From: an uncultured Akkermansia sp.
GTDB taxonomy: Bacteria; Verrucomicrobiota; Verrucomicrobiia; Verrucomicrobiales; Akkermansiaceae
Direction: 5' to 3'
NCBI GenBank assembly: GCA_900548895.1
Contig: URLZ01000010.1
Coordinates: forward strand, 1 to 60,426
DNA: 60,426 bases
The notes below the pieces were generated by a model. That model ran no database searches, was not told the origin of the DNA, and was given only the letters and a program-made list of their open reading frames with translations. Made by a program: the position numbers and the translations under genes. Every line of letters begins with the position of its first letter. Position 1 is the first letter of the stretch. Shown here in pieces: positions 1 to 60,426 of the stretch.

Positions 1-7
1 CTCTTCT

Positions 8-62
8 TCTCTCTGCTCCGTTGCAACGTCATTCCACACAATTAGCAGAAGAGCCTCTTTTT
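8..62 (+). terminator. possible terminator of an off-window gene
   Basis: TCTGCT (12-17) can pair with AGCAGA (44-49), extended by three further pairs across a one-base bulge, with a loop of about 26 nt. A run of seven T follows at about 56-62. The long loop makes this weak; it would end a gene lying left of the window. Confidence 0.3.
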
Positions 63-100
63 TTCTGGATTTTTTTTGGCTTTCATGATAGGGTAAGTCT

Positions 101-592
101 ATGGTAAGAATTCTCGCAGCTACTGATTTCTCTGACGAAGGCAAGCCGGTTCTGGACTTCACGGCCAATATGGTCCGGCAGTGCGGCGGCAAGATGTATC
201 TTCTGCACGCCGTCGAGCCCTGCATGATCGATGCGGCCGGCAGCATTCCCTCCGGCGACCTGCTGGGCGGTTTCTCGGCGATGCCTCCGGCGCAGGTGGA
301 GGAATGCAATACGGTGCTGGAGATGGCCGACAAGCGCGCCAAGAAGATGGCGGAGCAGATCAGCAAGCAGTGGGATATTCCGATCTACGGCAAGGCCGAG
401 GAGGCCGACGATATCGTGGAGTGCGTGCACAACTTCTGCACACGCCACAACATTGACGTGCTCGTGATCGGCAACCGACACCACTCACTCATCACCTCCA
501 TTCTGCTCGGCAACACGGCGGAGAAGCTCGTGCGCGCCGCCAAGATTCCCGTCACCGTCGTCCCCTGCGGTCCGAAAGCACAACAGGCCTGA
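101..592 (+). CDS. universal stress protein (UspA family)
   Basis: This 163-aa single-domain protein has the Usp alpha/beta fold pattern. It opens with a hydrophobic strand and ATDFSDEG, the usual N-terminal signature. It ends with VLVIGNRHHS, then LLGNTAEKLV and a final strand IPVTVVP. The ATP-binding pattern G-2x-G-9x-G(S/T) is only partly kept: the second glycine is replaced, so nucleotide binding is uncertain. A cytoplasmic stress role is inferred from the family only. It ends 2 nt before the next gene, so the two are probably co-transcribed. The start follows a weak AGGGTAAG ribosome-binding site. Confidence 0.85.
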   Translation: MVRILAATDFSDEGKPVLDFTANMVRQCGGKMYLLHAVEPCMIDAAGSIPSGDLLGGFSAMPPAQVEECNTVLEMADKRAKKMAEQISKQWDIPIYGKAEEADDIVECVHNFCTRHNIDVLVIGNRHHSLITSILLGNTAEKLVRAAKIPVTVVPCGPKAQQA

Positions 593-594
593 GC

Positions 595-1383
595 ATGAAG
601 ATCCTGTTTGTGGGGGACGTCGTGGGCGAGCCCGGCCGGCTCGCCCTGTATCGGGCTGTGCCGGAGCTGAAGAGAGAATTTGAGCTGGATGCCGTCGTCG
701 TCAACGGCGAGAATGCCGCGGGCGGGAGGGGCATCACGCCGGTCATCGCGCAGGATTTCTTTGCCAACGGGGTCGATGTCATCACGCTGGGAGATCACGT
801 CTGGGATCAGGCGGAGCTCGCGCCCTGGCTCGATGATCACCCGACGGTGCTGCGACCGCTCAACCACCAGCGCGAGACACCGGGGCACGGCTGCTGCATC
901 ATCCCCACGCCGGCGGGGCCGCTGGGAGTCATCTGCCTGCAGGGGCGCACCTTCATGAAGGTGGGTGTAGAGAACCCCTTCACCTACGGTGAGGCGGAGG
1001 CCAAGCGCCTGCGATCGCTGGGCGCCCGCGCGATTCTGGTGGATTTTCACGCCGAGACGACGAGCGAGAAGATTGCGATGGGGCGCTTTCTGGACGGCGG
1101 GGTTTCTGCCGTCATCGGCACGCACACGCATGTGCAGACCAACGACGCGCGCGTGCTGCCGGGCGGCACGGCGTATCTGACGGATGCCGGGATGTGCGGG
1201 CCGTTGGAGAGCGTCATCGGCCGCTCGCCAGAGCCCGTCATCAACAGCTTTGTCTCTTGCATGCCGCGCAAATTCCCCGTGGCGGGCTGGCCCGCGCGCC
1301 TCAGCGGTGCGCTCATCACGGTTGACGCCGCCAGCGGCAAGGCCGAAGATATCACCCCCATCAACCGCATTTACGAACGCTGA
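595..1383 (+). CDS. TIGR00282/YmdB-family metallophosphoesterase
   Basis: The 262-aa protein matches the YmdB-like family throughout: GDVVG at the N-terminus, then NGEN, GDHVWD, DFHAE and GTHTHVQT. These carry the Asp, Asn and His ligands of the dinuclear metal centre. In Bacillus, YmdB hydrolyses 2',3'-cyclic nucleotides and influences biofilm and motility choices; the substrate here is not known. The length is typical. It sits 2 nt behind the universal stress gene and 12 nt before tcdA, suggesting one operon. Confidence 0.9.
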   Translation: MKILFVGDVVGEPGRLALYRAVPELKREFELDAVVVNGENAAGGRGITPVIAQDFFANGVDVITLGDHVWDQAELAPWLDDHPTVLRPLNHQRETPGHGCCIIPTPAGPLGVICLQGRTFMKVGVENPFTYGEAEAKRLRSLGARAILVDFHAETTSEKIAMGRFLDGGVSAVIGTHTHVQTNDARVLPGGTAYLTDAGMCGPLESVIGRSPEPVINSFVSCMPRKFPVAGWPARLSGALITVDAASGKAEDITPINRIYER

Positions 1384-1395
1384 CGGAACACGGAT

Positions 1396-2304
1396 ATGGA
1401 TCTCGAACGCTTCGGCGGCATCGCCCGCCTCTACAGCAATGAAGGCGCCGCGCATCTGGCCGCGTCACGCGCGGCCGTCGTCGGCATCGGCGGCGTGGGC
1501 TCGTGGGCGGCGGAGGCGCTGGCACGCAGCGGCGTGGGCACGCTGATTCTGCTCGACCTCGATGACATCTGCATCACGAACACCAATCGGCAGATTCATG
1601 CCTTGGAGGGTCAGTACGGGCGCGCCAAGGTCGAGGCAATGGCCGAGCGCCTGCGCCTCATCAACCCCGACATCCGCGTGCGGGCCATTCAGGCCTTTTA
1701 CACCCCGGCCCATCCGGAGCGGCTCTTTGACGAAGAGCCGGCAGTGGTCATCGACGCCATCGACTCCATGCGCTCGAAGTGCCACCTGCTTGCCGAGTGC
1801 CGCCGCCGCGGCGTTCCGGTCGTGACCTGCGGCGGCGCGGGCGGGCGCATCGATCCGTCGCGCATTGCCGTGGCGGATCTCGCTCGAAGCTGCGGTGACA
1901 ACATGCTCGCGCAGGTGCGCAAGATTCTGCGCCGCGAATACGGCTTTCCCCTCGGCGACCGCTGCCCGGACATCGGTATTCCCTGCGTCTTCTCGAGCGA
2001 AAAACCCCGCTTTGCCCGCTGCGACGGCAGCGTCAGCCTCGAGCGCGACGAGGGGCAGATCGGCCGCATCAACTGCCATGCGGGCTTCGGCTCCGCCACC
2101 CACATCACCGGCAGCTTCGGCTTCCTCATGGCCGGCCTCGCGCTCAACATCCTCGCCCCGGATCCGCTCCGCCGCCCGGCGCAAGCCCCGCCCTCGGCTC
2201 CGTCCGTGCAGCCGTCTCCGGCACCCCGAGCCACCACCCGGGAGGCACAGGGAGTTCAAGCCCCTCAAGGCTGCTCCGGCGGCTGTGCGCCGCCCGAGGA
2301 CTGA
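1396..2304 (+). CDS. tcdA: tRNA threonylcarbamoyladenosine dehydratase (ThiF/MoeB fold)
   Basis: TcdA uses ATP to cyclise the threonylcarbamoyl group of t6A37 in tRNA to ct6A. The protein opens with the Rossmann nucleotide motif GIGGVGSWAAEAL and LLDLDDICITN(T)NRQIHA, both typical of the ThiF/E1-like family. The central region includes VIDAIDSM and a CGGAGG loop. After the domain ends (about residue 255), the last 45 residues are Pro/Ala-rich and contain CSGGC; this tail is not part of the conserved enzyme. The start codon lies 12 nt after the preceding gene. Confidence 0.9.
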   Translation: MDLERFGGIARLYSNEGAAHLAASRAAVVGIGGVGSWAAEALARSGVGTLILLDLDDICITNTNRQIHALEGQYGRAKVEAMAERLRLINPDIRVRAIQAFYTPAHPERLFDEEPAVVIDAIDSMRSKCHLLAECRRRGVPVVTCGGAGGRIDPSRIAVADLARSCGDNMLAQVRKILRREYGFPLGDRCPDIGIPCVFSSEKPRFARCDGSVSLERDEGQIGRINCHAGFGSATHITGSFGFLMAGLALNILAPDPLRRPAQAPPSAPSVQPSPAPRATTREAQGVQAPQGCSGGCAPPED

Positions 2305-2456
2305 GCCCCTGCGCTACCTGCATCCCTCCGCGCTGAAGATCCCGGCCCGGCGACGGAGGGAGTGCGGTTGCCCGCCCTGCCCCGCCGATCGCCGAGCGAA
2401 AGAGCATTGACTTTCGACGCCGCACCCCGTATCATTCCCCACCATCCGCTCACCAC

Positions 2457-3080
2457 ATGAAATTCAACGGCAAGGACAGAACCGCCCGACCGAACAAGCA
2501 CACCGCCCGCAGTGAGGCGCGCTTCGAGAAGAGCCCGACGCGCATCGTCGTACCCGCACGCGATGAAAGCGCTCTCGCAGACATTCTCGACGCCCAGCCA
2601 CAGGGGCTCTATCTGGTGCTCGACTGCATTCAGGATCCGCACAACCTCGGCGCCATCCTCCGCACGGCGGACGGCGCCGGGGTCGCAGCCGTGATTGCAC
2701 CGAAGGACAAATCCGCCGGCATCACGGAGACCGTGCTGCGCGTCTCCGTCGGCGCCGCGGAGAATGTTCCCTTCGTGCAAGTCACCAACCTCGCGCGCAC
2801 GATGAAGACGCTCAAGGAGGCCGGCCTCTGGTTCGTGGGCACCTCCGACCACGGTGACCGCTCGCTCTACGACATGGACTTCACGGGCGGCATCGCCCTC
2901 GTCATGGGAGCCGAGGGCGACGGCATGCGCCGGCTGACGGAAGAGAACTGCGATTTCCTCGTCCGCATCCCGATGCTCGGCCAGGTTCCCTGCCTCAACG
3001 TCTCGGTTGCAACGGGCGTCTGCCTCTATGAAGCGCTTCGGCAGCGGCAGGCGCTCACCCCAGCCTCCCCCCGTTCATGA
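2457..3080 (+). CDS. TrmH/RlmB-type SPOUT RNA 2'-O-methyltransferase
   Basis: The 207-aa protein carries the SpoU knot motifs: [17 protein letters not shown] (motif 1, with the catalytic Asn and Arg), [10 protein letters not shown] (motif 2) and LNVSVATGV (motif 3). It would transfer a methyl group from SAM to a ribose 2'-OH of rRNA or tRNA. The first 45 residues are basic and probably disordered, and the L30e-like N-terminal domain of full-length RlmB is absent, so the target RNA cannot be assigned. Its stop overlaps the start of the next gene by 4 nt (ATGA), indicating translational coupling. Confidence 0.85.
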
Positions 3081-3901
3081 GCGACGCCTCCAGCTCCTTG
3101 CCGCGAGAAGCGGACTGCATCATCGCACCTGAGTTGCCGCAGGAGGGCGTGGTGCGCGTCATCTCGGATCTGCACCTAGGGCACGAGCGCAGCGAGGTGC
3201 CCTCGATCGACTCCCTCAGGCCGCTGCTCAGCGGTATCAGCATGCTCATCGTCGCGGGCGACTTGGCCGAGACGCGCCAATGCCCGTGGCAACAGCAAGC
3301 TCTCGGTCTGCGCGCGGCGTTCCGCGACCTCTGCGCCGAGGCAGGCGTCACCCTGCTGGAGCTTGCCGGCAACCACGATCCTGACGTCCGGCCGCTGCTG
3401 GCCTCGCTCTGGGGCGGGCGCGTCGTCGTGATGCACGGGCACGCGCTCTTCAAGGAAGTGGCGCCTTGGAGCTGGGAGTATCTGCGCAACCGCGAGGCCT
3501 GCGACAAGCTCATTGCGCAGTACCCGAACTGCGAGCACGATCTCATCGAGCGGCTGGAGCTCTCGCGCGCCGTCAGCCTCGGCACGACTCCCATTATGCG
3601 GCGCGACGGCATTCGCAACCGCTACCTGCGGGGCTTCATGCACTGCTTCTGGCCGCCCTCCCGCCCCTGGAACATCCTGCGCGGCTGGCTGACCTGCGGA
3701 AGACGGGCCCGCGACTTCGCCGAGCGCTTTCTGCCGGGCTGCGAAACGCTCATCATTGGTCACTTCCACCGCAGCGGGCACTGGCGTTACCCGGGGCTCG
3801 ATGTCTACAGCACCGGAGCCTGCTTCAAGCATGCGCAACCCTTCTGCGCCGACCTCGCGGGGGGGCGACTTCTTCGTTATGCTCCCTGGCCCCGAAAATG
3901 A
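3077..3901 (+). CDS. calcineurin-like metallophosphoesterase
   Basis: The 274-aa protein has the full phosphoesterase motif series: [28 protein letters not shown] and IIGHFHRSG. These supply Asp, His and Asn ligands for two metals. The architecture resembles UDP-2,3-diacylglucosamine hydrolase (LpxH-like) and related soluble hydrolases, but nothing fixes the substrate. It overlaps the upstream methyltransferase gene by 4 nt. The HU gene follows after 92 nt with its own promoter. Confidence 0.8.
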
Positions 3902-3931
3902 CCCAAAATTAACGTCATGAGCATTTTCGTC

Positions 3932-3960
3932 TTGCGGAGTCAGGTGTATTGTGATATGTT
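3932..3960 (+). promoter_or_regulatory. sigma-70-type promoter of the HU gene
   Basis: TTGCGG (3932-3937), a 17-bp spacer, then TATGTT (3955-3960). Transcription should start near 3967, leaving a leader of about 27 nt before the ATG at 3994. Confidence 0.6.
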
Positions 3961-3993
3961 CTCTTCGCAGTAACACCCACTTTTCTCCGAATT

Positions 3994-4266
3994 ATGAACA
4001 AAACCCAACTCATTGACCTCATTCAGCAGGAACTCGGTGCCGACGCAACCAAGAAGTGTGCCGCTGATGCTCTCAACGCCACCCTCAAGGCCATCACGAA
4101 GGCCGTTGCCACGGAAAAGGTGCAGCTTGTCGGCTTCGGCACCTTCGAGACGAAGACGCGCCCGGCCCGCACGGGTCTGAATCCCCGCACCAAGGAGCCC
4201 GTCCAGATTCCGGCCAGCAAGTACGTCTCCTTCAAGCCCTCCTCCTCCCTCAAGGGTGAGGCCTGA
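3994..4266 (+). CDS. HU-family nucleoid DNA-binding protein
   Basis: The 90-aa length is typical of HU/IHF. The protein begins MNKTQLIDLI, has the GFGTFE hinge motif at about residues 47-52, then a beta arm with TRPARTG and NPRTKEP, the segment that enters the DNA minor groove. It acts as an abundant DNA-bending dimer in the nucleoid. The gene stands alone, flanked by its own promoter (3932-3960) and a strong terminator (4291-4326), fitting a highly expressed monocistronic gene. Confidence 0.95.
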   Translation: MNKTQLIDLIQQELGADATKKCAADALNATLKAITKAVATEKVQLVGFGTFETKTRPARTGLNPRTKEPVQIPASKYVSFKPSSSLKGEA

Positions 4267-4290
4267 AGCGCGTCCTCTCCGTTTTTTACC

Positions 4291-4326
4291 GCAGCACCGA
4301 CTCACAAGGTCGGTGCTGCTTTTTTT
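4291..4326 (+). terminator. intrinsic terminator of the HU gene
   Basis: A perfect 11-bp stem (GCAGCACCGAC / GTCGGTGCTGC) with a 7-nt loop is followed by seven T residues. Confidence 0.95.
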
Positions 4327-4580
4327 GCGCTCTGTCTGTCGCCCGACAGTTCGCACCATGATGGCGTCAGTGCCGCCCGCAGTCGGCTGCCGATACGCCC
4401 CTCATCCGCACCCCAAACTCGCCCCCTTCCCGCGAGTCCTCAGCTTCCCGGCCCAAGCTCCTTTCTGTCCCGGCCCGCCCCCCGGGACTTTCCCTCCGCG
4501 CCGAGTCTTTGCTCCCCGGCGGATAGGTGACCACCGCCTGAACGGCCGACCTCCGTGCAAGCTGCGGGGATGAGGCCGGA
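4327..4580. other. intergenic stretch between two convergent terminators
   Basis: The stretch separates the HU terminator from the minus-strand beta-galactosidase terminator. It is rich in C-tracts. I see no convincing gene, promoter or repeat in it. Confidence 0.5.
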
Positions 4581-4614
4581 CAAAAAAAGCCCCTGCGCCC
4601 GGGTGGGCGCAGGG
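4581..4614 (-). terminator. intrinsic terminator of the beta-galactosidase gene
   Basis: Read on the minus strand, a perfect 10-bp stem CCCTGCGCCC / GGGCGCAGGG with a 4-nt loop is followed by a seven-U tract. It lies 40 nt beyond the stop codon of the minus-strand gene. Confidence 0.93.
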
Positions 4615-4653
4615 ACCGTCTCATCTTCTCAGAAGAGTGCGAAACCCACAGGG

Positions 4654-7629
4654 TTACTTGCGCAGCTGCTCGCGCGTGGCCTTGAGCACCTTGACCGGCA
4701 CCTGCAGCGCGGGCAGACCCTCAGCCTTGACCGTCACCGTCGCCGTGCCGCTCTTGCCGCGATCACCGCGCACAATCGCCACGATGCGGCCGTTGAAGAA
4801 GGCCTGATCGGGATCCTGCATGCAGGTCTGATCAATCGGGTTGCCGTTGCAGAAGCCCACGAGCTTCGCCGGGCCGGTGATGCTGAAGCTCACCTTGCGC
4901 GAGTCCGTCGGCACCACGTTGCCCTTGGCGTCCACGAGAGCCAGCTCGACGTAGGCGAGATCACGGGCGTCGCCGACAATCCTGTTGCGATCGACCTCGG
5001 CCTGCACCTTCACGCTCTTGCCCGTCGTCACGCGCGTCGCCGTCGCCCACGGCTTGCCGTCCTTCTTGACGACAACCTTGAGCTCACCCGGCTCGTAGAC
5101 CACGTCCTCCCACGTGAAGCGGTGGCCGTTCTTGGAGATCTTCATACCGGCCTGATTGAAGGTGCCGCCTTCACCTTTCTTGCGCACGCCCTGACTCTTG
5201 CCGTTGAGGAAGAGCTCCGCCTCGTCGCCGGAGGAGAACACCATCACAGGCGTCTTCTTCCCGACGCGATCCGGCCAGTTCCAGTGCGGCAGGATGTGCG
5301 CCTGCTTCACCTCCGGAGCCCAGCGGCTCTGGTAGAGGTAATAGGTGTCCTTCGGGAAGCCGGCCAAGTCAATAATGCCGAAGTACGAGCTGCGGCTCGG
5401 GGCCTTGTTGCCCATTGCCTTGAGCTCAGCCATGGCCTTGGCCTTCTCCTCAGCAGAGGCTCCCTGGAAGTTGCCGATGTTCGACGCATCCTGATTGTAG
5501 GGAGTCGGTTCGCCGATGTAGTCGTGGCCCGTCCAGGCGTATTCGCCGGCAACGTTCTGATTCTGATCCTGCGAAGTGAACTCCGCATCCGGGCAGTAGG
5601 CCCAACCGGGGGCATAGAGGCCGTAGGCGCTCACCTGGAAGAGGCTGGCGCCGGCACCGATCTTCCAGAAGTTCTTTTGATCCGGGAAGAAGTAGGTGTC
5701 GCGCGTCGCGACGCAGGAGGCCGTCTCCGAGCCGTAGATCGGCTGCTTCGGGCGCTTGTTGATGAACTCCTTGTAGTTGGAGGGCTTGTAGTTGTAGCCG
5801 AAGACGTCCATCGTGTCCGCAAAGCCGTTGTAGGCGCCGTTGTAGGCGTTCACACCGACGGTGTAGGGGCGCGTCGTGTCATACTTGCGGAACTCCTCGC
5901 GCAGCTCCCGGGAGATGCCGCAGCCGTCGCGCGACGTGATTTCCGTGATCTCATTGCCGCCGCTCCAGGCGATGATGCAGGGATGGTTGCGATCGCGCTT
6001 CACGAAGTTCTGCACGTCCTTCTTCCACCACTGCGGCCATAAAACGTGGTAGCCGTTGACCTTGTCATACTTCTGGTGCTTCCAGATGTCGAAGAGCTCG
6101 TCGATGACGAGGATGCCGTGCTTGTCGCAGAGGTCGAGCACCTCAGGAGCGGGCGGGTTGTGCGTCATGCGGATGGAGTTGCAGCCCATCTCCTTGAGCT
6201 TCTCAATCTTGCGCTCATAGGCGCGCTCGTAGAAAGCGGTGCCCAGCGCGCCGAGGTCGTGGTGCTCGCAGACGCCGTTGAGGCGCACCTTCTCACCGTT
6301 GAGGAAGAAGCCCTCGGGGCGCCATTCAATCGTGCGCACGCCGAAGCTCGTCTCCTTCGAGTCAATCGTCTTGCCGTCGCGATCAATCGTCGTCGTCACG
6401 CTGTAGAGGTTGGGATTCTCGCAGCTCCAGAGCTTCGGATCTTCAAGCGTGATCGTCTGCTCCACCTCGCGGGACTCGCCGGGCGCCAGCTTCACCGTCA
6501 CGGGCTTGGCGCTCGCCTTGCCAATGCTCTGCTGCACCGTCACCTCGGCGGCCTTGTCATCCGTGTTGTCCACCGTCGTCTTCACCACCACCTTCGCGGC
6601 GTCCGCCGTGATTTCAGGCGTCGTCACGTAAACGCCCCAGTGGCCGATGTGCACGGGCGTCGTCTTCTCCAGCCAGACGTGGCGGTAGATACCCGCACCC
6701 GGGTACCAGCGCGTCGACAGCGGCTTGTTGCTGGCCTCCACGGCGATGAGGTTCTCGCCGGCCTTGAGGAAGGGCGTGATATCCACGCGGAAGGAGGAGT
6801 AGCCGTAGGCCCACTCGCCGGCCAGCTTGCCGTTGACGTAGACCTTCGGGCAGGCCATCACACCGTCGAAGTCGAGGTAATAGCGATCCTTCTCGGCACT
6901 GAAGCTCGCGGGCACCTCAAAGGTCTTGCGGTACCAGCCGTAGCCATTCCAAGGCAGCTTGCCGGTCTCGTTGGGCTCGTCCTTCAGGAAGGGGCTCTCA
7001 ATGGCCCAGTCGTGCGGCAGCTGTACACTCTTGAAATCGGAGGCGTCAAAGCCGACGCTGGCCGGCGTCACGACGCCATCGGATCCCTGCGGCTTCACCT
7101 TTTTGCCGTCGGCATCCTTGAGCACAACCTCGCGAATGCTGGCCCAAGCGCCCTGCGCCGTGCCGTCCACCTTGATGACGAGTTGCGAAAGGGGCTTGCC
7201 GTCAAGCTTCACCACAGTCCTGTCCGAGGCAACCTTGCCAACCTTGCGAGTGACGGTGCTCTTACTGCCGCTCGGCGTGCAGATGATGACGGGCTCCTTG
7301 GCGCGGTTGTTCTCCCAGAGGATTTCGACCGACTTGATGCGATCGCCGCCCAAGCGCAGAATGAGCTGATGACCGGCATGTGCATCGGCAGCGCACCAAC
7401 GCGTGTTCTTGTTGCCGTCCACGGCATTTTCCGGAGGATTGCCGGGCTGACTGCTGTCCGCGGAGACAGGCTTGGCGGCATCCAGCGGATTGATCTTGCC
7501 GTAATACTTGAATTGCCAGTCGAAGTCAAAGGTCGAGCGGTCTCCGGCATAGGCGGTGGCCATGCCCAAAGCGATCAGGGGGAGGAGGTATTTGGCGTTC
7601 ATGGTGTGTCTGAGTAGGCAGGGGTGCAT
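4654..7629 (-). CDS. secreted GH2 beta-galactosidase with discoidin-like insert
   Basis: The 991-aa exported glycoside hydrolase has an N-terminal signal peptide (hydrophobic core LLPLIALGMATAYA) followed by a mature GDRS end. At about residues 54-170 lies a discoidin/F5-8C-like module (NAVDGNKNTRWC). The GH2 sugar-binding, Ig-like and TIM-barrel domains follow. WSGGNEI (acid/base Glu near 559) and YGSETA (nucleophile Glu near 630) are intact. C-terminal beta-sandwich domains resemble DUF4982. A role in host or plant galactoside breakdown is inferred. AGGAG stands 8 nt before the start chosen; an internal ATG at 7602 is an alternative start that keeps the signal peptide. Confidence 0.92.
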   Translation of the reverse strand: MHPCLLRHTMNAKYLLPLIALGMATAYAGDRSTFDFDWQFKYYGKINPLDAAKPVSADSSQPGNPPENAVDGNKNTRWCAADAHAGHQLILRLGGDRIKSVEILWENNRAKEPVIICTPSGSKSTVTRKVGKVASDRTVVKLDGKPLSQLVIKVDGTAQGAWASIREVVLKDADGKKVKPQGSDGVVTPASVGFDASDFKSVQLPHDWAIESPFLKDEPNETGKLPWNGYGWYRKTFEVPASFSAEKDRYYLDFDGVMACPKVYVNGKLAGEWAYGYSSFRVDITPFLKAGENLIAVEASNKPLSTRWYPGAGIYRHVWLEKTTPVHIGHWGVYVTTPEITADAAKVVVKTTVDNTDDKAAEVTVQQSIGKASAKPVTVKLAPGESREVEQTITLEDPKLWSCENPNLYSVTTTIDRDGKTIDSKETSFGVRTIEWRPEGFFLNGEKVRLNGVCEHHDLGALGTAFYERAYERKIEKLKEMGCNSIRMTHNPPAPEVLDLCDKHGILVIDELFDIWKHQKYDKVNGYHVLWPQWWKKDVQNFVKRDRNHPCIIAWSGGNEITEITSRDGCGISRELREEFRKYDTTRPYTVGVNAYNGAYNGFADTMDVFGYNYKPSNYKEFINKRPKQPIYGSETASCVATRDTYFFPDQKNFWKIGAGASLFQVSAYGLYAPGWAYCPDAEFTSQDQNQNVAGEYAWTGHDYIGEPTPYNQDASNIGNFQGASAEEKAKAMAELKAMGNKAPSRSSYFGIIDLAGFPKDTYYLYQSRWAPEVKQAHILPHWNWPDRVGKKTPVMVFSSGDEAELFLNGKSQGVRKKGEGGTFNQAGMKISKNGHRFTWEDVVYEPGELKVVVKKDGKPWATATRVTTGKSVKVQAEVDRNRIVGDARDLAYVELALVDAKGNVVPTDSRKVSFSITGPAKLVGFCNGNPIDQTCMQDPDQAFFNGRIVAIVRGDRGKSGTATVTVKAEGLPALQVPVKVLKATREQLRK

Positions 7630-7646
7630 ACACCCTGCTCCTGTCT

Positions 7647-7675
7647 ACTCTATCGGAATTGGCGAGGCAGCGCAA
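7647..7675 (-). promoter_or_regulatory. promoter of the beta-galactosidase gene
   Basis: On the minus strand: TTGCGC (7670-7675), a 17-bp spacer and TAGAGT (7647-7652). The start point would be near 7640, about 11 nt before the 7629 start codon. Confidence 0.5.
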
Positions 7676-7980
7676 GGAAAAAACGTGACACGCACCGCGC
7701 CGAACGCTCGCGGCATGCCGTTTTCTGCGTTCCGAAGCCCGTCTCGCGGGGACGTTCCGACCTTCCGCCACGTGATTTCTCGCCGCAATTCCGCCACGAG
7801 ATTTGCCAAGCTCCCGCAGCATTTTTTGCTCAACCCGGCACCTTTCGCCGGGGGCCCATGATCACCGGAGATCGATGCTGAGGCTCACAGTGAGAGTGAA
7901 AAACCATACCGTGACGCCGATGACATGAAAAACAGTCTCAACAAATGGCTCGAGATACCCATTTTTTTGCAACGAAGGGG

Positions 7981-8011
7981 TTGACAAGGGTGGCGATCTG
8001 TGGCGTAATAC
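7981..8011 (+). promoter_or_regulatory. promoter of structured RNA copy 1
   Basis: A perfect -35 TTGACA (7981-7986) is followed after 18-19 bp by GTAATA/TAATAC (8005-8011). The predicted start coincides with the 5' strand of the RNA's closing stem. Sequence further upstream (ATTTTTTTGCAACGAA, 7961-7976) also resembles the region before copy 2. Confidence 0.6.
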
Positions 8012-8015
8012 ACTG

Positions 8016-8074
8016 TGCGCACCTGTGGCCGGCGTACCTTCGTGGTTGCCAATTCTGGGAGGTGCGCATTTTTA
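8016..8074 (+). ncRNA. short structured RNA, copy 1 (family unknown)
   Basis: A 59-nt element is closed by a perfect 9-bp stem (TGCGCACCT 8016-8024 with AGGTGCGCA 8060-8068) and ends in a five-T run. Inside, TGGC (8026-8029) can pair with GCCA (8048-8051), and ACC (8036-8038) with GGT (8044-8046). Promoter, closing stem and U-tract together look like a self-contained small RNA. The same arrangement recurs at 51311-51378 with identical blocks GCGCACCTGTGGCCGG and TTCTGGGAGGTGCGCATTTTT. I do not recognise the class. The next gene has its own promoter, so this is less likely to be its leader. Confidence 0.65.
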
Positions 8075-8298
8075 TTCTATATACCCAGCCTCTTCTGCGA
8101 GGTCGGGGGCCTTCTGCAGATCATTCGGATTGGCCGCGGCAGTATTTGCATCCCCGCACCTCTTACCCTGCTCCTGAGCAATCTATCCATTGATACACTA
8201 TCCGGGCGGAACGAACTCCGCGATGTCGGTCCCTGCACCCGTATCTTCCCGTATCTGATGCCGAGAGCTAACGGAGAGACGACATACCCGCTTTGCCC
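8075..8298. other. intergenic stretch
   Basis: No credible coding region. The short reading frames crossing it have no recognisable domain and run through the structured RNA or into the next gene out of frame. Confidence 0.4.
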
Positions 8299-8327
8299 TT
8301 TACTTTCGACCGGGTGCCCCCTACAAT
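8299..8327 (+). promoter_or_regulatory. promoter giving a leaderless mRNA for the 8334 gene
   Basis: TTTACT (8299-8304), 17-bp spacer, TACAAT (8322-8327). Transcription should begin about 7 nt later, at the GTG at 8334. Confidence 0.6.
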
Positions 8328-8333
8328 GGAGGC

Positions 8334-9623
8334 GTGATGACACCCCAGATTCTCGCCGAATTACTGCCGCCTCAGGGACTCTTCCGCGAACCGGGAATTC
8401 CGTGGCGCGTGAGCCCGGAGCCCCTCGCGCTGCCGAGAGCCCTGGTTCGCCAGTTGGAGGGGCTGGGGCACGTGCTGGCGCGCTTTCAGGACGCTGCGCA
8501 CGAGCTTTATCTGAACTCGGTCGCGGGGCGCGAAGCGCCGTGGCTCGCTCCGATGCTGGAGGCCGGCAAGCCGGAGTGGCTGGTGCAGGCGCAGCGCCGC
8601 AGCTCGGGGGCAAAGGCCGCCAGCGTCATTCGCCCCGATTTGCTCTGGTGCGATGACGGTCTCGCGCTCGCCGAGCTCGACAGCGTGCCGGGCGGCATGG
8701 GGCTGACGCTCTTTCTCTCGCGCGCCTACAGCCGCGCCGGCTACGAGATTCTCGGCGGAGCGGAGGGCCTGGCCGAGGGCTTTCGCAGCGCCCACCCGGA
8801 CGGGGCTCTGATCGCGGTCTCGAAGGAATCGTCGGACTATCGCCCCGAGATGGAGTATCTGGCTGAGGCGCTGGGGGCGGGCTATGACTGCGTGGACGCC
8901 GAGGGCCTACCCGAGGCGCTGCCCCCGGGCACGTGTCTCTACCGCTTCTTCGAGCTCTTTGACACCGAGGCCATCGCCCCGGCGCGCGCACTGCTGGAGG
9001 CTTCATCGCGGGGAGCCTTTCGCATGAGTCCCCCGGCGATTCAGCATCAGGAAGAGAAGGCGTGGCTGGCGCTCTTTCACTACCCCGGTCTGCAGCGCTA
9101 CTGGGAGCGCAGCTTGCGGGCGTCGCAGCTCTCGCGGTTGCGCCGTCTGATTCCGCGCGGATGGGTGGCGGACCCGACTCCGCTGCCGCCGCAGGCCGCC
9201 CTGCCCGGCCTCGATCTGCACGACTGGCAACAGGTTGCAGAGCTCGGTCGCAAGGCGCGGCGCCTCGTGCTCAAGATCTCGGGCTTCGACGAGCGCGCTT
9301 GGGGCGGGCGCGGTGTCTTCATCGGGCATGATCTGAGCACCGAGGACTGGGCCGCGGCGCTGCACCGGGCGCTGAGCGACTTCCCGGAGCGCCTCTGGCT
9401 GCTTCAGCAGTTCCGCGAGCCGCGCGTGATCGAGCATCCCGTCTGCGAGCCCGGCGGGGGCGTCGCCATGATGCGGGGGCGCGTCCGACTCTGCCCCTAC
9501 TACTTCCGCAGCGCCGGGGGCTCCACCTCGCTGGCGGGTTGCCTCGCCACCATCGTTCCGGAGGACAAGAAAAAGATCCACGGCATGCGGGAGGCAATTC
9601 TTGTGCCTTGCCAAAAGTCGTGA
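8334..9623 (+). CDS. unknown protein with ATP-grasp-like features
   Basis: I do not recognise this 429-aa protein with certainty. Around residue 103 it has RPDLLW...LAELDSVPGGMG, and near 310-365 KISGFDERAWGGRGVFIG and LLQQF. These resemble pieces of circularly permuted ATP-grasp ligases such as the glutathionylspermidine-synthase group, but the match is by eye only. No signal peptide or membrane segment is visible, so it is probably cytoplasmic. The start is GTG 8334, directly followed by ATG 8337; GGAGG lies too close to act as a normal ribosome-binding site. The sigma-factor promoter lies inside its 3' end. Confidence 0.6.
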   Translation: MMTPQILAELLPPQGLFREPGIPWRVSPEPLALPRALVRQLEGLGHVLARFQDAAHELYLNSVAGREAPWLAPMLEAGKPEWLVQAQRRSSGAKAASVIRPDLLWCDDGLALAELDSVPGGMGLTLFLSRAYSRAGYEILGGAEGLAEGFRSAHPDGALIAVSKESSDYRPEMEYLAEALGAGYDCVDAEGLPEALPPGTCLYRFFELFDTEAIAPARALLEASSRGAFRMSPPAIQHQEEKAWLALFHYPGLQRYWERSLRASQLSRLRRLIPRGWVADPTPLPPQAALPGLDLHDWQQVAELGRKARRLVLKISGFDERAWGGRGVFIGHDLSTEDWAAALHRALSDFPERLWLLQQFREPRVIEHPVCEPGGGVAMMRGRVRLCPYYFRSAGGSTSLAGCLATIVPEDKKKIHGMREAILVPCQKS

Positions 9624-9636
9624 CCTCTGCTACAAT
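9608..9636 (+). promoter_or_regulatory. promoter giving a leaderless mRNA for the first sigma factor
   Basis: TTGCCA (9608-9613), 17-bp spacer ending in TGC, TACAAT (9631-9636). The GTG start at 9645 is 9 nt beyond the -10. Confidence 0.75.
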
Positions 9637-9644
9637 GCCCCACC

Positions 9645-10331
9645 GTGGATTTACCGATCACAGTGCCGGACCCCGGCGACGGAGAGTTGGAGCGCTATGC
9701 GGCCCGCACGAGGCGCAGCCTCATCCTGCGCCTCGCGGACTGGCAGGATCAGCGCAGTTGGGACGAGTTTTACCGCACCTACTGGCGCCTGATCTATGCC
9801 GTGGCCATCAAGGCGGGGCTGCATGATGACGAGGCCTGGGATGTTGTGCAGGAGACTGTGCTCACCATCGCCAAGCAGAGCCGCAAGGGACTCTACGACC
9901 CCGGTCGCGGGTCCTTCAAACTCTGGCTCTGGAAGGTGACGAGCTGGCGCATCAACGACCGCTTTCGCCAGCAGCGCAAAGATCACCGCTTCGGGGCAGA
10001 CGACGAGTCTGCCGATCCCCCGCTCTCCGCACTCGAGGACGCCTCCTCCGCCTCCTTTGAGGAGATCTGGGAGAAGGAATGGCAGCAGAACCTCGTCAAA
10101 GCCGCGCTGGAACGCGTGAAGGCCAAGGTTTCACCCAAGCAGTACCAAATTTTTTACTATCTGGTCGTCAAAGAAATGGAGAGCAGCAAGGTCAGACAAA
10201 TGCTCGGTGTGAGCATCGCGGGCATCTATCTGGCGAAGCACCGCGTGAGCAGTTTGCTTCGCAAGGAAATCGAAGAGCTCCGCGAGCAGGGGGAGCGCCC
10301 GCTCCCCGCCTCACCCCCCGAGAGTACTTGA
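9645..10331 (+). CDS. RNA polymerase ECF-type sigma factor
   Basis: The 228-aa protein shows region 2 (WDEFYRTYWRLIYAVAIKAG, DDEAWDVVQETVLTIAK, then FKLWLWKVTSWRINDRFRQQ). Region 4 near the C-terminus reads PKQYQIFYYLVVKEM followed by a helix-turn-helix (SSKVRQMLGVSIAGIYLAKHRVSS). This two-region layout is that of ECF sigma factors. It would direct RNA polymerase to an alternative promoter set. No anti-sigma gene is recognisable beside it. The GTG start is placed by its promoter (9608-9636); no ribosome-binding site is visible. Confidence 0.85.
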   Translation: MDLPITVPDPGDGELERYAARTRRSLILRLADWQDQRSWDEFYRTYWRLIYAVAIKAGLHDDEAWDVVQETVLTIAKQSRKGLYDPGRGSFKLWLWKVTSWRINDRFRQQRKDHRFGADDESADPPLSALEDASSASFEEIWEKEWQQNLVKAALERVKAKVSPKQYQIFYYLVVKEMESSKVRQMLGVSIAGIYLAKHRVSSLLRKEIEELREQGERPLPASPPEST

Positions 10332-10446
10332 TTGCCTCCTGACCTCCTGATCTCCCTCCGACAAGTCGGGCGCGAGCCGAAGCTTCGCCCGGGAGCCGGA
10401 GAAATCGCACACGCTCCATCGGCGATGTGCGCCACCGCCACCATTC

Positions 10447-11034
10447 ATGCAGCGAAAAGATAACCAGAGCGCCGCTTACGCGGAGGATGCTGAGTTGATG
10501 CGTCGCCTGAAGGAATCTCAGGACGAGGCAGCGCTGCGCGAACTCATCCGCCGCTACCAGAAGCCCATCTACACCATGGCCTACCGCATGCTGGGCAACG
10601 TCGATGAGGCCGAGGATCTCGCCCAGCGCACCTTCATCCGCGTCTGGAAGGCGGCAGACAGTTATGAGCCGACGGCCAAGTTCTCCACCTGGCTGTTCAC
10701 CATCCTGCGCAATCTCGTCTTCAACGAGACACGGCGCCGCACGCGCAAACCCACCACCTCGCTCGAGAACTGTATGGAGCAAGGCGTCGTCCCCGTCCAA
10801 CTCTCCGACAAATCGCCCGACTCGACGCTGGAAAACAAGGAATTGCAGCAGGCCGTCGACGCTGCGCTCGCCGAGCTCTCCCCCGATGCCGGTCTGGCGC
10901 TGCACCTCAGGCGCGAGCGCAATATGGGCTACGAGCAGATTGCCGCCATCCTCGGCAAGAGCGTCCCGTCGACGAAAAGCCTCATCCACCGCGCCCGTCA
11001 AGACCTCAGGCAGCGCCTCCGAAAATATCTCTGA
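10447..11034 (+). CDS. RNA polymerase ECF sigma factor (RpoE-like)
   Basis: The 195-aa protein is a standard ECF sigma factor. Region 2 contains IRRYQKPIYTMAYRMLGNVDEAEDLAQRTFIRVWK and KFSTWLFTILRNL. Region 4 contains LSPDAGLALHLRRE, MGYEQIAAILGKS and KSLIHRARQDLRQRL. It is closer to the classical RpoE/SigW group than the sigma gene just upstream. The 115-bp gap before it has no obvious promoter, so read-through from 9608-9636 is possible. The two unknown proteins downstream do not show anti-sigma motifs. Confidence 0.9.
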   Translation: MQRKDNQSAAYAEDAELMRRLKESQDEAALRELIRRYQKPIYTMAYRMLGNVDEAEDLAQRTFIRVWKAADSYEPTAKFSTWLFTILRNLVFNETRRRTRKPTTSLENCMEQGVVPVQLSDKSPDSTLENKELQQAVDAALAELSPDAGLALHLRRERNMGYEQIAAILGKSVPSTKSLIHRARQDLRQRLRKYL

Positions 11035-11153
11035 GGCTCACAAAACCATGCGGCACGCAGCGAGCGTCCTCATCGGAATTGCTTGTTCATCAAAGTTTCA
11101 GAAAAAACTGAGGCAACCTTTGTGTCATGCTCCATGGTGTAGACATTTTACGC

Positions 11154-11182
11154 TTGCAAAGAAACAGACTTCTCGCTATACT
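11154..11182 (+). promoter_or_regulatory. promoter giving a leaderless mRNA for the 11189 gene
   Basis: TTGCAA (11154-11159), 17-bp spacer, TATACT (11177-11182), then ctgccc and ATG at 11189, exactly 7 nt after the -10. Confidence 0.75.
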
Positions 11183-11188
11183 CTGCCC

Positions 11189-11848
11189 ATGCAGTGGAAT
11201 GACCAGTTCATGTCGCTTTTCTGTGCGGCCGTTGATCGCTATCACGAGAATCGGCAGTCGACGCCCGAGTCCTTCTTCCTGAGGCATGAAGCGGATTTTC
11301 TGGCCACAATCGGCTACCTGCCCGAAGAGATGTACGCCTATATTGAGGACTTCGCCACCACCGGAGCGCCCAGCCCCAGCACGGCCCTGCTGATTGCCTC
11401 GGTGCGGCGCAATTTCTTCCTGATTGCCCAGCGCGGCTGCCGGGGAGAGGCCGCCCCCGTGCGCAGCGGTGATCTGCCGGCGGAGTCCGAGGAGTTCCAC
11501 GAGATTGCCTACCTGCCGCGCATCGTCCGCAAGGCTGCCGCCAAGCTCTTCGGCACGCTTTCGCCCGACCTCATGTACGGCTGCGCCAAAGACCGCGCCT
11601 TTTTGCGAACCCACGGAGACATCCACCCGGCGGACTTCCTGCAGCTGGTCTGGCAAACGCATGCCGACACCCAGAAGATGGTGCAACTCGTGCTCGACGC
11701 CATGAAGCAGCAGCAGGAGCATGAGATGACGATTGCCGAGCCGGAGCCGCCCGCCGAGGGTGATGCCTGCAGCATCGCCAATGCCGCTCCCGAGGCGGAG
11801 GACGAGCCCAACGCTGAACAAAAGCCCGCAACCGCGCCGACTCCGTAA
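11189..11848 (+). CDS. hypothetical protein, 219 aa
   Basis: I do not recognise this protein. The first 165 residues are mixed alpha-helical, beginning MQWNDQFMSLFCAAVDRY, with ESFFLRHEADFLATIGY and a later HPADFLQLVWQTH. The last 45 residues are acidic and Pro/Ala-rich. No signal peptide or membrane helix is seen. The same frame stays open far upstream, through the sigma-factor gene, but that part is its shadow. The ATG at 11189 is fixed by the promoter directly before it. It could regulate the neighbouring sigma factors, but nothing shows that directly. Confidence 0.65.
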   Translation: MQWNDQFMSLFCAAVDRYHENRQSTPESFFLRHEADFLATIGYLPEEMYAYIEDFATTGAPSPSTALLIASVRRNFFLIAQRGCRGEAAPVRSGDLPAESEEFHEIAYLPRIVRKAAAKLFGTLSPDLMYGCAKDRAFLRTHGDIHPADFLQLVWQTHADTQKMVQLVLDAMKQQQEHEMTIAEPEPPAEGDACSIANAAPEAEDEPNAEQKPATAPTP

Positions 11849-11920
11849 TCCCCGACTTTCCTGTGCGCTCGCCGCCGCGCGACGCGAGCCCATTCTCCAT
11901 CGCACCATTCTCCATCGCCC

Positions 11921-12661
11921 ATGACCAGCCAGACCCCAGAGCCGGAACCGCCCCGCGTCACCACGGAGCCCCAGCGGCAGGCTCTTGACGCGATGTCGCA
12001 GGCACTCGTGGAGAAGCTCAACCTCATGGTTGAGGAGCAGCACCGACGCGTCGAAGAGTTCACGAGGCTCGAGCATTCGCTGTCGCAGAGGCCCATGGAG
12101 TTCCGCATGCCCGAGAACTCCGCGCCGCAGGCGACTGAACCGGTGCGAGAGAACCATTCCTCCGCGACGATCCCGCAGCCGAACAGCTTGAGCGACGGCG
12201 CGGCAGGAAACGCCGGTAGCCGCGCGGCCCGCGAGCAAGCCGCCCCGTCCCCTGCCTCGCGCGCGGGGTGCGGCGATCGCCCCCTGCCGCCGGTTCCGCC
12301 CATTCCTCCTGTTCCGCCGGTATCGCCCGCAGCCTCTACCGCCCGAAACGCAGCCCCGGCTCGGCCATCTTCGGCCCAGCCGCGCACGAGCGGCGAGATG
12401 CCCGCGCACCACAGCCCGCCCCGATACAACGACGCGGCGCGCGGCAGCGCGCGCGAGCCGGGCACCCTTCAAGGCCTGCTCGAGCTGCTTGGCCTCGGCG
12501 GCAAAAACGATTCCGAAGCCGGAGAGTCGGAAGCCGGCAAGCCCGCGACATCGACATGGCGCCCGGCTCCTCAAACAAGCAACAGCGAAGGGACCAAGGG
12601 CTGCCTCTATTCGCTGCTCATCATCATCTTTCTCGTCATCGCGGCCCGCAGCTGCAGCTGA
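11921..12661 (+). CDS. hypothetical C-terminally membrane-anchored, Pro-rich protein
   Basis: The 246-aa protein has a charged helical N-terminal part (about residues 15-60, coiled-coil-like, with LDAMSQALVEKLNLMVEEQ). A long Pro/Ala/Ser-rich linker includes repeated PPVPP units (about 120-135). One hydrophobic helix closes the protein (YSLLIIIFLVIAARSCS). That order suggests a tail-anchored membrane protein with a cytoplasmic head. It lies 35 nt before the efflux adaptor gene and may share its transcript. A tandem CCATTCTCCATCGC repeat precedes the start. Function unknown. Confidence 0.55.
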   Translation: MTSQTPEPEPPRVTTEPQRQALDAMSQALVEKLNLMVEEQHRRVEEFTRLEHSLSQRPMEFRMPENSAPQATEPVRENHSSATIPQPNSLSDGAAGNAGSRAAREQAAPSPASRAGCGDRPLPPVPPIPPVPPVSPAASTARNAAPARPSSAQPRTSGEMPAHHSPPRYNDAARGSAREPGTLQGLLELLGLGGKNDSEAGESEAGKPATSTWRPAPQTSNSEGTKGCLYSLLIIIFLVIAARSCS

Positions 12662-12696
12662 GGCTGCCGCCATTCTACCCCTTTCCACACGACAAC

Positions 12697-15600
12697 ATGA
12701 CAAGACAAACACTACTCACTCTGGCCGCCGGGTGCTGCACGCTCAGCTTGCTCTCGGTATCCTGCGAGCAACAGGCTCAGGAAAAAGACCGTCAGGAGTC
12801 CTCCGCCGGGAAGAAAGCCGTTCCCATCAAGGTTTACCCCATCGTCACGCAGAAAGTCACGGACTGGGGAGAGTGGTTCGGCTACATCCGCGGTCGTGAG
12901 GATACGGACATCTACCCGCGCATCACGGGCTTCCTGCAGGAGCAGTGCTACAAGGACGGCCAGCGCGTGAAGGAGGGCGACGTGCTCTTCCGCATCGATC
13001 CGGAGATCTTCCAGGCCCAGTATGATCAGGCCCTCGCCAGCCTCGAGGCCGCCAAGGCGACGCGGCAGGCCGCGCAGACCAGCCTCGACAAGGCCAAGCT
13101 GGATCTGGAGCGCTATGAGAAGCTGATTGTCACCAACGCCGTCTCGGCCAAGGAGCTCGACGACGCTCGGCAGACCTTCCTGGCAGCCAAGGCCAATGTG
13201 GATGCCGCCGACGCGACCATCGAGCAGCAGGAGGCCGCCGTGCGCAAGGCCAAGATTGACCTCGATTACTGCGTGGTGCGCGCGCCCTACTCCGGCATCG
13301 TCGGTGAGGCGCTCGCCTTCAAGGGCGATCTCATCAGCTCCTCGACCAAGCTGGCCAACATGACGCTCATCGACCCGGTCTACGTGCGCTTCTCGCTCAA
13401 CAGCTCGGAGCTCGTCGATGAGTTCCGCCGCTACGGCATTAAAAACACGGACAGCCATCAGGCCGTCCTGCCCGATTTCAGCATCGTGCTTGACAACGGC
13501 GAGACCTACCCCCTGAAGGGCAAGCTGCTCGCCATGGAGAGCAAGGTGGACGCCAACGGCCTCATCGACGTGCAGGGTGAAATCGCGAACCCGGACGGCC
13601 TGCTGCGCGCCGGCATGCCCGTGCGCGTGCGCGTTCCGCTCGACGAGAAGGAGGCCATGCTCGTGCCCGAGGTCGCCATCCGCACCGTCATGCGTCAGAG
13701 CTTCATTCTGGCCGTCGACAAGAGCGGCGTGCCCCACATGCTCCCCGTCACCTTGGACGGCACCTACACCATTGACATCACGGAGCCGGACGGCTACCGC
13801 TCCCAGCAAAAGATGGTGGCCATCCGCTCGCGCGGCAAGGCGCTCAGCCAGTACTTCAGCGAGATGGGCTATGAGAAGGCGAGCGAGGTGCCCGTCGTGG
13901 CCGATGCGGACAACAGCGTGCAGGCCGTCAACGTTTCGACGGCGAACAACCGCCTCGCCGAGGGAGAAAAGCCCGGCACCATCGTGACCACGCCGCTCTC
14001 CTTCCGCCCGACCGTGCCCCCGGCCATCAAGAAAGCCGTGGAGGAAGCCCGTGCCGCCCGGGCAGGCAAGGCCCAACCCAAGCCGGATCCCTCGACCATG
14101 AAACCGACGCTGCCGCCCTTCCCCGTGAAGGTGGCGACCATCGTGCAGCAGGATGTCGCCAAAGAGAGCGAGTGGTTCGGCAAGCTGCGCGGCGTCAATG
14201 AAAGCGTGCTGCGCGCGCAGGTCAGCGGCTTCCTGCTCGATCAGCACTTTGAAGACGGCGCGATCGTCAAGAAGGGCGACCTGCTCTACACCATTGATCC
14301 CGCCCCCTACGAGGCGGCGCTGGCCGAGGCGCGCGGCAACCTCTCCGCTGCCAAGGCCTCGGCCGAGCAAATCGCCGCGCAGGTAGAGATGTACTCGCTC
14401 GACCTCAAGCGCTACCGCGAACTCAACGCGACCTCCCCCGGCGCCATTGAGACGAAGATCATCACCGACACCACCGCCCAGCTGAGGGCCGAAGAGGCCA
14501 ACCTCCTCAAGGCTCAGGCCAACATCAAGCTGATGGAAGCCACCGTTCGCCAAGCGGAAATCAACCTCGGCTACACGAAGATCTATGCACCCTTCGACGG
14601 GCGCGTGGGCATCCACGAAGTCTCGAAGGGCGACCTCGTCGACGCCACGGCGGGCACGCCGCTGGTGAACATCTCTTCGATTGATCCGATCCGCGTCGAC
14701 ATCACCGTGCCGGGCTCGGAGGCCCTCATCGGTCTCACGCGCTTCAATCAGGCGGCCATCCGCGCCAAGGGCAAGGATAAACCGCGCCTCACCTTCGACC
14801 TCGTACTGGAGGACGGCAGCGTGTACCCCGCAAAGGGTCACGTCGTAGCGACGGACAACGCCCTGAGCGAAAGCACGGGCACCCTCAAGGTCATCGGCCA
14901 CGTCGATAACGTCGACGGCGGCCTGCGCTCAGGCATGGCCGTGCGCGTGCGCGCCGGGCTCGACACCATCGAGGGCGCCTACCTCGTGCCGGCACGAGCC
15001 CCGCTCTTCGACAAGGGAATCCATACCGTCATGCTGCTCGACGACCGCAACGCCCCCGTCATGCTGCCCGTGACCCTCGGCCCCCTCATCAACCTGAGCG
15101 TCACCGGAGCCGACGGCAAGAGCGTCGTACAGCCCATGCAGGTCATCGACGTGGACCGCCGGATTGCTTCCGCCGTCCTCATGGCCGTCGAGGAGGTGCC
15201 GACACTTGAAGCACTCGTCTTCCGCGAGGAGGGAGTCAAGAGCTGGCAGGAGCTGCTGTTGCGCCGCAACGGCGTGAAAGACATGCGCGCCCTGGCTGAA
15301 AAGCTGGCCGGTGAAGCCCTGCCCGATGACGCCCCGGCCCAGGCCGGCGTGAAGGACTGGGAAGAGCTCGTCCTGCACAATGCTGCGGCCGCAGACTTCC
15401 GCGAACTGGCTCTGCACTTGGCGCACGCCACCGATGAACTGGACCTGCACGCCCGCAAGAAGGGCTACAAGGACTACATGCAGCTCTCCCTCGCCAATCT
15501 CGGCATTAAGGACCCGTCCAAGGCTCGCGTCGTCGCGGAGGGCTCGCTGCTGGCAGCCATGACGACGCTGACAGAAAATACAAAGGCCGGCGCCAACGTC

Positions 15601-15783
15601 AACACGCTCACTCCCGTCGACTTCATCTATCAGGCACCGCAAACGGTCGTTCCCTCCGTAACGGCGTCTGAGGAAGAGACCGCACAGTTGGGCGTGAGCG
15701 GCAGCGACGGGAAGAAAGAGTCCGCGCCCGCGACACAGGCCAAGCCGCAGGAAAATCCCGCGTCGTCAACCGAGCAGCATTGA
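12697..15783 (+). CDS. double membrane-fusion (RND periplasmic adaptor) protein with repeat tail
   Basis: This 1028-aa adaptor links an inner-membrane RND pump to an outer-membrane channel. A lipoprotein-like signal leads (Cys 13/14 or 23). Copy 1 of the adaptor runs from about residue 49 (EWFGYIRG, then GDVLFRIDPEIF, a coiled hairpin, and APYSGIVGE). Copy 2 starts at about 489 (EWFGKLRG, GDLLYTIDPAPY, a second hairpin, APFDGRVGIHE). Typical AcrA-like proteins have one copy in about 400 aa. From about 846 a tail holds three 38-39-residue repeats (GVKSWQELLL, GVKDWEELVL, GYKDYMQLSL). The ATG was chosen because the signal follows it; the frame is open further upstream but overlaps the previous gene. 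Confidence 0.88.
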   Translation: MTRQTLLTLAAGCCTLSLLSVSCEQQAQEKDRQESSAGKKAVPIKVYPIVTQKVTDWGEWFGYIRGREDTDIYPRITGFLQEQCYKDGQRVKEGDVLFRIDPEIFQAQYDQALASLEAAKATRQAAQTSLDKAKLDLERYEKLIVTNAVSAKELDDARQTFLAAKANVDAADATIEQQEAAVRKAKIDLDYCVVRAPYSGIVGEALAFKGDLISSSTKLANMTLIDPVYVRFSLNSSELVDEFRRYGIKNTDSHQAVLPDFSIVLDNGETYPLKGKLLAMESKVDANGLIDVQGEIANPDGLLRAGMPVRVRVPLDEKEAMLVPEVAIRTVMRQSFILAVDKSGVPHMLPVTLDGTYTIDITEPDGYRSQQKMVAIRSRGKALSQYFSEMGYEKASEVPVVADADNSVQAVNVSTANNRLAEGEKPGTIVTTPLSFRPTVPPAIKKAVEEARAARAGKAQPKPDPSTMKPTLPPFPVKVATIVQQDVAKESEWFGKLRGVNESVLRAQVSGFLLDQHFEDGAIVKKGDLLYTIDPAPYEAALAEARGNLSAAKASAEQIAAQVEMYSLDLKRYRELNATSPGAIETKIITDTTAQLRAEEANLLKAQANIKLMEATVRQAEINLGYTKIYAPFDGRVGIHEVSKGDLVDATAGTPLVNISSIDPIRVDITVPGSEALIGLTRFNQAAIRAKGKDKPRLTFDLVLEDGSVYPAKGHVVATDNALSESTGTLKVIGHVDNVDGGLRSGMAVRVRAGLDTIEGAYLVPARAPLFDKGIHTVMLLDDRNAPVMLPVTLGPLINLSVTGADGKSVVQPMQVIDVDRRIASAVLMAVEEVPTLEALVFREEGVKSWQELLLRRNGVKDMRALAEKLAGEALPDDAPAQAGVKDWEELVLHNAAAADFRELALHLAHATDELDLHARKKGYKDYMQLSLANLGIKDPSKARVVAEGSLLAAMTTLTENTKAGANVNTLTPVDFIYQAPQTVVPSVTASEEETAQLGVSGSDGKKESAPATQAKPQENPASSTEQH

Positions 15784-15828
15784 GTTCCGCCGCCATCTTC
15801 TGCACCAAACCAGAACCCCAGATTTACC

Positions 15829-18800
15829 ATGTCACCATTCTTCATCAAACACCCCATCATCGCCGGTGTCATCGCCATTGTCACCACCCTGCTGGGCATC
15901 ATCTGCATGATGGGGCTGCCCATCTCGCAGTACCCGGATATTGCCCCCGTCACCATCCTGCTCAGCGCCAACTACCCCGGCGCCAACGCTCAGGAAGTGG
16001 CAGACTCCGTGGCCAACCCCGTCGAGCTCCAGCTCTCCGGCCTCGAGAACATGGACTACATGTGCTCCACCTCGTCGAACGACGGCTCGTGCACCATCGA
16101 CGTCATCTTCTCGCCGGGAACTGATGCCAACACCGACCAGCAGCTCACCAACATGCGCTACCAGCAGGCCAACGCGCAGCTGCCCAGCGAAGTGACCAGC
16201 ATGGGCGTGACGATCGAGCAGTCCTCCGGTCTGCCCATCATGCTCTACGCACTCGACTCGCCCGACAACTTCTTTGACCCGATCGACCTGACGGGCTACG
16301 CCTACATCAACCTGGTGGACCCCATCAAGCGAACCGAAGGCGTGGGTGACGTCATGGTCTTCGGCGGACGCTACGCCGTGCGCATTTGGCTGGACACGCG
16401 CAAAATGGCCCAAAAGGGCATCACCGTCTCACAAGTCTACTCTGCCGTCAGCAGCCAGAATACCATTAACCCGGGCGGCGCCGTCGGTGCCGAACCCATG
16501 CCCGACGGTCAGGAGTTCACCTACACCATCCGCAACAAGGGCCGTCTCGGCTCCATCGACGAGTTCAAGGACATCATCGTCATGCGCAGCGGCACGCAAG
16601 CCGTCAAACTCGGCGACATTGCCACCATCGAGCTCGGCTCACAATCCTACTCGCTCTCCGGCCGCATCAACGGCCGACCGGCCACCGCCATGGCCATTTA
16701 CCAGAGCGCGGACGCCAACGCCATTGCCACGGCAGACCGACTCCGCGAACTCTTCAAGCAGAAAGAAGCCGTACTCCCCGAAGGCATGCGCGGCTTCGTC
16801 TCACTGGACACCACGACGACCGTTCGAGACTCCATCGATGAAATCAAGCAAACGCTCATTGAAGCGCTCGTGCTCGTTGCCATCGTCGTCTTCGTCTTCC
16901 TGCAGGGCTTCCGCTCCACCCTCATTCCGCTCATCGCCGTTCCCGTCTCACTGGTAACGACCTTCTGCTTCTTCCCCATCCTGGGCTTCTCGCTCAACAC
17001 CATCTGCCTCCTGGGCATGGTGCTGGCCATCGGCCTCGTGGTCGACGACGCCATCGTCGTGGTGGAAGCCGTTGAATCGCACATGGAGCGCGGCATGACC
17101 CCGAGGCAGGCCACCTTCGCAGCCATGAAAGAAGTGAGCGGCCCCGTTATCGCCATCGCCCTCGTGCTGGCAGCCGTCTTTCTGCCCTCCGTGCTGCTGC
17201 CGGGCATCACCGGCACGCTCTTCCAGCAGTTCGCCGTCACGATTGCCGTCTCGATGCTCATCTCGGCCTTCAACGCCCTGACGCTCTCACCGGCACTCTG
17301 CGCGCTCATGCTCAAGCCGAAGGCTGAACACGAATCGCTCTTCACACCCTTTTATAAACTCTTCAACCGCTGCTATGACTGGGTGTCGCACAAGTTTGCC
17401 GCCGTCTGCGGCTTCCTCTGCCGCCGACTCTGGATCTCCATGCCGCTGCTGCTGGTGCTCATCCTCTGCATCATCCCCGCCTCCCAGAAGGTGCGCAGCG
17501 GCTTCCTTCCCAATGAGGACCAGAGCTTCCTCATCTGCGGCGTCATCATGAAGCCCGGTGTCTCGCTTCAGCGCCTCAACGAGCAGACGCAAATCGTTGA
17601 AAAGACCCTCATGGCTGACCCGGCGGCCGACGTCGTCACCTCCATCGTCGGCATGAACCTCGTCATCAGCGTGCAGACCACGAACGCCATCACCTACTTC
17701 ATCACCCTCAAGCCCTTCAAGGATCGTCCCGCCATGGAGAACGGCAAGCTGCCGACGGCCGACGACGTGCAGGAGCGCCTGACCAAGGCCCTCTCGATGT
17801 GCGGCGTTGACGGCTACAGCTTCGTCGTCGGCCCGCCGGCCATTCCCGGCGTCGGCACCGGCAACGACATCGCCTTCATTCTGCAGGACACCGCCGGCCA
17901 AGGCGTGCAGACCCTCTATCAGGAGGTGAAGAAACTCGAAGCAGCCCTTCAGCAGGACCCGGCCATCGGCAGCGCCACGGACATGATGCTGCCGCAGGTG
18001 CCGCAGAAGGGCCTCTCCATTGATGTGGACAAGTGCTTGGCTCAGGGCGTCGACTACTCGGCCGCCAACAGTCTGCTGCAGTGCTTCAACGGCTCTTCCT
18101 TCGTCAACTACTACACCGAGTTCGGCCAGCAGTGGCAGGTCTACCTTCAGGCAGACGGCCGCAGCCGCGTCAACACCGACCAGATCGCCAACTTCTACGT
18201 GGCGAACAGCAAGGGCGAATCCGTGCCTCTGAGCGCGCTCGTCACCATCAAGGACATCGCGGACACCGAGTTCGTCTACCACAACCAGGCCTACAACGCG
18301 GCTAAAATCAGCATCATGCCGGCCGAGGGCCACTCCAGCGCCCAGGCCATGGCCGCCGCAGAGCGCATCTTCCGCGAAACCTGCGACCTCAACAAGTTCG
18401 ACTTCGGCTACGCTGACATGAGCTTCCAAGAGAAAAAAGTGCAGGACGGTCTCGGCCTTGGCACCATCTTCACGCTCTCGGGCGTCTTCGCCTTCCTCAT
18501 CATGGCGGCCCTGTACGAGAAGTGGACGCTTCCGCTCTCCATCTTCCTGACCGTCCCGATCGCCGTGCTCGGCGCCTTCCTCGGCCTCTGGGGATACGAC
18601 CTTGAACTCAACCTCTACGCGCAGATCGGCCTCGTCATGCTCGTCGGCCTCGCGGCCAAGAACGCCATTCTGATCGTGGAGTTCGCCGTGTTGCAGATGG
18701 AGCGCGGCATGGGCGTCGTCGAAGCCGCCGTGGAGGCCGCCCGCATGCGTCTGCGCCCGATTCTCATGACCTCCTTCGCCTTCATCCTCGGCTGCGTGCC

Positions 18801-19092
18801 GCTGCTGACGGCTGAGGGCTCGGGAGCTCTGGCGCGCAATGCCATCGGCGTGGTCGTCGTCATCGGCATGACAATTGCCACGGCGCTGGGCGTCTTCTTC
18901 ATCCCCTGCTCCTTCGTCTTCATCATGAAACTCTTCCGCACCAAGGTCATCAAGGCGCAGCACGGTGACGACCCCGATGAGGTCTACGCCTACGCTCAGC
19001 TGGCCGCCGAGGAGGCCAAGGGCGAAGCCATGATCGAAGCCCGCGAGGAGGGCGAAGCCGGCGAGGGCGCGGCCCCGGTGGCGAAAGCCTGA
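15829..19092 (+). CDS. RND multidrug efflux pump, inner-membrane transporter (HAE1/AcrB type)
   Basis: The 1087-aa protein has the 12-TM, two-porter-domain layout of AcrB/MexB. It begins SPFFIKHPIIAGVIAIV. TM4 carries LVVDDAIVVVEAVE with the two proton-relay Asp residues, and TM10 carries GLAAKNAILIVEFA with the relay Lys. It expels hydrophobic compounds using the proton gradient, with the adaptor encoded 45 nt upstream. No TolC-like outer-membrane factor is in the window. The last 50 residues form an acidic cytoplasmic tail. A strong terminator follows. Confidence 0.95.
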   Translation: MSPFFIKHPIIAGVIAIVTTLLGIICMMGLPISQYPDIAPVTILLSANYPGANAQEVADSVANPVELQLSGLENMDYMCSTSSNDGSCTIDVIFSPGTDANTDQQLTNMRYQQANAQLPSEVTSMGVTIEQSSGLPIMLYALDSPDNFFDPIDLTGYAYINLVDPIKRTEGVGDVMVFGGRYAVRIWLDTRKMAQKGITVSQVYSAVSSQNTINPGGAVGAEPMPDGQEFTYTIRNKGRLGSIDEFKDIIVMRSGTQAVKLGDIATIELGSQSYSLSGRINGRPATAMAIYQSADANAIATADRLRELFKQKEAVLPEGMRGFVSLDTTTTVRDSIDEIKQTLIEALVLVAIVVFVFLQGFRSTLIPLIAVPVSLVTTFCFFPILGFSLNTICLLGMVLAIGLVVDDAIVVVEAVESHMERGMTPRQATFAAMKEVSGPVIAIALVLAAVFLPSVLLPGITGTLFQQFAVTIAVSMLISAFNALTLSPALCALMLKPKAEHESLFTPFYKLFNRCYDWVSHKFAAVCGFLCRRLWISMPLLLVLILCIIPASQKVRSGFLPNEDQSFLICGVIMKPGVSLQRLNEQTQIVEKTLMADPAADVVTSIVGMNLVISVQTTNAITYFITLKPFKDRPAMENGKLPTADDVQERLTKALSMCGVDGYSFVVGPPAIPGVGTGNDIAFILQDTAGQGVQTLYQEVKKLEAALQQDPAIGSATDMMLPQVPQKGLSIDVDKCLAQGVDYSAANSLLQCFNGSSFVNYYTEFGQQWQVYLQADGRSRVNTDQIANFYVANSKGESVPLSALVTIKDIADTEFVYHNQAYNAAKISIMPAEGHSSAQAMAAAERIFRETCDLNKFDFGYADMSFQEKKVQDGLGLGTIFTLSGVFAFLIMAALYEKWTLPLSIFLTVPIAVLGAFLGLWGYDLELNLYAQIGLVMLVGLAAKNAILIVEFAVLQMERGMGVVEAAVEAARMRLRPILMTSFAFILGCVPLLTAEGSGALARNAIGVVVVIGMTIATALGVFFIPCSFVFIMKLFRTKVIKAQHGDDPDEVYAYAQLAAEEAKGEAMIEAREEGEAGEGAAPVAKA

Positions 19093-19136
19093 GCCGAGAA
19101 GGGCTGAATCAACCTCATCCTGACTCAACATCACTC

Positions 19137-19171
19137 ACCGGCGCGGATGGCCTCCATCCGCGCCGGTTCTT
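19137..19171 (+). terminator. intrinsic terminator after the RND pump gene
   Basis: A perfect 14-bp stem ACCGGCGCGGATGG / CCATCCGCGCCGGT with a 3-nt loop, then TTCTTTG. The U-tract is short, but the stem is very strong. Confidence 0.85.
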
Positions 19172-19379
19172 TGTGCGCTCCTTGTCGGTTCCCTGTTCGG
19201 CCTCCCTCCCCGCCGCATTGTCGGCAGGCCTCCGCCCCGCCGTCCGCACTTCCCGCCCCGCCGCAGGGCAGCCTCGAGGGTGCGAAGCGGGGCTCTCTCG
19301 ACGGGGAAGCGCGGCACGGCGGAGCCGGCGACTCAGCGATCAAAGGCCCCCCTTTTTTGCGCGCGAAGCCAAATGGGAC

Positions 19380-19408
19380 TTGCTAATCACTGCGGATTCT
19401 GCTATCAT
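19380..19408 (+). promoter_or_regulatory. promoter of carA
   Basis: TTGCTA (19380-19385), 17-bp spacer ending in CTGC (extended -10), TATCAT (19403-19408). The leader would be about 12 nt, containing AAGGA before the ATG at 19427. About 200 nt of featureless sequence lies between this and the preceding terminator. Confidence 0.75.
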
Positions 19409-19426
19409 CCCACGGCTTAACAAGGA

Positions 19427-20587
19427 ATGAAAGCAATACTAGCACTAGAAGACGGAACGATATTCGAAGGCATCTCCTTCGGCGCCACGGGCACCGTGAC
19501 CGGTGAGGCGTGCTTCAACACCTCCATGACCGGTTATCAGGAGGTGCTGACGGATCCCTCCTACCGCGGCCAGATTGTGACGATGACCTACCCGCTCATC
19601 GGCAATTACGGCGTCTGCGAAGAGGACAATGAGAGCGAGCACCCCCAGGTGCGCGGTTTCGCCATTGCAGAGCTGGCGCGCCTTCACTCCAACTGGCGTG
19701 CTCAGGAGTCTCTGGAGGACTGGATGAAGAGCTACGGCATCCCCGGCATCGAGGGAATCGACACGCGCAAGCTCACCAAGCTGCTGCGCACGGCGGGCGC
19801 TCAGCGCGCCTGCCTCACCACCGAGCTGAGCGCCGACGAGGCCGTCGAAAAGGCTCGCAACTCAGCCCCCATGAGCGGCTCGGACTTCGTCACGGAGGTC
19901 TCGACGCCCAAGACCTATCACTGGGAAGGCGAATCTCGCGACTGGAAGCTGCCGAACAAGACAGCCGGCGACCTGAGCACCTATGCCGAGTTGCCGCCCG
20001 TGCAGTACAAGATCGTCGCCTATGACTTCGGCATCAAGCGCAACATCCTGCGCTGCCTGCGCCGCGACGGCTTCGACGTCACGGTCGTCAATGCCGCGAC
20101 CTCGGCCGACGAAGTTCTCGCCCTGAATCCCGACGGCATCTTCCTCTCCAACGGCCCGGGCGATCCCTCGGCTCTGCCCCACATCCACGAGCAACTCCGC
20201 CGACTGCTCGGCAAGCTGCCCATCTTCGGCATCTGCCTCGGCCACCAGCTGCTCGGGCACGCCTTCGGCGGCAAAACATTCAAGCTCAAGTTCGGCCACC
20301 GCGGCGGCAACCAGCCCGTCAAGGATCTGCGCACCGGCAAAGTTGCCATCACCTCGCAGAACCACGGCTTCGCGGTTGACCCCGACAGCCTGCCGGACGA
20401 CGTCGAGGTGACGCACATCAACCTCAATGACGGAACGGTCGAAGGCCTGCGCCACAAGAAGATGCCCATCTTCTGCGTACAGTATCACCCCGAGGCGGCC
20501 CCGGGCCCCAAGGATGCCACCTACTTCTTCGGTGAGTTCATCGACCTCATCCGTGACTTCAAAGCCGGCAAATACTCACACAACTGA
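19427..20587 (+). CDS. carA: carbamoyl-phosphate synthase small subunit
   Basis: CarA hydrolyses glutamine and channels ammonia to CarB for arginine and pyrimidine synthesis. The 386-aa length is typical. The N-terminal domain has EDGTIFEG and NTSMTGYQEVLTDPSY. The C-terminal class I amidotransferase has SNGPGDP, the nucleophile Cys in GICLGHQL, and the catalytic His/Glu in QYHPEAAPGP. carB is not in the window, so the subunits are unlinked or separated here. purA follows after 39 nt and may be co-transcribed. Confidence 0.97.
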   Translation: MKAILALEDGTIFEGISFGATGTVTGEACFNTSMTGYQEVLTDPSYRGQIVTMTYPLIGNYGVCEEDNESEHPQVRGFAIAELARLHSNWRAQESLEDWMKSYGIPGIEGIDTRKLTKLLRTAGAQRACLTTELSADEAVEKARNSAPMSGSDFVTEVSTPKTYHWEGESRDWKLPNKTAGDLSTYAELPPVQYKIVAYDFGIKRNILRCLRRDGFDVTVVNAATSADEVLALNPDGIFLSNGPGDPSALPHIHEQLRRLLGKLPIFGICLGHQLLGHAFGGKTFKLKFGHRGGNQPVKDLRTGKVAITSQNHGFAVDPDSLPDDVEVTHINLNDGTVEGLRHKKMPIFCVQYHPEAAPGPKDATYFFGEFIDLIRDFKAGKYSHN

Positions 20588-20626
20588 CAACGGCCGGAGC
20601 AACCAACGCAAACTCATTTCTGACAC

Positions 20627-21904
20627 ATGAACACACTCGTCATCGGCTCCCAGTGGGGAGATGAAGGCAAAGGCAAGGTGATTGACTTTCTGACCGTCAC
20701 GGCAGACTACGTCGTGCGCAGCCAGGGCGGCAGCAATGCCGGCCACACAGTCATCGCCGACGGTAAAAAGTACGTTCTGCACCTCGTGCCCTCCGGCATC
20801 CTCTGGCCGGGCAAGGTCAACGTCATCGGCAACGGCGTCGTCATCAACCCGACCTCGCTCGTTGAGGAAATGACCTACCTGCGCGAGCTCGGCGTCTCCA
20901 TCACGCCGGAGAACCTGCGCATTTCGGATCGCGCCCACGTCGTGCTGCCCATCCACAAGGAGATCGACGCCGCACAGGAGGAGGCCCTCGGCGACCAGAA
21001 GATCGGCACGACGAAGCAGGGCATCGGCCCGACCTACGCCGACAAGGCCCGCCGCATCGGCATCCGCATGGTGGATTTCATCGATCCCGACCGCCTCAAG
21101 CGCGTGCTGGAGGCCCGCATCAAGACGGCCAACGAAGAGCTCGTGCGCCTCGGCTGGCCGGCTGCTGATCCGAATGTGACGCTCAAGGCCGTCATGGAGG
21201 CGGCGGACGTGCTGCGCCCGCACATCTGCAACACCATTCCGGTGCTCAACGCCGCCGTCAAGGCCGGCAAAAACATCCTCTTCGAAGGGGCTCAGGGCGC
21301 GATGCTCGACATCGACTTCGGCACCTATCCTTTCGTCACCAGCTCGAACACCAGCGCCGGCGGCTGCTGCACCGGCAGCGGTGTGCCCCCGACCCGCATC
21401 AACCACGTCATCGGCGTCTGCAAGGCCTACACCACGCGCGTCGGTGCCGGGCCCTTCGTGACGGAGAACGACGAAGTGGCTGATTACCTGCACGGGCTCG
21501 GCCGCGAGTTCGGCGCCACGACGGGCCGCCCGCGCCGCTGCGGCTGGGCCGACGGCGTCGTGCTGCGCTACTCATCCATGTTCAACGGCTTTGATGAGAT
21601 GGCCATGACCAACCTCGACGGCCTTGATCAGATGGACACCGTCAAGATCTGCACGGCCTACAAGCTGGGCGATGAGCTGCTGGACGTTCCGCCCGCCCTC
21701 GTCGAGGACTGGGAGCGCTGCGAGCCCGTCTACGAGGAGCTCCCCGGCTGGAAGCAGGACATCACGGGCTGCACCTCTTGGGAGCAGCTTCCGGAGAACT
21801 GCAAGGCCTACGTCAAGCGCTTCGGCGAAGTCATCGGCTGCCCCGTGGGCTCCGTCGGCGTGGGTCCCGACCGCGAGCAGACCATCACGGTGCCGCGCGA
21901 CTGA
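20627..21904 (+). CDS. purA: adenylosuccinate synthetase
   Basis: PurA joins IMP and aspartate with GTP to make adenylosuccinate, the first committed step to AMP. The 425-aa protein has the N-terminal P-loop GSQWGDEGKGK and GGSNAGHT. Central motifs include the IMP-binding TTKQGIGPTY and FEGAQGAMLDIDFGTYPFVTSSN. The C-terminal part contains GRPRRCGWAD. All are intact and the length is normal. A strong terminator follows the gene. Confidence 0.97.
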   Translation: MNTLVIGSQWGDEGKGKVIDFLTVTADYVVRSQGGSNAGHTVIADGKKYVLHLVPSGILWPGKVNVIGNGVVINPTSLVEEMTYLRELGVSITPENLRISDRAHVVLPIHKEIDAAQEEALGDQKIGTTKQGIGPTYADKARRIGIRMVDFIDPDRLKRVLEARIKTANEELVRLGWPAADPNVTLKAVMEAADVLRPHICNTIPVLNAAVKAGKNILFEGAQGAMLDIDFGTYPFVTSSNTSAGGCCTGSGVPPTRINHVIGVCKAYTTRVGAGPFVTENDEVADYLHGLGREFGATTGRPRRCGWADGVVLRYSSMFNGFDEMAMTNLDGLDQMDTVKICTAYKLGDELLDVPPALVEDWERCEPVYEELPGWKQDITGCTSWEQLPENCKAYVKRFGEVIGCPVGSVGVGPDREQTITVPRD

Positions 21905-21996
21905 TTCGTTCCGGTGCCCGATCGGTGCCACATGACTGATCGACGCCGAGCGGCCTCGCTTCGACGGCGATAGCCCCGACAACCCCGTTTCACACC

Positions 21997-22027
21997 CCCC
22001 GGGAGCCCAGCCTCCCGGGGTTTTTTT
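21997..22027 (+). terminator. intrinsic terminator after purA
   Basis: A 9-bp stem CCCCGGGAG / CTCCCGGGG with a 6-nt loop, followed by seven T. Confidence 0.93.
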
Positions 22028-22069
22028 CTCGGCTTCGAAAGGCGGCCGGGGAAAGCTCTCAGAGACTTG

Positions 22070-22097
22070 TTGACAGCCGAGCCGAAGCGCGTATAAT
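22070..22097 (+). promoter_or_regulatory. promoter of the first ankyrin gene
   Basis: TTGACA (22070-22075), 16-bp spacer, perfect TATAAT (22092-22097). An ATG overlapping the last bases of the -10 (22096) cannot be the start, which helps to place the start at 22159. Confidence 0.8.
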
Positions 22098-22158
22098 GAA
22101 GCTTGCGATCGCGCAGCGGCATCACTTCATCCACCCACTCCCTTCCCCGCTTCTCCCC

Positions 22159-23985
22159 ATGAAGACACGTTTCCTCTACGACCTCACCCTCAGCGGCAGC
22201 TCTCTGCTGCTCCTCCTGATGGCCCCTCCCTGTGCCGCAGCTGACGACAGCGACAAGGAGCCCCAAGCCGCTGGCGACATGACCGAGCATCAGGGCCAGC
22301 GTGTCATCTCCACCCAAGAGGCCCTTGAAAGCGGCGACATCCCCGCGTGGCTGGTTGATGACACGCCGCCCCTGCAAGAGGCCGTGGAAGCCGGCGACAT
22401 CATGCGGCTGAAGTCGCTACTGAAGCGGGTCTCCTCGCAAAACCCGACCACCGATGCCGGCTGCCCCCTGCTGCTTCTGGCCGCCGAGCGCGGGAAGATC
22501 GACGTCATCACCCTGCTGCTGGAGCACGGGGCCTCGCCGAACTATCCCGACCGCCTCAGCGGCATGACGCCCCTGCACGCCGCAGCGCTCTCCGGGCGCA
22601 CGGATGCCCTGCTGCTGCTCCTGCAGCGCGGAGCGAAGCCGGATGCTGCAAGCCGCAGCGGGGACACCCCGCTCCATGCAGCAGCGCGCGCCGGCGATGC
22701 CGCCGGCATTCAGGCTCTTCTCAACGCCGGCAGCTCAGTTGATGCCGCCAACGAGCTCGGCCTGACACCTCTGCACCTCGCCGCCGCCGAGAACAGAAGC
22801 GTCGCGGCCCTCACCCTCATATCCCGCGGCGCCCGCGTCAACGCCGAAGACCACCGAGGCAACACGCCGCTGCACCTCGCCGCCGCTGCCGGCAGCACGC
22901 AAACGCTCAGCGTGCTGCTGGAGAGCGGAGCCGAGCCCGATGAGCCCAACGCCGCCGGTCTCACCCCGCTTCACCTCGCGGCAGCCGCCGGAGATGATCA
23001 AGCTCTCACCACGCTGCTCAACCGCAAGGCTAACGTCGCGGCGCGCAGTCGCGAAGGGGCGACGCCGCTGCACCTCGCTGCGGGGAGTCAGAACGAGCGC
23101 TGCGTCGAGCTGCTGTTGCAGCGCGGCGCCGAAGTCAACGCGACCGGCACCCCCTCCCGCATGACGCCGCTGCACTGCGCTGCCACCGGCGGCAACGCAG
23201 CCATTGTGCGCCGGCTGGCCGAGAGTGGAGCCGACATCGCCGCGACCGATGCCGAGGGCTATACGCCTCTGCACTACGCCGCAGCCGCCGCGAACACGGA
23301 GACGCTGGCTACCCTGCTGGAGCTCGGGGCGGCTCCGGCGCCGCGCAGCCGCGGTGACATCACCCCCATGCACCTCGCCGCAGCCTCGGGAGATGATGAG
23401 GCCATCAACCTGCTGCTGGCCCGTGGCGCCGAGCCCAACGCCGCGGGACGCCACGGCGCGACCCCGCTGCACACGGCAGCAGCCAGCGGCGAAGATCGCG
23501 CCATGCGCAGCCTGCTCGCCGGCAAAGCCGGAGTTGAAGCCTACTGCTCAGGCGTGAGCATGCCCGAGCTCATCCCGTCGGAAGAGGGCGAGAGCCTCCT
23601 GCTGCTGCGCGATCTGGATGGGGAAACACCGCAGCTCAACGACAAGCGTCTCACCCCCCTGCACCTCGCCGCCCTCTACGACAACGAGAGCTGCCTGCGG
23701 CTGCTGCTGGAGCACGGCGCCAACGTAAACGCCGCCAGCGCGCACGGACTCACGGTCCTCCACGCCGCCGCCCTCAACGGCAACAGCAAGCTCGTCGCCC
23801 TGCTGCTGGAGCGCGGCGCGGATCCCCGAGCCCGCCTCTGCCGCCCCGGCAGTGCCCCCGGCCACGGCGAGACGCCGCTGGAGCTCGCGAAGCGGGACGG
23901 GCACGAGCAGTGCTGCCGCCTTCTCGAAGACGCCCTCCGGAAACAGGAGGCCGAAAGCGCCAAGCCACAAAGCCCCAAGCCCTAA
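22159..23985 (+). CDS. secreted ankyrin-repeat protein
   Basis: The 608-aa protein starts with a signal peptide (hydrophobic SGSSLLLLLMAPPCAAA) and is otherwise almost entirely ankyrin repeats of normal 33-residue spacing. About fourteen copies of the TPLHLAA...LLLxxGA pattern are visible, interrupted near residues 460-500 by a non-repeat stretch (SMPELIPSEEGESLLLL). Ankyrin repeats bind other proteins, so a periplasmic or exported binding role is likely, but the partner is unknown. The start was set downstream of the promoter (22070-22097). A second, unrelated-looking ankyrin protein lies at 41.8 kb. Confidence 0.88.
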   Translation: MKTRFLYDLTLSGSSLLLLLMAPPCAAADDSDKEPQAAGDMTEHQGQRVISTQEALESGDIPAWLVDDTPPLQEAVEAGDIMRLKSLLKRVSSQNPTTDAGCPLLLLAAERGKIDVITLLLEHGASPNYPDRLSGMTPLHAAALSGRTDALLLLLQRGAKPDAASRSGDTPLHAAARAGDAAGIQALLNAGSSVDAANELGLTPLHLAAAENRSVAALTLISRGARVNAEDHRGNTPLHLAAAAGSTQTLSVLLESGAEPDEPNAAGLTPLHLAAAAGDDQALTTLLNRKANVAARSREGATPLHLAAGSQNERCVELLLQRGAEVNATGTPSRMTPLHCAATGGNAAIVRRLAESGADIAATDAEGYTPLHYAAAAANTETLATLLELGAAPAPRSRGDITPMHLAAASGDDEAINLLLARGAEPNAAGRHGATPLHTAAASGEDRAMRSLLAGKAGVEAYCSGVSMPELIPSEEGESLLLLRDLDGETPQLNDKRLTPLHLAALYDNESCLRLLLEHGANVNAASAHGLTVLHAAALNGNSKLVALLLERGADPRARLCRPGSAPGHGETPLELAKRDGHEQCCRLLEDALRKQEAESAKPQSPKP

Positions 23986-24318
23986 ACGGCAGCGAAATCG
24001 GAATCATCCGACTTCCCCGCCGCCGAGACCGGAGGCTCTCTTTCGCAGCCTTGCGGCACAGCCGCGCACGCCCCACGCCTCAGCGCAGCGTCGCCACGCA
24101 GCCAGAGCCACACCGACACCGCACCGACGCAACACCGCTCCCATCCATCATCTCGAACGATCCCTGAGGCGCCGGGCACACAGGCCTGAAGCGCAGAGCT
24201 CACCGGCCCGGGGGCAGCTGACTGCGTCGGCGCCACACGGGGCAGCGCGGGGCGGTCCGAGGCCGCCGGAGTCGGCGGCACGCGGAGGCGGGCTGATGAG
24301 CGCGGACGCTCTTTTTGT
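23986..24318. other. intergenic stretch
   Basis: No supported gene. Weak inverted repeats occur, but none is followed by a T run, so no terminator is assigned. Confidence 0.4.
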
Positions 24319-24347
24319 TTGCCAAGCAGGGCCGGTCAGGGTAAAAT
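24319..24347 (+). promoter_or_regulatory. promoter giving a leaderless mRNA for the PpiC-type gene
   Basis: TTGCCA (24319-24324), 17-bp spacer, TAAAAT (24342-24347); the GTG at 24355 is 8 nt beyond the -10. The TTG of the -35 also opens the reading frame but is not a plausible start codon. Confidence 0.75.
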
Positions 24348-24354
24348 GGCGCGC

Positions 24355-25380
24355 GTGAGGCTCACATCGCTCCAGCTCTTCGCCGTCAAACTCGGCATCT
24401 TTTCGACCGTCCTCTTTTACCTCGCGATCGACCTCTGGGTCTGGCACGGCCCGGTCTGGAGCTACATCCACCGCGGGGCCGCCGAAAAAGACACGTCGAA
24501 TCTCGTGGCCTCCGTCTACGGGGAGGATCTCAGCAAGGCGCAGCTCGCCCGCCTCAGCCGCGAGTCCGACTGGCAGCGCGGCTTGGAGGAGCCCGATCCG
24601 AAGCGCCGCGGCACACACCTCATGGATCTCATCCGCCGCACGATGCTGCGCATCACCACGCGCTACAATGACCGCAACCTTCCCCTCTGCCGCCAGGAGG
24701 CCGAGGCCGAGGTGGCGCGGCTCGCCTCGCGCGCCGGCAGCGACGAGGCCTTCGAGAGCCAGCTCCGCACGCAGGGCTATACGCGAGAAAGTTTTACCGA
24801 CAAAGTGCAGTCTCAAATGCGCTCGCAAGCCCTGCTGGAGCGCGCGATTGAGCCCTACTGCGACGTCAGCGATGAGGCGGTGGACCTCCACTACGAACGC
24901 GTCTGCGAGAGCCTGCGCATCCCGGAACACCGTGCGCTGCGCCACCTCTTTCTCGAGCTCGACGGCCACGAACCAGCCGAGGTGAAGGCCCGGGCTGAGG
25001 CCCTGCTGGCCGAGCTGAAGGCCGGGGCGGACTTTGCCGAGCTGGCCCGCAGCCGCAGTGAAGACCAGCGCAGCGCCCCGAACGGCGGCGAGCTCGGCAT
25101 GGTCTACAACGACGGCAACAGCCCGCTTGCCGAGCTGCCGCTCTTCGGCGAACAGGCGATTCCGGCCGACACGCCCACCCTCGTCGAGAGCCGCTGGGGC
25201 TGGCACATTCTCGTGGCCGGCCCCCTCATTCCCTCGCGCATCCCCACGGCGGACGAGTGCCGCGAGAGCCTGCGCAGCGCCATCCGCAGCGCCCAGCGCG
25301 AGATTGCGGTGGACGCCTACTTCGACGCCGCGCTCGATGAAGCCCGACACAAAAAACGCATTCGCATCTATGCCCAGTGA
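24355..25380 (+). CDS. membrane-anchored PpiC/SurA-type peptidyl-prolyl isomerase
   Basis: The 341-aa protein has one N-terminal membrane helix (LFAVKLGIFSTVLFYLAIDLW) followed by a periplasmic part. Residues about 70-180 form a SurA-N-like chaperone helix bundle. A parvulin domain follows with RHLFLEL, ADFAELARSRSED, GGELGMV and ESRWGWHILVAG. It probably helps outer-membrane or periplasmic protein folding. GTG 24355 is the likely start because a promoter covers the upstream in-frame codons; ATG 24346 lies within the -10. Its end overlaps aroA by 11 nt. Confidence 0.82.
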   Translation: MRLTSLQLFAVKLGIFSTVLFYLAIDLWVWHGPVWSYIHRGAAEKDTSNLVASVYGEDLSKAQLARLSRESDWQRGLEEPDPKRRGTHLMDLIRRTMLRITTRYNDRNLPLCRQEAEAEVARLASRAGSDEAFESQLRTQGYTRESFTDKVQSQMRSQALLERAIEPYCDVSDEAVDLHYERVCESLRIPEHRALRHLFLELDGHEPAEVKARAEALLAELKAGADFAELARSRSEDQRSAPNGGELGMVYNDGNSPLAELPLFGEQAIPADTPTLVESRWGWHILVAGPLIPSRIPTADECRESLRSAIRSAQREIAVDAYFDAALDEARHKKRIRIYAQ

Positions 25381-26674
25381 CACCATTACCGTTCATCCCG
25401 TAACCCGCGGGCTGCGAGGCAGCCTCACCGTCCCGGGGGATAAGAGCATCTCGCACCGCGTCGCCATCCTCGGCGCTCTGGCCGACGGCAGCATGGAGGT
25501 GCGCAACTTCCTGTGCAGCGAGGATTGCCTCAACACGCTGCGCGCCATGCAGCAGCTGGGCGCCGTCGTCACCCCTCACGAGCATCCCGGCGACTTCACG
25601 CTCACCGGCACGGGCATGGCGCCCGTCGCCCCGCAGCACGACATCGACTGCGGCAACTCGGGCACGGGCATGCGCCTCATGGCCGGAGTGCTGGCGGCCC
25701 TGCCCTTTGCCAGCCGACTCACGGGCGATTCCTCGCTCTGCTCGCGCCCCATGAAGCGCATCATCGACCCGCTGAGCCTCATGGGCGCGCGCATCCGCGC
25801 CTGCGGGCAGAAGCCCGGCTGCGCCCCGCTGGAGATCGACGGCGGCGCGCTGCACCCCATTCACTATGATCTCCCCATGGCCAGCGCGCAGGTCAAGAGT
25901 GCCATTCTGCTCGCCGGGCTGCTCACGCCGGGGCGCACTTCCGTGCACCAGCCCGCCGTCACGCGCGACCACACGGAGCGCCTGCTCCAGCACTTCGGCA
26001 TCCCCTGCGACATCTCGGCCGACGGGCTCGACATCGCCGTCGAGGGCCCCGTGCGCATCCCCGCGCGCGACATCGCCATTCCGGCGGACATCTCGAGCGC
26101 GGCCTTCTGGATGGTGGCAGCCTCCGTCATCCCGGGCAGCGAGATCGTGCTGCACCGCGTCGGGCTGAACCCCACGCGCGATGCGATCATCGCGGTGCTC
26201 CGCCGCATGGGGGCCGACATCAGCATCAGCGCGCGCGAGGACGAGGGCGAGCCCTGCGGTGACGTCACCGTCCGCAGCAGCTCCCTGCACGGCACCGTCA
26301 TCGCGCGCGAGGAGATTCCGAACCTCATCGACGAAATCCCCATTCTCGCCGTCGCGGCGGCCTTCGCGGAGGGTGAGACGCTGATCCGCAACGCGGCCGA
26401 GCTGCGCGTCAAGGAAAGCGACCGCATCGCCACGACGGCCGGTAATCTCCGCGCCATGGGGGTCGACGTGGAGGAGTTCGAAGACGGCATGAGCATCCGC
26501 GGGGGACGCCCGCTGCGCGGCTGCACCCTCGACAGCCACGGCGACCACCGCATCGCCATGAGCTTCCTGATCGCCGGCCTGCGAGCCGAAGGCGCCACCA
26601 CCCTGCTCAACTGCCGCAACATCAACACCTCATACCCCACCTTCGAAGAGCACCTCAAACAGCTCATCGGCTGA
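25370..26674 (+). CDS. aroA: 3-phosphoshikimate 1-carboxyvinyltransferase (EPSP synthase)
   Basis: AroA joins shikimate-3-phosphate and PEP in the aromatic amino-acid pathway. The 434-aa protein has GDKSISHR near the N-terminus, GNSGTGMRLM for the PEP loop, SSLCSRPMKR, RDHTERLL, and LRVKESDRI near the end. The GNSGT form is that of class II enzymes. The start overlaps the end of the PpiC-type gene by 11 nt, so translation is probably coupled. The reading frame is open upstream but runs antiphase to the previous gene. Confidence 0.95.
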   Translation: MPSDTITVHPVTRGLRGSLTVPGDKSISHRVAILGALADGSMEVRNFLCSEDCLNTLRAMQQLGAVVTPHEHPGDFTLTGTGMAPVAPQHDIDCGNSGTGMRLMAGVLAALPFASRLTGDSSLCSRPMKRIIDPLSLMGARIRACGQKPGCAPLEIDGGALHPIHYDLPMASAQVKSAILLAGLLTPGRTSVHQPAVTRDHTERLLQHFGIPCDISADGLDIAVEGPVRIPARDIAIPADISSAAFWMVAASVIPGSEIVLHRVGLNPTRDAIIAVLRRMGADISISAREDEGEPCGDVTVRSSSLHGTVIAREEIPNLIDEIPILAVAAAFAEGETLIRNAAELRVKESDRIATTAGNLRAMGVDVEEFEDGMSIRGGRPLRGCTLDSHGDHRIAMSFLIAGLRAEGATTLLNCRNINTSYPTFEEHLKQLIG

Positions 26675-26927
26675 GGCTCCCTCCGGCGGCGCCGAGCCGC
26701 TCCAACGCAGGAGCGGCGCCCTGACCGCCGCGCGGCGTCGCCGTCGGCAAGCTGCGCGCTGCCTCCGGGGCAACCGCCGCGCTGCAATCCATCGCTCCGG
26801 CGCCCATTGCCACCCACGCCACCCGCAACGGCCTCACCGCAGCCCCCCGAGCCGGCTTCTCGGCTCTCCGCCTCCCTTTTTCTCTGCCCCTTTTCGCCGT
26901 CCTTTCCCCGCCCTTTCCCTGCACACC

Positions 26928-28781
26928 ATGGCCCGCATCGCAGAAGAATGCGTCACCCGCATCAAAAACGCCTCCGACATCGTCGAAGTCGTCGGGCGCT
27001 ACATTCAACTGCGACGCGCCGGCACAGCCTGGAAGGCCTGCTGCCCCTTCCACAGCGAAAAGACCCCCTCCTTCAGCGTCAACCCCGCGCGCCAGAGCTT
27101 TCACTGCTTCGGCTGCGGCGTCGGCGGCGATGCCGTCAAGTTCGTCATGATGTATGAGAACCTTGACTACCCGAACGCCCTGCGCCGCCTCGCCGACATC
27201 GCCGGCATCCACGTCATTGAAGAAGCGGAAGACCCGGAGCAAGCGCGCAGCCGTCGGCGCCGCTCGCGCATCGTGCGCCTCAACCAGCTCGCGGCGGATT
27301 ACTACAACCTCCAGCTCTGCCGGACCCCCGAAGCCGCCCACGCCCGCGCCTACCTGAGCGGTCGCGGCTTCAACATCGCCATCGCCAAGGCCTGGAAGCT
27401 CGGCTGGGCCCCGCCCGACATCCGCCCTCTGGCCGAGCTGGCGCACAGCCGGGGCTTTGACCAGCGAGGGCTGAAGGAGGCCTACCTGCTCAGCGAGGGC
27501 AGCCGCGGCACCTACGCCGTCTTCCGCGACCGCCTCATGTTCCCCATCGAGAACCTGCGCGGAGAAATCGTCGGCTTCTCCGGCCGCGTTCTCGACGCTG
27601 ACAGCGACCCGCGCAAATACGTCAACACCGCCGACACCGACGCCTTCCACAAGGGAGAACTGCTCTTCGGCCTCTCGCGCGCCACGCGCGCCATCAGCCA
27701 GGCCGGCATGACCGTCGTCATCTGCGAGGGCCAGCTCGACGTCATCGCCTGCCACGAAAAGGCGGAGATCCGCAACGCCGTCGCCGGCCTCGGCACGGCC
27801 TTCACCGACGAGCACGCCCTGCTGCTGCGCAAATACGCCGGCAAGGCCATCCTCTGCTACGACGGCGACGGCGCCGGCATCAAGGCCAGCGAAAAGACCT
27901 ACCGCAAGCTCGCGCAGGCCGGCATCGAAGTCAACCAGGCCGAGCTGCCCGCCGGGGAAGACCCCGACTCCCTCGTGCGCACGCAGGGAGCCGAAGCCCT
28001 GCAACAGGCCATCGCCGATGCGAAGCCCTATCTGCAGGTGCGCCTCAGCGCCGAGCTGCGCAACCTCGGCAGCGACCCCTCCGCGCGCGCCGCCCTCGTC
28101 ACCCGCATGGCCGATCTCGCCGCCGAAATCACCGACAGCGTCCGGCGCGACCTCGCCGTCGTCGATCTGGCCAGCCGGCTCAACATCGGGCTGGAGGACA
28201 TGCGCAGCACCGTCGCCGGACTCGTCCGAGCCCACAAAAAAGACCGACGCCGCAGCGCGGCTCCCGCGAGAAAGCCTGACGACGAAGCCCCGCTTGCCGA
28301 CGAGGGCCCCGCCGGGCTCCCGGAGGACGACGAGCCCGTCATCCCCCTGCGCCTCCACCGCTCCGTGCGCAACCTCATCTGCATGGCCATCGGCAATCAG
28401 GAGGCCCAGCAAGCCCTCGTCGAGCGCATGGAAGAGCTGCGCGAGCCCATTCGCCACCTCGCCGGCGGCATCATTCTGCAACGACTCCTCGAAGAGCTTC
28501 CCCGCGCCACCGACGAGAAGGACTGGCAGCTCTTTCTGCAAAAACTCACCCGCGAGCAAGCCGCCGCCCTGCGCGACATCAGCCCCGTCCCCCTCCGCTA
28601 CAGCGACGTGGAAGCCGCCGTCAACCAGAGCTGTGCCGCCGCTGCGGCCGACACCGTGAAGGCCCGCATCGACGCCGGCATGAGCCGCCTGCAAAGCCAA
28701 GACCTCAGCAAGGAAGAGCGCCTGAGCCTCATGCAGCAGATCACCGAGCTGCGCAACCTGCTCAGCCAGTCCGAAGACTGA
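26928..28781 (+). CDS. dnaG: DNA primase
   Basis: DnaG makes RNA primers for DNA replication. The 617-aa protein begins with the CHC2 zinc finger (CPFHSEKTPSF...FHCFGCG, about residues 39-66). The catalytic core follows, with RLMFPIENLRGEIVGFSGR and the Toprim motif VVICEGQLDVIACH, then CYDGDGAGIKA. The C-terminal third, which usually contacts the DnaB helicase, is Ala/Glu-rich and not clearly recognisable. The 253-bp gap before it shows no convincing promoter. rpoD, often the next gene, is not here. Confidence 0.95.
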   Translation: MARIAEECVTRIKNASDIVEVVGRYIQLRRAGTAWKACCPFHSEKTPSFSVNPARQSFHCFGCGVGGDAVKFVMMYENLDYPNALRRLADIAGIHVIEEAEDPEQARSRRRRSRIVRLNQLAADYYNLQLCRTPEAAHARAYLSGRGFNIAIAKAWKLGWAPPDIRPLAELAHSRGFDQRGLKEAYLLSEGSRGTYAVFRDRLMFPIENLRGEIVGFSGRVLDADSDPRKYVNTADTDAFHKGELLFGLSRATRAISQAGMTVVICEGQLDVIACHEKAEIRNAVAGLGTAFTDEHALLLRKYAGKAILCYDGDGAGIKASEKTYRKLAQAGIEVNQAELPAGEDPDSLVRTQGAEALQQAIADAKPYLQVRLSAELRNLGSDPSARAALVTRMADLAAEITDSVRRDLAVVDLASRLNIGLEDMRSTVAGLVRAHKKDRRRSAAPARKPDDEAPLADEGPAGLPEDDEPVIPLRLHRSVRNLICMAIGNQEAQQALVERMEELREPIRHLAGGIILQRLLEELPRATDEKDWQLFLQKLTREQAAALRDISPVPLRYSDVEAAVNQSCAAAAADTVKARIDAGMSRLQSQDLSKEERLSLMQQITELRNLLSQSED

Positions 28782-29066
28782 GGCGAATTGTCCCCCTTGA
28801 CAGGAGCGTTCCCCTCGGCCGCGCTTCCCCGACTGCCCCCTTCAGATTTCGATCGGCGCATTCTCCGGCCGCCCGGAGGACGCGCTTCAAGGGCGCACTC
28901 CACGCGCCCCCTCTAAGCCTACCGCGCTGATTGTACCCGGCCATCCGCGCGGCATTTGGAGCTCTTGGTATCGGCAACACCCCGCAAAGAGCAGGAGGGC
29001 GTCCCCGAACGTCGGGAATGGCGCCCTTCCTGCATCGCCGAAGCGGGGCATGTCACAACAGAGGAC
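28782..29066. other. intergenic stretch with one long hairpin
   Basis: It contains an imperfect hairpin at 28991-29033: GCAGGA pairs with TCCTGC, then GGGCG with CGCCC, then CCCGA with TCGGG. No T run follows, so it is not a clear terminator. The rest shows nothing I can support. Confidence 0.45.
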
Positions 29067-29095
29067 TGGACAAGCCCCGCAAACTATGGCATATT
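29067..29095 (+). promoter_or_regulatory. possible promoter of rseP
   Basis: TGGACA (29067-29072), 17-bp spacer, CATATT (29090-29095), giving a leader of about 12 nt. Both boxes are imperfect. Confidence 0.4.
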
Positions 29096-29113
29096 GAGCG
29101 CACCTCATCTACC

Positions 29114-30550
29114 ATGGATCAGCTCCTTTCCATCCTGCACACCATCGGCATCATTGTCCTGGTCATCCTGCTCTTCAACATCATGATCTTCGTGCACGAG
29201 CTCGGCCACTTTCTGGCCGGCAAGTGGCGCGGAGCCTACATCGACCGCTTTCAGATCTGGTTCGGCAAGCCCCTGATCTCCGTTCGCAAGTGGGGCGTCA
29301 CCTGGGGGCTGGGCTGGATCCCCGCCGGCGGCTTCGTCTCCCTGCCGCAGATGGGCGACATGGAGTCCATCGAGGGCAGCGCCGATGTGCCGCGCGACCT
29401 CAAGCCCCTGAAACCGCTCGACAAAATCATCATCGCCGCCGCCGGCCCCCTCTTCTCCCTGCTGCTCGCCTATGTCTTTGCCGTGGTCGTCTGGGCGGCC
29501 GGCAAACCCACCGTCGACGGTGGAGACTCCACCATCGGCTACGTCCTGCCCGACTCACCCGCGGCCCAGGCCGGCCTGCTGCCCGGCGACCGCATCACCG
29601 CCATTGACGGGAAGCCCGTCAGCAAGTGGGTCGACGGCATGGAGGGCGTCAGCGGCCTCATCGCCCTCGGCGAACACAGCGACGTCACACTCACCATCGA
29701 GCGCCCGCAGGCCGACGGCAGCAGTCTCCCGCTCACCGTCACCAGCGGCTACACGCAGGAGGACAACGGATGGATGAAGCGCAGCGGCATGCGCAAAATC
29801 GGCATTCTGCCCTCGCAGCCCTCCATCGTCGGCCCCATCACCCCCGGATCTCCGGCCGAGAAGGCGGGGCTGCAACCCGGCCAGCACATCAACGCCGTTG
29901 ACGGGCAGTCCGTCTACAGCCCCATCGCCATCATGCAGATGGCCTCGGCCGGCAAGCCCATGCAGCTCACCCTGAGCAGCCCCGACGGCAGCAGCTCCAC
30001 CTGCAGCATCACCCCCGCCATCCCGGCAAACTGGGAGGGTCGGGAAGGTGCCCGCCCCATCATGGGCTTCACCTGGCTGAACCCCGTGGACGTCACGCTC
30101 GAGTACCCGAGCCCGCAGAGTCAGGTCAGCGACAGCCTCGAACTCATGTATGACACCGTCGTCAAGATCGCGGCACCTGACAGCAACGTCGGCGTCCAGC
30201 ACCTCAGCGGCCCCGTCGGCATCGGCACCCTCCTCTACGACATGCTCACCCTGCCCGACGGCTCGGGCTGGCGCTGGGTCTTCTGGTTTGCCGTCGTGCT
30301 CAATGTCAACCTCGCCGTGCTCAACATGCTGCCCCTTCCCGTCGTCGACGGCGGGCACGTCGTCATGGGCGTGCTGGAGCTCATCCGGCGCAAACCTCTG
30401 CCTGAAAAACTCCTCGGCGTCGTGCAGGGCTCCTTCCTCATCCTGCTGCTCGGCTTCTTCATCTTCATCACCGTGCTGGACGTCAATGACGCCGCCTCAG
30501 GCGGCAAGGAGAGCACCCCCGAGCTGCCGCAGCCCGTCTTTGCCCCCTGA
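29114..30550 (+). CDS. rseP: RseP/SpoIVFB-family site-2 zinc metalloprotease
   Basis: The 478-aa intramembrane protease has HELGH at residues 28-32 in the first membrane helix (zinc ligands and catalytic Glu). Two PDZ regions follow (GYVLPDSPAAQAGLLPGD and GPITPGSPAEKAGLQPGQ). The third metal-ligand motif NMLPLPVVDGGH lies in the C-terminal membrane region. In E. coli RseP cleaves anti-sigma factors and signal peptides. Two ECF sigma genes lie elsewhere in the window but no substrate is evident. The frame is open 61 codons upstream, but the membrane start and the weak promoter place the start at 29114. Confidence 0.93.
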   Translation: MDQLLSILHTIGIIVLVILLFNIMIFVHELGHFLAGKWRGAYIDRFQIWFGKPLISVRKWGVTWGLGWIPAGGFVSLPQMGDMESIEGSADVPRDLKPLKPLDKIIIAAAGPLFSLLLAYVFAVVVWAAGKPTVDGGDSTIGYVLPDSPAAQAGLLPGDRITAIDGKPVSKWVDGMEGVSGLIALGEHSDVTLTIERPQADGSSLPLTVTSGYTQEDNGWMKRSGMRKIGILPSQPSIVGPITPGSPAEKAGLQPGQHINAVDGQSVYSPIAIMQMASAGKPMQLTLSSPDGSSSTCSITPAIPANWEGREGARPIMGFTWLNPVDVTLEYPSPQSQVSDSLELMYDTVVKIAAPDSNVGVQHLSGPVGIGTLLYDMLTLPDGSGWRWVFWFAVVLNVNLAVLNMLPLPVVDGGHVVMGVLELIRRKPLPEKLLGVVQGSFLILLLGFFIFITVLDVNDAASGGKESTPELPQPVFAP

Positions 30551-30838
30551 GGGCCGGGCCAAAGGCCTGAGGCCCCGAAGGTCGAGATCCTTGACACTCC
30601 CTCCTCCCGAACAAGCGCGAGCCGCCCCACTTGCGGCGATTCCGCAGCTTCGGCCTCCCCTGCGGAGTCTCCCCGGCTGAGTTCCCTCCGGGGCGCTTCC
30701 GTGCCGAGGCATGCCGTCCGGCGCCGGTCTGCAAACCGCCATCCCGCAGGCGCGTCTGCCGCGCCCCGATGCCCCCGGTCTAACAGCATGAGGGGCAAAA
30801 AATTATTTGCAGGATTCAACTTAACATGAATTTCATGC
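30551..30838. other. intergenic stretch before the ATP synthase operon
   Basis: No gene supported. There is no atpI-like frame. A small imperfect palindrome CATGAATTTCATG (30825-30837) touches the atpB -35 and could be an operator, but nothing supports this beyond its position. Confidence 0.4.
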
Positions 30839-30867
30839 TTGACGCATCGGCAGAAAGGTGCTAACTT
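30839..30867 (+). promoter_or_regulatory. promoter of the ATP synthase operon
   Basis: TTGACG (30839-30844), 17-bp spacer, TAACTT (30862-30867). GGAG (30870-30873) then precedes the ATG at 30882. Confidence 0.65.
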
Positions 30868-30881
30868 ACGGAGTGTTGACG

Positions 30882-31763
30882 ATGAAGACCATCATCCAGA
30901 AAATCGCGCTGGTCTTCCTGGCACTGAGTGGCGTCGCCCAGGCTGCGGAGGAGAAATTGACGACAGACGCACCCGTTCTCTGGGATATTCCCCTGCCCTT
31001 CTGGCCCGGCCACAGCCTGCCTGTTACCAACTCTATGCTCATGCTGCTGGCCGCCGTCATCCTCATCACCGTCGTGCTGCGTCTGGCCACGCGCAAGATG
31101 GAGCGCATCCCGCACGGCCTGCAAAACTTCGTCGAGTGGGTCTTTGAGACGCTCTACAACTTCGTCGAGGGCCTCACGGGCAAATACATCGCGCGCAAAT
31201 ATTTCTGGTATTTCGCTACCGTCTTCATCCTCATTCTCGTCAGCAACCTCATCGGCCTCATCCCGGGCGTGGGCGAGATCACCTATCAGGGCAAGCCCCT
31301 GATGCGCGGCGCGAATGCAGACATGAACACCACTGTCTTCCTCGGCTTCTTCTACGCCATCCTGTGGTTCATCTGGGTCATGAGGGAGCAGGGTCCGTGG
31401 CGCTTCATCACCCACACCTTCGGCCCCAAGGGCGGCCTCACCGGCGTGCTCAAGTACGCGCTGCTGCCCATCTTCTTCTTCGTCGGCATCATTGAGATCG
31501 TCTCCATCTGCATTCGCCCCGTTGCACTGGCGGCCCGACTCTTCGGCAACATCTTCGCCGGCGAGACCGTGCTGGAAGTCATGACGAACACCGGCGCACT
31601 CGGCTTCCTGACCACCCTCCCCTTCATGGCGCTTGAACTCCTCGTCGCCTTCGTGCAGGCTCTCGTCTTCCTCATGCTCACCGCCGTCTTCCTCAAGACG
31701 CAGATCGGCAGCGATGAGGACGAGGAGGAGGCCAAGCCCCAGCCCCCCCTTCCCCGCAGCTGA
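30882..31763 (+). CDS. atpB: ATP synthase Fo subunit a
   Basis: Subunit a forms the proton half-channels beside the c-ring. The 293-aa protein may carry a cleavable N-terminal signal (ALVFLALSGVAQA), as in some bacterial a subunits. It has SNLIGLIPG in the middle and the essential Arg in PVALAARLFGNIFAGET. The last helix is followed by an acidic tail (SDEDEEEA). The start at 30882 follows GGAG; an earlier in-frame GTG overlaps the promoter. It opens the order B-E-F-H-A-G-D-C. Confidence 0.93.
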   Translation: MKTIIQKIALVFLALSGVAQAAEEKLTTDAPVLWDIPLPFWPGHSLPVTNSMLMLLAAVILITVVLRLATRKMERIPHGLQNFVEWVFETLYNFVEGLTGKYIARKYFWYFATVFILILVSNLIGLIPGVGEITYQGKPLMRGANADMNTTVFLGFFYAILWFIWVMREQGPWRFITHTFGPKGGLTGVLKYALLPIFFFVGIIEIVSICIRPVALAARLFGNIFAGETVLEVMTNTGALGFLTTLPFMALELLVAFVQALVFLMLTAVFLKTQIGSDEDEEEAKPQPPLPRS

Positions 31764-31824
31764 TCATGAAGTAAAGCGTGAAGCTCGCGAGAAAGAACAA
31801 CACAAAACAAACCCACATATCCAT

Positions 31825-32031
31825 ATGCTCACCACCATTGCAGACGCCCTGCGCGTATCTCCCGGTCTCGCCGTCATCGGTGCCGGCATCGGCATCGGCC
31901 TCATCGGCATGAAGGCTGCCGAATCCACCGGTCGCAACCCCTCCTCCTTCGGTAAGGTGCTGACCATCTCCATCCTTCTGGCCGCTCTGGTCGAAGGTGT
32001 GGCCTTCGCCTCCTTCTTCATGGGCGAGTAA
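31825..32031 (+). CDS. atpE: ATP synthase Fo subunit c
   Basis: The 68-aa protein forms a two-helix hairpin. The first helix has the tight-packing GAGIGIGLIG motif, the loop is TGRNPSS, and the second carries the ion-binding Glu in ALVEGVAF. The sodium-type signature (Gln in helix 1 and Ser/Thr after the Glu) is absent, so the rotor is most likely proton-driven. Length is slightly short for the family. Identity follows from sequence and operon position. Confidence 0.93.
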   Translation: MLTTIADALRVSPGLAVIGAGIGIGLIGMKAAESTGRNPSSFGKVLTISILLAALVEGVAFASFFMGE

Positions 32032-32135
32032 AAGCCGCCAAGCCGCGCCCGGCGATCCGGGCGCGGCCCCGATCCCCTTCTCGGTTCGGCGCGCCGCGCC
32101 GCCGATTTTTCCGCCTCAAACAACCGCCATTGCAT

Positions 32136-32657
32136 ATGTACACCACCGTACTCGCCACCAGCGCTCAGGAACTCTTTGATCAATTCGGCCTGCACACCGA
32201 GGCCTTTCTGGCGCACCTCATCGCCTTCATCATCATCGCCTTCATCATCGGCGTCTTCGGCATCAAACCCGTCATGAAGCAGCTCGACGAGCGTCGACGA
32301 CGCATCGAAGAAGGCGAGGCCATGCACGAGCGCAGCAGCCGCGAACTCGCCGAAGTGCGCCAGAACAGCGAGCGCATTCTCGATGAGGCCCGCGACGCCG
32401 GGCAGGCGGAAATCGAGCGTGCCCGCGCCTCCGCGGCCCAGCTCCGCGAAGATCTCAGCGCCAAGGCCAGCGCCGAGGCCAAGACCATCATTGACAACGC
32501 CCACAGCCAGGCTGCTCGAGACACCGAGCGCGAGAAAGAGGCCCTGCGCGGCGAATTTGCGCGCCTCGTCGCCCTCACGGCCGAGCAAGTCACCGGCAAG
32601 ATTCTCTCGGAAGCTGATCACCGGGCCATCAACGCCGACGCCATCAGCAAACTCTGA
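32136..32657 (+). CDS. atpF: ATP synthase Fo subunit b
   Basis: The 173-aa protein has one N-terminal membrane helix (LAHLIAFIIIAFIIGVFGI) and then a long charged coiled coil that forms the peripheral stalk (KQLDERRRRIEEGEA, EARDAGQAEIERARAS, EREKEALRGEFARL). ATG 32136 is preferred to the TTG two codons upstream. It ends 21 nt before the delta gene. Confidence 0.92.
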   Translation: MYTTVLATSAQELFDQFGLHTEAFLAHLIAFIIIAFIIGVFGIKPVMKQLDERRRRIEEGEAMHERSSRELAEVRQNSERILDEARDAGQAEIERARASAAQLREDLSAKASAEAKTIIDNAHSQAARDTEREKEALRGEFARLVALTAEQVTGKILSEADHRAINADAISKL

Positions 32658-32678
32658 TTGAGCCACGAGCCCCCGCCC

Positions 32679-33071
32679 ATGAAAGTCACCAAAGAAAACC
32701 AAGCGCAGGCGCGCCGCCTCATCCGCCTCTGCATCGGCGCCGACGGCCTGCTGCAGGAAGACACCGTGCGGCTCGTCGCGAACACCATCGCCGACCGTCG
32801 CCCCCGCGGCTTCCTCGGCCTGTTGAGCGCCTTCACCGAGCTCGTGCGCCTCGAAAAGCAAAAGCACAGCGCCACCATCACCAGCGCCGTTCCCCTCAGC
32901 GACAGCGAGCAGCAGGCCATCCGCGCGAAGCTCGACGCGCGCTGCGCCGGCCTCGACTACACATGGCAGGTTGACCCCGCTCTGATTGCCGGCATCACCG
33001 TGCGCGTCGCCGATGACGTGACGGACGCCTCCGTCCGCCGCCGCATCGAGCAACTCACCCACCACTGCTAA
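32679..33071 (+). CDS. atpH: ATP synthase F1 subunit delta, short form
   Basis: Delta joins F1 to the b stalk. At 130 aa this is shorter than the usual 175-180. The C-terminal half keeps the family pattern ([27 protein letters not shown]), but the N-terminal helical bundle is cut down to about 55 residues ([15 protein letters not shown]...FTELVRLEK). Assignment rests on that C-terminal match and its place between b and alpha. ATG 32679 was chosen over an upstream TTG at 32658. No frameshift is apparent. Confidence 0.82.
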
Positions 33072-33103
33072 CACCCCCTTCACAACATTCACCCATCCCA
33101 GGC

Positions 33104-34645
33104 ATGAGCAACATCGTACAAGAACTGGAAGCACAAATCCGCAACATCTCCACCGCCGCCGCGCAGGAAAACGTCGGCACCATCAAGGCCGTCGGCGACG
33201 GCGTCGCCCGCATCGAAGGGCTGAGCAACGCCATGCTCAATGAAATGATCGAGTTTCCGGGCGGCGTCATGGGCCTTGCCATGAACCTCGAAGAGAACGA
33301 GGTCGGCACCGTCATCATCGGCAACGCCAGTAGCCTGCGCGAGGGAGACACCTGCAAGACCACGGGGCGCCTGCTCCAAGTCCCCGTCGGCCCGGGCCTG
33401 CTCGGCCGCGTGGTGGACACCTTGGGCAACCCGCTCGACGGCAAGGGACCCGTCGAAGCCGCGGATCACTATCCGGTTGAAAAAATCGCCTCGGGCATCA
33501 TCACGCGCCAAGGCGTCAACCAGCCCATTCAGACCGGCATCCTGCCCATCGACGCCATGATTCCGATCGGCCGCGGGCAGCGCGAGCTCATCATCGGCGA
33601 CCGCTCCACCGGCAAGACCGCGCTGGCACTCGACACCATCATCTCTCAGGCCAACCAGAACCGCGCCGCCGAAGAGCGCGGGGACAGCGACTACCGCCCC
33701 GTCTACAGCATCTACGTGGCCATCGGCCAGAAGCGCGCCAACATCTCGCGCCTCGTCGCCAAGCTCGAATCCTGCGGTGCGCTCGCCTACACCATCATCG
33801 TCGTCGCCTCGGCCTCCGACAGCGCCGCCATGCAGTACCTCGCCCCCTACGCCGGCTGCGCCATGGGCGAATACTTCATGGATCAGGGCAAGGACGCCCT
33901 CATCGTCTACGACGACCTCTCCAAGCACGCCGTCGCCTACCGCCAGGTTTCGCTCATCCTGCGCCGCCCCTCCGGCCGTGAAGCCTATCCGGGCGACGTC
34001 TTCTACCTGCACAGCCGCCTGCTCGAGCGCGCCGCCCGCATCAACAGCGAAGGCGGGCGAAAGGGCGGCTCGCTGACCGCCCTGCCCATCATCGAGACTC
34101 AGGCCGGCGACGTCTCCGCCTACATCCCGACCAACGTCATCTCCATCACCGACGGGCAGATCTTCCTCGACACCGACCTCTTCTACCAGGGCGTGCGACC
34201 GGCCATCAACGTCGGCATCTCCGTGAGCCGCGTCGGTTCGAGCGCGCAGACGAAGATCGTCAAGAAGCTCGCCGGCTCCGTCAAGCTCGACCTCGCCCAG
34301 TTCGAGGAGTTGCAGGCCTTCGCCCAGTTCGGCTCGGATCTCGACGCCAACACCAAGGCCAAGCTCGAGCGCGGCCGCCGCATCGTCGAGCTCTTCAAAC
34401 AGGGCCAGTATGCCCCCAAGAGCCTCGGCATCGAAGTCGTCAACCTCTACGCCATCCAAAAGGGCTATCTGGACGACGTGCCCGTCGAGCGCATCTTCTC
34501 GCTGCGCAACGACATGGAGGAGGACGTGCAGACGAACCACCGCGACCTGCTGGCCCTCATTGAAGAGAAGCGCGAGCTCACCCCCGAGGTCGATGAAGCC
34601 CTCGCCTCTTACATGAAGCAGTTCAAGAGCCGCATCAAGAAATAA
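33104..34645 (+). CDS. atpA: ATP synthase F1 subunit alpha
   Basis: The 513-aa regulatory nucleotide-binding subunit has the P-loop [22 protein letters not shown] precedes it, and [13 protein letters not shown] and the arginine-finger region around [17 protein letters not shown] follow. Length and motifs are standard. It lies 32 nt after delta and 24 nt before gamma in the operon. Confidence 0.97.
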
Positions 34646-34669
34646 GGCCCCATCACCCGAGCTCACCCC

Positions 34670-35545
34670 ATGTCCAACCTCCGAGACATCAAGCGGCGCA
34701 TCCGCTCCGTGCGCAACACATCGCAGATCACCAAGGCGATGCAGATGGTCGCGAGCGCGAAAATGCGCCGGGCTCAGGAGCTCGCCCTCAAGGGGCGCGT
34801 CTACATCAGCGCCATCGCCAACGTCTTCAAGCACCTGCAGGACAGCATCGGCGACAGCGGCATTGAGCTGATGAAAGATAACCCCCACGGCAAAGAGCTC
34901 TGCATCGTCATCGCCACCGATCGCGGCCTCTGCGGCGCGCTCAACGCCAACCTCCTCAAGGAGATCCTCAACGCCTGCCCCGCCGACGCCGATTACATCA
35001 CCATCGGCGCCAAGCTCAACAGCGCTCTGGCCCGTGCAGGCCGCCAGCTCAAGGCCTCCTTCACCCTCGGCGACAACTTTGACGAGGCGGAGCTCAAGCC
35101 CATCATGGACTTCATCCGCAAGGGCTTCGTCTCCGGCGAATACAACAGCGTCTGCGCTGTCTACCAGAAGTTCATCAACGTCATGGTGCAGCGGCCGCAG
35201 ATCGGCCACCTGCTGCCCATCGACCCGGCGGAACTCATCAGTCTGGCCGCCGCGGCCGACGACGGCGAGAGCGCCGCGGACAACGCCGCCAACTACCTGC
35301 TCGAGCCCGGCCCCGTCGCCCTGCTCAACAGCCTGCTGCCTCTCTACTTCACCAACATGCTCACGCAGATGGTGCTGGAGGGCAAGGCCTCCGAGCAGTC
35401 GGCCCGCATGGTTGCCATGAAGGCCGCCACCGAGAACGCCAAGTCGCTCATCGGCGAGCTGACCCTCGAGTACAACAAGGCCCGCCAGACCCAAATCACC
35501 AACGAACTCCTCGAAATCACCACCGCCATGAAGGCGATGGAATAA
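34670..35545 (+). CDS. atpG: ATP synthase F1 subunit gamma
   Basis: The 291-aa central-stalk subunit starts with RDIKRRIRSVRNTSQITKAMQMVASAKMRRA, the conserved N-terminal helix. It closes with NAKSLIGELTLEYNKARQTQITNELLEI, the C-terminal helix that rotates inside the alpha3beta3 ring. The middle contains ATDRGLCGALNAN. All are typical. Confidence 0.96.
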   Translation: MSNLRDIKRRIRSVRNTSQITKAMQMVASAKMRRAQELALKGRVYISAIANVFKHLQDSIGDSGIELMKDNPHGKELCIVIATDRGLCGALNANLLKEILNACPADADYITIGAKLNSALARAGRQLKASFTLGDNFDEAELKPIMDFIRKGFVSGEYNSVCAVYQKFINVMVQRPQIGHLLPIDPAELISLAAAADDGESAADNAANYLLEPGPVALLNSLLPLYFTNMLTQMVLEGKASEQSARMVAMKAATENAKSLIGELTLEYNKARQTQITNELLEITTAMKAME

Positions 35546-36982
<1,437 letters not shown>

Positions 36983-37003
36983 GCCCCCTCCTGATACCCG
37001 GCC

Positions 37004-37420
37004 ATGCACTTCAGCATCATCACGCCCATGCGCACCGCGCTGGAAGCAGAGGTCAGCAGCATCCGGCTGCCCGGCGCCGAAGGCGAACTCGAGATTCTGC
37101 CCGGGCACACGGACCTCATCTGCGCCGTCGCGAACGGGGAGCTCCTCTACCGCCCGGTCGGTGAGGCCGAGGGCAGCCTCTTCGTCGGCGGCGGCTTCCT
37201 GCAGGTGCATGCGGATCGCGTGCTGCTCGTCACCGACACCGCCCTTCAGGTGGAGGACATCAACACCGACAGCATCCAAGAGGCATTGGAGCGCGCCCAG
37301 AACGCCCTGCGCAACAGCGCCTCCGTCCTCAGCCGCGAAGAGCAGACCAAGCTCGCAGCCTCCATCGCCAAACAGCTCGCCCTGCTCGAATACAACCGCA
37401 AGCGCCGCCACAGCCACTGA
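37004..37420 (+). CDS. atpC: ATP synthase F1 subunit epsilon
   Basis: The 138-aa protein has an N-terminal beta sandwich (EVSSIRLPGAEGELEILPGHTDLI) and a C-terminal helical pair (EALERAQNALRNS, REEQTKLAASIAKQLALLEYNRKRR), the regulatory element that can inhibit ATP hydrolysis. It closes the operon, followed by a terminator about 60 nt on. Confidence 0.93.
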   Translation: MHFSIITPMRTALEAEVSSIRLPGAEGELEILPGHTDLICAVANGELLYRPVGEAEGSLFVGGGFLQVHADRVLLVTDTALQVEDINTDSIQEALERAQNALRNSASVLSREEQTKLAASIAKQLALLEYNRKRRHSH

Positions 37421-37480
37421 GCGGTCACCGAGCGCCAGTGCCCGCAGCCCCTTCGGCTCGACCCTCTCGCGCGAGAAAAC

Positions 37481-37521
37481 ACACCGGCCCTGCCCCATCG
37501 CGGCAGCGCCGGTGTTTTGTT
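37481..37521 (+). terminator. terminator of the ATP synthase operon
   Basis: ACACCGGC (37481-37488) pairs with GCCGGTGT (37508-37515), with an inner CTGCC/GGCAG helix, then TTTTGTT. Confidence 0.8.
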
Positions 37522-37670
37522 GTCGGCCCCGGAGCGACCATCGGTCTGCTCTCTCGGCACGGGCGGAATCCGGCCCCGGGCCGCCGGACGAGGAGACTCG
37601 GTGGCCCGGCATTGCGGCGACGGCGCGGCGGCTGCGGCACCCGTTTCCCCTGAAAAAACAGCGAATAGCC

Positions 37671-37699
37671 TTGCCAAAGCGGGCGGAAAGGCGTATAAA
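37671..37699 (+). promoter_or_regulatory. promoter giving a leaderless mRNA for the M42 peptidase
   Basis: TTGCCA (37671-37676), 17-bp spacer, TATAAA (37694-37699), then the ATG at 37706, exactly 7 nt beyond the -10. Confidence 0.8.
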
Positions 37700-37705
37700 A
37701 GCCGC

Positions 37706-38782
37706 ATGAACATCTCACTTTTCAAAGAGCTCTGTGAAGCCTTCGGCGCCCCCGGTTTTGAGTACGGCATCCGCGACATCCTCCTGCGTGAAATGACGCC
37801 GCTGGCCGACGAGATCAGCGTCGACAACATGGGCAACGTCATCGCCCTCATCAAGGGCGAGTCGGACGCCAAGACCATCATGTGCGCCGCGCACATGGAT
37901 GAAATCGGCTTCATCGTGCGCCACATCGACGACAACGGCTTCATCCGCATCCTGCCGCTGGGCGGCTTTGACGCCAAGACCCTGACCGCGCAGCGCGTCA
38001 TCGTTCACGGGCGCCGCGACCTCTACGGCTGCATGGGCGTCAAGCCCATCCACGTCATGACCCCCGAGGAGCGCACCAAGATGCCCGCCGTGACCGACTA
38101 CGTCGTCGACGTCGGCCTGCCGAAGGAGGAGGTTGAAAAGCTCGTGAGCGTGGGCGACTCCATCACGCGCTACAGCGATCTGCTCGAGATGGGCGACTGC
38201 GTCAACGTCAAGAGCATTGACAACCGCGGCGGCTGCTACCTGCTCATGCAGGCCGTGCGCGCCATCCGCGAAGCCGGCGCCAAGCCCGCCTACGACCTCT
38301 ACGCCGTCTTCACCGTGCAGGAGGAAGTCGGCCTGCGCGGCGCCCACGGCGCCACCATGAAGATTCAGCCGGACTTCTCCTTCGCGCTTGACACCACCAT
38401 CGCCTACGACACCCCCGGCTCCTCCGCGCACGACAAGTGCACGGAACTCGGCAAAGGCGCCGCCATCAAGGTCTACGACGGCACCCTCGTCACCGATCCG
38501 CGCATGGTGCAGTTCATGAAGGCACTGGCCGAGGAGAAGGGCATCACCCACCAGCTTGAGCTGCTGGCTGCGGGCGGCACCGATGCCGGCGCCATGCAGA
38601 AGTTCACCGCCGGCGGCTCCGTCACGGGCGCCATCTCCATCCCGACGCGCAACGTCCACCAGAGCATCGAGATGTGCCACAAGGGCGACGTCGACGCCTG
38701 CGTCGCTCTGCTCACCGCCTGCTTCACCGACCTGAACCGCTGGGACTGGAGCTGGCGCCAAGGCGAGCGCAGCCTCGCCTGA
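37706..38782 (+). CDS. M42-family metallo-aminopeptidase
   Basis: The 358-aa enzyme has the family's metal-ligand and catalytic motifs: CAAHMDEIGF (first His/Asp), NVKSIDNRGGCYLLM (bridging Asp), FTVQEEVGLRGA (catalytic Glu pair), DTTIAYDTPG (Asp) and RNVHQSIEM (last His). M42 enzymes (glutamyl aminopeptidase or TET-like) form dodecameric peptidases in the cytoplasm, and some are annotated as endoglucanases by old error. The start is fixed by its promoter; the frame is open 63 codons upstream without support. Confidence 0.9.
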   Translation: MNISLFKELCEAFGAPGFEYGIRDILLREMTPLADEISVDNMGNVIALIKGESDAKTIMCAAHMDEIGFIVRHIDDNGFIRILPLGGFDAKTLTAQRVIVHGRRDLYGCMGVKPIHVMTPEERTKMPAVTDYVVDVGLPKEEVEKLVSVGDSITRYSDLLEMGDCVNVKSIDNRGGCYLLMQAVRAIREAGAKPAYDLYAVFTVQEEVGLRGAHGATMKIQPDFSFALDTTIAYDTPGSSAHDKCTELGKGAAIKVYDGTLVTDPRMVQFMKALAEEKGITHQLELLAAGGTDAGAMQKFTAGGSVTGAISIPTRNVHQSIEMCHKGDVDACVALLTACFTDLNRWDWSWRQGERSLA

Positions 38783-38876
38783 CGCCTTCCGCGCCCCCGA
38801 GCTCCGCGTTCGCGGCGGTCTGCCTGCACCAAGCGCGCACGCGCGCTCGGCACAGCGGCAAGCCCTGAAACCATCT

Positions 38877-38913
38877 CTCCCCGCCTGCCTTCGGGCAGCG
38901 GGGAGTTTTTTTT
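38877..38913 (+). terminator. intrinsic terminator after the M42 peptidase
   Basis: CTCCCCGCCTGCC, a TTCG tetraloop and GGCAGCGGGGAG form a near-perfect stem with one bulge, followed by eight T. Confidence 0.95.
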
Positions 38914-39068
38914 GCGCGCCCTTTCCCTCTCACGCAGGGGCACACCCGCCGCGCCGGCTGTCGCCATCCTCCGGCGGAACACACACTCCCGCGACAAGCG
39001 CGCTCAGCGCGCGCCGCGACGCAGCGCGGCTGCCGGCCTGAGGCGGCGGAACATGACCGATTCGACAC

Positions 39069-39097
39069 TTTACAAGACTTGCGTTCTGTGCTATCCT
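39069..39097 (+). promoter_or_regulatory. promoter of argF
   Basis: TTTACA (39069-39074), 17-bp spacer ending in GTGC, TATCCT (39092-39097). The leader before the ATG at 39131 would be about 27 nt. Confidence 0.75.
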
Positions 39098-39130
39098 GCC
39101 GCTCTGACAAGAGAAGTGCATCACCCGACC

Positions 39131-40045
39131 ATGAAGAATCTGCTTTCCATCGAAGAGTTGACAGGAGATGAAATCCGCATGCTGCTCGCCCTCGGGCATC
39201 GCCTCAAGGCCGAGCGCGGACACCACAGCGAGCAGCCGCTCGCCGGGCAGACCTGGGCGCTGATCTTCTCCAAGTCTTCGACGCGCACGCGCGTCTCCTT
39301 CGAGGTCGGCATCAGCGAGCTCGGCGGTCGCCCGATGTTCCTCTCCACCCGAGACATCCAGCTGGGCCGCGGCGAGCCCATCAAGGACACCGCCCGCGTG
39401 CTCGGGCGCATGATCCACGGCGCCGTCATCCGCACCTACGGGCAGGATGAAGTCGTGGAGTTCGCTCGCTACTCCGACCTGCCGACGATCAACGCCCTCA
39501 CCGATCAGGAGCATCCCTGCCAGATCCTCGCCGACCTCCTCACGCTGGAGGAGAAGTACGGCGTCGGATCCTGGAAGGACATGAAGATCAGCTTCCTCGG
39601 CGACGTTGACAACAACATGGGCCGCTCTTGGATGTGGGCGGCCAAGCGCCTCGGCTTCACACTCGCCCTCGCCGGCCCCGAGCGCGCCCTGCCCAAGCCT
39701 GAGACCCTAGCCGCCCTCGACTGCCCCAACATCATCTGCACCACCGACGCCGAGGAGGCCGTGCGCGACTGCACCGTCATCAACACCGACACGTGGATCT
39801 CCATGGGCCAGGAGGCCGAGAAGGGGACCAAGGAAAAAGCCTTCTTCCCCTACCAGGTCAACGCCGAGCTCCTGCGCGTCGCGGCTCCCGGCTACAGCGT
39901 CTTCCACTGCCTGCCGGCCTACCGCGGCTACGAGATCACCGATGAGGTGCTCGAGGCCAACGCCCCCGTCATCTTCACGGAGGCCGAGAACCGCCTGCAT
40001 GCCCAGAAGGCCGTGCTCTACACCCTTGCCACGTCCAACTGCTGA
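39131..40045 (+). CDS. argF: ornithine carbamoyltransferase
   Basis: ArgF makes citrulline from ornithine and carbamoyl phosphate, the product of the CarA/CarB enzyme. The 304-aa protein has the carbamoyl-phosphate loop SSTRTRVSFE, DQEHPCQILADLL (HPCQ) and the ornithine-binding HCLPAYRGYE. All key residues are present. The reading frame is open upstream of the promoter, but the conserved sequence and the promoter both place the start at 39131. sufE follows after 13 nt. Confidence 0.95.
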   Translation: MKNLLSIEELTGDEIRMLLALGHRLKAERGHHSEQPLAGQTWALIFSKSSTRTRVSFEVGISELGGRPMFLSTRDIQLGRGEPIKDTARVLGRMIHGAVIRTYGQDEVVEFARYSDLPTINALTDQEHPCQILADLLTLEEKYGVGSWKDMKISFLGDVDNNMGRSWMWAAKRLGFTLALAGPERALPKPETLAALDCPNIICTTDAEEAVRDCTVINTDTWISMGQEAEKGTKEKAFFPYQVNAELLRVAAPGYSVFHCLPAYRGYEITDEVLEANAPVIFTEAENRLHAQKAVLYTLATSNC

Positions 40046-40058
40046 GTTGACTCCGCCC

Positions 40059-40475
40059 ATGAGCTACAACGAACGACTCGAAGAGTTGCTGGACGACATG
40101 TCCGTCTTTGACGACTGGACGGAGAAATACGAGTACATCATCGACCTCGGGCGCAAGCTCCCGCCGATGCCCGCGAAGTACCGCAAGAACGCCAACCTCA
40201 TCAAGGGCTGCCAGAGCCGCGTCTGGGTCGGCACCGAGCTGGTGGACGGCAAGCTCATCGTGCATGCCGACAGCGACTCACTGATCACCAAGGGGCTCAT
40301 CGCGCTCTTCATCCGCCTGCTCTCGGGGCTCACGCCCCGAGAGATCGCCGATGCGGATCTCAGCCGCCTCGATGAAAGCGGCCTCAAGGAGCACCTCGCC
40401 TCGACCCGCGCCAACGCCCTCACCACGATGGAGGACACCATCCGCAAGGCCGCCGTCGCCCTCCTGCCGTCCTGA
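40059..40475 (+). CDS. sufE: SufE-family cysteine desulfurase sulfur acceptor
   Basis: The 138-aa protein accepts persulfide sulfur from a cysteine desulfurase (SufS) for iron-sulfur cluster assembly. The acceptor Cys sits in NLIKGCQSRVWV, the family's signature. Start 40059 gives a normal SufE length. It lies 13 nt after argF and 62 nt before a methyltransferase gene, an unusual setting since no other suf gene is nearby. Confidence 0.9.
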   Translation: MSYNERLEELLDDMSVFDDWTEKYEYIIDLGRKLPPMPAKYRKNANLIKGCQSRVWVGTELVDGKLIVHADSDSLITKGLIALFIRLLSGLTPREIADADLSRLDESGLKEHLASTRANALTTMEDTIRKAAVALLPS

Positions 40476-40537
40476 ATCACCCCGCGACACCGCCCCACCC
40501 GCCCGAGCAGCTTCCCTCCCCCGACCCTCCCCACGCC

Positions 40538-41419
40538 ATGAATCCCATCCGGCAGATGATCGCCGAGCGCGAGATGAACCTCCCCGCCGGCACGAACGCC
40601 TACCGCATCAGCGACGGCACCACCTGGCCGGGAATCTTCATCGACGCGCTGGCGGATCGCCTGCTGGTCTCGGTGCGCGACACCGAGGTGCCGCGTGAGC
40701 TGCGCAACCAACTGGCGGAGCTCAAGCGCCCCGTCTACCTCAAGCGTCTGGATCGCGACGTCAAGCTGCCTCCCCAGCGCCTGAGCGGCCCCGTCGTGGC
40801 GCCGCGCTTCATCATCGCCGAGAACGGCGTGCGCTACCTCATTGACATGGAGGCCGGCTATTCGCAGGGCATCTTTCTCGACCAGCGCGACAACCGTGCC
40901 CGCGTCAGGAGCCGCTGCCGCGAGGGCATGACGCTGCTCAACACCTTCGCCTACACCGGCGCCTTCTCCGTCTGCGCCGCCCTCGCCGGCGCCCAGACGA
41001 CCACGCTGGACCTCTCGCCCTCCTGCCTCAACTGGTGCAAGGAGAACATGGTGCTCAACGGCATTGACCCCGATGACCACTACTTCTGCAAGGGCGACAC
41101 GATGCACTGGCTCGATCGCTTCACCCGCCAGGGGCGGCGCTTCGACGCCATCGTGCTTGATCCCCCCACCTTCTCGCGCGACGAGAAGGGCCACGTCTGG
41201 CGCGCCGAGAAGGACTACGGCCGCCTCGTGGAAAGCGCCCTCAAGTGCCTCAACCCCGGCGGCTGGCTGCTCTGCACCACCAACTGCCGCAAACTCAGCC
41301 ACGGCGCCTTCTACGCCCAAGTCTCCGGCGCAGCCCCCGGCGCCCGCCTCACGGAGGGTGCCATGAGCTTTGACTTCGACGGAGAGCCCTATCTGAAGAT
41401 TATCTGGGTCGACTGTTGA
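40538..41419 (+). CDS. class I SAM-dependent methyltransferase (RlmI/RlmK-like)
   Basis: The 293-aa protein resembles rRNA m5C/m7G methyltransferases of the RlmI/RlmK(L) type. It has ENGVRYLIDM, GYSQGIFLDQRDNRARV, the SAM-binding motif LLNTFAYTGAFSVCAAL, then LDLSPSCLNWCKEN and the catalytic-loop DPPTFSRDEKG. A full PUA domain is not visible at the N-terminus. The RNA target cannot be set by sequence alone. Confidence 0.85.
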   Translation: MNPIRQMIAEREMNLPAGTNAYRISDGTTWPGIFIDALADRLLVSVRDTEVPRELRNQLAELKRPVYLKRLDRDVKLPPQRLSGPVVAPRFIIAENGVRYLIDMEAGYSQGIFLDQRDNRARVRSRCREGMTLLNTFAYTGAFSVCAALAGAQTTTLDLSPSCLNWCKENMVLNGIDPDDHYFCKGDTMHWLDRFTRQGRRFDAIVLDPPTFSRDEKGHVWRAEKDYGRLVESALKCLNPGGWLLCTTNCRKLSHGAFYAQVSGAAPGARLTEGAMSFDFDGEPYLKIIWVDC

Positions 41420-41713
41420 GCGGCCACGACCCGCCGCAGACTTCTCTCCCCGCCCCCTCCCCGCACCGGCGCCCCCCGCAAGGCTCGCCGAGCCCGGCGG
41501 CGCGCGCGCGGCCCCGCCTCAAGCAGCCTTCCGCCCGCGAGCTCCCGTTGGGGAACCGCGCCATCCCCGCGCTGAGTCTCTCGGAGTCCGAATCGCGCGC
41601 CGAACATGACGCCGCGCATGAGAAAGCCCCCGCGAAGAGGGCGCTGGCCGCGCCTCCGGCCCCGCCTCCGGCCCTGTGGCGGATGGCGCAGCTCTGAAAG
41701 ACTGAATTTGACC
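41420..41713. other. intergenic stretch
   Basis: Very GC-rich. No gene, clear terminator or repeat is supported. Confidence 0.4.
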
Positions 41714-41742
41714 TTGACATGGCGAAGCGCCCGAATTAGTCT
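41714..41742 (+). promoter_or_regulatory. promoter of the second ankyrin gene
   Basis: Perfect TTGACA (41714-41719), 17-bp spacer, TAGTCT (41737-41742). The -10 is weak. A leader of about 50 nt precedes the ATG at 41798. Confidence 0.5.
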
Positions 41743-41797
41743 GTAACAGTCATTTTTTACGACACTCAGCTTCAGCACCCTTCAACCACCCCTCAAC

Positions 41798-43645
41798 ATG
41801 AAACGCAAGCATCTTCTGGCACTCGCTCTCACCTTCTCCTGTTGGACTCCCAACGTCAGCTCGGCCGCGGAGGCGCCGTCCCCCGCACCCAAGGAGGAAG
41901 TGGCGGATGAAGTCGCGGCAGACGACGCATCAGATGAAGACGTGCCCTGGTGTGAAGACGAAACCATCGTGGAAGAGTTTAAGAGATTGATTCGCGAGAG
42001 CGGGGGAACACCCCTGCACGTCGCAGCTCTGAACAACGATACGGCGGCGATACGGAAGCTCGTGAGCGAAGGCGCGAATATCGACGCGCAGACGAGAGAG
42101 GCGGGGAGTGTAGGCTCGCTTCCGGGCGGCAGACTGACGCCCTTGCACGTGGCAGCGGCGATGCAGCGCGAAGACGCGGCGTTGCTTCTGCTCGAGCTGG
42201 GCGCAGACCCGACTATCGTCAGCGGGTACCGCGATACGGCTCTGCATCTGGCAGTGAGCAATGGGGAGGTGCGACTCACCGAAGCCCTCGTCCGCGCGCG
42301 TGGCGTTGATATCAACGCCTTGCAGGGAATCGGCATGACGCCTCTGGCCTTGGCGGGCTTGGCCCCCAACAGCACCAAGCTCATGCGCCTGCTGCTGGAC
42401 GCCGGGGCCGATCCCAATGCTGCGGGCGACGACGGTATCACACCCCTCTATATAGCGGTGCACCGCGACATGGCCGATGCCATCAAGTTGCTGCTGAACG
42501 CCGGAGCCAAGCCCGCTCTCAGCCCGAAGCTCAGGCTTCAGTCCGACATGTCGACCGAGCTGCTGCGGCTCTTGATTGAGGCCGGTGTCGATCCCAAGAT
42601 TCGGGATGAGGAGGGCAACACGCTGCTGCACGGACTCGAAGAAGCCCAGTCCGTTCCCCTGCTCCTCGGGGCGGGGCTCAATCCCAAGGACGTCAACGAC
42701 AATGGCGAAACGCCTCTCCACAACGTGGCCAACGCTGACGTCTGCCGTCTGCTGCTGGAGGCCGGGGCCGATCCCATGGCCCGGGACAAGGAAGGGCGCA
42801 CGCCGCTGCATCTCGCCGGCGACGCCGATATCTGCCGCCTGCTGCTGGCGGCCGGTGCCGATCCCAAGGCCCGCGACAAGAAGTGGCGCACGCCGCTGCA
42901 CCTCGCCGGCTACGCCGATACCTGCCGCCTGCTGCTGGAGGCCGGGGCCGATCCCATGGCACGTGACGGAGAAGGAAGAACGCCGCTGCACCTCGCCGGC
43001 TACGCCGATGTCTGTCAGCTGCTGCTGGAGGCCGGAGCTGATCCCAAGGCCCGCGACAAGAAAGGGCGCACGCCGCTGCACTTCACCGACGATGCCGGAG
43101 CCTGTCGCCTGCTGCTGGAGGCCGGGGCTGATCCCAACGCCCGGGACGTCCACAGGAGTACGCCGCTGCATGAAACATCGGACGCCGAGGCCTGCCGTCT
43201 GCTGCTGAAGGCCGGGGCCGATCCCATGGCCCGCGACCAATACGAGCGCACACCGCTTCACCGCGCAGCCGCCGACTATGCTCCCAACGGCGAGTGCTGC
43301 CGCCTGTTGCTGGCGGCCGGGGCCGATCCCGACGCTCGAGACGAGCATGGCAACACGCCCCTGCACGTCGTGAACAACGCCAAAGCCTGCCGTCTGCTGC
43401 TGGAGGCCGGGGCCGATCCCATGGCTCGAGACAAGGACGGAGGGACACCGCTGCACTACGCCCACAATGCCGACGTCTGCCGCCTGCTGCTGGACGCCGG
43501 GGCCGATCCCAACGCCCTGGATGATGAGGGACATACGCCCCTGCAGCTGATCAGACGTGACGAGGTGCGTCAGGTGCTGCTTGACGCCGGAGCTCAACCC
43601 ATGGATCCTCTGCCCGACGGGGGCTACGATCTCGAAGTGGACTGA
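41798..43645 (+). CDS. secreted ankyrin-like repeat protein with 30-residue repeats
   Basis: The 615-aa protein has a signal peptide (KRKHLLALALTFSCWTPNVSSAA). Residues about 65-300 carry ordinary ankyrin repeats. From about 300 the unit shortens to exactly 30 residues (for example TPLHLAGYADTCRLLLEAGADP then MARDGEG), three fewer than a standard repeat. One canonical-length copy occurs near 485. The copies are nearly identical in DNA, spaced 90 bp. The shortening removes residues between the two helices. A binding role outside the cytoplasm is inferred; no partner is known. Confidence 0.88.
   Translation: MKRKHLLALALTFSCWTPNVSSAAEAPSPAPKEEVADEVAADDASDEDVPWCEDETIVEEFKRLIRESGGTPLHVAALNNDTAAIRKLVSEGANIDAQTREAGSVGSLPGGRLTPLHVAAAMQREDAALLLLELGADPTIVSGYRDTALHLAVSNGEVRLTEALVRARGVDINALQGIGMTPLALAGLAPNSTKLMRLLLDAGADPNAAGDDGITPLYIAVHRDMADAIKLLLNAGAKPALSPKLRLQSDMSTELLRLLIEAGVDPKIRDEEGNTLLHGLEEAQSVPLLLGAGLNPKDVNDNGETPLHNVANADVCRLLLEAGADPMARDKEGRTPLHLAGDADICRLLLAAGADPKARDKKWRTPLHLAGYADTCRLLLEAGADPMARDGEGRTPLHLAGYADVCQLLLEAGADPKARDKKGRTPLHFTDDAGACRLLLEAGADPNARDVHRSTPLHETSDAEACRLLLKAGADPMARDQYERTPLHRAAADYAPNGECCRLLLAAGADPDARDEHGNTPLHVVNNAKACRLLLEAGADPMARDKDGGTPLHYAHNADVCRLLLDAGADPNALDDEGHTPLQLIRRDEVRQVLLDAGAQPMDPLPDGGYDLEVD
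42721..43560 (+). repeat. 90-bp tandem repeats inside the second ankyrin gene
   Basis: Nearly identical units, recognisable by TGCCG(T/C)CTGCTGCTGGAGGC followed by CGGGGCCGATCCCA, recur at 42741, 42831, 42921, 43011, 43101 and 43191 (exact 90-bp spacing). Further copies lie near 43293 (longer unit), 43390 and 43479. Such arrays can change copy number by slippage or recombination. Confidence 0.9.
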
Positions 43646-44061
43646 GGAGACGAACCTGAGGAGGAAGGATCGGGCCTCGAGCTTCCTCGGGCTCGCGTTG
43701 AAGGGAGGCCCCGGCTCTCCACTGCACCCGGTCGCTGCACCCGGTCGTTCCCGGCGCCCGCCGCGCGACTTCCGAAGCTCCGCGCGCTGCCCGGAGCGGT
43801 GACTGCGTGCGATGAAGGTGGGTCTCCCCGAGGCGGTGGGCAGGTCATGCGCAGCTCTCCTCCGGCTGCCCCTACAGGGCCTGTTGGGGCCTCTGACAGT
43901 GTACTGTGATAGCCCGAGCGGCACCTCAAGATTTTGTGGTATGGTCACTGTCAGCCTCTGTGAATAACTGAAACTCTATTCTCCATCGGGGAGTTTGTCA
44001 ACCCGACGAGGCATGCGGCTAACAGGGCTTCCCATGCCATTATTTTAGAATTATTCCTATT
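43646..44061. other. intergenic stretch with inverted repeats
   Basis: No gene supported. A perfect 9-bp inverted repeat (CTGACAGTG 43893-43901, CACTGTCAG 43946-43954) encloses 44 nt. AAACTC (43971-43976) pairs with GAGTTT (43991-43996). Neither is followed by a T run. GC content falls towards the RNR control region. Confidence 0.45.
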
Positions 44062-44079
44062 TTGTGAATAAAGCGCGAG

Positions 44080-44127
44080 CCACAAGATATAGTGTCTTCA
44101 AAATCAGGCTTGCGCGATATCTTGAAT
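44080..44127 (+). promoter_or_regulatory. probable tandem NrdR boxes upstream of nrdD
   Basis: Box 1 (44080-44095, CCACAAGATATAGTGT) matches the NrdR consensus acaCwAtATaTwGtgt at 14 of 16 positions. Box 2 (44112-44127, GCGCGATATCTTGAAT) matches at 10 of 16. They are centred 32 bp apart with a 16-bp linker, the known geometry of tandem NrdR sites. NrdR represses ribonucleotide reductase genes when (d)ATP is high. A possible promoter overlaps box 1: TTGTGA (44062-44067) with AGATAT (44085-44090). Confidence 0.7.
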
Positions 44128-44180
44128 CGGCGCGCCGTCCTGCAAGAGAAAAAAGAGTGACATGATGCAGAAAAATCCGC

Positions 44181-44209
44181 TTGTCATGAAACGGAGCTCG
44201 TGCTAAGAT
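44181..44209 (+). promoter_or_regulatory. promoter of the anaerobic RNR operon
   Basis: TTGTCA (44181-44186), 17-bp spacer ending in GTGC, TAAGAT (44204-44209). Transcription would start near 44216, leaving a leader of about 90 nt before nrdD. It lies about 55 bp beyond the second NrdR box. Confidence 0.7.
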
Positions 44210-44306
44210 GGGCACGCATGCATGCGGCAGCAGCCACACGTTGCGGGCCTCGATTCTCGTGGTCTCAATTTATATGTAACGAGCATAACGACACCTCTCA
44301 CCCGAT

Positions 44307-46427
44307 ATGATCCAAATCATCAAGCGCAATGGCAAAAGGGAACGCTTTGAGCCCTACAAGGTTCAGCAGGCCATCGAAAAGGCCTATCACGCCTCCCGGG
44401 AAGAGTACAATCCTCTCGTCTACGCCAACGTGCTTGACGCCCTGAAGGAGGAGGAGTACCTGCCCGTGGAGAAAGTGCAGGACACGATTGAGCGCGAGCT
44501 CATGAAGGCGGGAGCCTACGAGACGGCTCGTAACTTCATCAAGTACCGCTTCCTGCACAAGCTGCAGCGCGAGCAGATCGCCGGCGTCTACGAGGGCAAC
44601 ACTTGGGTGGACTGCAAGCAGACGATCGAGGAGTACATCGGCAACACCGACTGGCGCATCAAGGCCAACTCGAACACCACCTACTCGAACGCCGGCCTCG
44701 TCAACAACACCGCCGGTAAGGTCATCGCGAACTACTGGCTCGACCAGGTCTACTCGCCCGAGGAGGGTGCCGCCCACCGCAACGGCGACTACCACATCCA
44801 CGATCTGGACTGCCTGACGGGCTACTGCGCCGGCTGGAGCCTGCGCAACCTGCTCAACGAGGGCTTCAACGGCGTGCGCAGCCGCGTCAACAGCCGCCCG
44901 CCGAAGCACTTCCGCGAGGCGCTCGGGCAGATGGCCAACTTCCTCGGCATTCTGCAGAGCGAATGGGCCGGCGCTCAGGCCTTCAGCTCCTTTGACACCT
45001 ACCTCGCGCCCTACCTCTTCAAGGATCAGCTCCCCTACGTCGAGGTCAAGAAGGCGCTGCGCAGCTTCGTCTACAACCTCAATGTTCCCTCGCGCTGGGG
45101 GCAGTCTCCCTTCACGAACGTCACCATCGACTGGACGGTGCCGCGCGACCTGCGCGAGCAGCCTCCCTTCTCCGGCGGCGCCCACATCTTTGAGCACGTG
45201 CACGACGAGCAGCTCGAGGCCCTGGCGCGCGAGCGCGGCTGTGATAAGCTCACCGCGATGACCTACAAGCACTTCCAGCCCGAGATGAACGTCATTCAGA
45301 AGGCTTTTTACGAGGTACTCACCGAGGGCGACAGCACGGGTCAGCCCTTCACCTTCCCGATTCCGACGGTCAACATCACGGAGGACTTCGACTGGGAGGG
45401 CGAGAACGTGCCCCTGCTCTTCGAGAACGCCGCCAAGATCGGATCCTCCTACTTCCAGAACTTCATCGGCTCGCAGTACAAGTACGACGAAAACGGCAAC
45501 AAGGTGATCGACGAAGAGGCCTACAAGCCGGATGCGGTTCGCTCGATGTGCTGCCGCCTTCAGCTGGATCTTCGCGAGCTGCTCAAGCGCGGCGGCGGTC
45601 TCTTCGGCTCGGCGGAGATGACGGGCTCGATCGGCGTGGTGACCATCAACATGGCGCGCCTCGGCTACCTCTACAAGGGCAACAAGAACCTCCTCTACGC
45701 CAAGCTCGGCGAGCTCATGGATCTGGCGAAGAGCACGCTGGAGAAGAAGCGCGTCTTCATCACCGAGCTCTACGAGCGCGGCCTCTTCCCCTACACGAAG
45801 CGCTACCTGCCGCACCTGCGCAACCACTTCTCCACCATCGGCCTCAACGGCGTCAACGAGATGCTGCGCAACTTCTCCAATGACACGATGAATACGGCTA
45901 CGCCCGAGGGCATTGCCTTCGCCGAGGAGGTGCTGCACTTCATGCGCGAGCGCATTCGCGGCTATCAGGAGGAGACGGGCAACCTCTACAACCTCGAGGC
46001 CACCCCGGCCGAGGGCACGACGCACCGCTTCGCCCGCGAGGATCTCAAGCGCTTCCCCGATATCATTCAGGCCGGCTCTCCGGGCCACCGCTACTACACC
46101 AACAGCTCGCAGCTGCCCGTCAACTACACGCACGACCTCTTCAAGGCTCTGCGCATGCAGGACAAGCTGCAGTGCTGCTACACGGGCGGCACGGTCTTCC
46201 ACATGTACATGAGCGAGGCCATCTCGTCGCCCGAGGCTTGCCGCGATATCGTGCGCAAGGTGCTGACGAACTTCAAGATGCCCTACATCACCGTCACGCC
46301 GCTTTTCTCGGTCTGCGAGAAGCACGGCTACCTCAAGGGCCGCCACGACTACTGCCCGCTCTGCGACGAGGAGCTCATCGCCCGCGTGCGCTCCGAAGAG
46401 CAGCCCGAGCTGCCTCTCTTCGGCTGA
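44307..46427 (+). CDS. nrdD: anaerobic (class III) ribonucleotide reductase, large part without glycyl-radical tail
   Basis: NrdD reduces ribonucleotides to deoxyribonucleotides using a glycyl radical. This 706-aa protein has an N-terminal ATP-cone (RNGKRERFEPYKVQQAIEKA), the barrel (HIHDLDCLTGYCAGWSL, SPFTNVTIDWTVP, GGGLFGSAEMTGSIG) and the zinc-finger region (CEKHGYLKG then CPLC, about residues 670-686). After CPLC only 20 residues remain (ending PELPLFG). The usual RVxGY glycyl-radical motif is missing and is instead in the next gene. The order nrdD, glycyl gene, nrdG forms one operon. Confidence 0.95.
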   Translation: MIQIIKRNGKRERFEPYKVQQAIEKAYHASREEYNPLVYANVLDALKEEEYLPVEKVQDTIERELMKAGAYETARNFIKYRFLHKLQREQIAGVYEGNTWVDCKQTIEEYIGNTDWRIKANSNTTYSNAGLVNNTAGKVIANYWLDQVYSPEEGAAHRNGDYHIHDLDCLTGYCAGWSLRNLLNEGFNGVRSRVNSRPPKHFREALGQMANFLGILQSEWAGAQAFSSFDTYLAPYLFKDQLPYVEVKKALRSFVYNLNVPSRWGQSPFTNVTIDWTVPRDLREQPPFSGGAHIFEHVHDEQLEALARERGCDKLTAMTYKHFQPEMNVIQKAFYEVLTEGDSTGQPFTFPIPTVNITEDFDWEGENVPLLFENAAKIGSSYFQNFIGSQYKYDENGNKVIDEEAYKPDAVRSMCCRLQLDLRELLKRGGGLFGSAEMTGSIGVVTINMARLGYLYKGNKNLLYAKLGELMDLAKSTLEKKRVFITELYERGLFPYTKRYLPHLRNHFSTIGLNGVNEMLRNFSNDTMNTATPEGIAFAEEVLHFMRERIRGYQEETGNLYNLEATPAEGTTHRFAREDLKRFPDIIQAGSPGHRYYTNSSQLPVNYTHDLFKALRMQDKLQCCYTGGTVFHMYMSEAISSPEACRDIVRKVLTNFKMPYITVTPLFSVCEKHGYLKGRHDYCPLCDEELIARVRSEEQPELPLFG

Positions 46428-46502
46428 GCCGCCGGCCGGCATGCGCCGCACCCCGACCCGACCATTCAAACCAATTAGATTCAAACCACAACACCAACAA
46501 CC

Positions 46503-46712
46503 ATGAAAGACATCAAACCGGTCATCAAATCCGACGAAGAAATCCTCAAGGAGCACGCTGAAGAGCGCACCCGCTGCACGGTCTACACCCGCGTCATGGG
46601 CTACCACCGCCCGGTGGAGACCTTCAACGCCGGCAAGCAGGGCGAGTTCGAAGAGCGCGCCCACTTCGATGAGCCCGGGCACTGCTGCGCCTGCGACTCC
46701 ATCCTCAAGTAA
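46503..46712 (+). CDS. stand-alone glycyl-radical domain of class III RNR
   Basis: The 69-aa protein contains RCTVYTRVMGYHRPVETFNAG followed by KQGEFEER. That matches the C-terminal glycyl-radical segment of ordinary NrdD (RVxGY, then FNAGKQxE). Gly33 would carry the radical. CCAC near the C-terminus might bind a metal or form part of a thiol pair. It starts 75 nt after nrdD ends, and its TAA is followed at once by the nrdG ATG. It must act with NrdD and be activated by NrdG. It is too well conserved and placed to be a decayed remnant. Confidence 0.88.
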   Translation: MKDIKPVIKSDEEILKEHAEERTRCTVYTRVMGYHRPVETFNAGKQGEFEERAHFDEPGHCCACDSILK

Positions 46713-47411
46713 ATGAGACAACCCGCCGACATCACGCCGCTCACGTATCTGGATTATCCCCGGAAGGCGGCCTGCATTCTGTGGTTCAGCGGCTGCAATC
46801 TGCGCTGCCCCTATTGCTACAACCCGGATCTGGCCACCGCGCGCCGCGACAGCAGTCAGGACGTTCTCGCCTTTCTGCGCGAGCGGCAGGGTTTCCTCGA
46901 TGCGGTCGTGCTCTCCGGCGGGGAATCGACCCTCAACCCGGATATCCGAGAGCTTTGTCGCGAGATCAAGGCTCTCGGATATGCCGTTAAGGTCGACACC
47001 AACGGCAGCAATCCCGACGTCCTCGCCGGGCTTCTGCGCGATGGCCTGCTCGACTACGTGGCCATCGACAACAAGATGCCCTCGGCCCGCAGCTGGAAGG
47101 TTCCGGGCGGGGATCGCCTCTTTGATCGCTTCAGCCTGAGCCTCGGCCACCTGCTCGCCTCGGGCATTGACTTTGAGGTGCGCACCACCGTGCACCCCGA
47201 TCTGCTGGATGAGGGCGACATCCTGCAGATGATCCGCGAGGCCCGCGACTTGGGCTACCGCGGCACCTACTACCTGCAATTTTTCTTTGACACGGGCAAC
47301 ACCCTCGGCCATCTGCCGCCCCCCTCCCGCCGCTACGACCGCGGCCTGCTCGATGAGCACAGCCCGCTGCCCATCGGCTACCGCAACTTCCCGGAGGATC
47401 GCTATAAATAA
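46713..47411 (+). CDS. nrdG: anaerobic RNR activating radical SAM enzyme
   Basis: The 232-aa protein has the radical SAM motif CNLRCPYC binding the 4Fe-4S cluster, followed by VVLSGGEST and KVDTNGSNP. Its order matches the divergent NrdG group paired with divergent NrdD enzymes (TIGR02826-like). It abstracts hydrogen from the glycine of the small partner protein. The start codon directly abuts the upstream stop, so translation is probably coupled. An sRNA gene lies downstream. Confidence 0.92.
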   Translation: MRQPADITPLTYLDYPRKAACILWFSGCNLRCPYCYNPDLATARRDSSQDVLAFLRERQGFLDAVVLSGGESTLNPDIRELCREIKALGYAVKVDTNGSNPDVLAGLLRDGLLDYVAIDNKMPSARSWKVPGGDRLFDRFSLSLGHLLASGIDFEVRTTVHPDLLDEGDILQMIREARDLGYRGTYYLQFFFDTGNTLGHLPPPSRRYDRGLLDEHSPLPIGYRNFPEDRYK

Positions 47412-47528
47412 GGTCCCCCCCCGGTTCATCGCACCGGGTTGCGCTTCACCGCGAGCACGGGTCAGCGTGCACGAGGAGTCGGTTATCGAGCTTCGCGCTC
47501 TTTTCCTCCTCAAGGACAGCCTTTTCGG

Positions 47529-47557
47529 TTGACCTTCGGCGCGCGACCGGATACACT
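47529..47557 (+). promoter_or_regulatory. promoter of the orphan small RNA
   Basis: TTGACC (47529-47534), 17-bp spacer, TACACT (47552-47557). It faces a short non-coding stretch ending in a terminator. Confidence 0.75.
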
Positions 47558-47563
47558 GGAGAT

Positions 47564-47670
47564 CCCGACAGCACCTCGCCGCAGTGGGACCTGGATCTGC
47601 CGCGAGTAAATTGGGCACATGCGCCGTGTTACCTGTCGGTAGGCCCCGATTCCTGATCGGGGCGTTTTTT
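47564..47670 (+). ncRNA. candidate structured small RNA of about 107 nt
   Basis: The unit runs from a strong promoter to a strong terminator with no open frame between. CCGACAG (47565-47571) pairs with CTGTCGG (47633-47639) as a closing helix. Inside, CTCGCCGCAG (47575-47584) pairs with CTGCCGCGAG (47597-47606), 10 bp with one mismatch and a 12-nt loop. The stretch between nrdG and rarA otherwise holds nothing. I do not recognise it as 4.5S, 6S, tmRNA or a known riboswitch. Confidence 0.65.
47643..47670 (+). terminator. intrinsic terminator of the small RNA
   Basis: Perfect 8-bp stem GCCCCGAT / ATCGGGGC with a 5-nt loop, then G and six T. Confidence 0.93.
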
Positions 47671-47816
47671 GTGCCCACCCACGGCGGCGAGGAGGAACGC
47701 ACCGCGCGGCATGGGAAACGAGAGACACAGCGTGCCGCATCTCCCCACAGCTTCATCGGCGCGCTGCAATCATCCTCACGAGCCTCGGCGCTCCAGCGCG
47801 GCAGCGGCGCTCGCGC

Positions 47817-49367
47817 TTATTGGGGAGGCTCGGGCGGGTAGGTCGGAGGAGGGGGAGGCGTCTGCGGATGGAGGCCCTGCGAGGGCTGTGAAGGCTGCGC
47901 CGTCTGCGAGCCCTGCGGAGCCTGCGAAGGCTGCGGTGATGGCGGGGGCACGGCGGCGCGGGGGTACGCCCCCGGCTCTGCTGCTGCGGCCTCAGCCAAG
48001 CGTCGGCGATGCTCCATGCGCTCGCGCACGCGCAGCTCGAGCCCGTTGGAGGTCGGGCGGTAATACACGCGACCCTCAGGCAGGTACGCCTGCGGCACGA
48101 AGTGCTCCTCGCCGAAATCGTGCGCGTACTTGTACTGCGTCGCCTCTTCCGACACCCCGCGCAGGCGGGCGAGCTTCTTGCGCGTCGGCGTGGCCAGATG
48201 ATCCGGCACGGCCAGAGTCTTGCCCTCGCGCACGTCGCGCAGGGCTTCATTGATTCCCATGTATGCGGCGTTGCTCTTCGGCGCCGTCGCCACGTAGACC
48301 GCCGCGTGAGCCAGCGGGATCCGCGCCTCGGGCATGCCCACCATCTCCGCGGCGCGCGCGGCATCCATCGCCACGCGGAGGGCATTCGAATCCGCCAGGC
48401 CCACATCCTCGCTGGCGCAGATGACGATGCGCCGGGCGATGAAGCGGATATCCTCTCCGGCATTCAGCATGAAGGCCAGCCAATAGAGCGCCGCATCGGG
48501 GTCGCTGCCGCGCATCGACTTGATGAAGGCCGAAATCGTATCGTAGTGCCCGTCGCCCGCGCGATCGTAGCGAATGGCCTTTTTCTGGATGCTCTCCTCG
48601 GCCACCGCCAGCGTCACGTGCACCACGCCGGCCTCGGAGGGCGGCGTCGAGAGCGCGGCCACTTCGAGCGCCGTCAGGGCCTTGCGCACGTCGCCGTCCG
48701 CCTTGAGGGCGAGGTGAGCCAGCGCCTCTTCATCGACCTGCAGGCGCATGGCCCCCAGCCCGCGCTTCTCATCGGCGATGGCGCGGCGCAGCAGGGCCGC
48801 CACGGCTTCGTCGGGCACAGGCTCGAGGGGGAAAATCTGCGAGCGCGAGAGCATGGCAGAGTTGATGGCGAAGTAGGGGTTCTCCGTCGTCGCGCCGATG
48901 AAGCGCACCGTGCCCTTCTCGAGATGCGGCAGCAGCACGTCCTGCTGCGCCTTGTTGAAGCGGTGCAACTCGTCGACAAAGAGGATGGTGCGCTGCCCGT
49001 GCAGGCTCATCCTCGAGCGCGCCTCCGCAATCTTCTCGCGGATCTCGCTCACGTTGCTCTCCACGCCGTTCAGGGTGACGAAGTAGGAGCTTGTCTGGCG
49101 CGCGATCACGTAGGCCAGCGTCGTCTTGCCCACGCCGGGAGGGCCGTAAAAGATGAGGGAGGAGAAGCGATCTGTCTCGATGGCGCGGCGCAGCAGCTTA
49201 CCGGGCGCGAGCAGGTGCAGCTGCCCGGCGACTTCATCGAGCGTCTCCGGGCGCATGCGAGCCGCCAGCGGCATCGGCGGCAGGGAGGAGGACGCAGCCG
49301 CCGACACCGGGCGAGCGGAGGAGGCCGCACCATCCGAATGCGGCGCGAAGAGATCCATTTGATCCAT
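47817..49367 (-). CDS. rarA: replication-associated recombination AAA+ ATPase RarA/MgsA
   Basis: RarA is an AAA+ clamp-loader-like ATPase acting at stalled replication forks. The 516-aa protein has the Walker A GPPGVGKTTLA, Walker B ILFVDELHRFNKAQQD, and sensor 1 IGATTENPYF. It also has the C-terminal tetramerisation region with EDVGLADSNAL and KSNAAYMGINEAL. After about residue 455 comes a Pro/Gln-rich tail (SQAPQGSQTAQPSQPS, PPPPPTYPPEPPQ) not part of the usual protein. It lies 24 nt after the GTPase gene on the same strand, likely co-transcribed. Confidence 0.93.
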   Translation of the reverse strand: MDQMDLFAPHSDGAASSARPVSAAASSSLPPMPLAARMRPETLDEVAGQLHLLAPGKLLRRAIETDRFSSLIFYGPPGVGKTTLAYVIARQTSSYFVTLNGVESNVSEIREKIAEARSRMSLHGQRTILFVDELHRFNKAQQDVLLPHLEKGTVRFIGATTENPYFAINSAMLSRSQIFPLEPVPDEAVAALLRRAIADEKRGLGAMRLQVDEEALAHLALKADGDVRKALTALEVAALSTPPSEAGVVHVTLAVAEESIQKKAIRYDRAGDGHYDTISAFIKSMRGSDPDAALYWLAFMLNAGEDIRFIARRIVICASEDVGLADSNALRVAMDAARAAEMVGMPEARIPLAHAAVYVATAPKSNAAYMGINEALRDVREGKTLAVPDHLATPTRKKLARLRGVSEEATQYKYAHDFGEEHFVPQAYLPEGRVYYRPTSNGLELRVRERMEHRRRLAEAAAAEPGAYPRAAVPPPSPQPSQAPQGSQTAQPSQPSQGLHPQTPPPPPTYPPEPPQ

Positions 49368-49391
49368 AAAAGAGCCTTGCGAAAACGGACG

Positions 49392-51029
49392 TCAGAGACG
49401 ATACATGGCGCCGCTGAGCTGGTCGCGGATCACGGGGTAGCGCGCGCGCAGCGGTTCAAGCGTCTTTTCGAAGTGGGCGATGCGCAGGCGGGGTTCGTTG
49501 TAGAGCTGGCGATAGGCCGTCACGCGCATCAACAGAAAATCCTCTAGGGCCCCGGCAAGGGAGGCGGCAAAGAGCGGGGAGAACTCGCGCATGTCCTCCG
49601 ACACCTCGCGGCGGAGGCGGCGCGAGGCCACCCACTGCCCCAGCGTGGCAAGGAGCCAGGCGAGGAAGGCTCCTCCCATGCAGGCTGAGGCCACGGCCAT
49701 TTGGCCGAAATAACCGAACACGCCCGCTACCAGCAGCAACACGCAGATCAAGCGCAGGCAGTGCATCATCCACGGGATGCAGCGGTTGAAATGCGCGCGG
49801 AAGCGCCGGCGCATGCGAGCCTCGCTGAAGGGGCGATACAAGCGACGCACCAAGCGGCTGCGCACCTTCTGCAGCTCCAGCATCAGCTTCTGCGCCGGGA
49901 ATTCCCCCATCTCATAATCCATCGCCGCCAGCATGCGGGGCCTCACGCTGCGCCAATGGGCCTCGCAGGAGGCCACGAAGGACTCGTCGGACTCAGTCAG
50001 GTGCCGCCAGATGTCCTGCACCAAAGCGCGGTAGCTCGAGAGCTCCGTCGCGCGGGCAAATTGGTCGAGACGCAAAATCGTCACCGGGGAGAACAGGAAG
50101 CCGAAGGAGAAGCGCAGGCGGCGCAGCAGGCGCGGCAAGCCGTCATCGAAGGCGCGCGCGAAGCGATCCCTCCACTGGGGGATGTCCGCCAGCTGGTGGG
50201 AGCGGAAGTTGGAGATCTCCGTCTCAATGCTGTTGAGGAAATCCGCATTGCTCGACATCACGCGCGCGCGGTTGTCGAGCACGTCGCAGACGGACTTGTT
50301 GAGATCCGCCGCCGCATGCCCCGTCTCGCGGATCAGGCGCCGCACCCCCGCAGGGCCGTCGAGCGCCTCTTGGACGTTCTCGGCGAAGGCTTCGCGGCTT
50401 TCGGACTCATTCGGACTGACGATCAGCGCCACGGGATGGCCGTGCAGACGCTCGTGGCAGAGCTTGCGGATGCTGCCCTTGATGCGCAGCAGCTCCTCGC
50501 GCCCCACCTGATCCATGAAGGTAATCGCTAGGATGACTGCCCCGACGGAATCCTCGGCCTTTTGCAGCAGGGGCCAGCAGGGGGACTCGTCCATCCGGCG
50601 GCAATCCAGCGCCGCAATCAGCACGTCCGTGCGCTCGAAGAGCTCCTCGATGCGCGCGGCGCAGTCCGGATCAGCACAGTCGGCCGTGTCGACCACCTCG
50701 ATACCCTCCAGCTCTTCCTTTGGCAGGAAGCGGGAATCGGACACATCGCCGTCCGAGCAGGCGAAGCGCCAGCGAACGCAGGAGCGCGCCATCGGAGCAC
50801 GCAGCGGAAGCTCGGAGCCCAGCAACCCGGCCACGAGGCTCGATTTGCCGCTCCCGGGGGCGCCGATCACGATCACGCGGCGCTCGAGCCACATCGCGCG
50901 CTCGGCGCGCAGGACGTCCCGAGCCAGATCGGTGAAGCGCGTTGCCTCCACAGACTGCCAGAACTCCAGCACGCGGTGAGCCCAATAGCTCACCAACCCC
51001 ATTCTGGCTGTGTAACTGCGTTTGATCAT
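49392..51029 (-). CDS. membrane-associated dynamin-like GTPase (uncertain family)
   Basis: The 545-aa protein has a P-loop GAPGSGKSSL at residues 56-65 and VVDTADCAD as a G3-like motif. TFMDQ resembles the dynamin G4 motif TKxD with the Lys replaced. Helical regions follow. Two hydrophobic segments (LRLICVLLLVAGVFGYFG and ACMGGAFLAWLLATLG) lie near residues 423-470, then another helical region. This resembles bacterial dynamin-like proteins with a membrane paddle, but could be another YfjP/Era-type membrane GTPase. It shares a transcript with rarA. The promoter lies so close that leader length is 0-3 nt. Confidence 0.65.
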   Translation of the reverse strand: MIKRSYTARMGLVSYWAHRVLEFWQSVEATRFTDLARDVLRAERAMWLERRVIVIGAPGSGKSSLVAGLLGSELPLRAPMARSCVRWRFACSDGDVSDSRFLPKEELEGIEVVDTADCADPDCAARIEELFERTDVLIAALDCRRMDESPCWPLLQKAEDSVGAVILAITFMDQVGREELLRIKGSIRKLCHERLHGHPVALIVSPNESESREAFAENVQEALDGPAGVRRLIRETGHAAADLNKSVCDVLDNRARVMSSNADFLNSIETEISNFRSHQLADIPQWRDRFARAFDDGLPRLLRRLRFSFGFLFSPVTILRLDQFARATELSSYRALVQDIWRHLTESDESFVASCEAHWRSVRPRMLAAMDYEMGEFPAQKLMLELQKVRSRLVRRLYRPFSEARMRRRFRAHFNRCIPWMMHCLRLICVLLLVAGVFGYFGQMAVASACMGGAFLAWLLATLGQWVASRRLRREVSEDMREFSPLFAASLAGALEDFLLMRVTAYRQLYNEPRLRIAHFEKTLEPLRARYPVIRDQLSGAMYRL

Positions 51030-51038
51030 GCCCGAATT

Positions 51039-51066
51039 ATTATAAGGGAGCGCGCGGAATTGTCCA
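51039..51066 (-). promoter_or_regulatory. promoter of the GTPase-rarA operon
   Basis: Minus strand: TGGACA (51061-51066), 16-bp spacer, perfect TATAAT (51039-51044). The ATG at 51029 is 10 nt beyond the -10. Confidence 0.75.
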
Positions 51067-51275
51067 CCGTATTTTTATGCAGCCTGCATATATTTCCCAG
51101 CCCCGGCGCCTCGAACACCCCGCAGCGCATCGGAGGCCCGCAGGACGAGCGATGCCTTCATGAGGAAAGGCCTGAAGGGGTGAGGCTTTTGAATCATCAG
51201 GAAGCGCGGTGATCTCCTCGCGCGTCCCGCTCAGGTGATCAGATGTAAAATCTCATGATTTTTTCAACACGAATC

Positions 51276-51306
51276 TTGACCGATGGCGAAAAATATGCTC
51301 TCATAG
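51276..51306 (+). promoter_or_regulatory. possible promoter of structured RNA copy 2
   Basis: TTGACC (51276-51281) stands 35 nt before the stem, matching the spacing in copy 1 (36 nt). The -10 is poor (TCATAG, 51301-51306). The shared block ATTTTTTCAACACGAA lies at 51258-51273. Confidence 0.45.
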
Positions 51307-51310
51307 CCTC

Positions 51311-51378
51311 GCGCACCTGTGGCCGGGGCACCCCCGGAAATAATAGCGGTCCCCACTTCTGGGAGGTGCGCATTTTTT
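51311..51378 (+). ncRNA. short structured RNA, copy 2 (family unknown)
   Basis: The closing stem GCGCACCT (51311-51318) with AGGTGCGC (51364-51371) is perfect and ends in six T. CCGGGG (51323-51328) pairs with CCCCGG (51332-51337) inside; GTGG (51319-51322) can pair with CCAC (51353-51356). Both ends match copy 1 at 8016-8074, while the middle differs in sequence and is longer by 8-9 nt. That pattern, conserved ends with a varied interior, is typical of structured RNA. Confidence 0.65.
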
Positions 51379-51488
51379 ATACCCTCAGGCTTTATACCCC
51401 CCCGAACTCGTCTGCAAGCTCCCCGGACATGGAGGGTCTCTGCTGAAACACGCCGAATCATCTCAACCCTCATCCCTTCGGACTCCTC

Positions 51489-51941
51489 ATGAAACCACTT
51501 CTGCTCCTGACCGCTCTGGCCTCGGTCTCTTGGCCGCTCAGCGCCGATATCTGCCTGCCGCAGGACAAACAGCCCGCCCCGCTTCCTCCCTCGGTGCTGC
51601 CCACTCCGATTCTCGACCCCAACGCCGCTTTGTCGAAGAGCCCGGAGATGCAGGGGCAACTCAGCCACGCCGAGCAGGTCGCCGCCGAACTCAGCTCCAT
51701 GGCCGCCATCCTCTCTCAGGTTCAAAACAAAGAGTCGGCGGATGCCGCAGCCGAGCAACTGGCGCCCAGCCTGTCGAGGCTGCGCTGGTTGTCCATCAAG
51801 GGCGATGAGAGCACCGGAGGTGCGCTGACAACAACGCTGCTGACCATACTGCGACAAGAGGGACAGCAGGCGTTCAGCGAGCTCATGAGCCAAGTGACGC
51901 GACTCGCGTTTCAGGACTTTTACGGCTCCGAGGCTCTCTGA
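51489..51941 (+). CDS. hypothetical secreted protein, 150 aa
   Basis: A signal peptide (KPLLLLTALASVSWPLSA, cleavage before DICLP) leads a Pro-rich linker (PAPLPPSVLPTPIL). A helical body of about 100 residues follows, including QVAAELSSMAAILSQVQNK and LLTILRQEGQQAFSELMSQVTRLAFQD. No family recognised. It sits about 110 nt after the structured RNA and could be transcribed with it only if the terminator-like stem is passed. No clear promoter of its own was seen. Confidence 0.6.
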   Translation: MKPLLLLTALASVSWPLSADICLPQDKQPAPLPPSVLPTPILDPNAALSKSPEMQGQLSHAEQVAAELSSMAAILSQVQNKESADAAAEQLAPSLSRLRWLSIKGDESTGGALTTTLLTILRQEGQQAFSELMSQVTRLAFQDFYGSEAL

Positions 51942-52058
51942 GCCGTGCTGCATGAACTGGACTGAGGAAAGCGCACCGGCAGATGCCGCCCTGTCGCAGG
52001 GCGCCGATGAAGCCCCGAATGTTCGTTTGTGGCGATTTCTCCATGCCGCATTTCGTCT

Positions 52059-52087
52059 TTGACTTCAGGGCGCTTCTGCTGTACAAT
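52059..52087 (+). promoter_or_regulatory. promoter of the trmB-tgt-yajC operon
   Basis: TTGACT (52059-52064), 17-bp spacer ending in GCTG, TACAAT (52082-52087). The ATG at 52097 is 10 nt beyond the -10, so the leader is 0-3 nt. Confidence 0.75.
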
Positions 52088-52096
52088 CTCACCCGC

Positions 52097-54317
<2,221 letters not shown>

Positions 54318-54347
54318 GGCCTGACGGCTCGCCCGCCATTCTTTAAC

Positions 54348-54377
54348 GAACCCCGCGCGCTGCGCGGGGTTCTTTTT
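54348..54377 (+). terminator. intrinsic terminator after yajC
   Basis: A perfect 11-bp stem GAACCCCGCGC / GCGCGGGGTTC with a 3-nt loop, then five T. It ends only 3 nt before the next start codon. Confidence 0.93.
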
Positions 54378-54380
54378 GAT

Positions 54381-55475
54381 ATGAGGTTCACTCTCGGTCT
54401 CTCGGCCCTGCTGATACTCGCAGCGCTTCTGGCACCCCTGCCCCTGAAGCGCAGCGAATCTGCGCCCTCCAATGGCCGGGGAGAGAGTTGCGAGCCAGCA
54501 CGCCCGGTTCCTGAAATCGGAGCCGCCCTCGCCGCCGCAGACGATACCCTCTGCCGACTCCTCGCTCCGACGGAGCTCAACCGCGAACAGATCGCCTGCT
54601 GCATGATCATTCGCAAGCTGTTGCTCGACCGCTATGACCTCAATCGCAACGACAGACTGGAGGCGGATGAAATCCGCGCCATCAGGCGCGACGCTCAGCG
54701 GCTCGTCAAGCGCCGGGTTGAGGCCCTCCTGCTCAGCTTGGATCGCGACGGAAACGGTCGGCTGAGCCGGGCAGAACGGCGACAGGCGGACGACCGTTGC
54801 ACCTGCAGCCGACGCATCCCTGCCGCCGCGACGCCCATCGACAGGAGCGCTGCCCCGGACCGAGCGGCGGAAAGAAGCCGGCCCGGCGACATCGACCGCA
54901 TGGCGACTACCCGAGGGAGCTCGCCAACACCCGGTACCCCCGGCCCGGCCGAGCAAGACTTCGACAGCTTTCCGTCGAGCCTGCCGATTGCGTTGATTGC
55001 CCATCACCTCATCATGGAGACCTATGACCGCAACGACAACCAGCGCCTCGACGCCGAAGAAAGCAAGCGCCTCAAGGCGGATGGCGAGTGGCTCTGCGCC
55101 GCGCGAGAAAAGGAGCTCTTTGACTTCTGCGACAGCGACGGCGACGGCCGGCTCTCGGAGCAGGAATGGCGCAACGCCCTGCTCTCCTGCGATCAACTCC
55201 GCAAAATGGCACCGCGCGGCGCCAATCCCCTCGACCATATCATCAGCACCTTCTACGACGCCGACATCATCCGCAACCTGCCGCACGGAATCCCCGAAGC
55301 CCCGGAAAGCCACGCCCCCTCATCGCCCGACACCGAGGCAGACAGCGACGAGAGCTCAAATGACGGCGGCAACCACACGCCCCCCGACAGCAACACCGCG
55401 ACCGATAACGCGCCGCGCGGAACCAACGCAGGAGAAACCCTCCTGCAATACCTCCTCTCCGAAAGCTGCGCCTAA
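54381..55475 (+). CDS. membrane-anchored EF-hand calcium-binding protein
   Basis: The 364-aa protein starts with an uncleaved or cleaved hydrophobic segment (LGLSALLILAALLAPLPL). It then has four EF-hand loops in two pairs: DLNRNDRLEADE, DRDGNGRLSRAE, DRNDNQRLDAEE and DSDGDGRLSEQE, with Asp/Asn at the metal positions. The linker between the pairs is Arg/Ala-rich, and the last 100 residues are acidic and Ser/Pro-rich. It is probably periplasmic or surface-exposed; its partner is unknown. The start directly follows the yajC terminator, so how it is transcribed is unclear. Confidence 0.75.
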   Translation: MRFTLGLSALLILAALLAPLPLKRSESAPSNGRGESCEPARPVPEIGAALAAADDTLCRLLAPTELNREQIACCMIIRKLLLDRYDLNRNDRLEADEIRAIRRDAQRLVKRRVEALLLSLDRDGNGRLSRAERRQADDRCTCSRRIPAAATPIDRSAAPDRAAERSRPGDIDRMATTRGSSPTPGTPGPAEQDFDSFPSSLPIALIAHHLIMETYDRNDNQRLDAEESKRLKADGEWLCAAREKELFDFCDSDGDGRLSEQEWRNALLSCDQLRKMAPRGANPLDHIISTFYDADIIRNLPHGIPEAPESHAPSSPDTEADSDESSNDGGNHTPPDSNTATDNAPRGTNAGETLLQYLLSESCA

Positions 55476-55519
55476 CCTGCCCTCGCCTACCCTGTAGCCC
55501 CTGCGCCCTCCCTCTTCCC

Positions 55520-56425
55520 ATGAAAGACGTCTACACACTCGAAGACCTCCTGAACAACGGCACCGACACCGGCGACGGAGACCCCAGACCCATCGCCCTC
55601 GCCGTCATCGGCAACCCCATTGCCCACTCCCTCTCCCCCCAGATGCACCAAGCCGTCCTCGACGCCGAAGAGCGCCCCCTGCGCTACGTACGCCTGCTCT
55701 CCGGCCTCGGAGAAGGAGACTTTGGTCGCCTGCTGCAACAACTCATGAAGCAGCAATTCATCGGCGCCAACGTCACCGTCCCCTTCAAAAAACAGGCCTG
55801 CCTCGCCTGTGAAGAGCTCGACGAACTCGCCCGCCTCAGCGGCTCCGTCAACACCCTCGTGCGCCGCAGAGACCGCTGGCTCGGCTGCAACACCGACGGC
55901 CCAGGCTTCTCCCGCGCCGTCGCCGAATTCACCGGGCGCCCCCTCGCCGAACAGAGAGTCCTCATCCTCGGCGCCTGCGGCGGCGCCGGCTCCGCCCTCG
56001 CCTGCCAGTGCGCCCTGGAGCACTGCCCCGGCCTCACCCTCGTCAACCGCCCCAAGCCCGAACTCCCCGCCCTGCGAGAACAACTCCTCAGCGCCGGCGG
56101 AGCACAAGCCCACTGCTGCTGCTTCAGCGACGACGAATTGCCCAAGCGCCTTGAAGAAGCCGACCTCATCGTCAACGCCACCAGCCTCGGCCTGCGCGAC
56201 GGAGACCCCCTGCCCCTCAACCCCGACCTCCTGCACCCCGGGCAAAGCCTCTGCGACATCGTCCCGCACGACACCCCCCTGAGGCAGGCTGCCGCCGCGC
56301 GAGGCTGCCGCACCGCCGACGGACTCGGCATGCTGCTGTGGCAAGGCGCACTCGCCTACCAACACTGGTTTGGCAACCTACCCGATATAAAGATCATGCG
56401 CCACGCCATCAATGCAAAAGCGTGA
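55520..56425 (+). CDS. aroE: shikimate dehydrogenase
   Basis: AroE reduces 3-dehydroshikimate with NADPH, upstream of AroA. The 301-aa protein has GNPIAHSLSPQMHQ (shikimate-binding Ser residues), GANVTVPFKKQA (catalytic Lys), VNTLVRRRDRWLGCNTDGPGF (Asp of the active site), LGACGGAGSALA (dinucleotide-binding loop) and DGLGMLLWQGALAYQHW. An N-terminal extension of about 25 residues precedes the domain. It lies 44 nt after the EF-hand gene. Confidence 0.93.
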   Translation: MKDVYTLEDLLNNGTDTGDGDPRPIALAVIGNPIAHSLSPQMHQAVLDAEERPLRYVRLLSGLGEGDFGRLLQQLMKQQFIGANVTVPFKKQACLACEELDELARLSGSVNTLVRRRDRWLGCNTDGPGFSRAVAEFTGRPLAEQRVLILGACGGAGSALACQCALEHCPGLTLVNRPKPELPALREQLLSAGGAQAHCCCFSDDELPKRLEEADLIVNATSLGLRDGDPLPLNPDLLHPGQSLCDIVPHDTPLRQAAAARGCRTADGLGMLLWQGALAYQHWFGNLPDIKIMRHAINAKA

Positions 56426-56521
56426 ACGCACCTCTATAATCCTGCTGGGAATTTCTCCCTGAAAACGCAAAAAATTGCAACATTACTGACACACAGAACA
56501 CAACAGAACCCGTTTTTTTGC

Positions 56522-56550
56522 TTGATACCCTGCCATTCTTGTGGTAATTA
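56522..56550 (+). promoter_or_regulatory. promoter of the small AP2-like gene
   Basis: TTGATA (56522-56527), 17-bp spacer, TAATTA (56545-56550). It covers the upstream in-frame GTG at 56541, so the start is placed at ATG 56583. Confidence 0.6.
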
Positions 56551-56582
56551 AACCACGGGTGCACAAAATCCCCCACAGCAGC

Positions 56583-56822
56583 ATGAGAGCTAAAAACATT
56601 TCACGCTACACGTACAAGCGGACCTCCTTCCAAGGATGGAGGTTGTCCATTACCCGAGCCGGCTACCAGTTCACCAAATACTTCTCAGACCGGCAGCACA
56701 GCAACTGCCGAGAAGCCTTCCGGGCCGCCGTCGACGTGCGCAACCGCATCTTCGGCGATCTGAAAGTCCCGGGAGCCGACCCCGAAGAAATCTTTGCCCG
56801 CTACCGTGCCGAGCTCTGCTGA
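56583..56822 (+). CDS. small AP2/ERF-like DNA-binding protein
   Basis: The 79-aa protein reads RYTYKRTSFQGWRLSITRAG, then YQFTKYFSDRQHSN and FRAAVDVRNRIF. The order three-strand sheet, then helix with Arg/Lys and Trp, fits the AP2-like DNA-binding domain found at the N-terminus of phage integrases and in small bacterial proteins. No integrase or other phage gene is next to it. It is basic and may bind DNA as a small regulator. Confidence 0.6.
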   Translation: MRAKNISRYTYKRTSFQGWRLSITRAGYQFTKYFSDRQHSNCREAFRAAVDVRNRIFGDLKVPGADPEEIFARYRAELC

Positions 56823-56952
56823 GCCGACGGCAAGCGAACAGCGCGCAGCCTCCCATGCAAGCCGTCTGTCTGCACCGCATCAACCGGCATCAGGCGACTC
56901 CGAGCTCAGGGGGGCGCGCAACCCCATTGCAACCCACATCCATCTGGAACAA

Positions 56953-56981
56953 AGCCTCGGGACCCCATCGGCCCCGAGGCT
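56953..56981 (-). terminator. possible terminator of the TIGR03790 gene
   Basis: AGCCTCGGG and CCCGAGGCT form a 9-bp stem with an 11-nt loop. On the minus strand it is followed by TTTGTT. The U-tract is weak; the + side (GAAATTTAAA) is not better, so it could also serve the AP2 gene. Confidence 0.5.
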
Positions 56982-57058
56982 GAAATTTAAACACCGCAGA
57001 GGCAAAGCACCCTGCCACCCTACCGACAGCGAACGAAACCGACAGCGAACGCAGCCCC

Positions 57059-58591
57059 TCACTTGCTCCCCTGCCCCTTGCCGGCGGAACTCGCCCCCGG
57101 GGCCTTCGGCTGAGGCTTCGGATCCAGCGCCTCCGCGCAAGCCCGCATCGCCCCCTCCCAAGGCGACCCCTTCGCCAGCTCCAGAGCGTGCGCCATCGTC
57201 GCGCGAGCCGTCGCCGGCTGCCCCATCGCCGCAAACGCAAGCGCCCGGCGGTGCATACAGCGCAGGCGATCACCCAAGCCCGAATACTGGCGAGCCGCGA
57301 AATCAAACATCGACTCCGCCAGCTCCTCATTCTTCACCATCAGGCAAGCCGCCCCGTACATCTCAGCCATCACCGCAGCCTGAGACGGCTGAGCCATCTG
57401 AGGAATCAAGCGGCGCAGCAAGGCCAAATCACCCCGCGCACGCTCATTGAGCCTCTGCCACACACTAAACGCATCATCCCCCGCCGCCAAGCGCATCACC
57501 TCCGGCTTGCAGGGGCGGTAAAGCGGATCCCCCAAAATCACCCACTGCCACGAAAGCGTCGGCTGCGCCATCATCGCCGCCTCCGCCAAACAATACCCCT
57601 TCAGCAAGCGATCATAAAGCACATCGTGGCGGATATTGCCACCCAAAAAAGGCTCAGCCACATTGCCGAACGTCACCGCCGCCCCACGGCGCAGCAAAGC
57701 CGCAACCCAGCGACGCTTATCGCGTAAACTCGTCGCACTGAACGAATGCAAATGACAGGCCACCGCCCCCGGCGCAAAACGGAAATCACCCGCACCCTCC
57801 GCAAAAGGCCCATCCGCAAACTCCGTATACCAGCCGAAATAAAACGCCACCCCCTGCATCAGCGGATAACCCTTCGCCAAACGAGACGGAGAACCCTCCC
57901 AGAACAGCGGAACATAGCGCTCAAAAGCCTCCTTTGCCACCCCCTCAAACCACGCATCACCCTCCTTGTACGGCCCGCCCGAATCCACCAGCGTCCACCC
58001 GCGCAGGCCCGACTTCTCCACCCGAGCAGGATCCTCAATCATGCGCATCACACACTCGCGATCAGGCCCATCAATCCGGCACACCGCCAGCACCGGCTGC
58101 GAAAACTCATCCAGCGGCATCTCCTTGCCCGCATAGGGATTCGCCAGCATCCCCGCACGCTTATAATTATAGCCAAGCACCGCCAACTCCGAATCCAGCG
58201 ACGCCCCACTGTTATCCGGCCGCATCTCCTTCTCCCCCGCCTCGCGGCGAATCCGCAGCGGAAAATCCGGCATCAGCACCAGCGCATAAACACGCCGACC
58301 GCGACCTCCGCGCAACGTCGCCGGGCGCCAGCCCCCCAGCTCCGCATACGACAGCAAAGGCCCTGCCACCAAGCGCTGATACTCCTCCCATGACAACTCC
58401 GACCCCTTGGGCAAACCCGGCAGCGACACCAACTGCGAAGACGGCACACCGCGCACCCGGCAGTAAAGCTCCGCCGCCTCGCGGCTCAGCGCCGAATCCG
58501 CATTGCACACCACCACCACCTGCGACGCATCCAGCGCGCAAGCCACCGCCCCCCACGACAGCAGCACCAGCAACAACACACGCAACATCAT
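57059..58591 (-). CDS. TIGR03790-family secreted protein
   Basis: The 510-aa protein has a signal peptide (RVLLLVLLSWGAVACA) and the family's early motif VVVVCNADSALSREAAELYCRVRGVP, then VYALVLMPDFPLRI and LDSELAVLGY. The family is mostly found in Verrucomicrobia, Acidobacteria and Planctomycetes, and its function is not known. The second half contains a tetratricopeptide-like helical region. AGGAGG stands 7 nt before the ATG at 58591, a rare strong ribosome-binding site in this window. It follows ffh by 133 nt on the same strand. Confidence 0.85.
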   Translation of the reverse strand: MMLRVLLLVLLSWGAVACALDASQVVVVCNADSALSREAAELYCRVRGVPSSQLVSLPGLPKGSELSWEEYQRLVAGPLLSYAELGGWRPATLRGGRGRRVYALVLMPDFPLRIRREAGEKEMRPDNSGASLDSELAVLGYNYKRAGMLANPYAGKEMPLDEFSQPVLAVCRIDGPDRECVMRMIEDPARVEKSGLRGWTLVDSGGPYKEGDAWFEGVAKEAFERYVPLFWEGSPSRLAKGYPLMQGVAFYFGWYTEFADGPFAEGAGDFRFAPGAVACHLHSFSATSLRDKRRWVAALLRRGAAVTFGNVAEPFLGGNIRHDVLYDRLLKGYCLAEAAMMAQPTLSWQWVILGDPLYRPCKPEVMRLAAGDDAFSVWQRLNERARGDLALLRRLIPQMAQPSQAAVMAEMYGAACLMVKNEELAESMFDFAARQYSGLGDRLRCMHRRALAFAAMGQPATARATMAHALELAKGSPWEGAMRACAEALDPKPQPKAPGASSAGKGQGSK

Positions 58592-58724
58592 CAGCAAACC
58601 TCCTCACCCAGAGCAGAAAACCGGCAGAACGCGCCCGCCCAATCCGCCGCAGCGGCAGAGCAGCCACACCAGCCGTCGTGACCCCGACAGCGGAGCAGGC
58701 GCAGCAGAGCAAACCCGACAACAC

Positions 58725-60239
58725 TCAGCGACGGCGGAACAAACCGCTAAACCCGCCCAAACCCTTCTGAATCCGCGGCCCGCGCCCCTGTGACCCGGCG
58801 CGCGACGCCAACTCCTCCAGAGCCGACATATCAGGCAACTTACTCATATCCGGCTTGCCGTCAGCCCCCATCATCGAAGACAAATCAGGCATCCCCGCCG
58901 CAGCACCCGGCTTGCCGCCCTTCAGCATCCCCTTCATCAAACCACCCATCGCCCCCTTGCCACTCATCATCGACTTCATCTCGCGGAAATTCTTGATAAA
59001 GCGATTCACCTCAATCTCCGACACACCCGCACCGCGAGCAATGCGGCGGCGGCGCGACGGAATCAGCAACTTATCATTCGCCCGCTCCGCCTTCGTCATC
59101 GACAGCACAATCGCCTCCATCCGCTTCATCCGCTTCGGATCCAGCGCCTGATCCGGCAGCATCCGGCTAATCTTTCCAAACCCCGGCAGCAACTTCAGCA
59201 AACCCTCCAGCGGACCCAAACTCTTCATCATCCGCATCTGATTGAGGAAATCATTAAAATTGAACTCCCCGCTCATCATGCGATTCATCGAACGCATCGC
59301 CGACTGCTCATCAATCTTCTCCGCAGCCTTCTCCACCAGCCCCACAATATCACCCATCCCCAGAATGCGATCCGCCATCCGCTGAGGCACAAAAGGCCCG
59401 AACATATCCAACTTCTCGCCCTCACCGATAAACTTAATCGGCTTGCCCGTCACCGCGCGCATCGAAAGAGCCGCACCGCCGCGAGCATCACCATCCAGCT
59501 TCGTGAGCACAATACCCGTCAGACCCACAGCCTCATCAAACGTCTGCGCCACGCGCACCGCCTGCTGACCCGTCGCCGCATCCGCCACCAGAAGCGCCTC
59601 CTGAGGCTTCAGGAACTTCGCCAACTTGCGCAGCTCCGCCACCAGCGGCTCATCCACCTCCTGGCGACCCGCCGTATCAAAAATCATCACATCGTGATCC
59701 TGGCCCTCCGCCCAGCGGAGCGCATCCTTCGCCACGCGAATCACATCCCTCTCCTGAGGGGAAGGCGTATACACCGGCACCTCAATCTGCGCTGCCAGCG
59801 TCGCCAACTGATCAATAGCCGCCGGGCGAATCAAATCGCAGGCCACCAGCAGCGGGCGGTGGCCCTCCTTCTTCAAGCGGCGCGCCAACTTCGCGCAAGT
59901 CGTCGTCTTACCCGCACCATTGAGACCCACCACCAGAATCCGGGCCGGAGGCTCCAAATTCAACCCGGCAGCCTCACCACCGAGCAAATCGGCCAACTCA
60001 TCGCGGAAAATCTTCACAATCTGCTCACCCGGCTTCACCGTCTTGAGCACCTTTTCACCCATCGCCTGCTCCTTCACATGAGCAATAAACTCTCGAGCCA
60101 CGCCATACTCCACATCCGCGTCGAGCAGCGCCATTCGAATATCACGCATCGCATCCTTGATATTCGACTCAGAAATCTTGCTCAGACCGCGCAACTTACG
60201 GAAAGCATCATCGAGCTTATCAGACAAGAGGGAAAACAT
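58725..60239 (-). CDS. ffh: signal recognition particle protein
   Basis: Ffh binds signal sequences and 4.5S RNA for co-translational targeting. The 504-aa protein has the N domain, then the SRP GTPase motifs GLNGAGKTTTCAK, DTAGRQEVDE, TKLDGDARGGAAL. The Met-rich M domain (about residues 320-440) has RMLPDQALDPKRMKRMEAIV and SRRRRIARGAGVS for RNA binding. The C-terminal 60 residues are a Gly/Met/Lys-rich extension ending GLFRRR. The promoter lies 6 nt before the start (leaderless). Confidence 0.96.
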   Translation of the reverse strand: MFSLLSDKLDDAFRKLRGLSKISESNIKDAMRDIRMALLDADVEYGVAREFIAHVKEQAMGEKVLKTVKPGEQIVKIFRDELADLLGGEAAGLNLEPPARILVVGLNGAGKTTTCAKLARRLKKEGHRPLLVACDLIRPAAIDQLATLAAQIEVPVYTPSPQERDVIRVAKDALRWAEGQDHDVMIFDTAGRQEVDEPLVAELRKLAKFLKPQEALLVADAATGQQAVRVAQTFDEAVGLTGIVLTKLDGDARGGAALSMRAVTGKPIKFIGEGEKLDMFGPFVPQRMADRILGMGDIVGLVEKAAEKIDEQSAMRSMNRMMSGEFNFNDFLNQMRMMKSLGPLEGLLKLLPGFGKISRMLPDQALDPKRMKRMEAIVLSMTKAERANDKLLIPSRRRRIARGAGVSEIEVNRFIKNFREMKSMMSGKGAMGGLMKGMLKGGKPGAAAGMPDLSSMMGADGKPDMSKLPDMSALEELASRAGSQGRGPRIQKGLGGFSGLFRRR

Positions 60240-60245
60240 AGGCCT

Positions 60246-60274
60246 ACACTACTCGAAATCGCGCTTACTGTCAA
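60246..60274 (-). promoter_or_regulatory. promoter giving a leaderless ffh mRNA
   Basis: Minus strand: perfect TTGACA (60269-60274), 17-bp spacer, TAGTGT (60246-60251), then aggcct and ATG at 60239, 7 nt beyond the -10. Confidence 0.8.
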
Positions 60275-60322
60275 GACTTCCCCGCGCCATCGGGGGGCAA
60301 AAGCGCACACGGCGGGTCGCTG

Positions 60323-60368
60323 CATGCGCCAGCACAAACATACGGGTAGCACCATGCGCCAGCACAAA
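60323..60368. repeat. 16-bp direct repeat
   Basis: CATGCGCCAGCACAAA occurs at 60323-60338 and 60353-60368, offset 30 bp. It lies upstream of ffh next to a minus-strand terminator. Function unknown. Confidence 0.6.
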
Positions 60369-60390
60369 AAAACACCTGCGCGAAGCGCAG
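60366..60390 (-). terminator. intrinsic terminator of an off-window minus-strand gene
   Basis: Read on the minus strand, CTGCGC, a TTC loop and GCGCAG, then GTGTTTTTTT. It would end a gene lying right of the window. Confidence 0.7.
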
Positions 60391-60426
60391 CACGCGCGCG
60401 ATAGCGCGCAAAAGCCTGCAAGCTCA

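What the first reader, a model, noticed from the sequence alone, without database searches (positions are those of the whole stretch)
8016..8074. Promoter-hairpin-terminator RNA unit, copy 1
A 59-nt stretch is closed by a perfect 9-bp stem and a U-tract, with TTGACA 36 nt before the GCGCACCTG block. It lies in a 700-bp non-coding region. The downstream gene has its own promoter, so this is probably an independent small RNA. A second copy at 51.3 kb shares the promoter element, both stem strands and flanking blocks. I cannot match it to a known class. The AGGTG strand of the closing stem resembles a ribosome-binding site and the CACCT strand an anti-Shine-Dalgarno, so interaction with ribosomes or mRNA leaders is worth testing.
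Basis: partly seen in the sequence, partly recalled or inferred. Interest (0 to 1): 0.75.

Follow-up and report, generated by a model that had tools for sequence, protein, structure and literature searches.

The report
Two-copy small hairpin RNA, Akkermansia relative
A gut bacterium related to Akkermansia carries two copies of a tiny predicted RNA gene of about 60 letters, with its own start and stop signals, whose core a sister species keeps letter for letter; it looks like a real but narrowly distributed regulatory RNA whose job is not yet known.

Summary
At 8016-8074 and 51311-51378 lie two copies of a promoter-hairpin-terminator unit. The window comes from a bacterium of GTDB genus Akkermansia. 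A third copy lies in a sister species, Candidatus Akkermansia intestinigallinarum, with all 43 core nucleotides identical to copy 1, although fourfold-degenerate sites of two genes are only 59% and 43% identical. Similarity covers promoter plus RNA and is lost after the terminator. Neighbouring genes differ at the three sites, and the reading frames on this strand are not conserved. Best reading: a free-standing, roughly 60-nt trans-acting RNA gene with two sibling copies. No Rfam family matches. A correct covariance model finds a strong hit in 1 of 260 genomes of the family; 13 others have weak hits that I judged terminators or partial matches. The proposed Shine-Dalgarno link has no positive support: complementary sites are not enriched and both arms are paired in the fold. 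Transcription and function are inferred, not shown. A new, lineage-restricted small RNA of a known kind.

The parts
7981..7986 (+). -35 box TTGACA of copy 1
   Evidence: Read directly; TTGACA also in the sister species at the same 17-nt spacing.
8004..8009 (+). -10-like box CGTAAT of copy 1, 17 nt after the -35 box (TGTAAT in the sister species)
   Evidence: Not listed by the consensus scan, which requires A at position 2. Function inferred.
8016..8074 (+). copy 1: predicted ~60-nt RNA, from inferred start site to U-tract
   Evidence: Model R3 88.5 bits; fold of 8016-8080 -25.4 kcal/mol.
8017..8024 (+). closing stem, 5' strand GCGCACCT
   Evidence: Identical in all 3 copies.
8025..8030 (+). 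internal loop, 5' strand GUGGCC, identical in all 3 copies
8031..8050 (+). inner stem GGCG(U)ACC / GGUUGCC with UUCGU loop; C-G becomes G-C and G-U becomes G-C in copy 2
8051..8059 (+). internal loop, 3' strand AAUUCUGGG (ACUUCUGGG in copy 2)
8060..8073 (+). closing stem, 3' strand AGGTGCGC plus U-tract: intrinsic terminator
   Evidence: The terminator scan does not list it; that scan allows loops of 3-8 only.
51276..51281 (+). -35 box TTGACC of copy 2
51299..51304 (+). -10-like box TCTCAT of copy 2, spacing 17
   Evidence: weak match, not in the scan; inferred.
51311..51378 (+). copy 2: same arms and nearly the same internal loop, different inner stem, apical loop 10 nt longer
   Evidence: Model R3 80.2 bits.

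Best explanation
A small RNA gene present as two sibling copies. A housekeeping-type promoter starts transcription at the foot of a hairpin, and the closing stem of that hairpin plus a U-tract stops it, giving a free RNA of about 60 nt with almost no single-stranded 5' end. Shown by comparison: the unit is conserved between two species, it does not keep one neighbouring gene, and it is not a conserved reading frame on this strand. Inferred: it is transcribed, and it acts in trans. What selection preserves is the closing helix together with a large asymmetric internal loop (GUGGCC facing A[A/C]UUCUGGG), while the apical end differs between the siblings; so this loop region is most likely the working surface, pairing with target mRNAs after partial opening or binding a protein. 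The two copies, with promoters of different strength, would give dosage or different inputs.
For: Third copy in the sister species with a 43/43 identical core, against 106/180 (Tgt) and 100/235 (Ffh) identical fourfold-degenerate sites in the same genome pair (0.589^43 is about 1e-10). Upstream similarity of copy 1 and the sister copy covers the promoter (0 of 1000 shuffles reach it); downstream there is none (717 of 1000 shuffles reach the score). The 17-nt spacer agrees in all three and the -35 box stands 35-36 nt before the stem. Neighbours differ: a GH2 gene and a reading frame of no Pfam family at copy 1; two reading frames of no Pfam family at copy 2; in the sister, two others of no Pfam family, the downstream one convergent. 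The sister's orthologous flanks of both window sites carry no copy (fetched; searched with R1). Frames differ between copies and one frame of copy 2 has two stops. Window and sister form a 100/100 clade in a Tgt tree of 31 rows.
Against: No transcript evidence. Only three copies, two from one genome. Covariation is minimal and not significant. Copy 2 by itself folds better another way (-31.5 against -24.2 kcal/mol for the shared fold). Consensus promoter scans list neither promoter. A strong hit in 1 of 260 family genomes, so dispensable in relatives or too diverged to see. No targets found.
Confidence: 0.72

Rival explanations
1. A special case of the best explanation: the RNA titrates or scaffolds an RNA-binding protein through its conserved internal loop, rather than pairing with mRNA. 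(Its odds overlap those of the best explanation.)
For: Both strands of the closing helix and nearly all of the internal loop are conserved in sequence, not just in pairing; no Hfq found in 6 of 6 genus genomes tested; complementary sites not enriched.
Against: No protein partner identified; with three sequences, pairing seeds and protein sites cannot be told apart; the window's own genome is not held.
Confidence: 0.3
2. Promoter-proximal attenuator: the hairpin stops transcription early and a signal lets polymerase read on into the downstream gene.
For: In the window both copies have a same-strand reading frame downstream (8334 and 51489), about 320 and 180 nt from the presumed start.
Against: These downstream reading frames have no Pfam family in common; in the sister species the next long reading frame is convergent; no similarity is kept downstream of the U-tract; the 8334 gene has its own promoter-like site (9 of 12 positions; 0.4 such sites expected by chance).
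Confidence: 0.1
3. A short mobile or repeat element (REP- or MITE-like) that happens to carry a promoter and terminator.
For: Different locations in the two species; two copies in 60 kb; the sister copy lies about 1.7 kb from a tRNA gene.
Against: One copy found in the sister's 2.1 Mb assembly; copies 1 and 2 share no flank similarity beyond chance (388 and 266 of 1000 shuffles reach the scores); no match in plasmids or phages or, with two patterns, viral contigs.
Confidence: 0.1
4. Just a terminator hairpin, its likeness between copies being a common stem sequence.
For: Terminator-like hairpins with GCGCACC/GGTGCGC stems exist elsewhere in the family.
Against: Those lack the conserved internal loop; here the 43/43 core identity between species includes the loops, and the promoter region is conserved too.
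Confidence: 0.05

Closest known systems
FopS small RNAs of Bacteroides thetaiotaomicron (PMC11697453, passages read)
   Same: Family of paralogous small RNAs, bands of about 65 and 70 nt, 9 of 14 intergenic, canonical promoters, ending in a terminator hairpin, in a gut bacterium.
   Different: FopS has a single-stranded 5' stretch with the seed before the terminator hairpin, and 14 copies; here the hairpin takes up nearly the whole RNA and two copies are seen in 60 kb. The paper says FopS was deposited in Rfam; the window has no Rfam match.
CsrB sibling RNAs (PMC6262261, abstract and section list read)
   Same: Small RNA genes present in several copies by duplication, with differential regulation of the copies proposed.
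   Different: CsrB is much longer, has repeated GGA hairpins and binds CsrA (recalled); here one hairpin.
IS10 RNA-OUT and plasmid copy-control antisense RNAs (recalled)
   Same: Short hairpin RNA made from its own promoter.
   Different: Those lie antisense to their target; here the RNA lies between genes.

Membership tests
Independent bacterial small RNA gene | own promoter | tested here: met
   TTGACA/TTGACC with a 17-nt spacer in all three copies; the region is conserved beyond chance between copy 1 and the sister. By sequence only; the consensus scans do not list them, and copy 2's -10 box is weak.
Independent bacterial small RNA gene | intrinsic terminator | tested here: met
   8-bp GC-rich stem and U-tract in all three.
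Independent bacterial small RNA gene | not a coding sequence | tested here: met
   Three frames of the + strand: they differ between copies, 10-nt insertion, two stops in one frame of copy 2. The other strand was not tested.
Independent bacterial small RNA gene | detected transcript | not testable with these tools
   No expression data available.
Any Rfam family | match at gathering score | tested here: not met
   0 matches in the window; in 7630-8340 at relaxed E-value one 12.4-bit match elsewhere (7757-7828, other strand).
Hfq-dependent base-pairing RNA | host has Hfq | tested here: inconclusive
   0 of 6 genus genomes have an Hfq match, the sister among them; the control rings in 5 of 14 known genomes. 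The window's own genome is not held and completeness of the six is not told.
Covarying structured RNA | significant covariation | tested here: inconclusive
   One two-sided change in 15 pairs, 3 sequences; 165 of 500 shuffles do as well.
FopS-type RNA | single-stranded 5' stretch before terminator hairpin | tested here: not met
   With the start inferred 6-7 nt after the -10-like box, the hairpin begins at once.

The most novel reading that the evidence does not exclude
The RNA is a protein-binding decoy or scaffold: a ~60-nt hairpin whose asymmetric internal loop, kept letter for letter between species, is read by an unknown RNA-binding protein in a lineage where Hfq was not found.
Probability: 0.25. 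Interest if true: 0.6.

Novelty: new member of a known kind. Interest (0 to 1): 0.36.

Why it matters
I saw no paper on small RNAs encoded by Akkermansia or other Verrucomicrobia among the rows listed by four searches of the held library (15 of 91 papers; 56: 15 of 139; 61: 9 of 9; 89: 10 of 7,728; listings only), which is not proof of absence. A short, strongly conserved RNA gene gives a concrete entry point to RNA regulation in gut Verrucomicrobia, where 6 of 6 genomes tested show no Hfq match. Its narrow range limits its general weight.

Tried and rejected
Wider family, patterns: one true copy (the sister) among 145 family genomes. A looser pattern gave 17 matches in 16 of 76 genus genomes; one is the sister's copy, the other 16 were not followed up; the reversed control gave 28 matches by my count of the table, so they look like chance.

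Wider family, models: R1 hits other than the true copies score 14-24 bits in the genus and family. Of these I looked at the best (ten alignments, three of them the true copies) and at 6 loci (one, L077, printed empty because the locus is cut). R3 hits other than the sister score 22.3-26.5 bits; all 13 were printed with 50 nt upstream: 9 are short terminator-like hairpins, 4 are partial matches. The best, L023, has a promoter-like pair by eye (TAGACA, 17 nt, TATCTT), but it starts 18 nt after the stop of a 198-aa reading frame, folds as one hairpin with a single mismatch and no large internal loop, and is most likely that gene's terminator; R2 does not lift it (21.2 bits).

Promoter-plus-RNA model R2 on 36 genus genomes: 20 of 36 have a hit at E up to 2; the sister scores 136.5 bits, the next, L127, 30.9 and lies antisense inside a 692-aa reading frame. 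I printed 12 of the other hits, five with alignments; the aligned ones share the promoter boxes and an A/T stretch, not the RNA core. The rest were not looked at.

Model error: the structure string I gave for R1 was shifted by three columns on the 3' side; found. R1 results are in effect sequence searches; R2 and R3 have the right structure, and the family search was repeated with R3. Region counts for the 3' half use the same wrong boundaries and are replaced.

Target search: no enrichment. One near-complementary site about 760 nt upstream of the sister copy (L069:6603-6616) is about 130 nt from the likely start codon of the next small frame and was not pursued. Synteny: ORF150 was not found by tblastn in 30 trmB loci (flanks up to 1.5 kb, some cut by contig ends).

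Full report
What is there. Copy 1 (8016-8074, + strand) and copy 2 (51311-51378, + strand) are promoter-hairpin-terminator units as described. In register: -35 TTGACA 7981-7986 / TTGACC 51276-51281; 17-nt spacer; -10-like CGTAAT 8004-8009 / TCTCAT 51299-51304; then 6-7 nt to the foot of the hairpin. The RNA part is GCGCACCU - GUGGCC - inner stem-loop - A[A/C]UUCUGGG - AGGUGCGC - U-tract. Between the copies the outer arms are 8/8 and 8/8 identical, the loop strands 6/6 and 8/9, the inner stem strands 6/8 and 5/7, and the apical loop differs, with 10 extra nucleotides in copy 2. The consensus scans list neither promoter, since they demand A at position 2 of the second hexamer, and not copy 1's terminator, since they allow loops of 3-8 only.

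Is it more than chance. Copy 1 against the rest of the window gives 42.1 and 32.2 bits at copy 2; the best of 40 Markov-shuffled windows is 28.2. Full scoring of the window with the correct model R3 gives 88.5 and 80.2 bits for the copies and 13.7 for the next. The folding energy alone is weak evidence (z -2.55, 3 of 200 shuffles as good; z -1.31, 20 of 200).

Where the window comes from and the third copy. One pattern scan of the genome-contig collection (84,980 species) returned 3 stretches. Two have no U-tract and I take them for chance; one is Candidatus Akkermansia intestinigallinarum (DXFQ01000089.1; L001, L069, genome G001), in which 43 of 43 core nucleotides equal copy 1 and TTGACA plus TGTAAT stand at the same spacing. 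Its Ffh is 90% identical to the window's, and a Tgt tree of 31 rows places window and G001 together with 100/100 support. In this pair, fourfold-degenerate sites are identical at 106 of 180 (Tgt) and 100 of 235 (Ffh), so 43 of 43 is far from neutral. The similarity of copy 1 and the sister copy extends upstream through the promoter (0 of 1000 shuffles reach it) and not downstream (717 of 1000). Copy 2 shows no flank similarity to either beyond chance (388 and 386 of 1000 upstream, 266 and 604 of 1000 downstream), so I infer an old duplication.

Context. Copy 1 lies between a GH2 glycosidase gene and a reading frame of no Pfam family; copy 2 between one of no Pfam family and a 150-aa reading frame, also without Pfam match, before trmB-tgt. 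In G001 the RNA stands about 1.7 kb after a tRNA-Arg gene, between a small reading frame and a convergent one, neither in Pfam. The G001 stretches orthologous to both window neighbourhoods lie on other contigs and carry no copy (searched with R1, filters off). No constant neighbour makes cis-regulation unlikely. The three + strand frames differ between copies, so it is not a conserved peptide on that strand.

Distribution. R3 gives a strong hit in 1 of 260 genomes of the family (90.8 bits). The other 13 genomes with a hit at E up to 0.05 score 22.3-26.5 bits and were judged terminators or partial matches from their sequence. That search used the stricter filters for over 40 genomes and scored at most 20 first-look candidates a genome. 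R2, promoter plus RNA, with permissive filters on 36 genus genomes gives one strong hit, G001 (136.5 bits; next 30.9), among 20 genomes with any hit at E up to 2. Genome completeness is not told for these handles. No match in 72,556 plasmid and 50,697 phage records (copy 1 with promoter as query), none in viral contigs with two patterns, none in Rfam for the window; L069 has only its tRNA.

Structure. With the correct pairing, 45 of 45 cells pair; the closing stem never varies, the inner stem has one C-G to G-C change and one G-U to G-C change. The shuffle control reaches this in 165 of 500 cases, so covariation is suggestive at most. Copy 2 alone prefers another fold by about 7 kcal/mol.

How it most likely works. 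A small RNA made from its own promoter and acting in trans, with two differently driven siblings, is the most economical reading (0.72). The conserved surface is the closing helix and internal loop. Pairing with mRNAs is the default for such RNAs, but I found no enrichment of complementary sites: 17 and 17 matches (own locus included) against 16 and 24 of the reversed control in G001, and no shift in the window's start regions, using crude gene calls. No Hfq match in 6 of 6 genus genomes tested. Protein binding is therefore a serious alternative. The ribosome idea rests on GGGAGGUG being able to pair with the 16S tail (recalled sequence), but this arm is also the terminator arm and sits in a GC-rich helix.

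What is known. The closest described kind is the FopS family of Bacteroides thetaiotaomicron, paralogous small RNAs of about 65-70 nt with canonical promoters and a terminator hairpin (PMC11697453, passages), which differ by a single-stranded 5' stretch that holds the seed. Three structured-RNA surveys (PMC11109978, PMC8040213, PMC8632094; term counts in the main text; supplements not read) do not name Akkermansia or Verrucomicrobia there. Among the rows listed I saw no paper on small RNAs encoded by Akkermansia; this is not proof of absence.

Noticed in passing
L069:6751-7005: Small reading frame upstream of the sister's RNA copy; the stretch 6618-7136 has an 87% identical second copy on another contig of G001 (C152:1306-1815), so the RNA there lies near a duplicated segment, 1-2 kb from a tRNA-Arg gene. 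A Pfam check of the frame failed on a wrong coordinate.
   Followed up: partly
L076:1501-1532, L078:1501-1556, L033:1501-1534: Terminator-like hairpins in other family genomes use nearly the same GCGCACC(T)/(A)GGTGCGC stem as this RNA.
   Followed up: partly
window:51489-51941: A 150-aa reading frame next to copy 2 with no Pfam or PHROGs match, not found by tblastn in 30 trmB loci of relatives.
   Followed up: partly
window:22096-23985: Long ankyrin-repeat protein; by eye an ankyrin-like frame may also stand next to the copy-2 neighbour's ortholog in G001 (L068, not tested).
   Followed up: no
window:9645-10331 and 10447-11034: Two reading frames with sigma-70 region 2 matches close together downstream of copy 1.
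   Followed up: no
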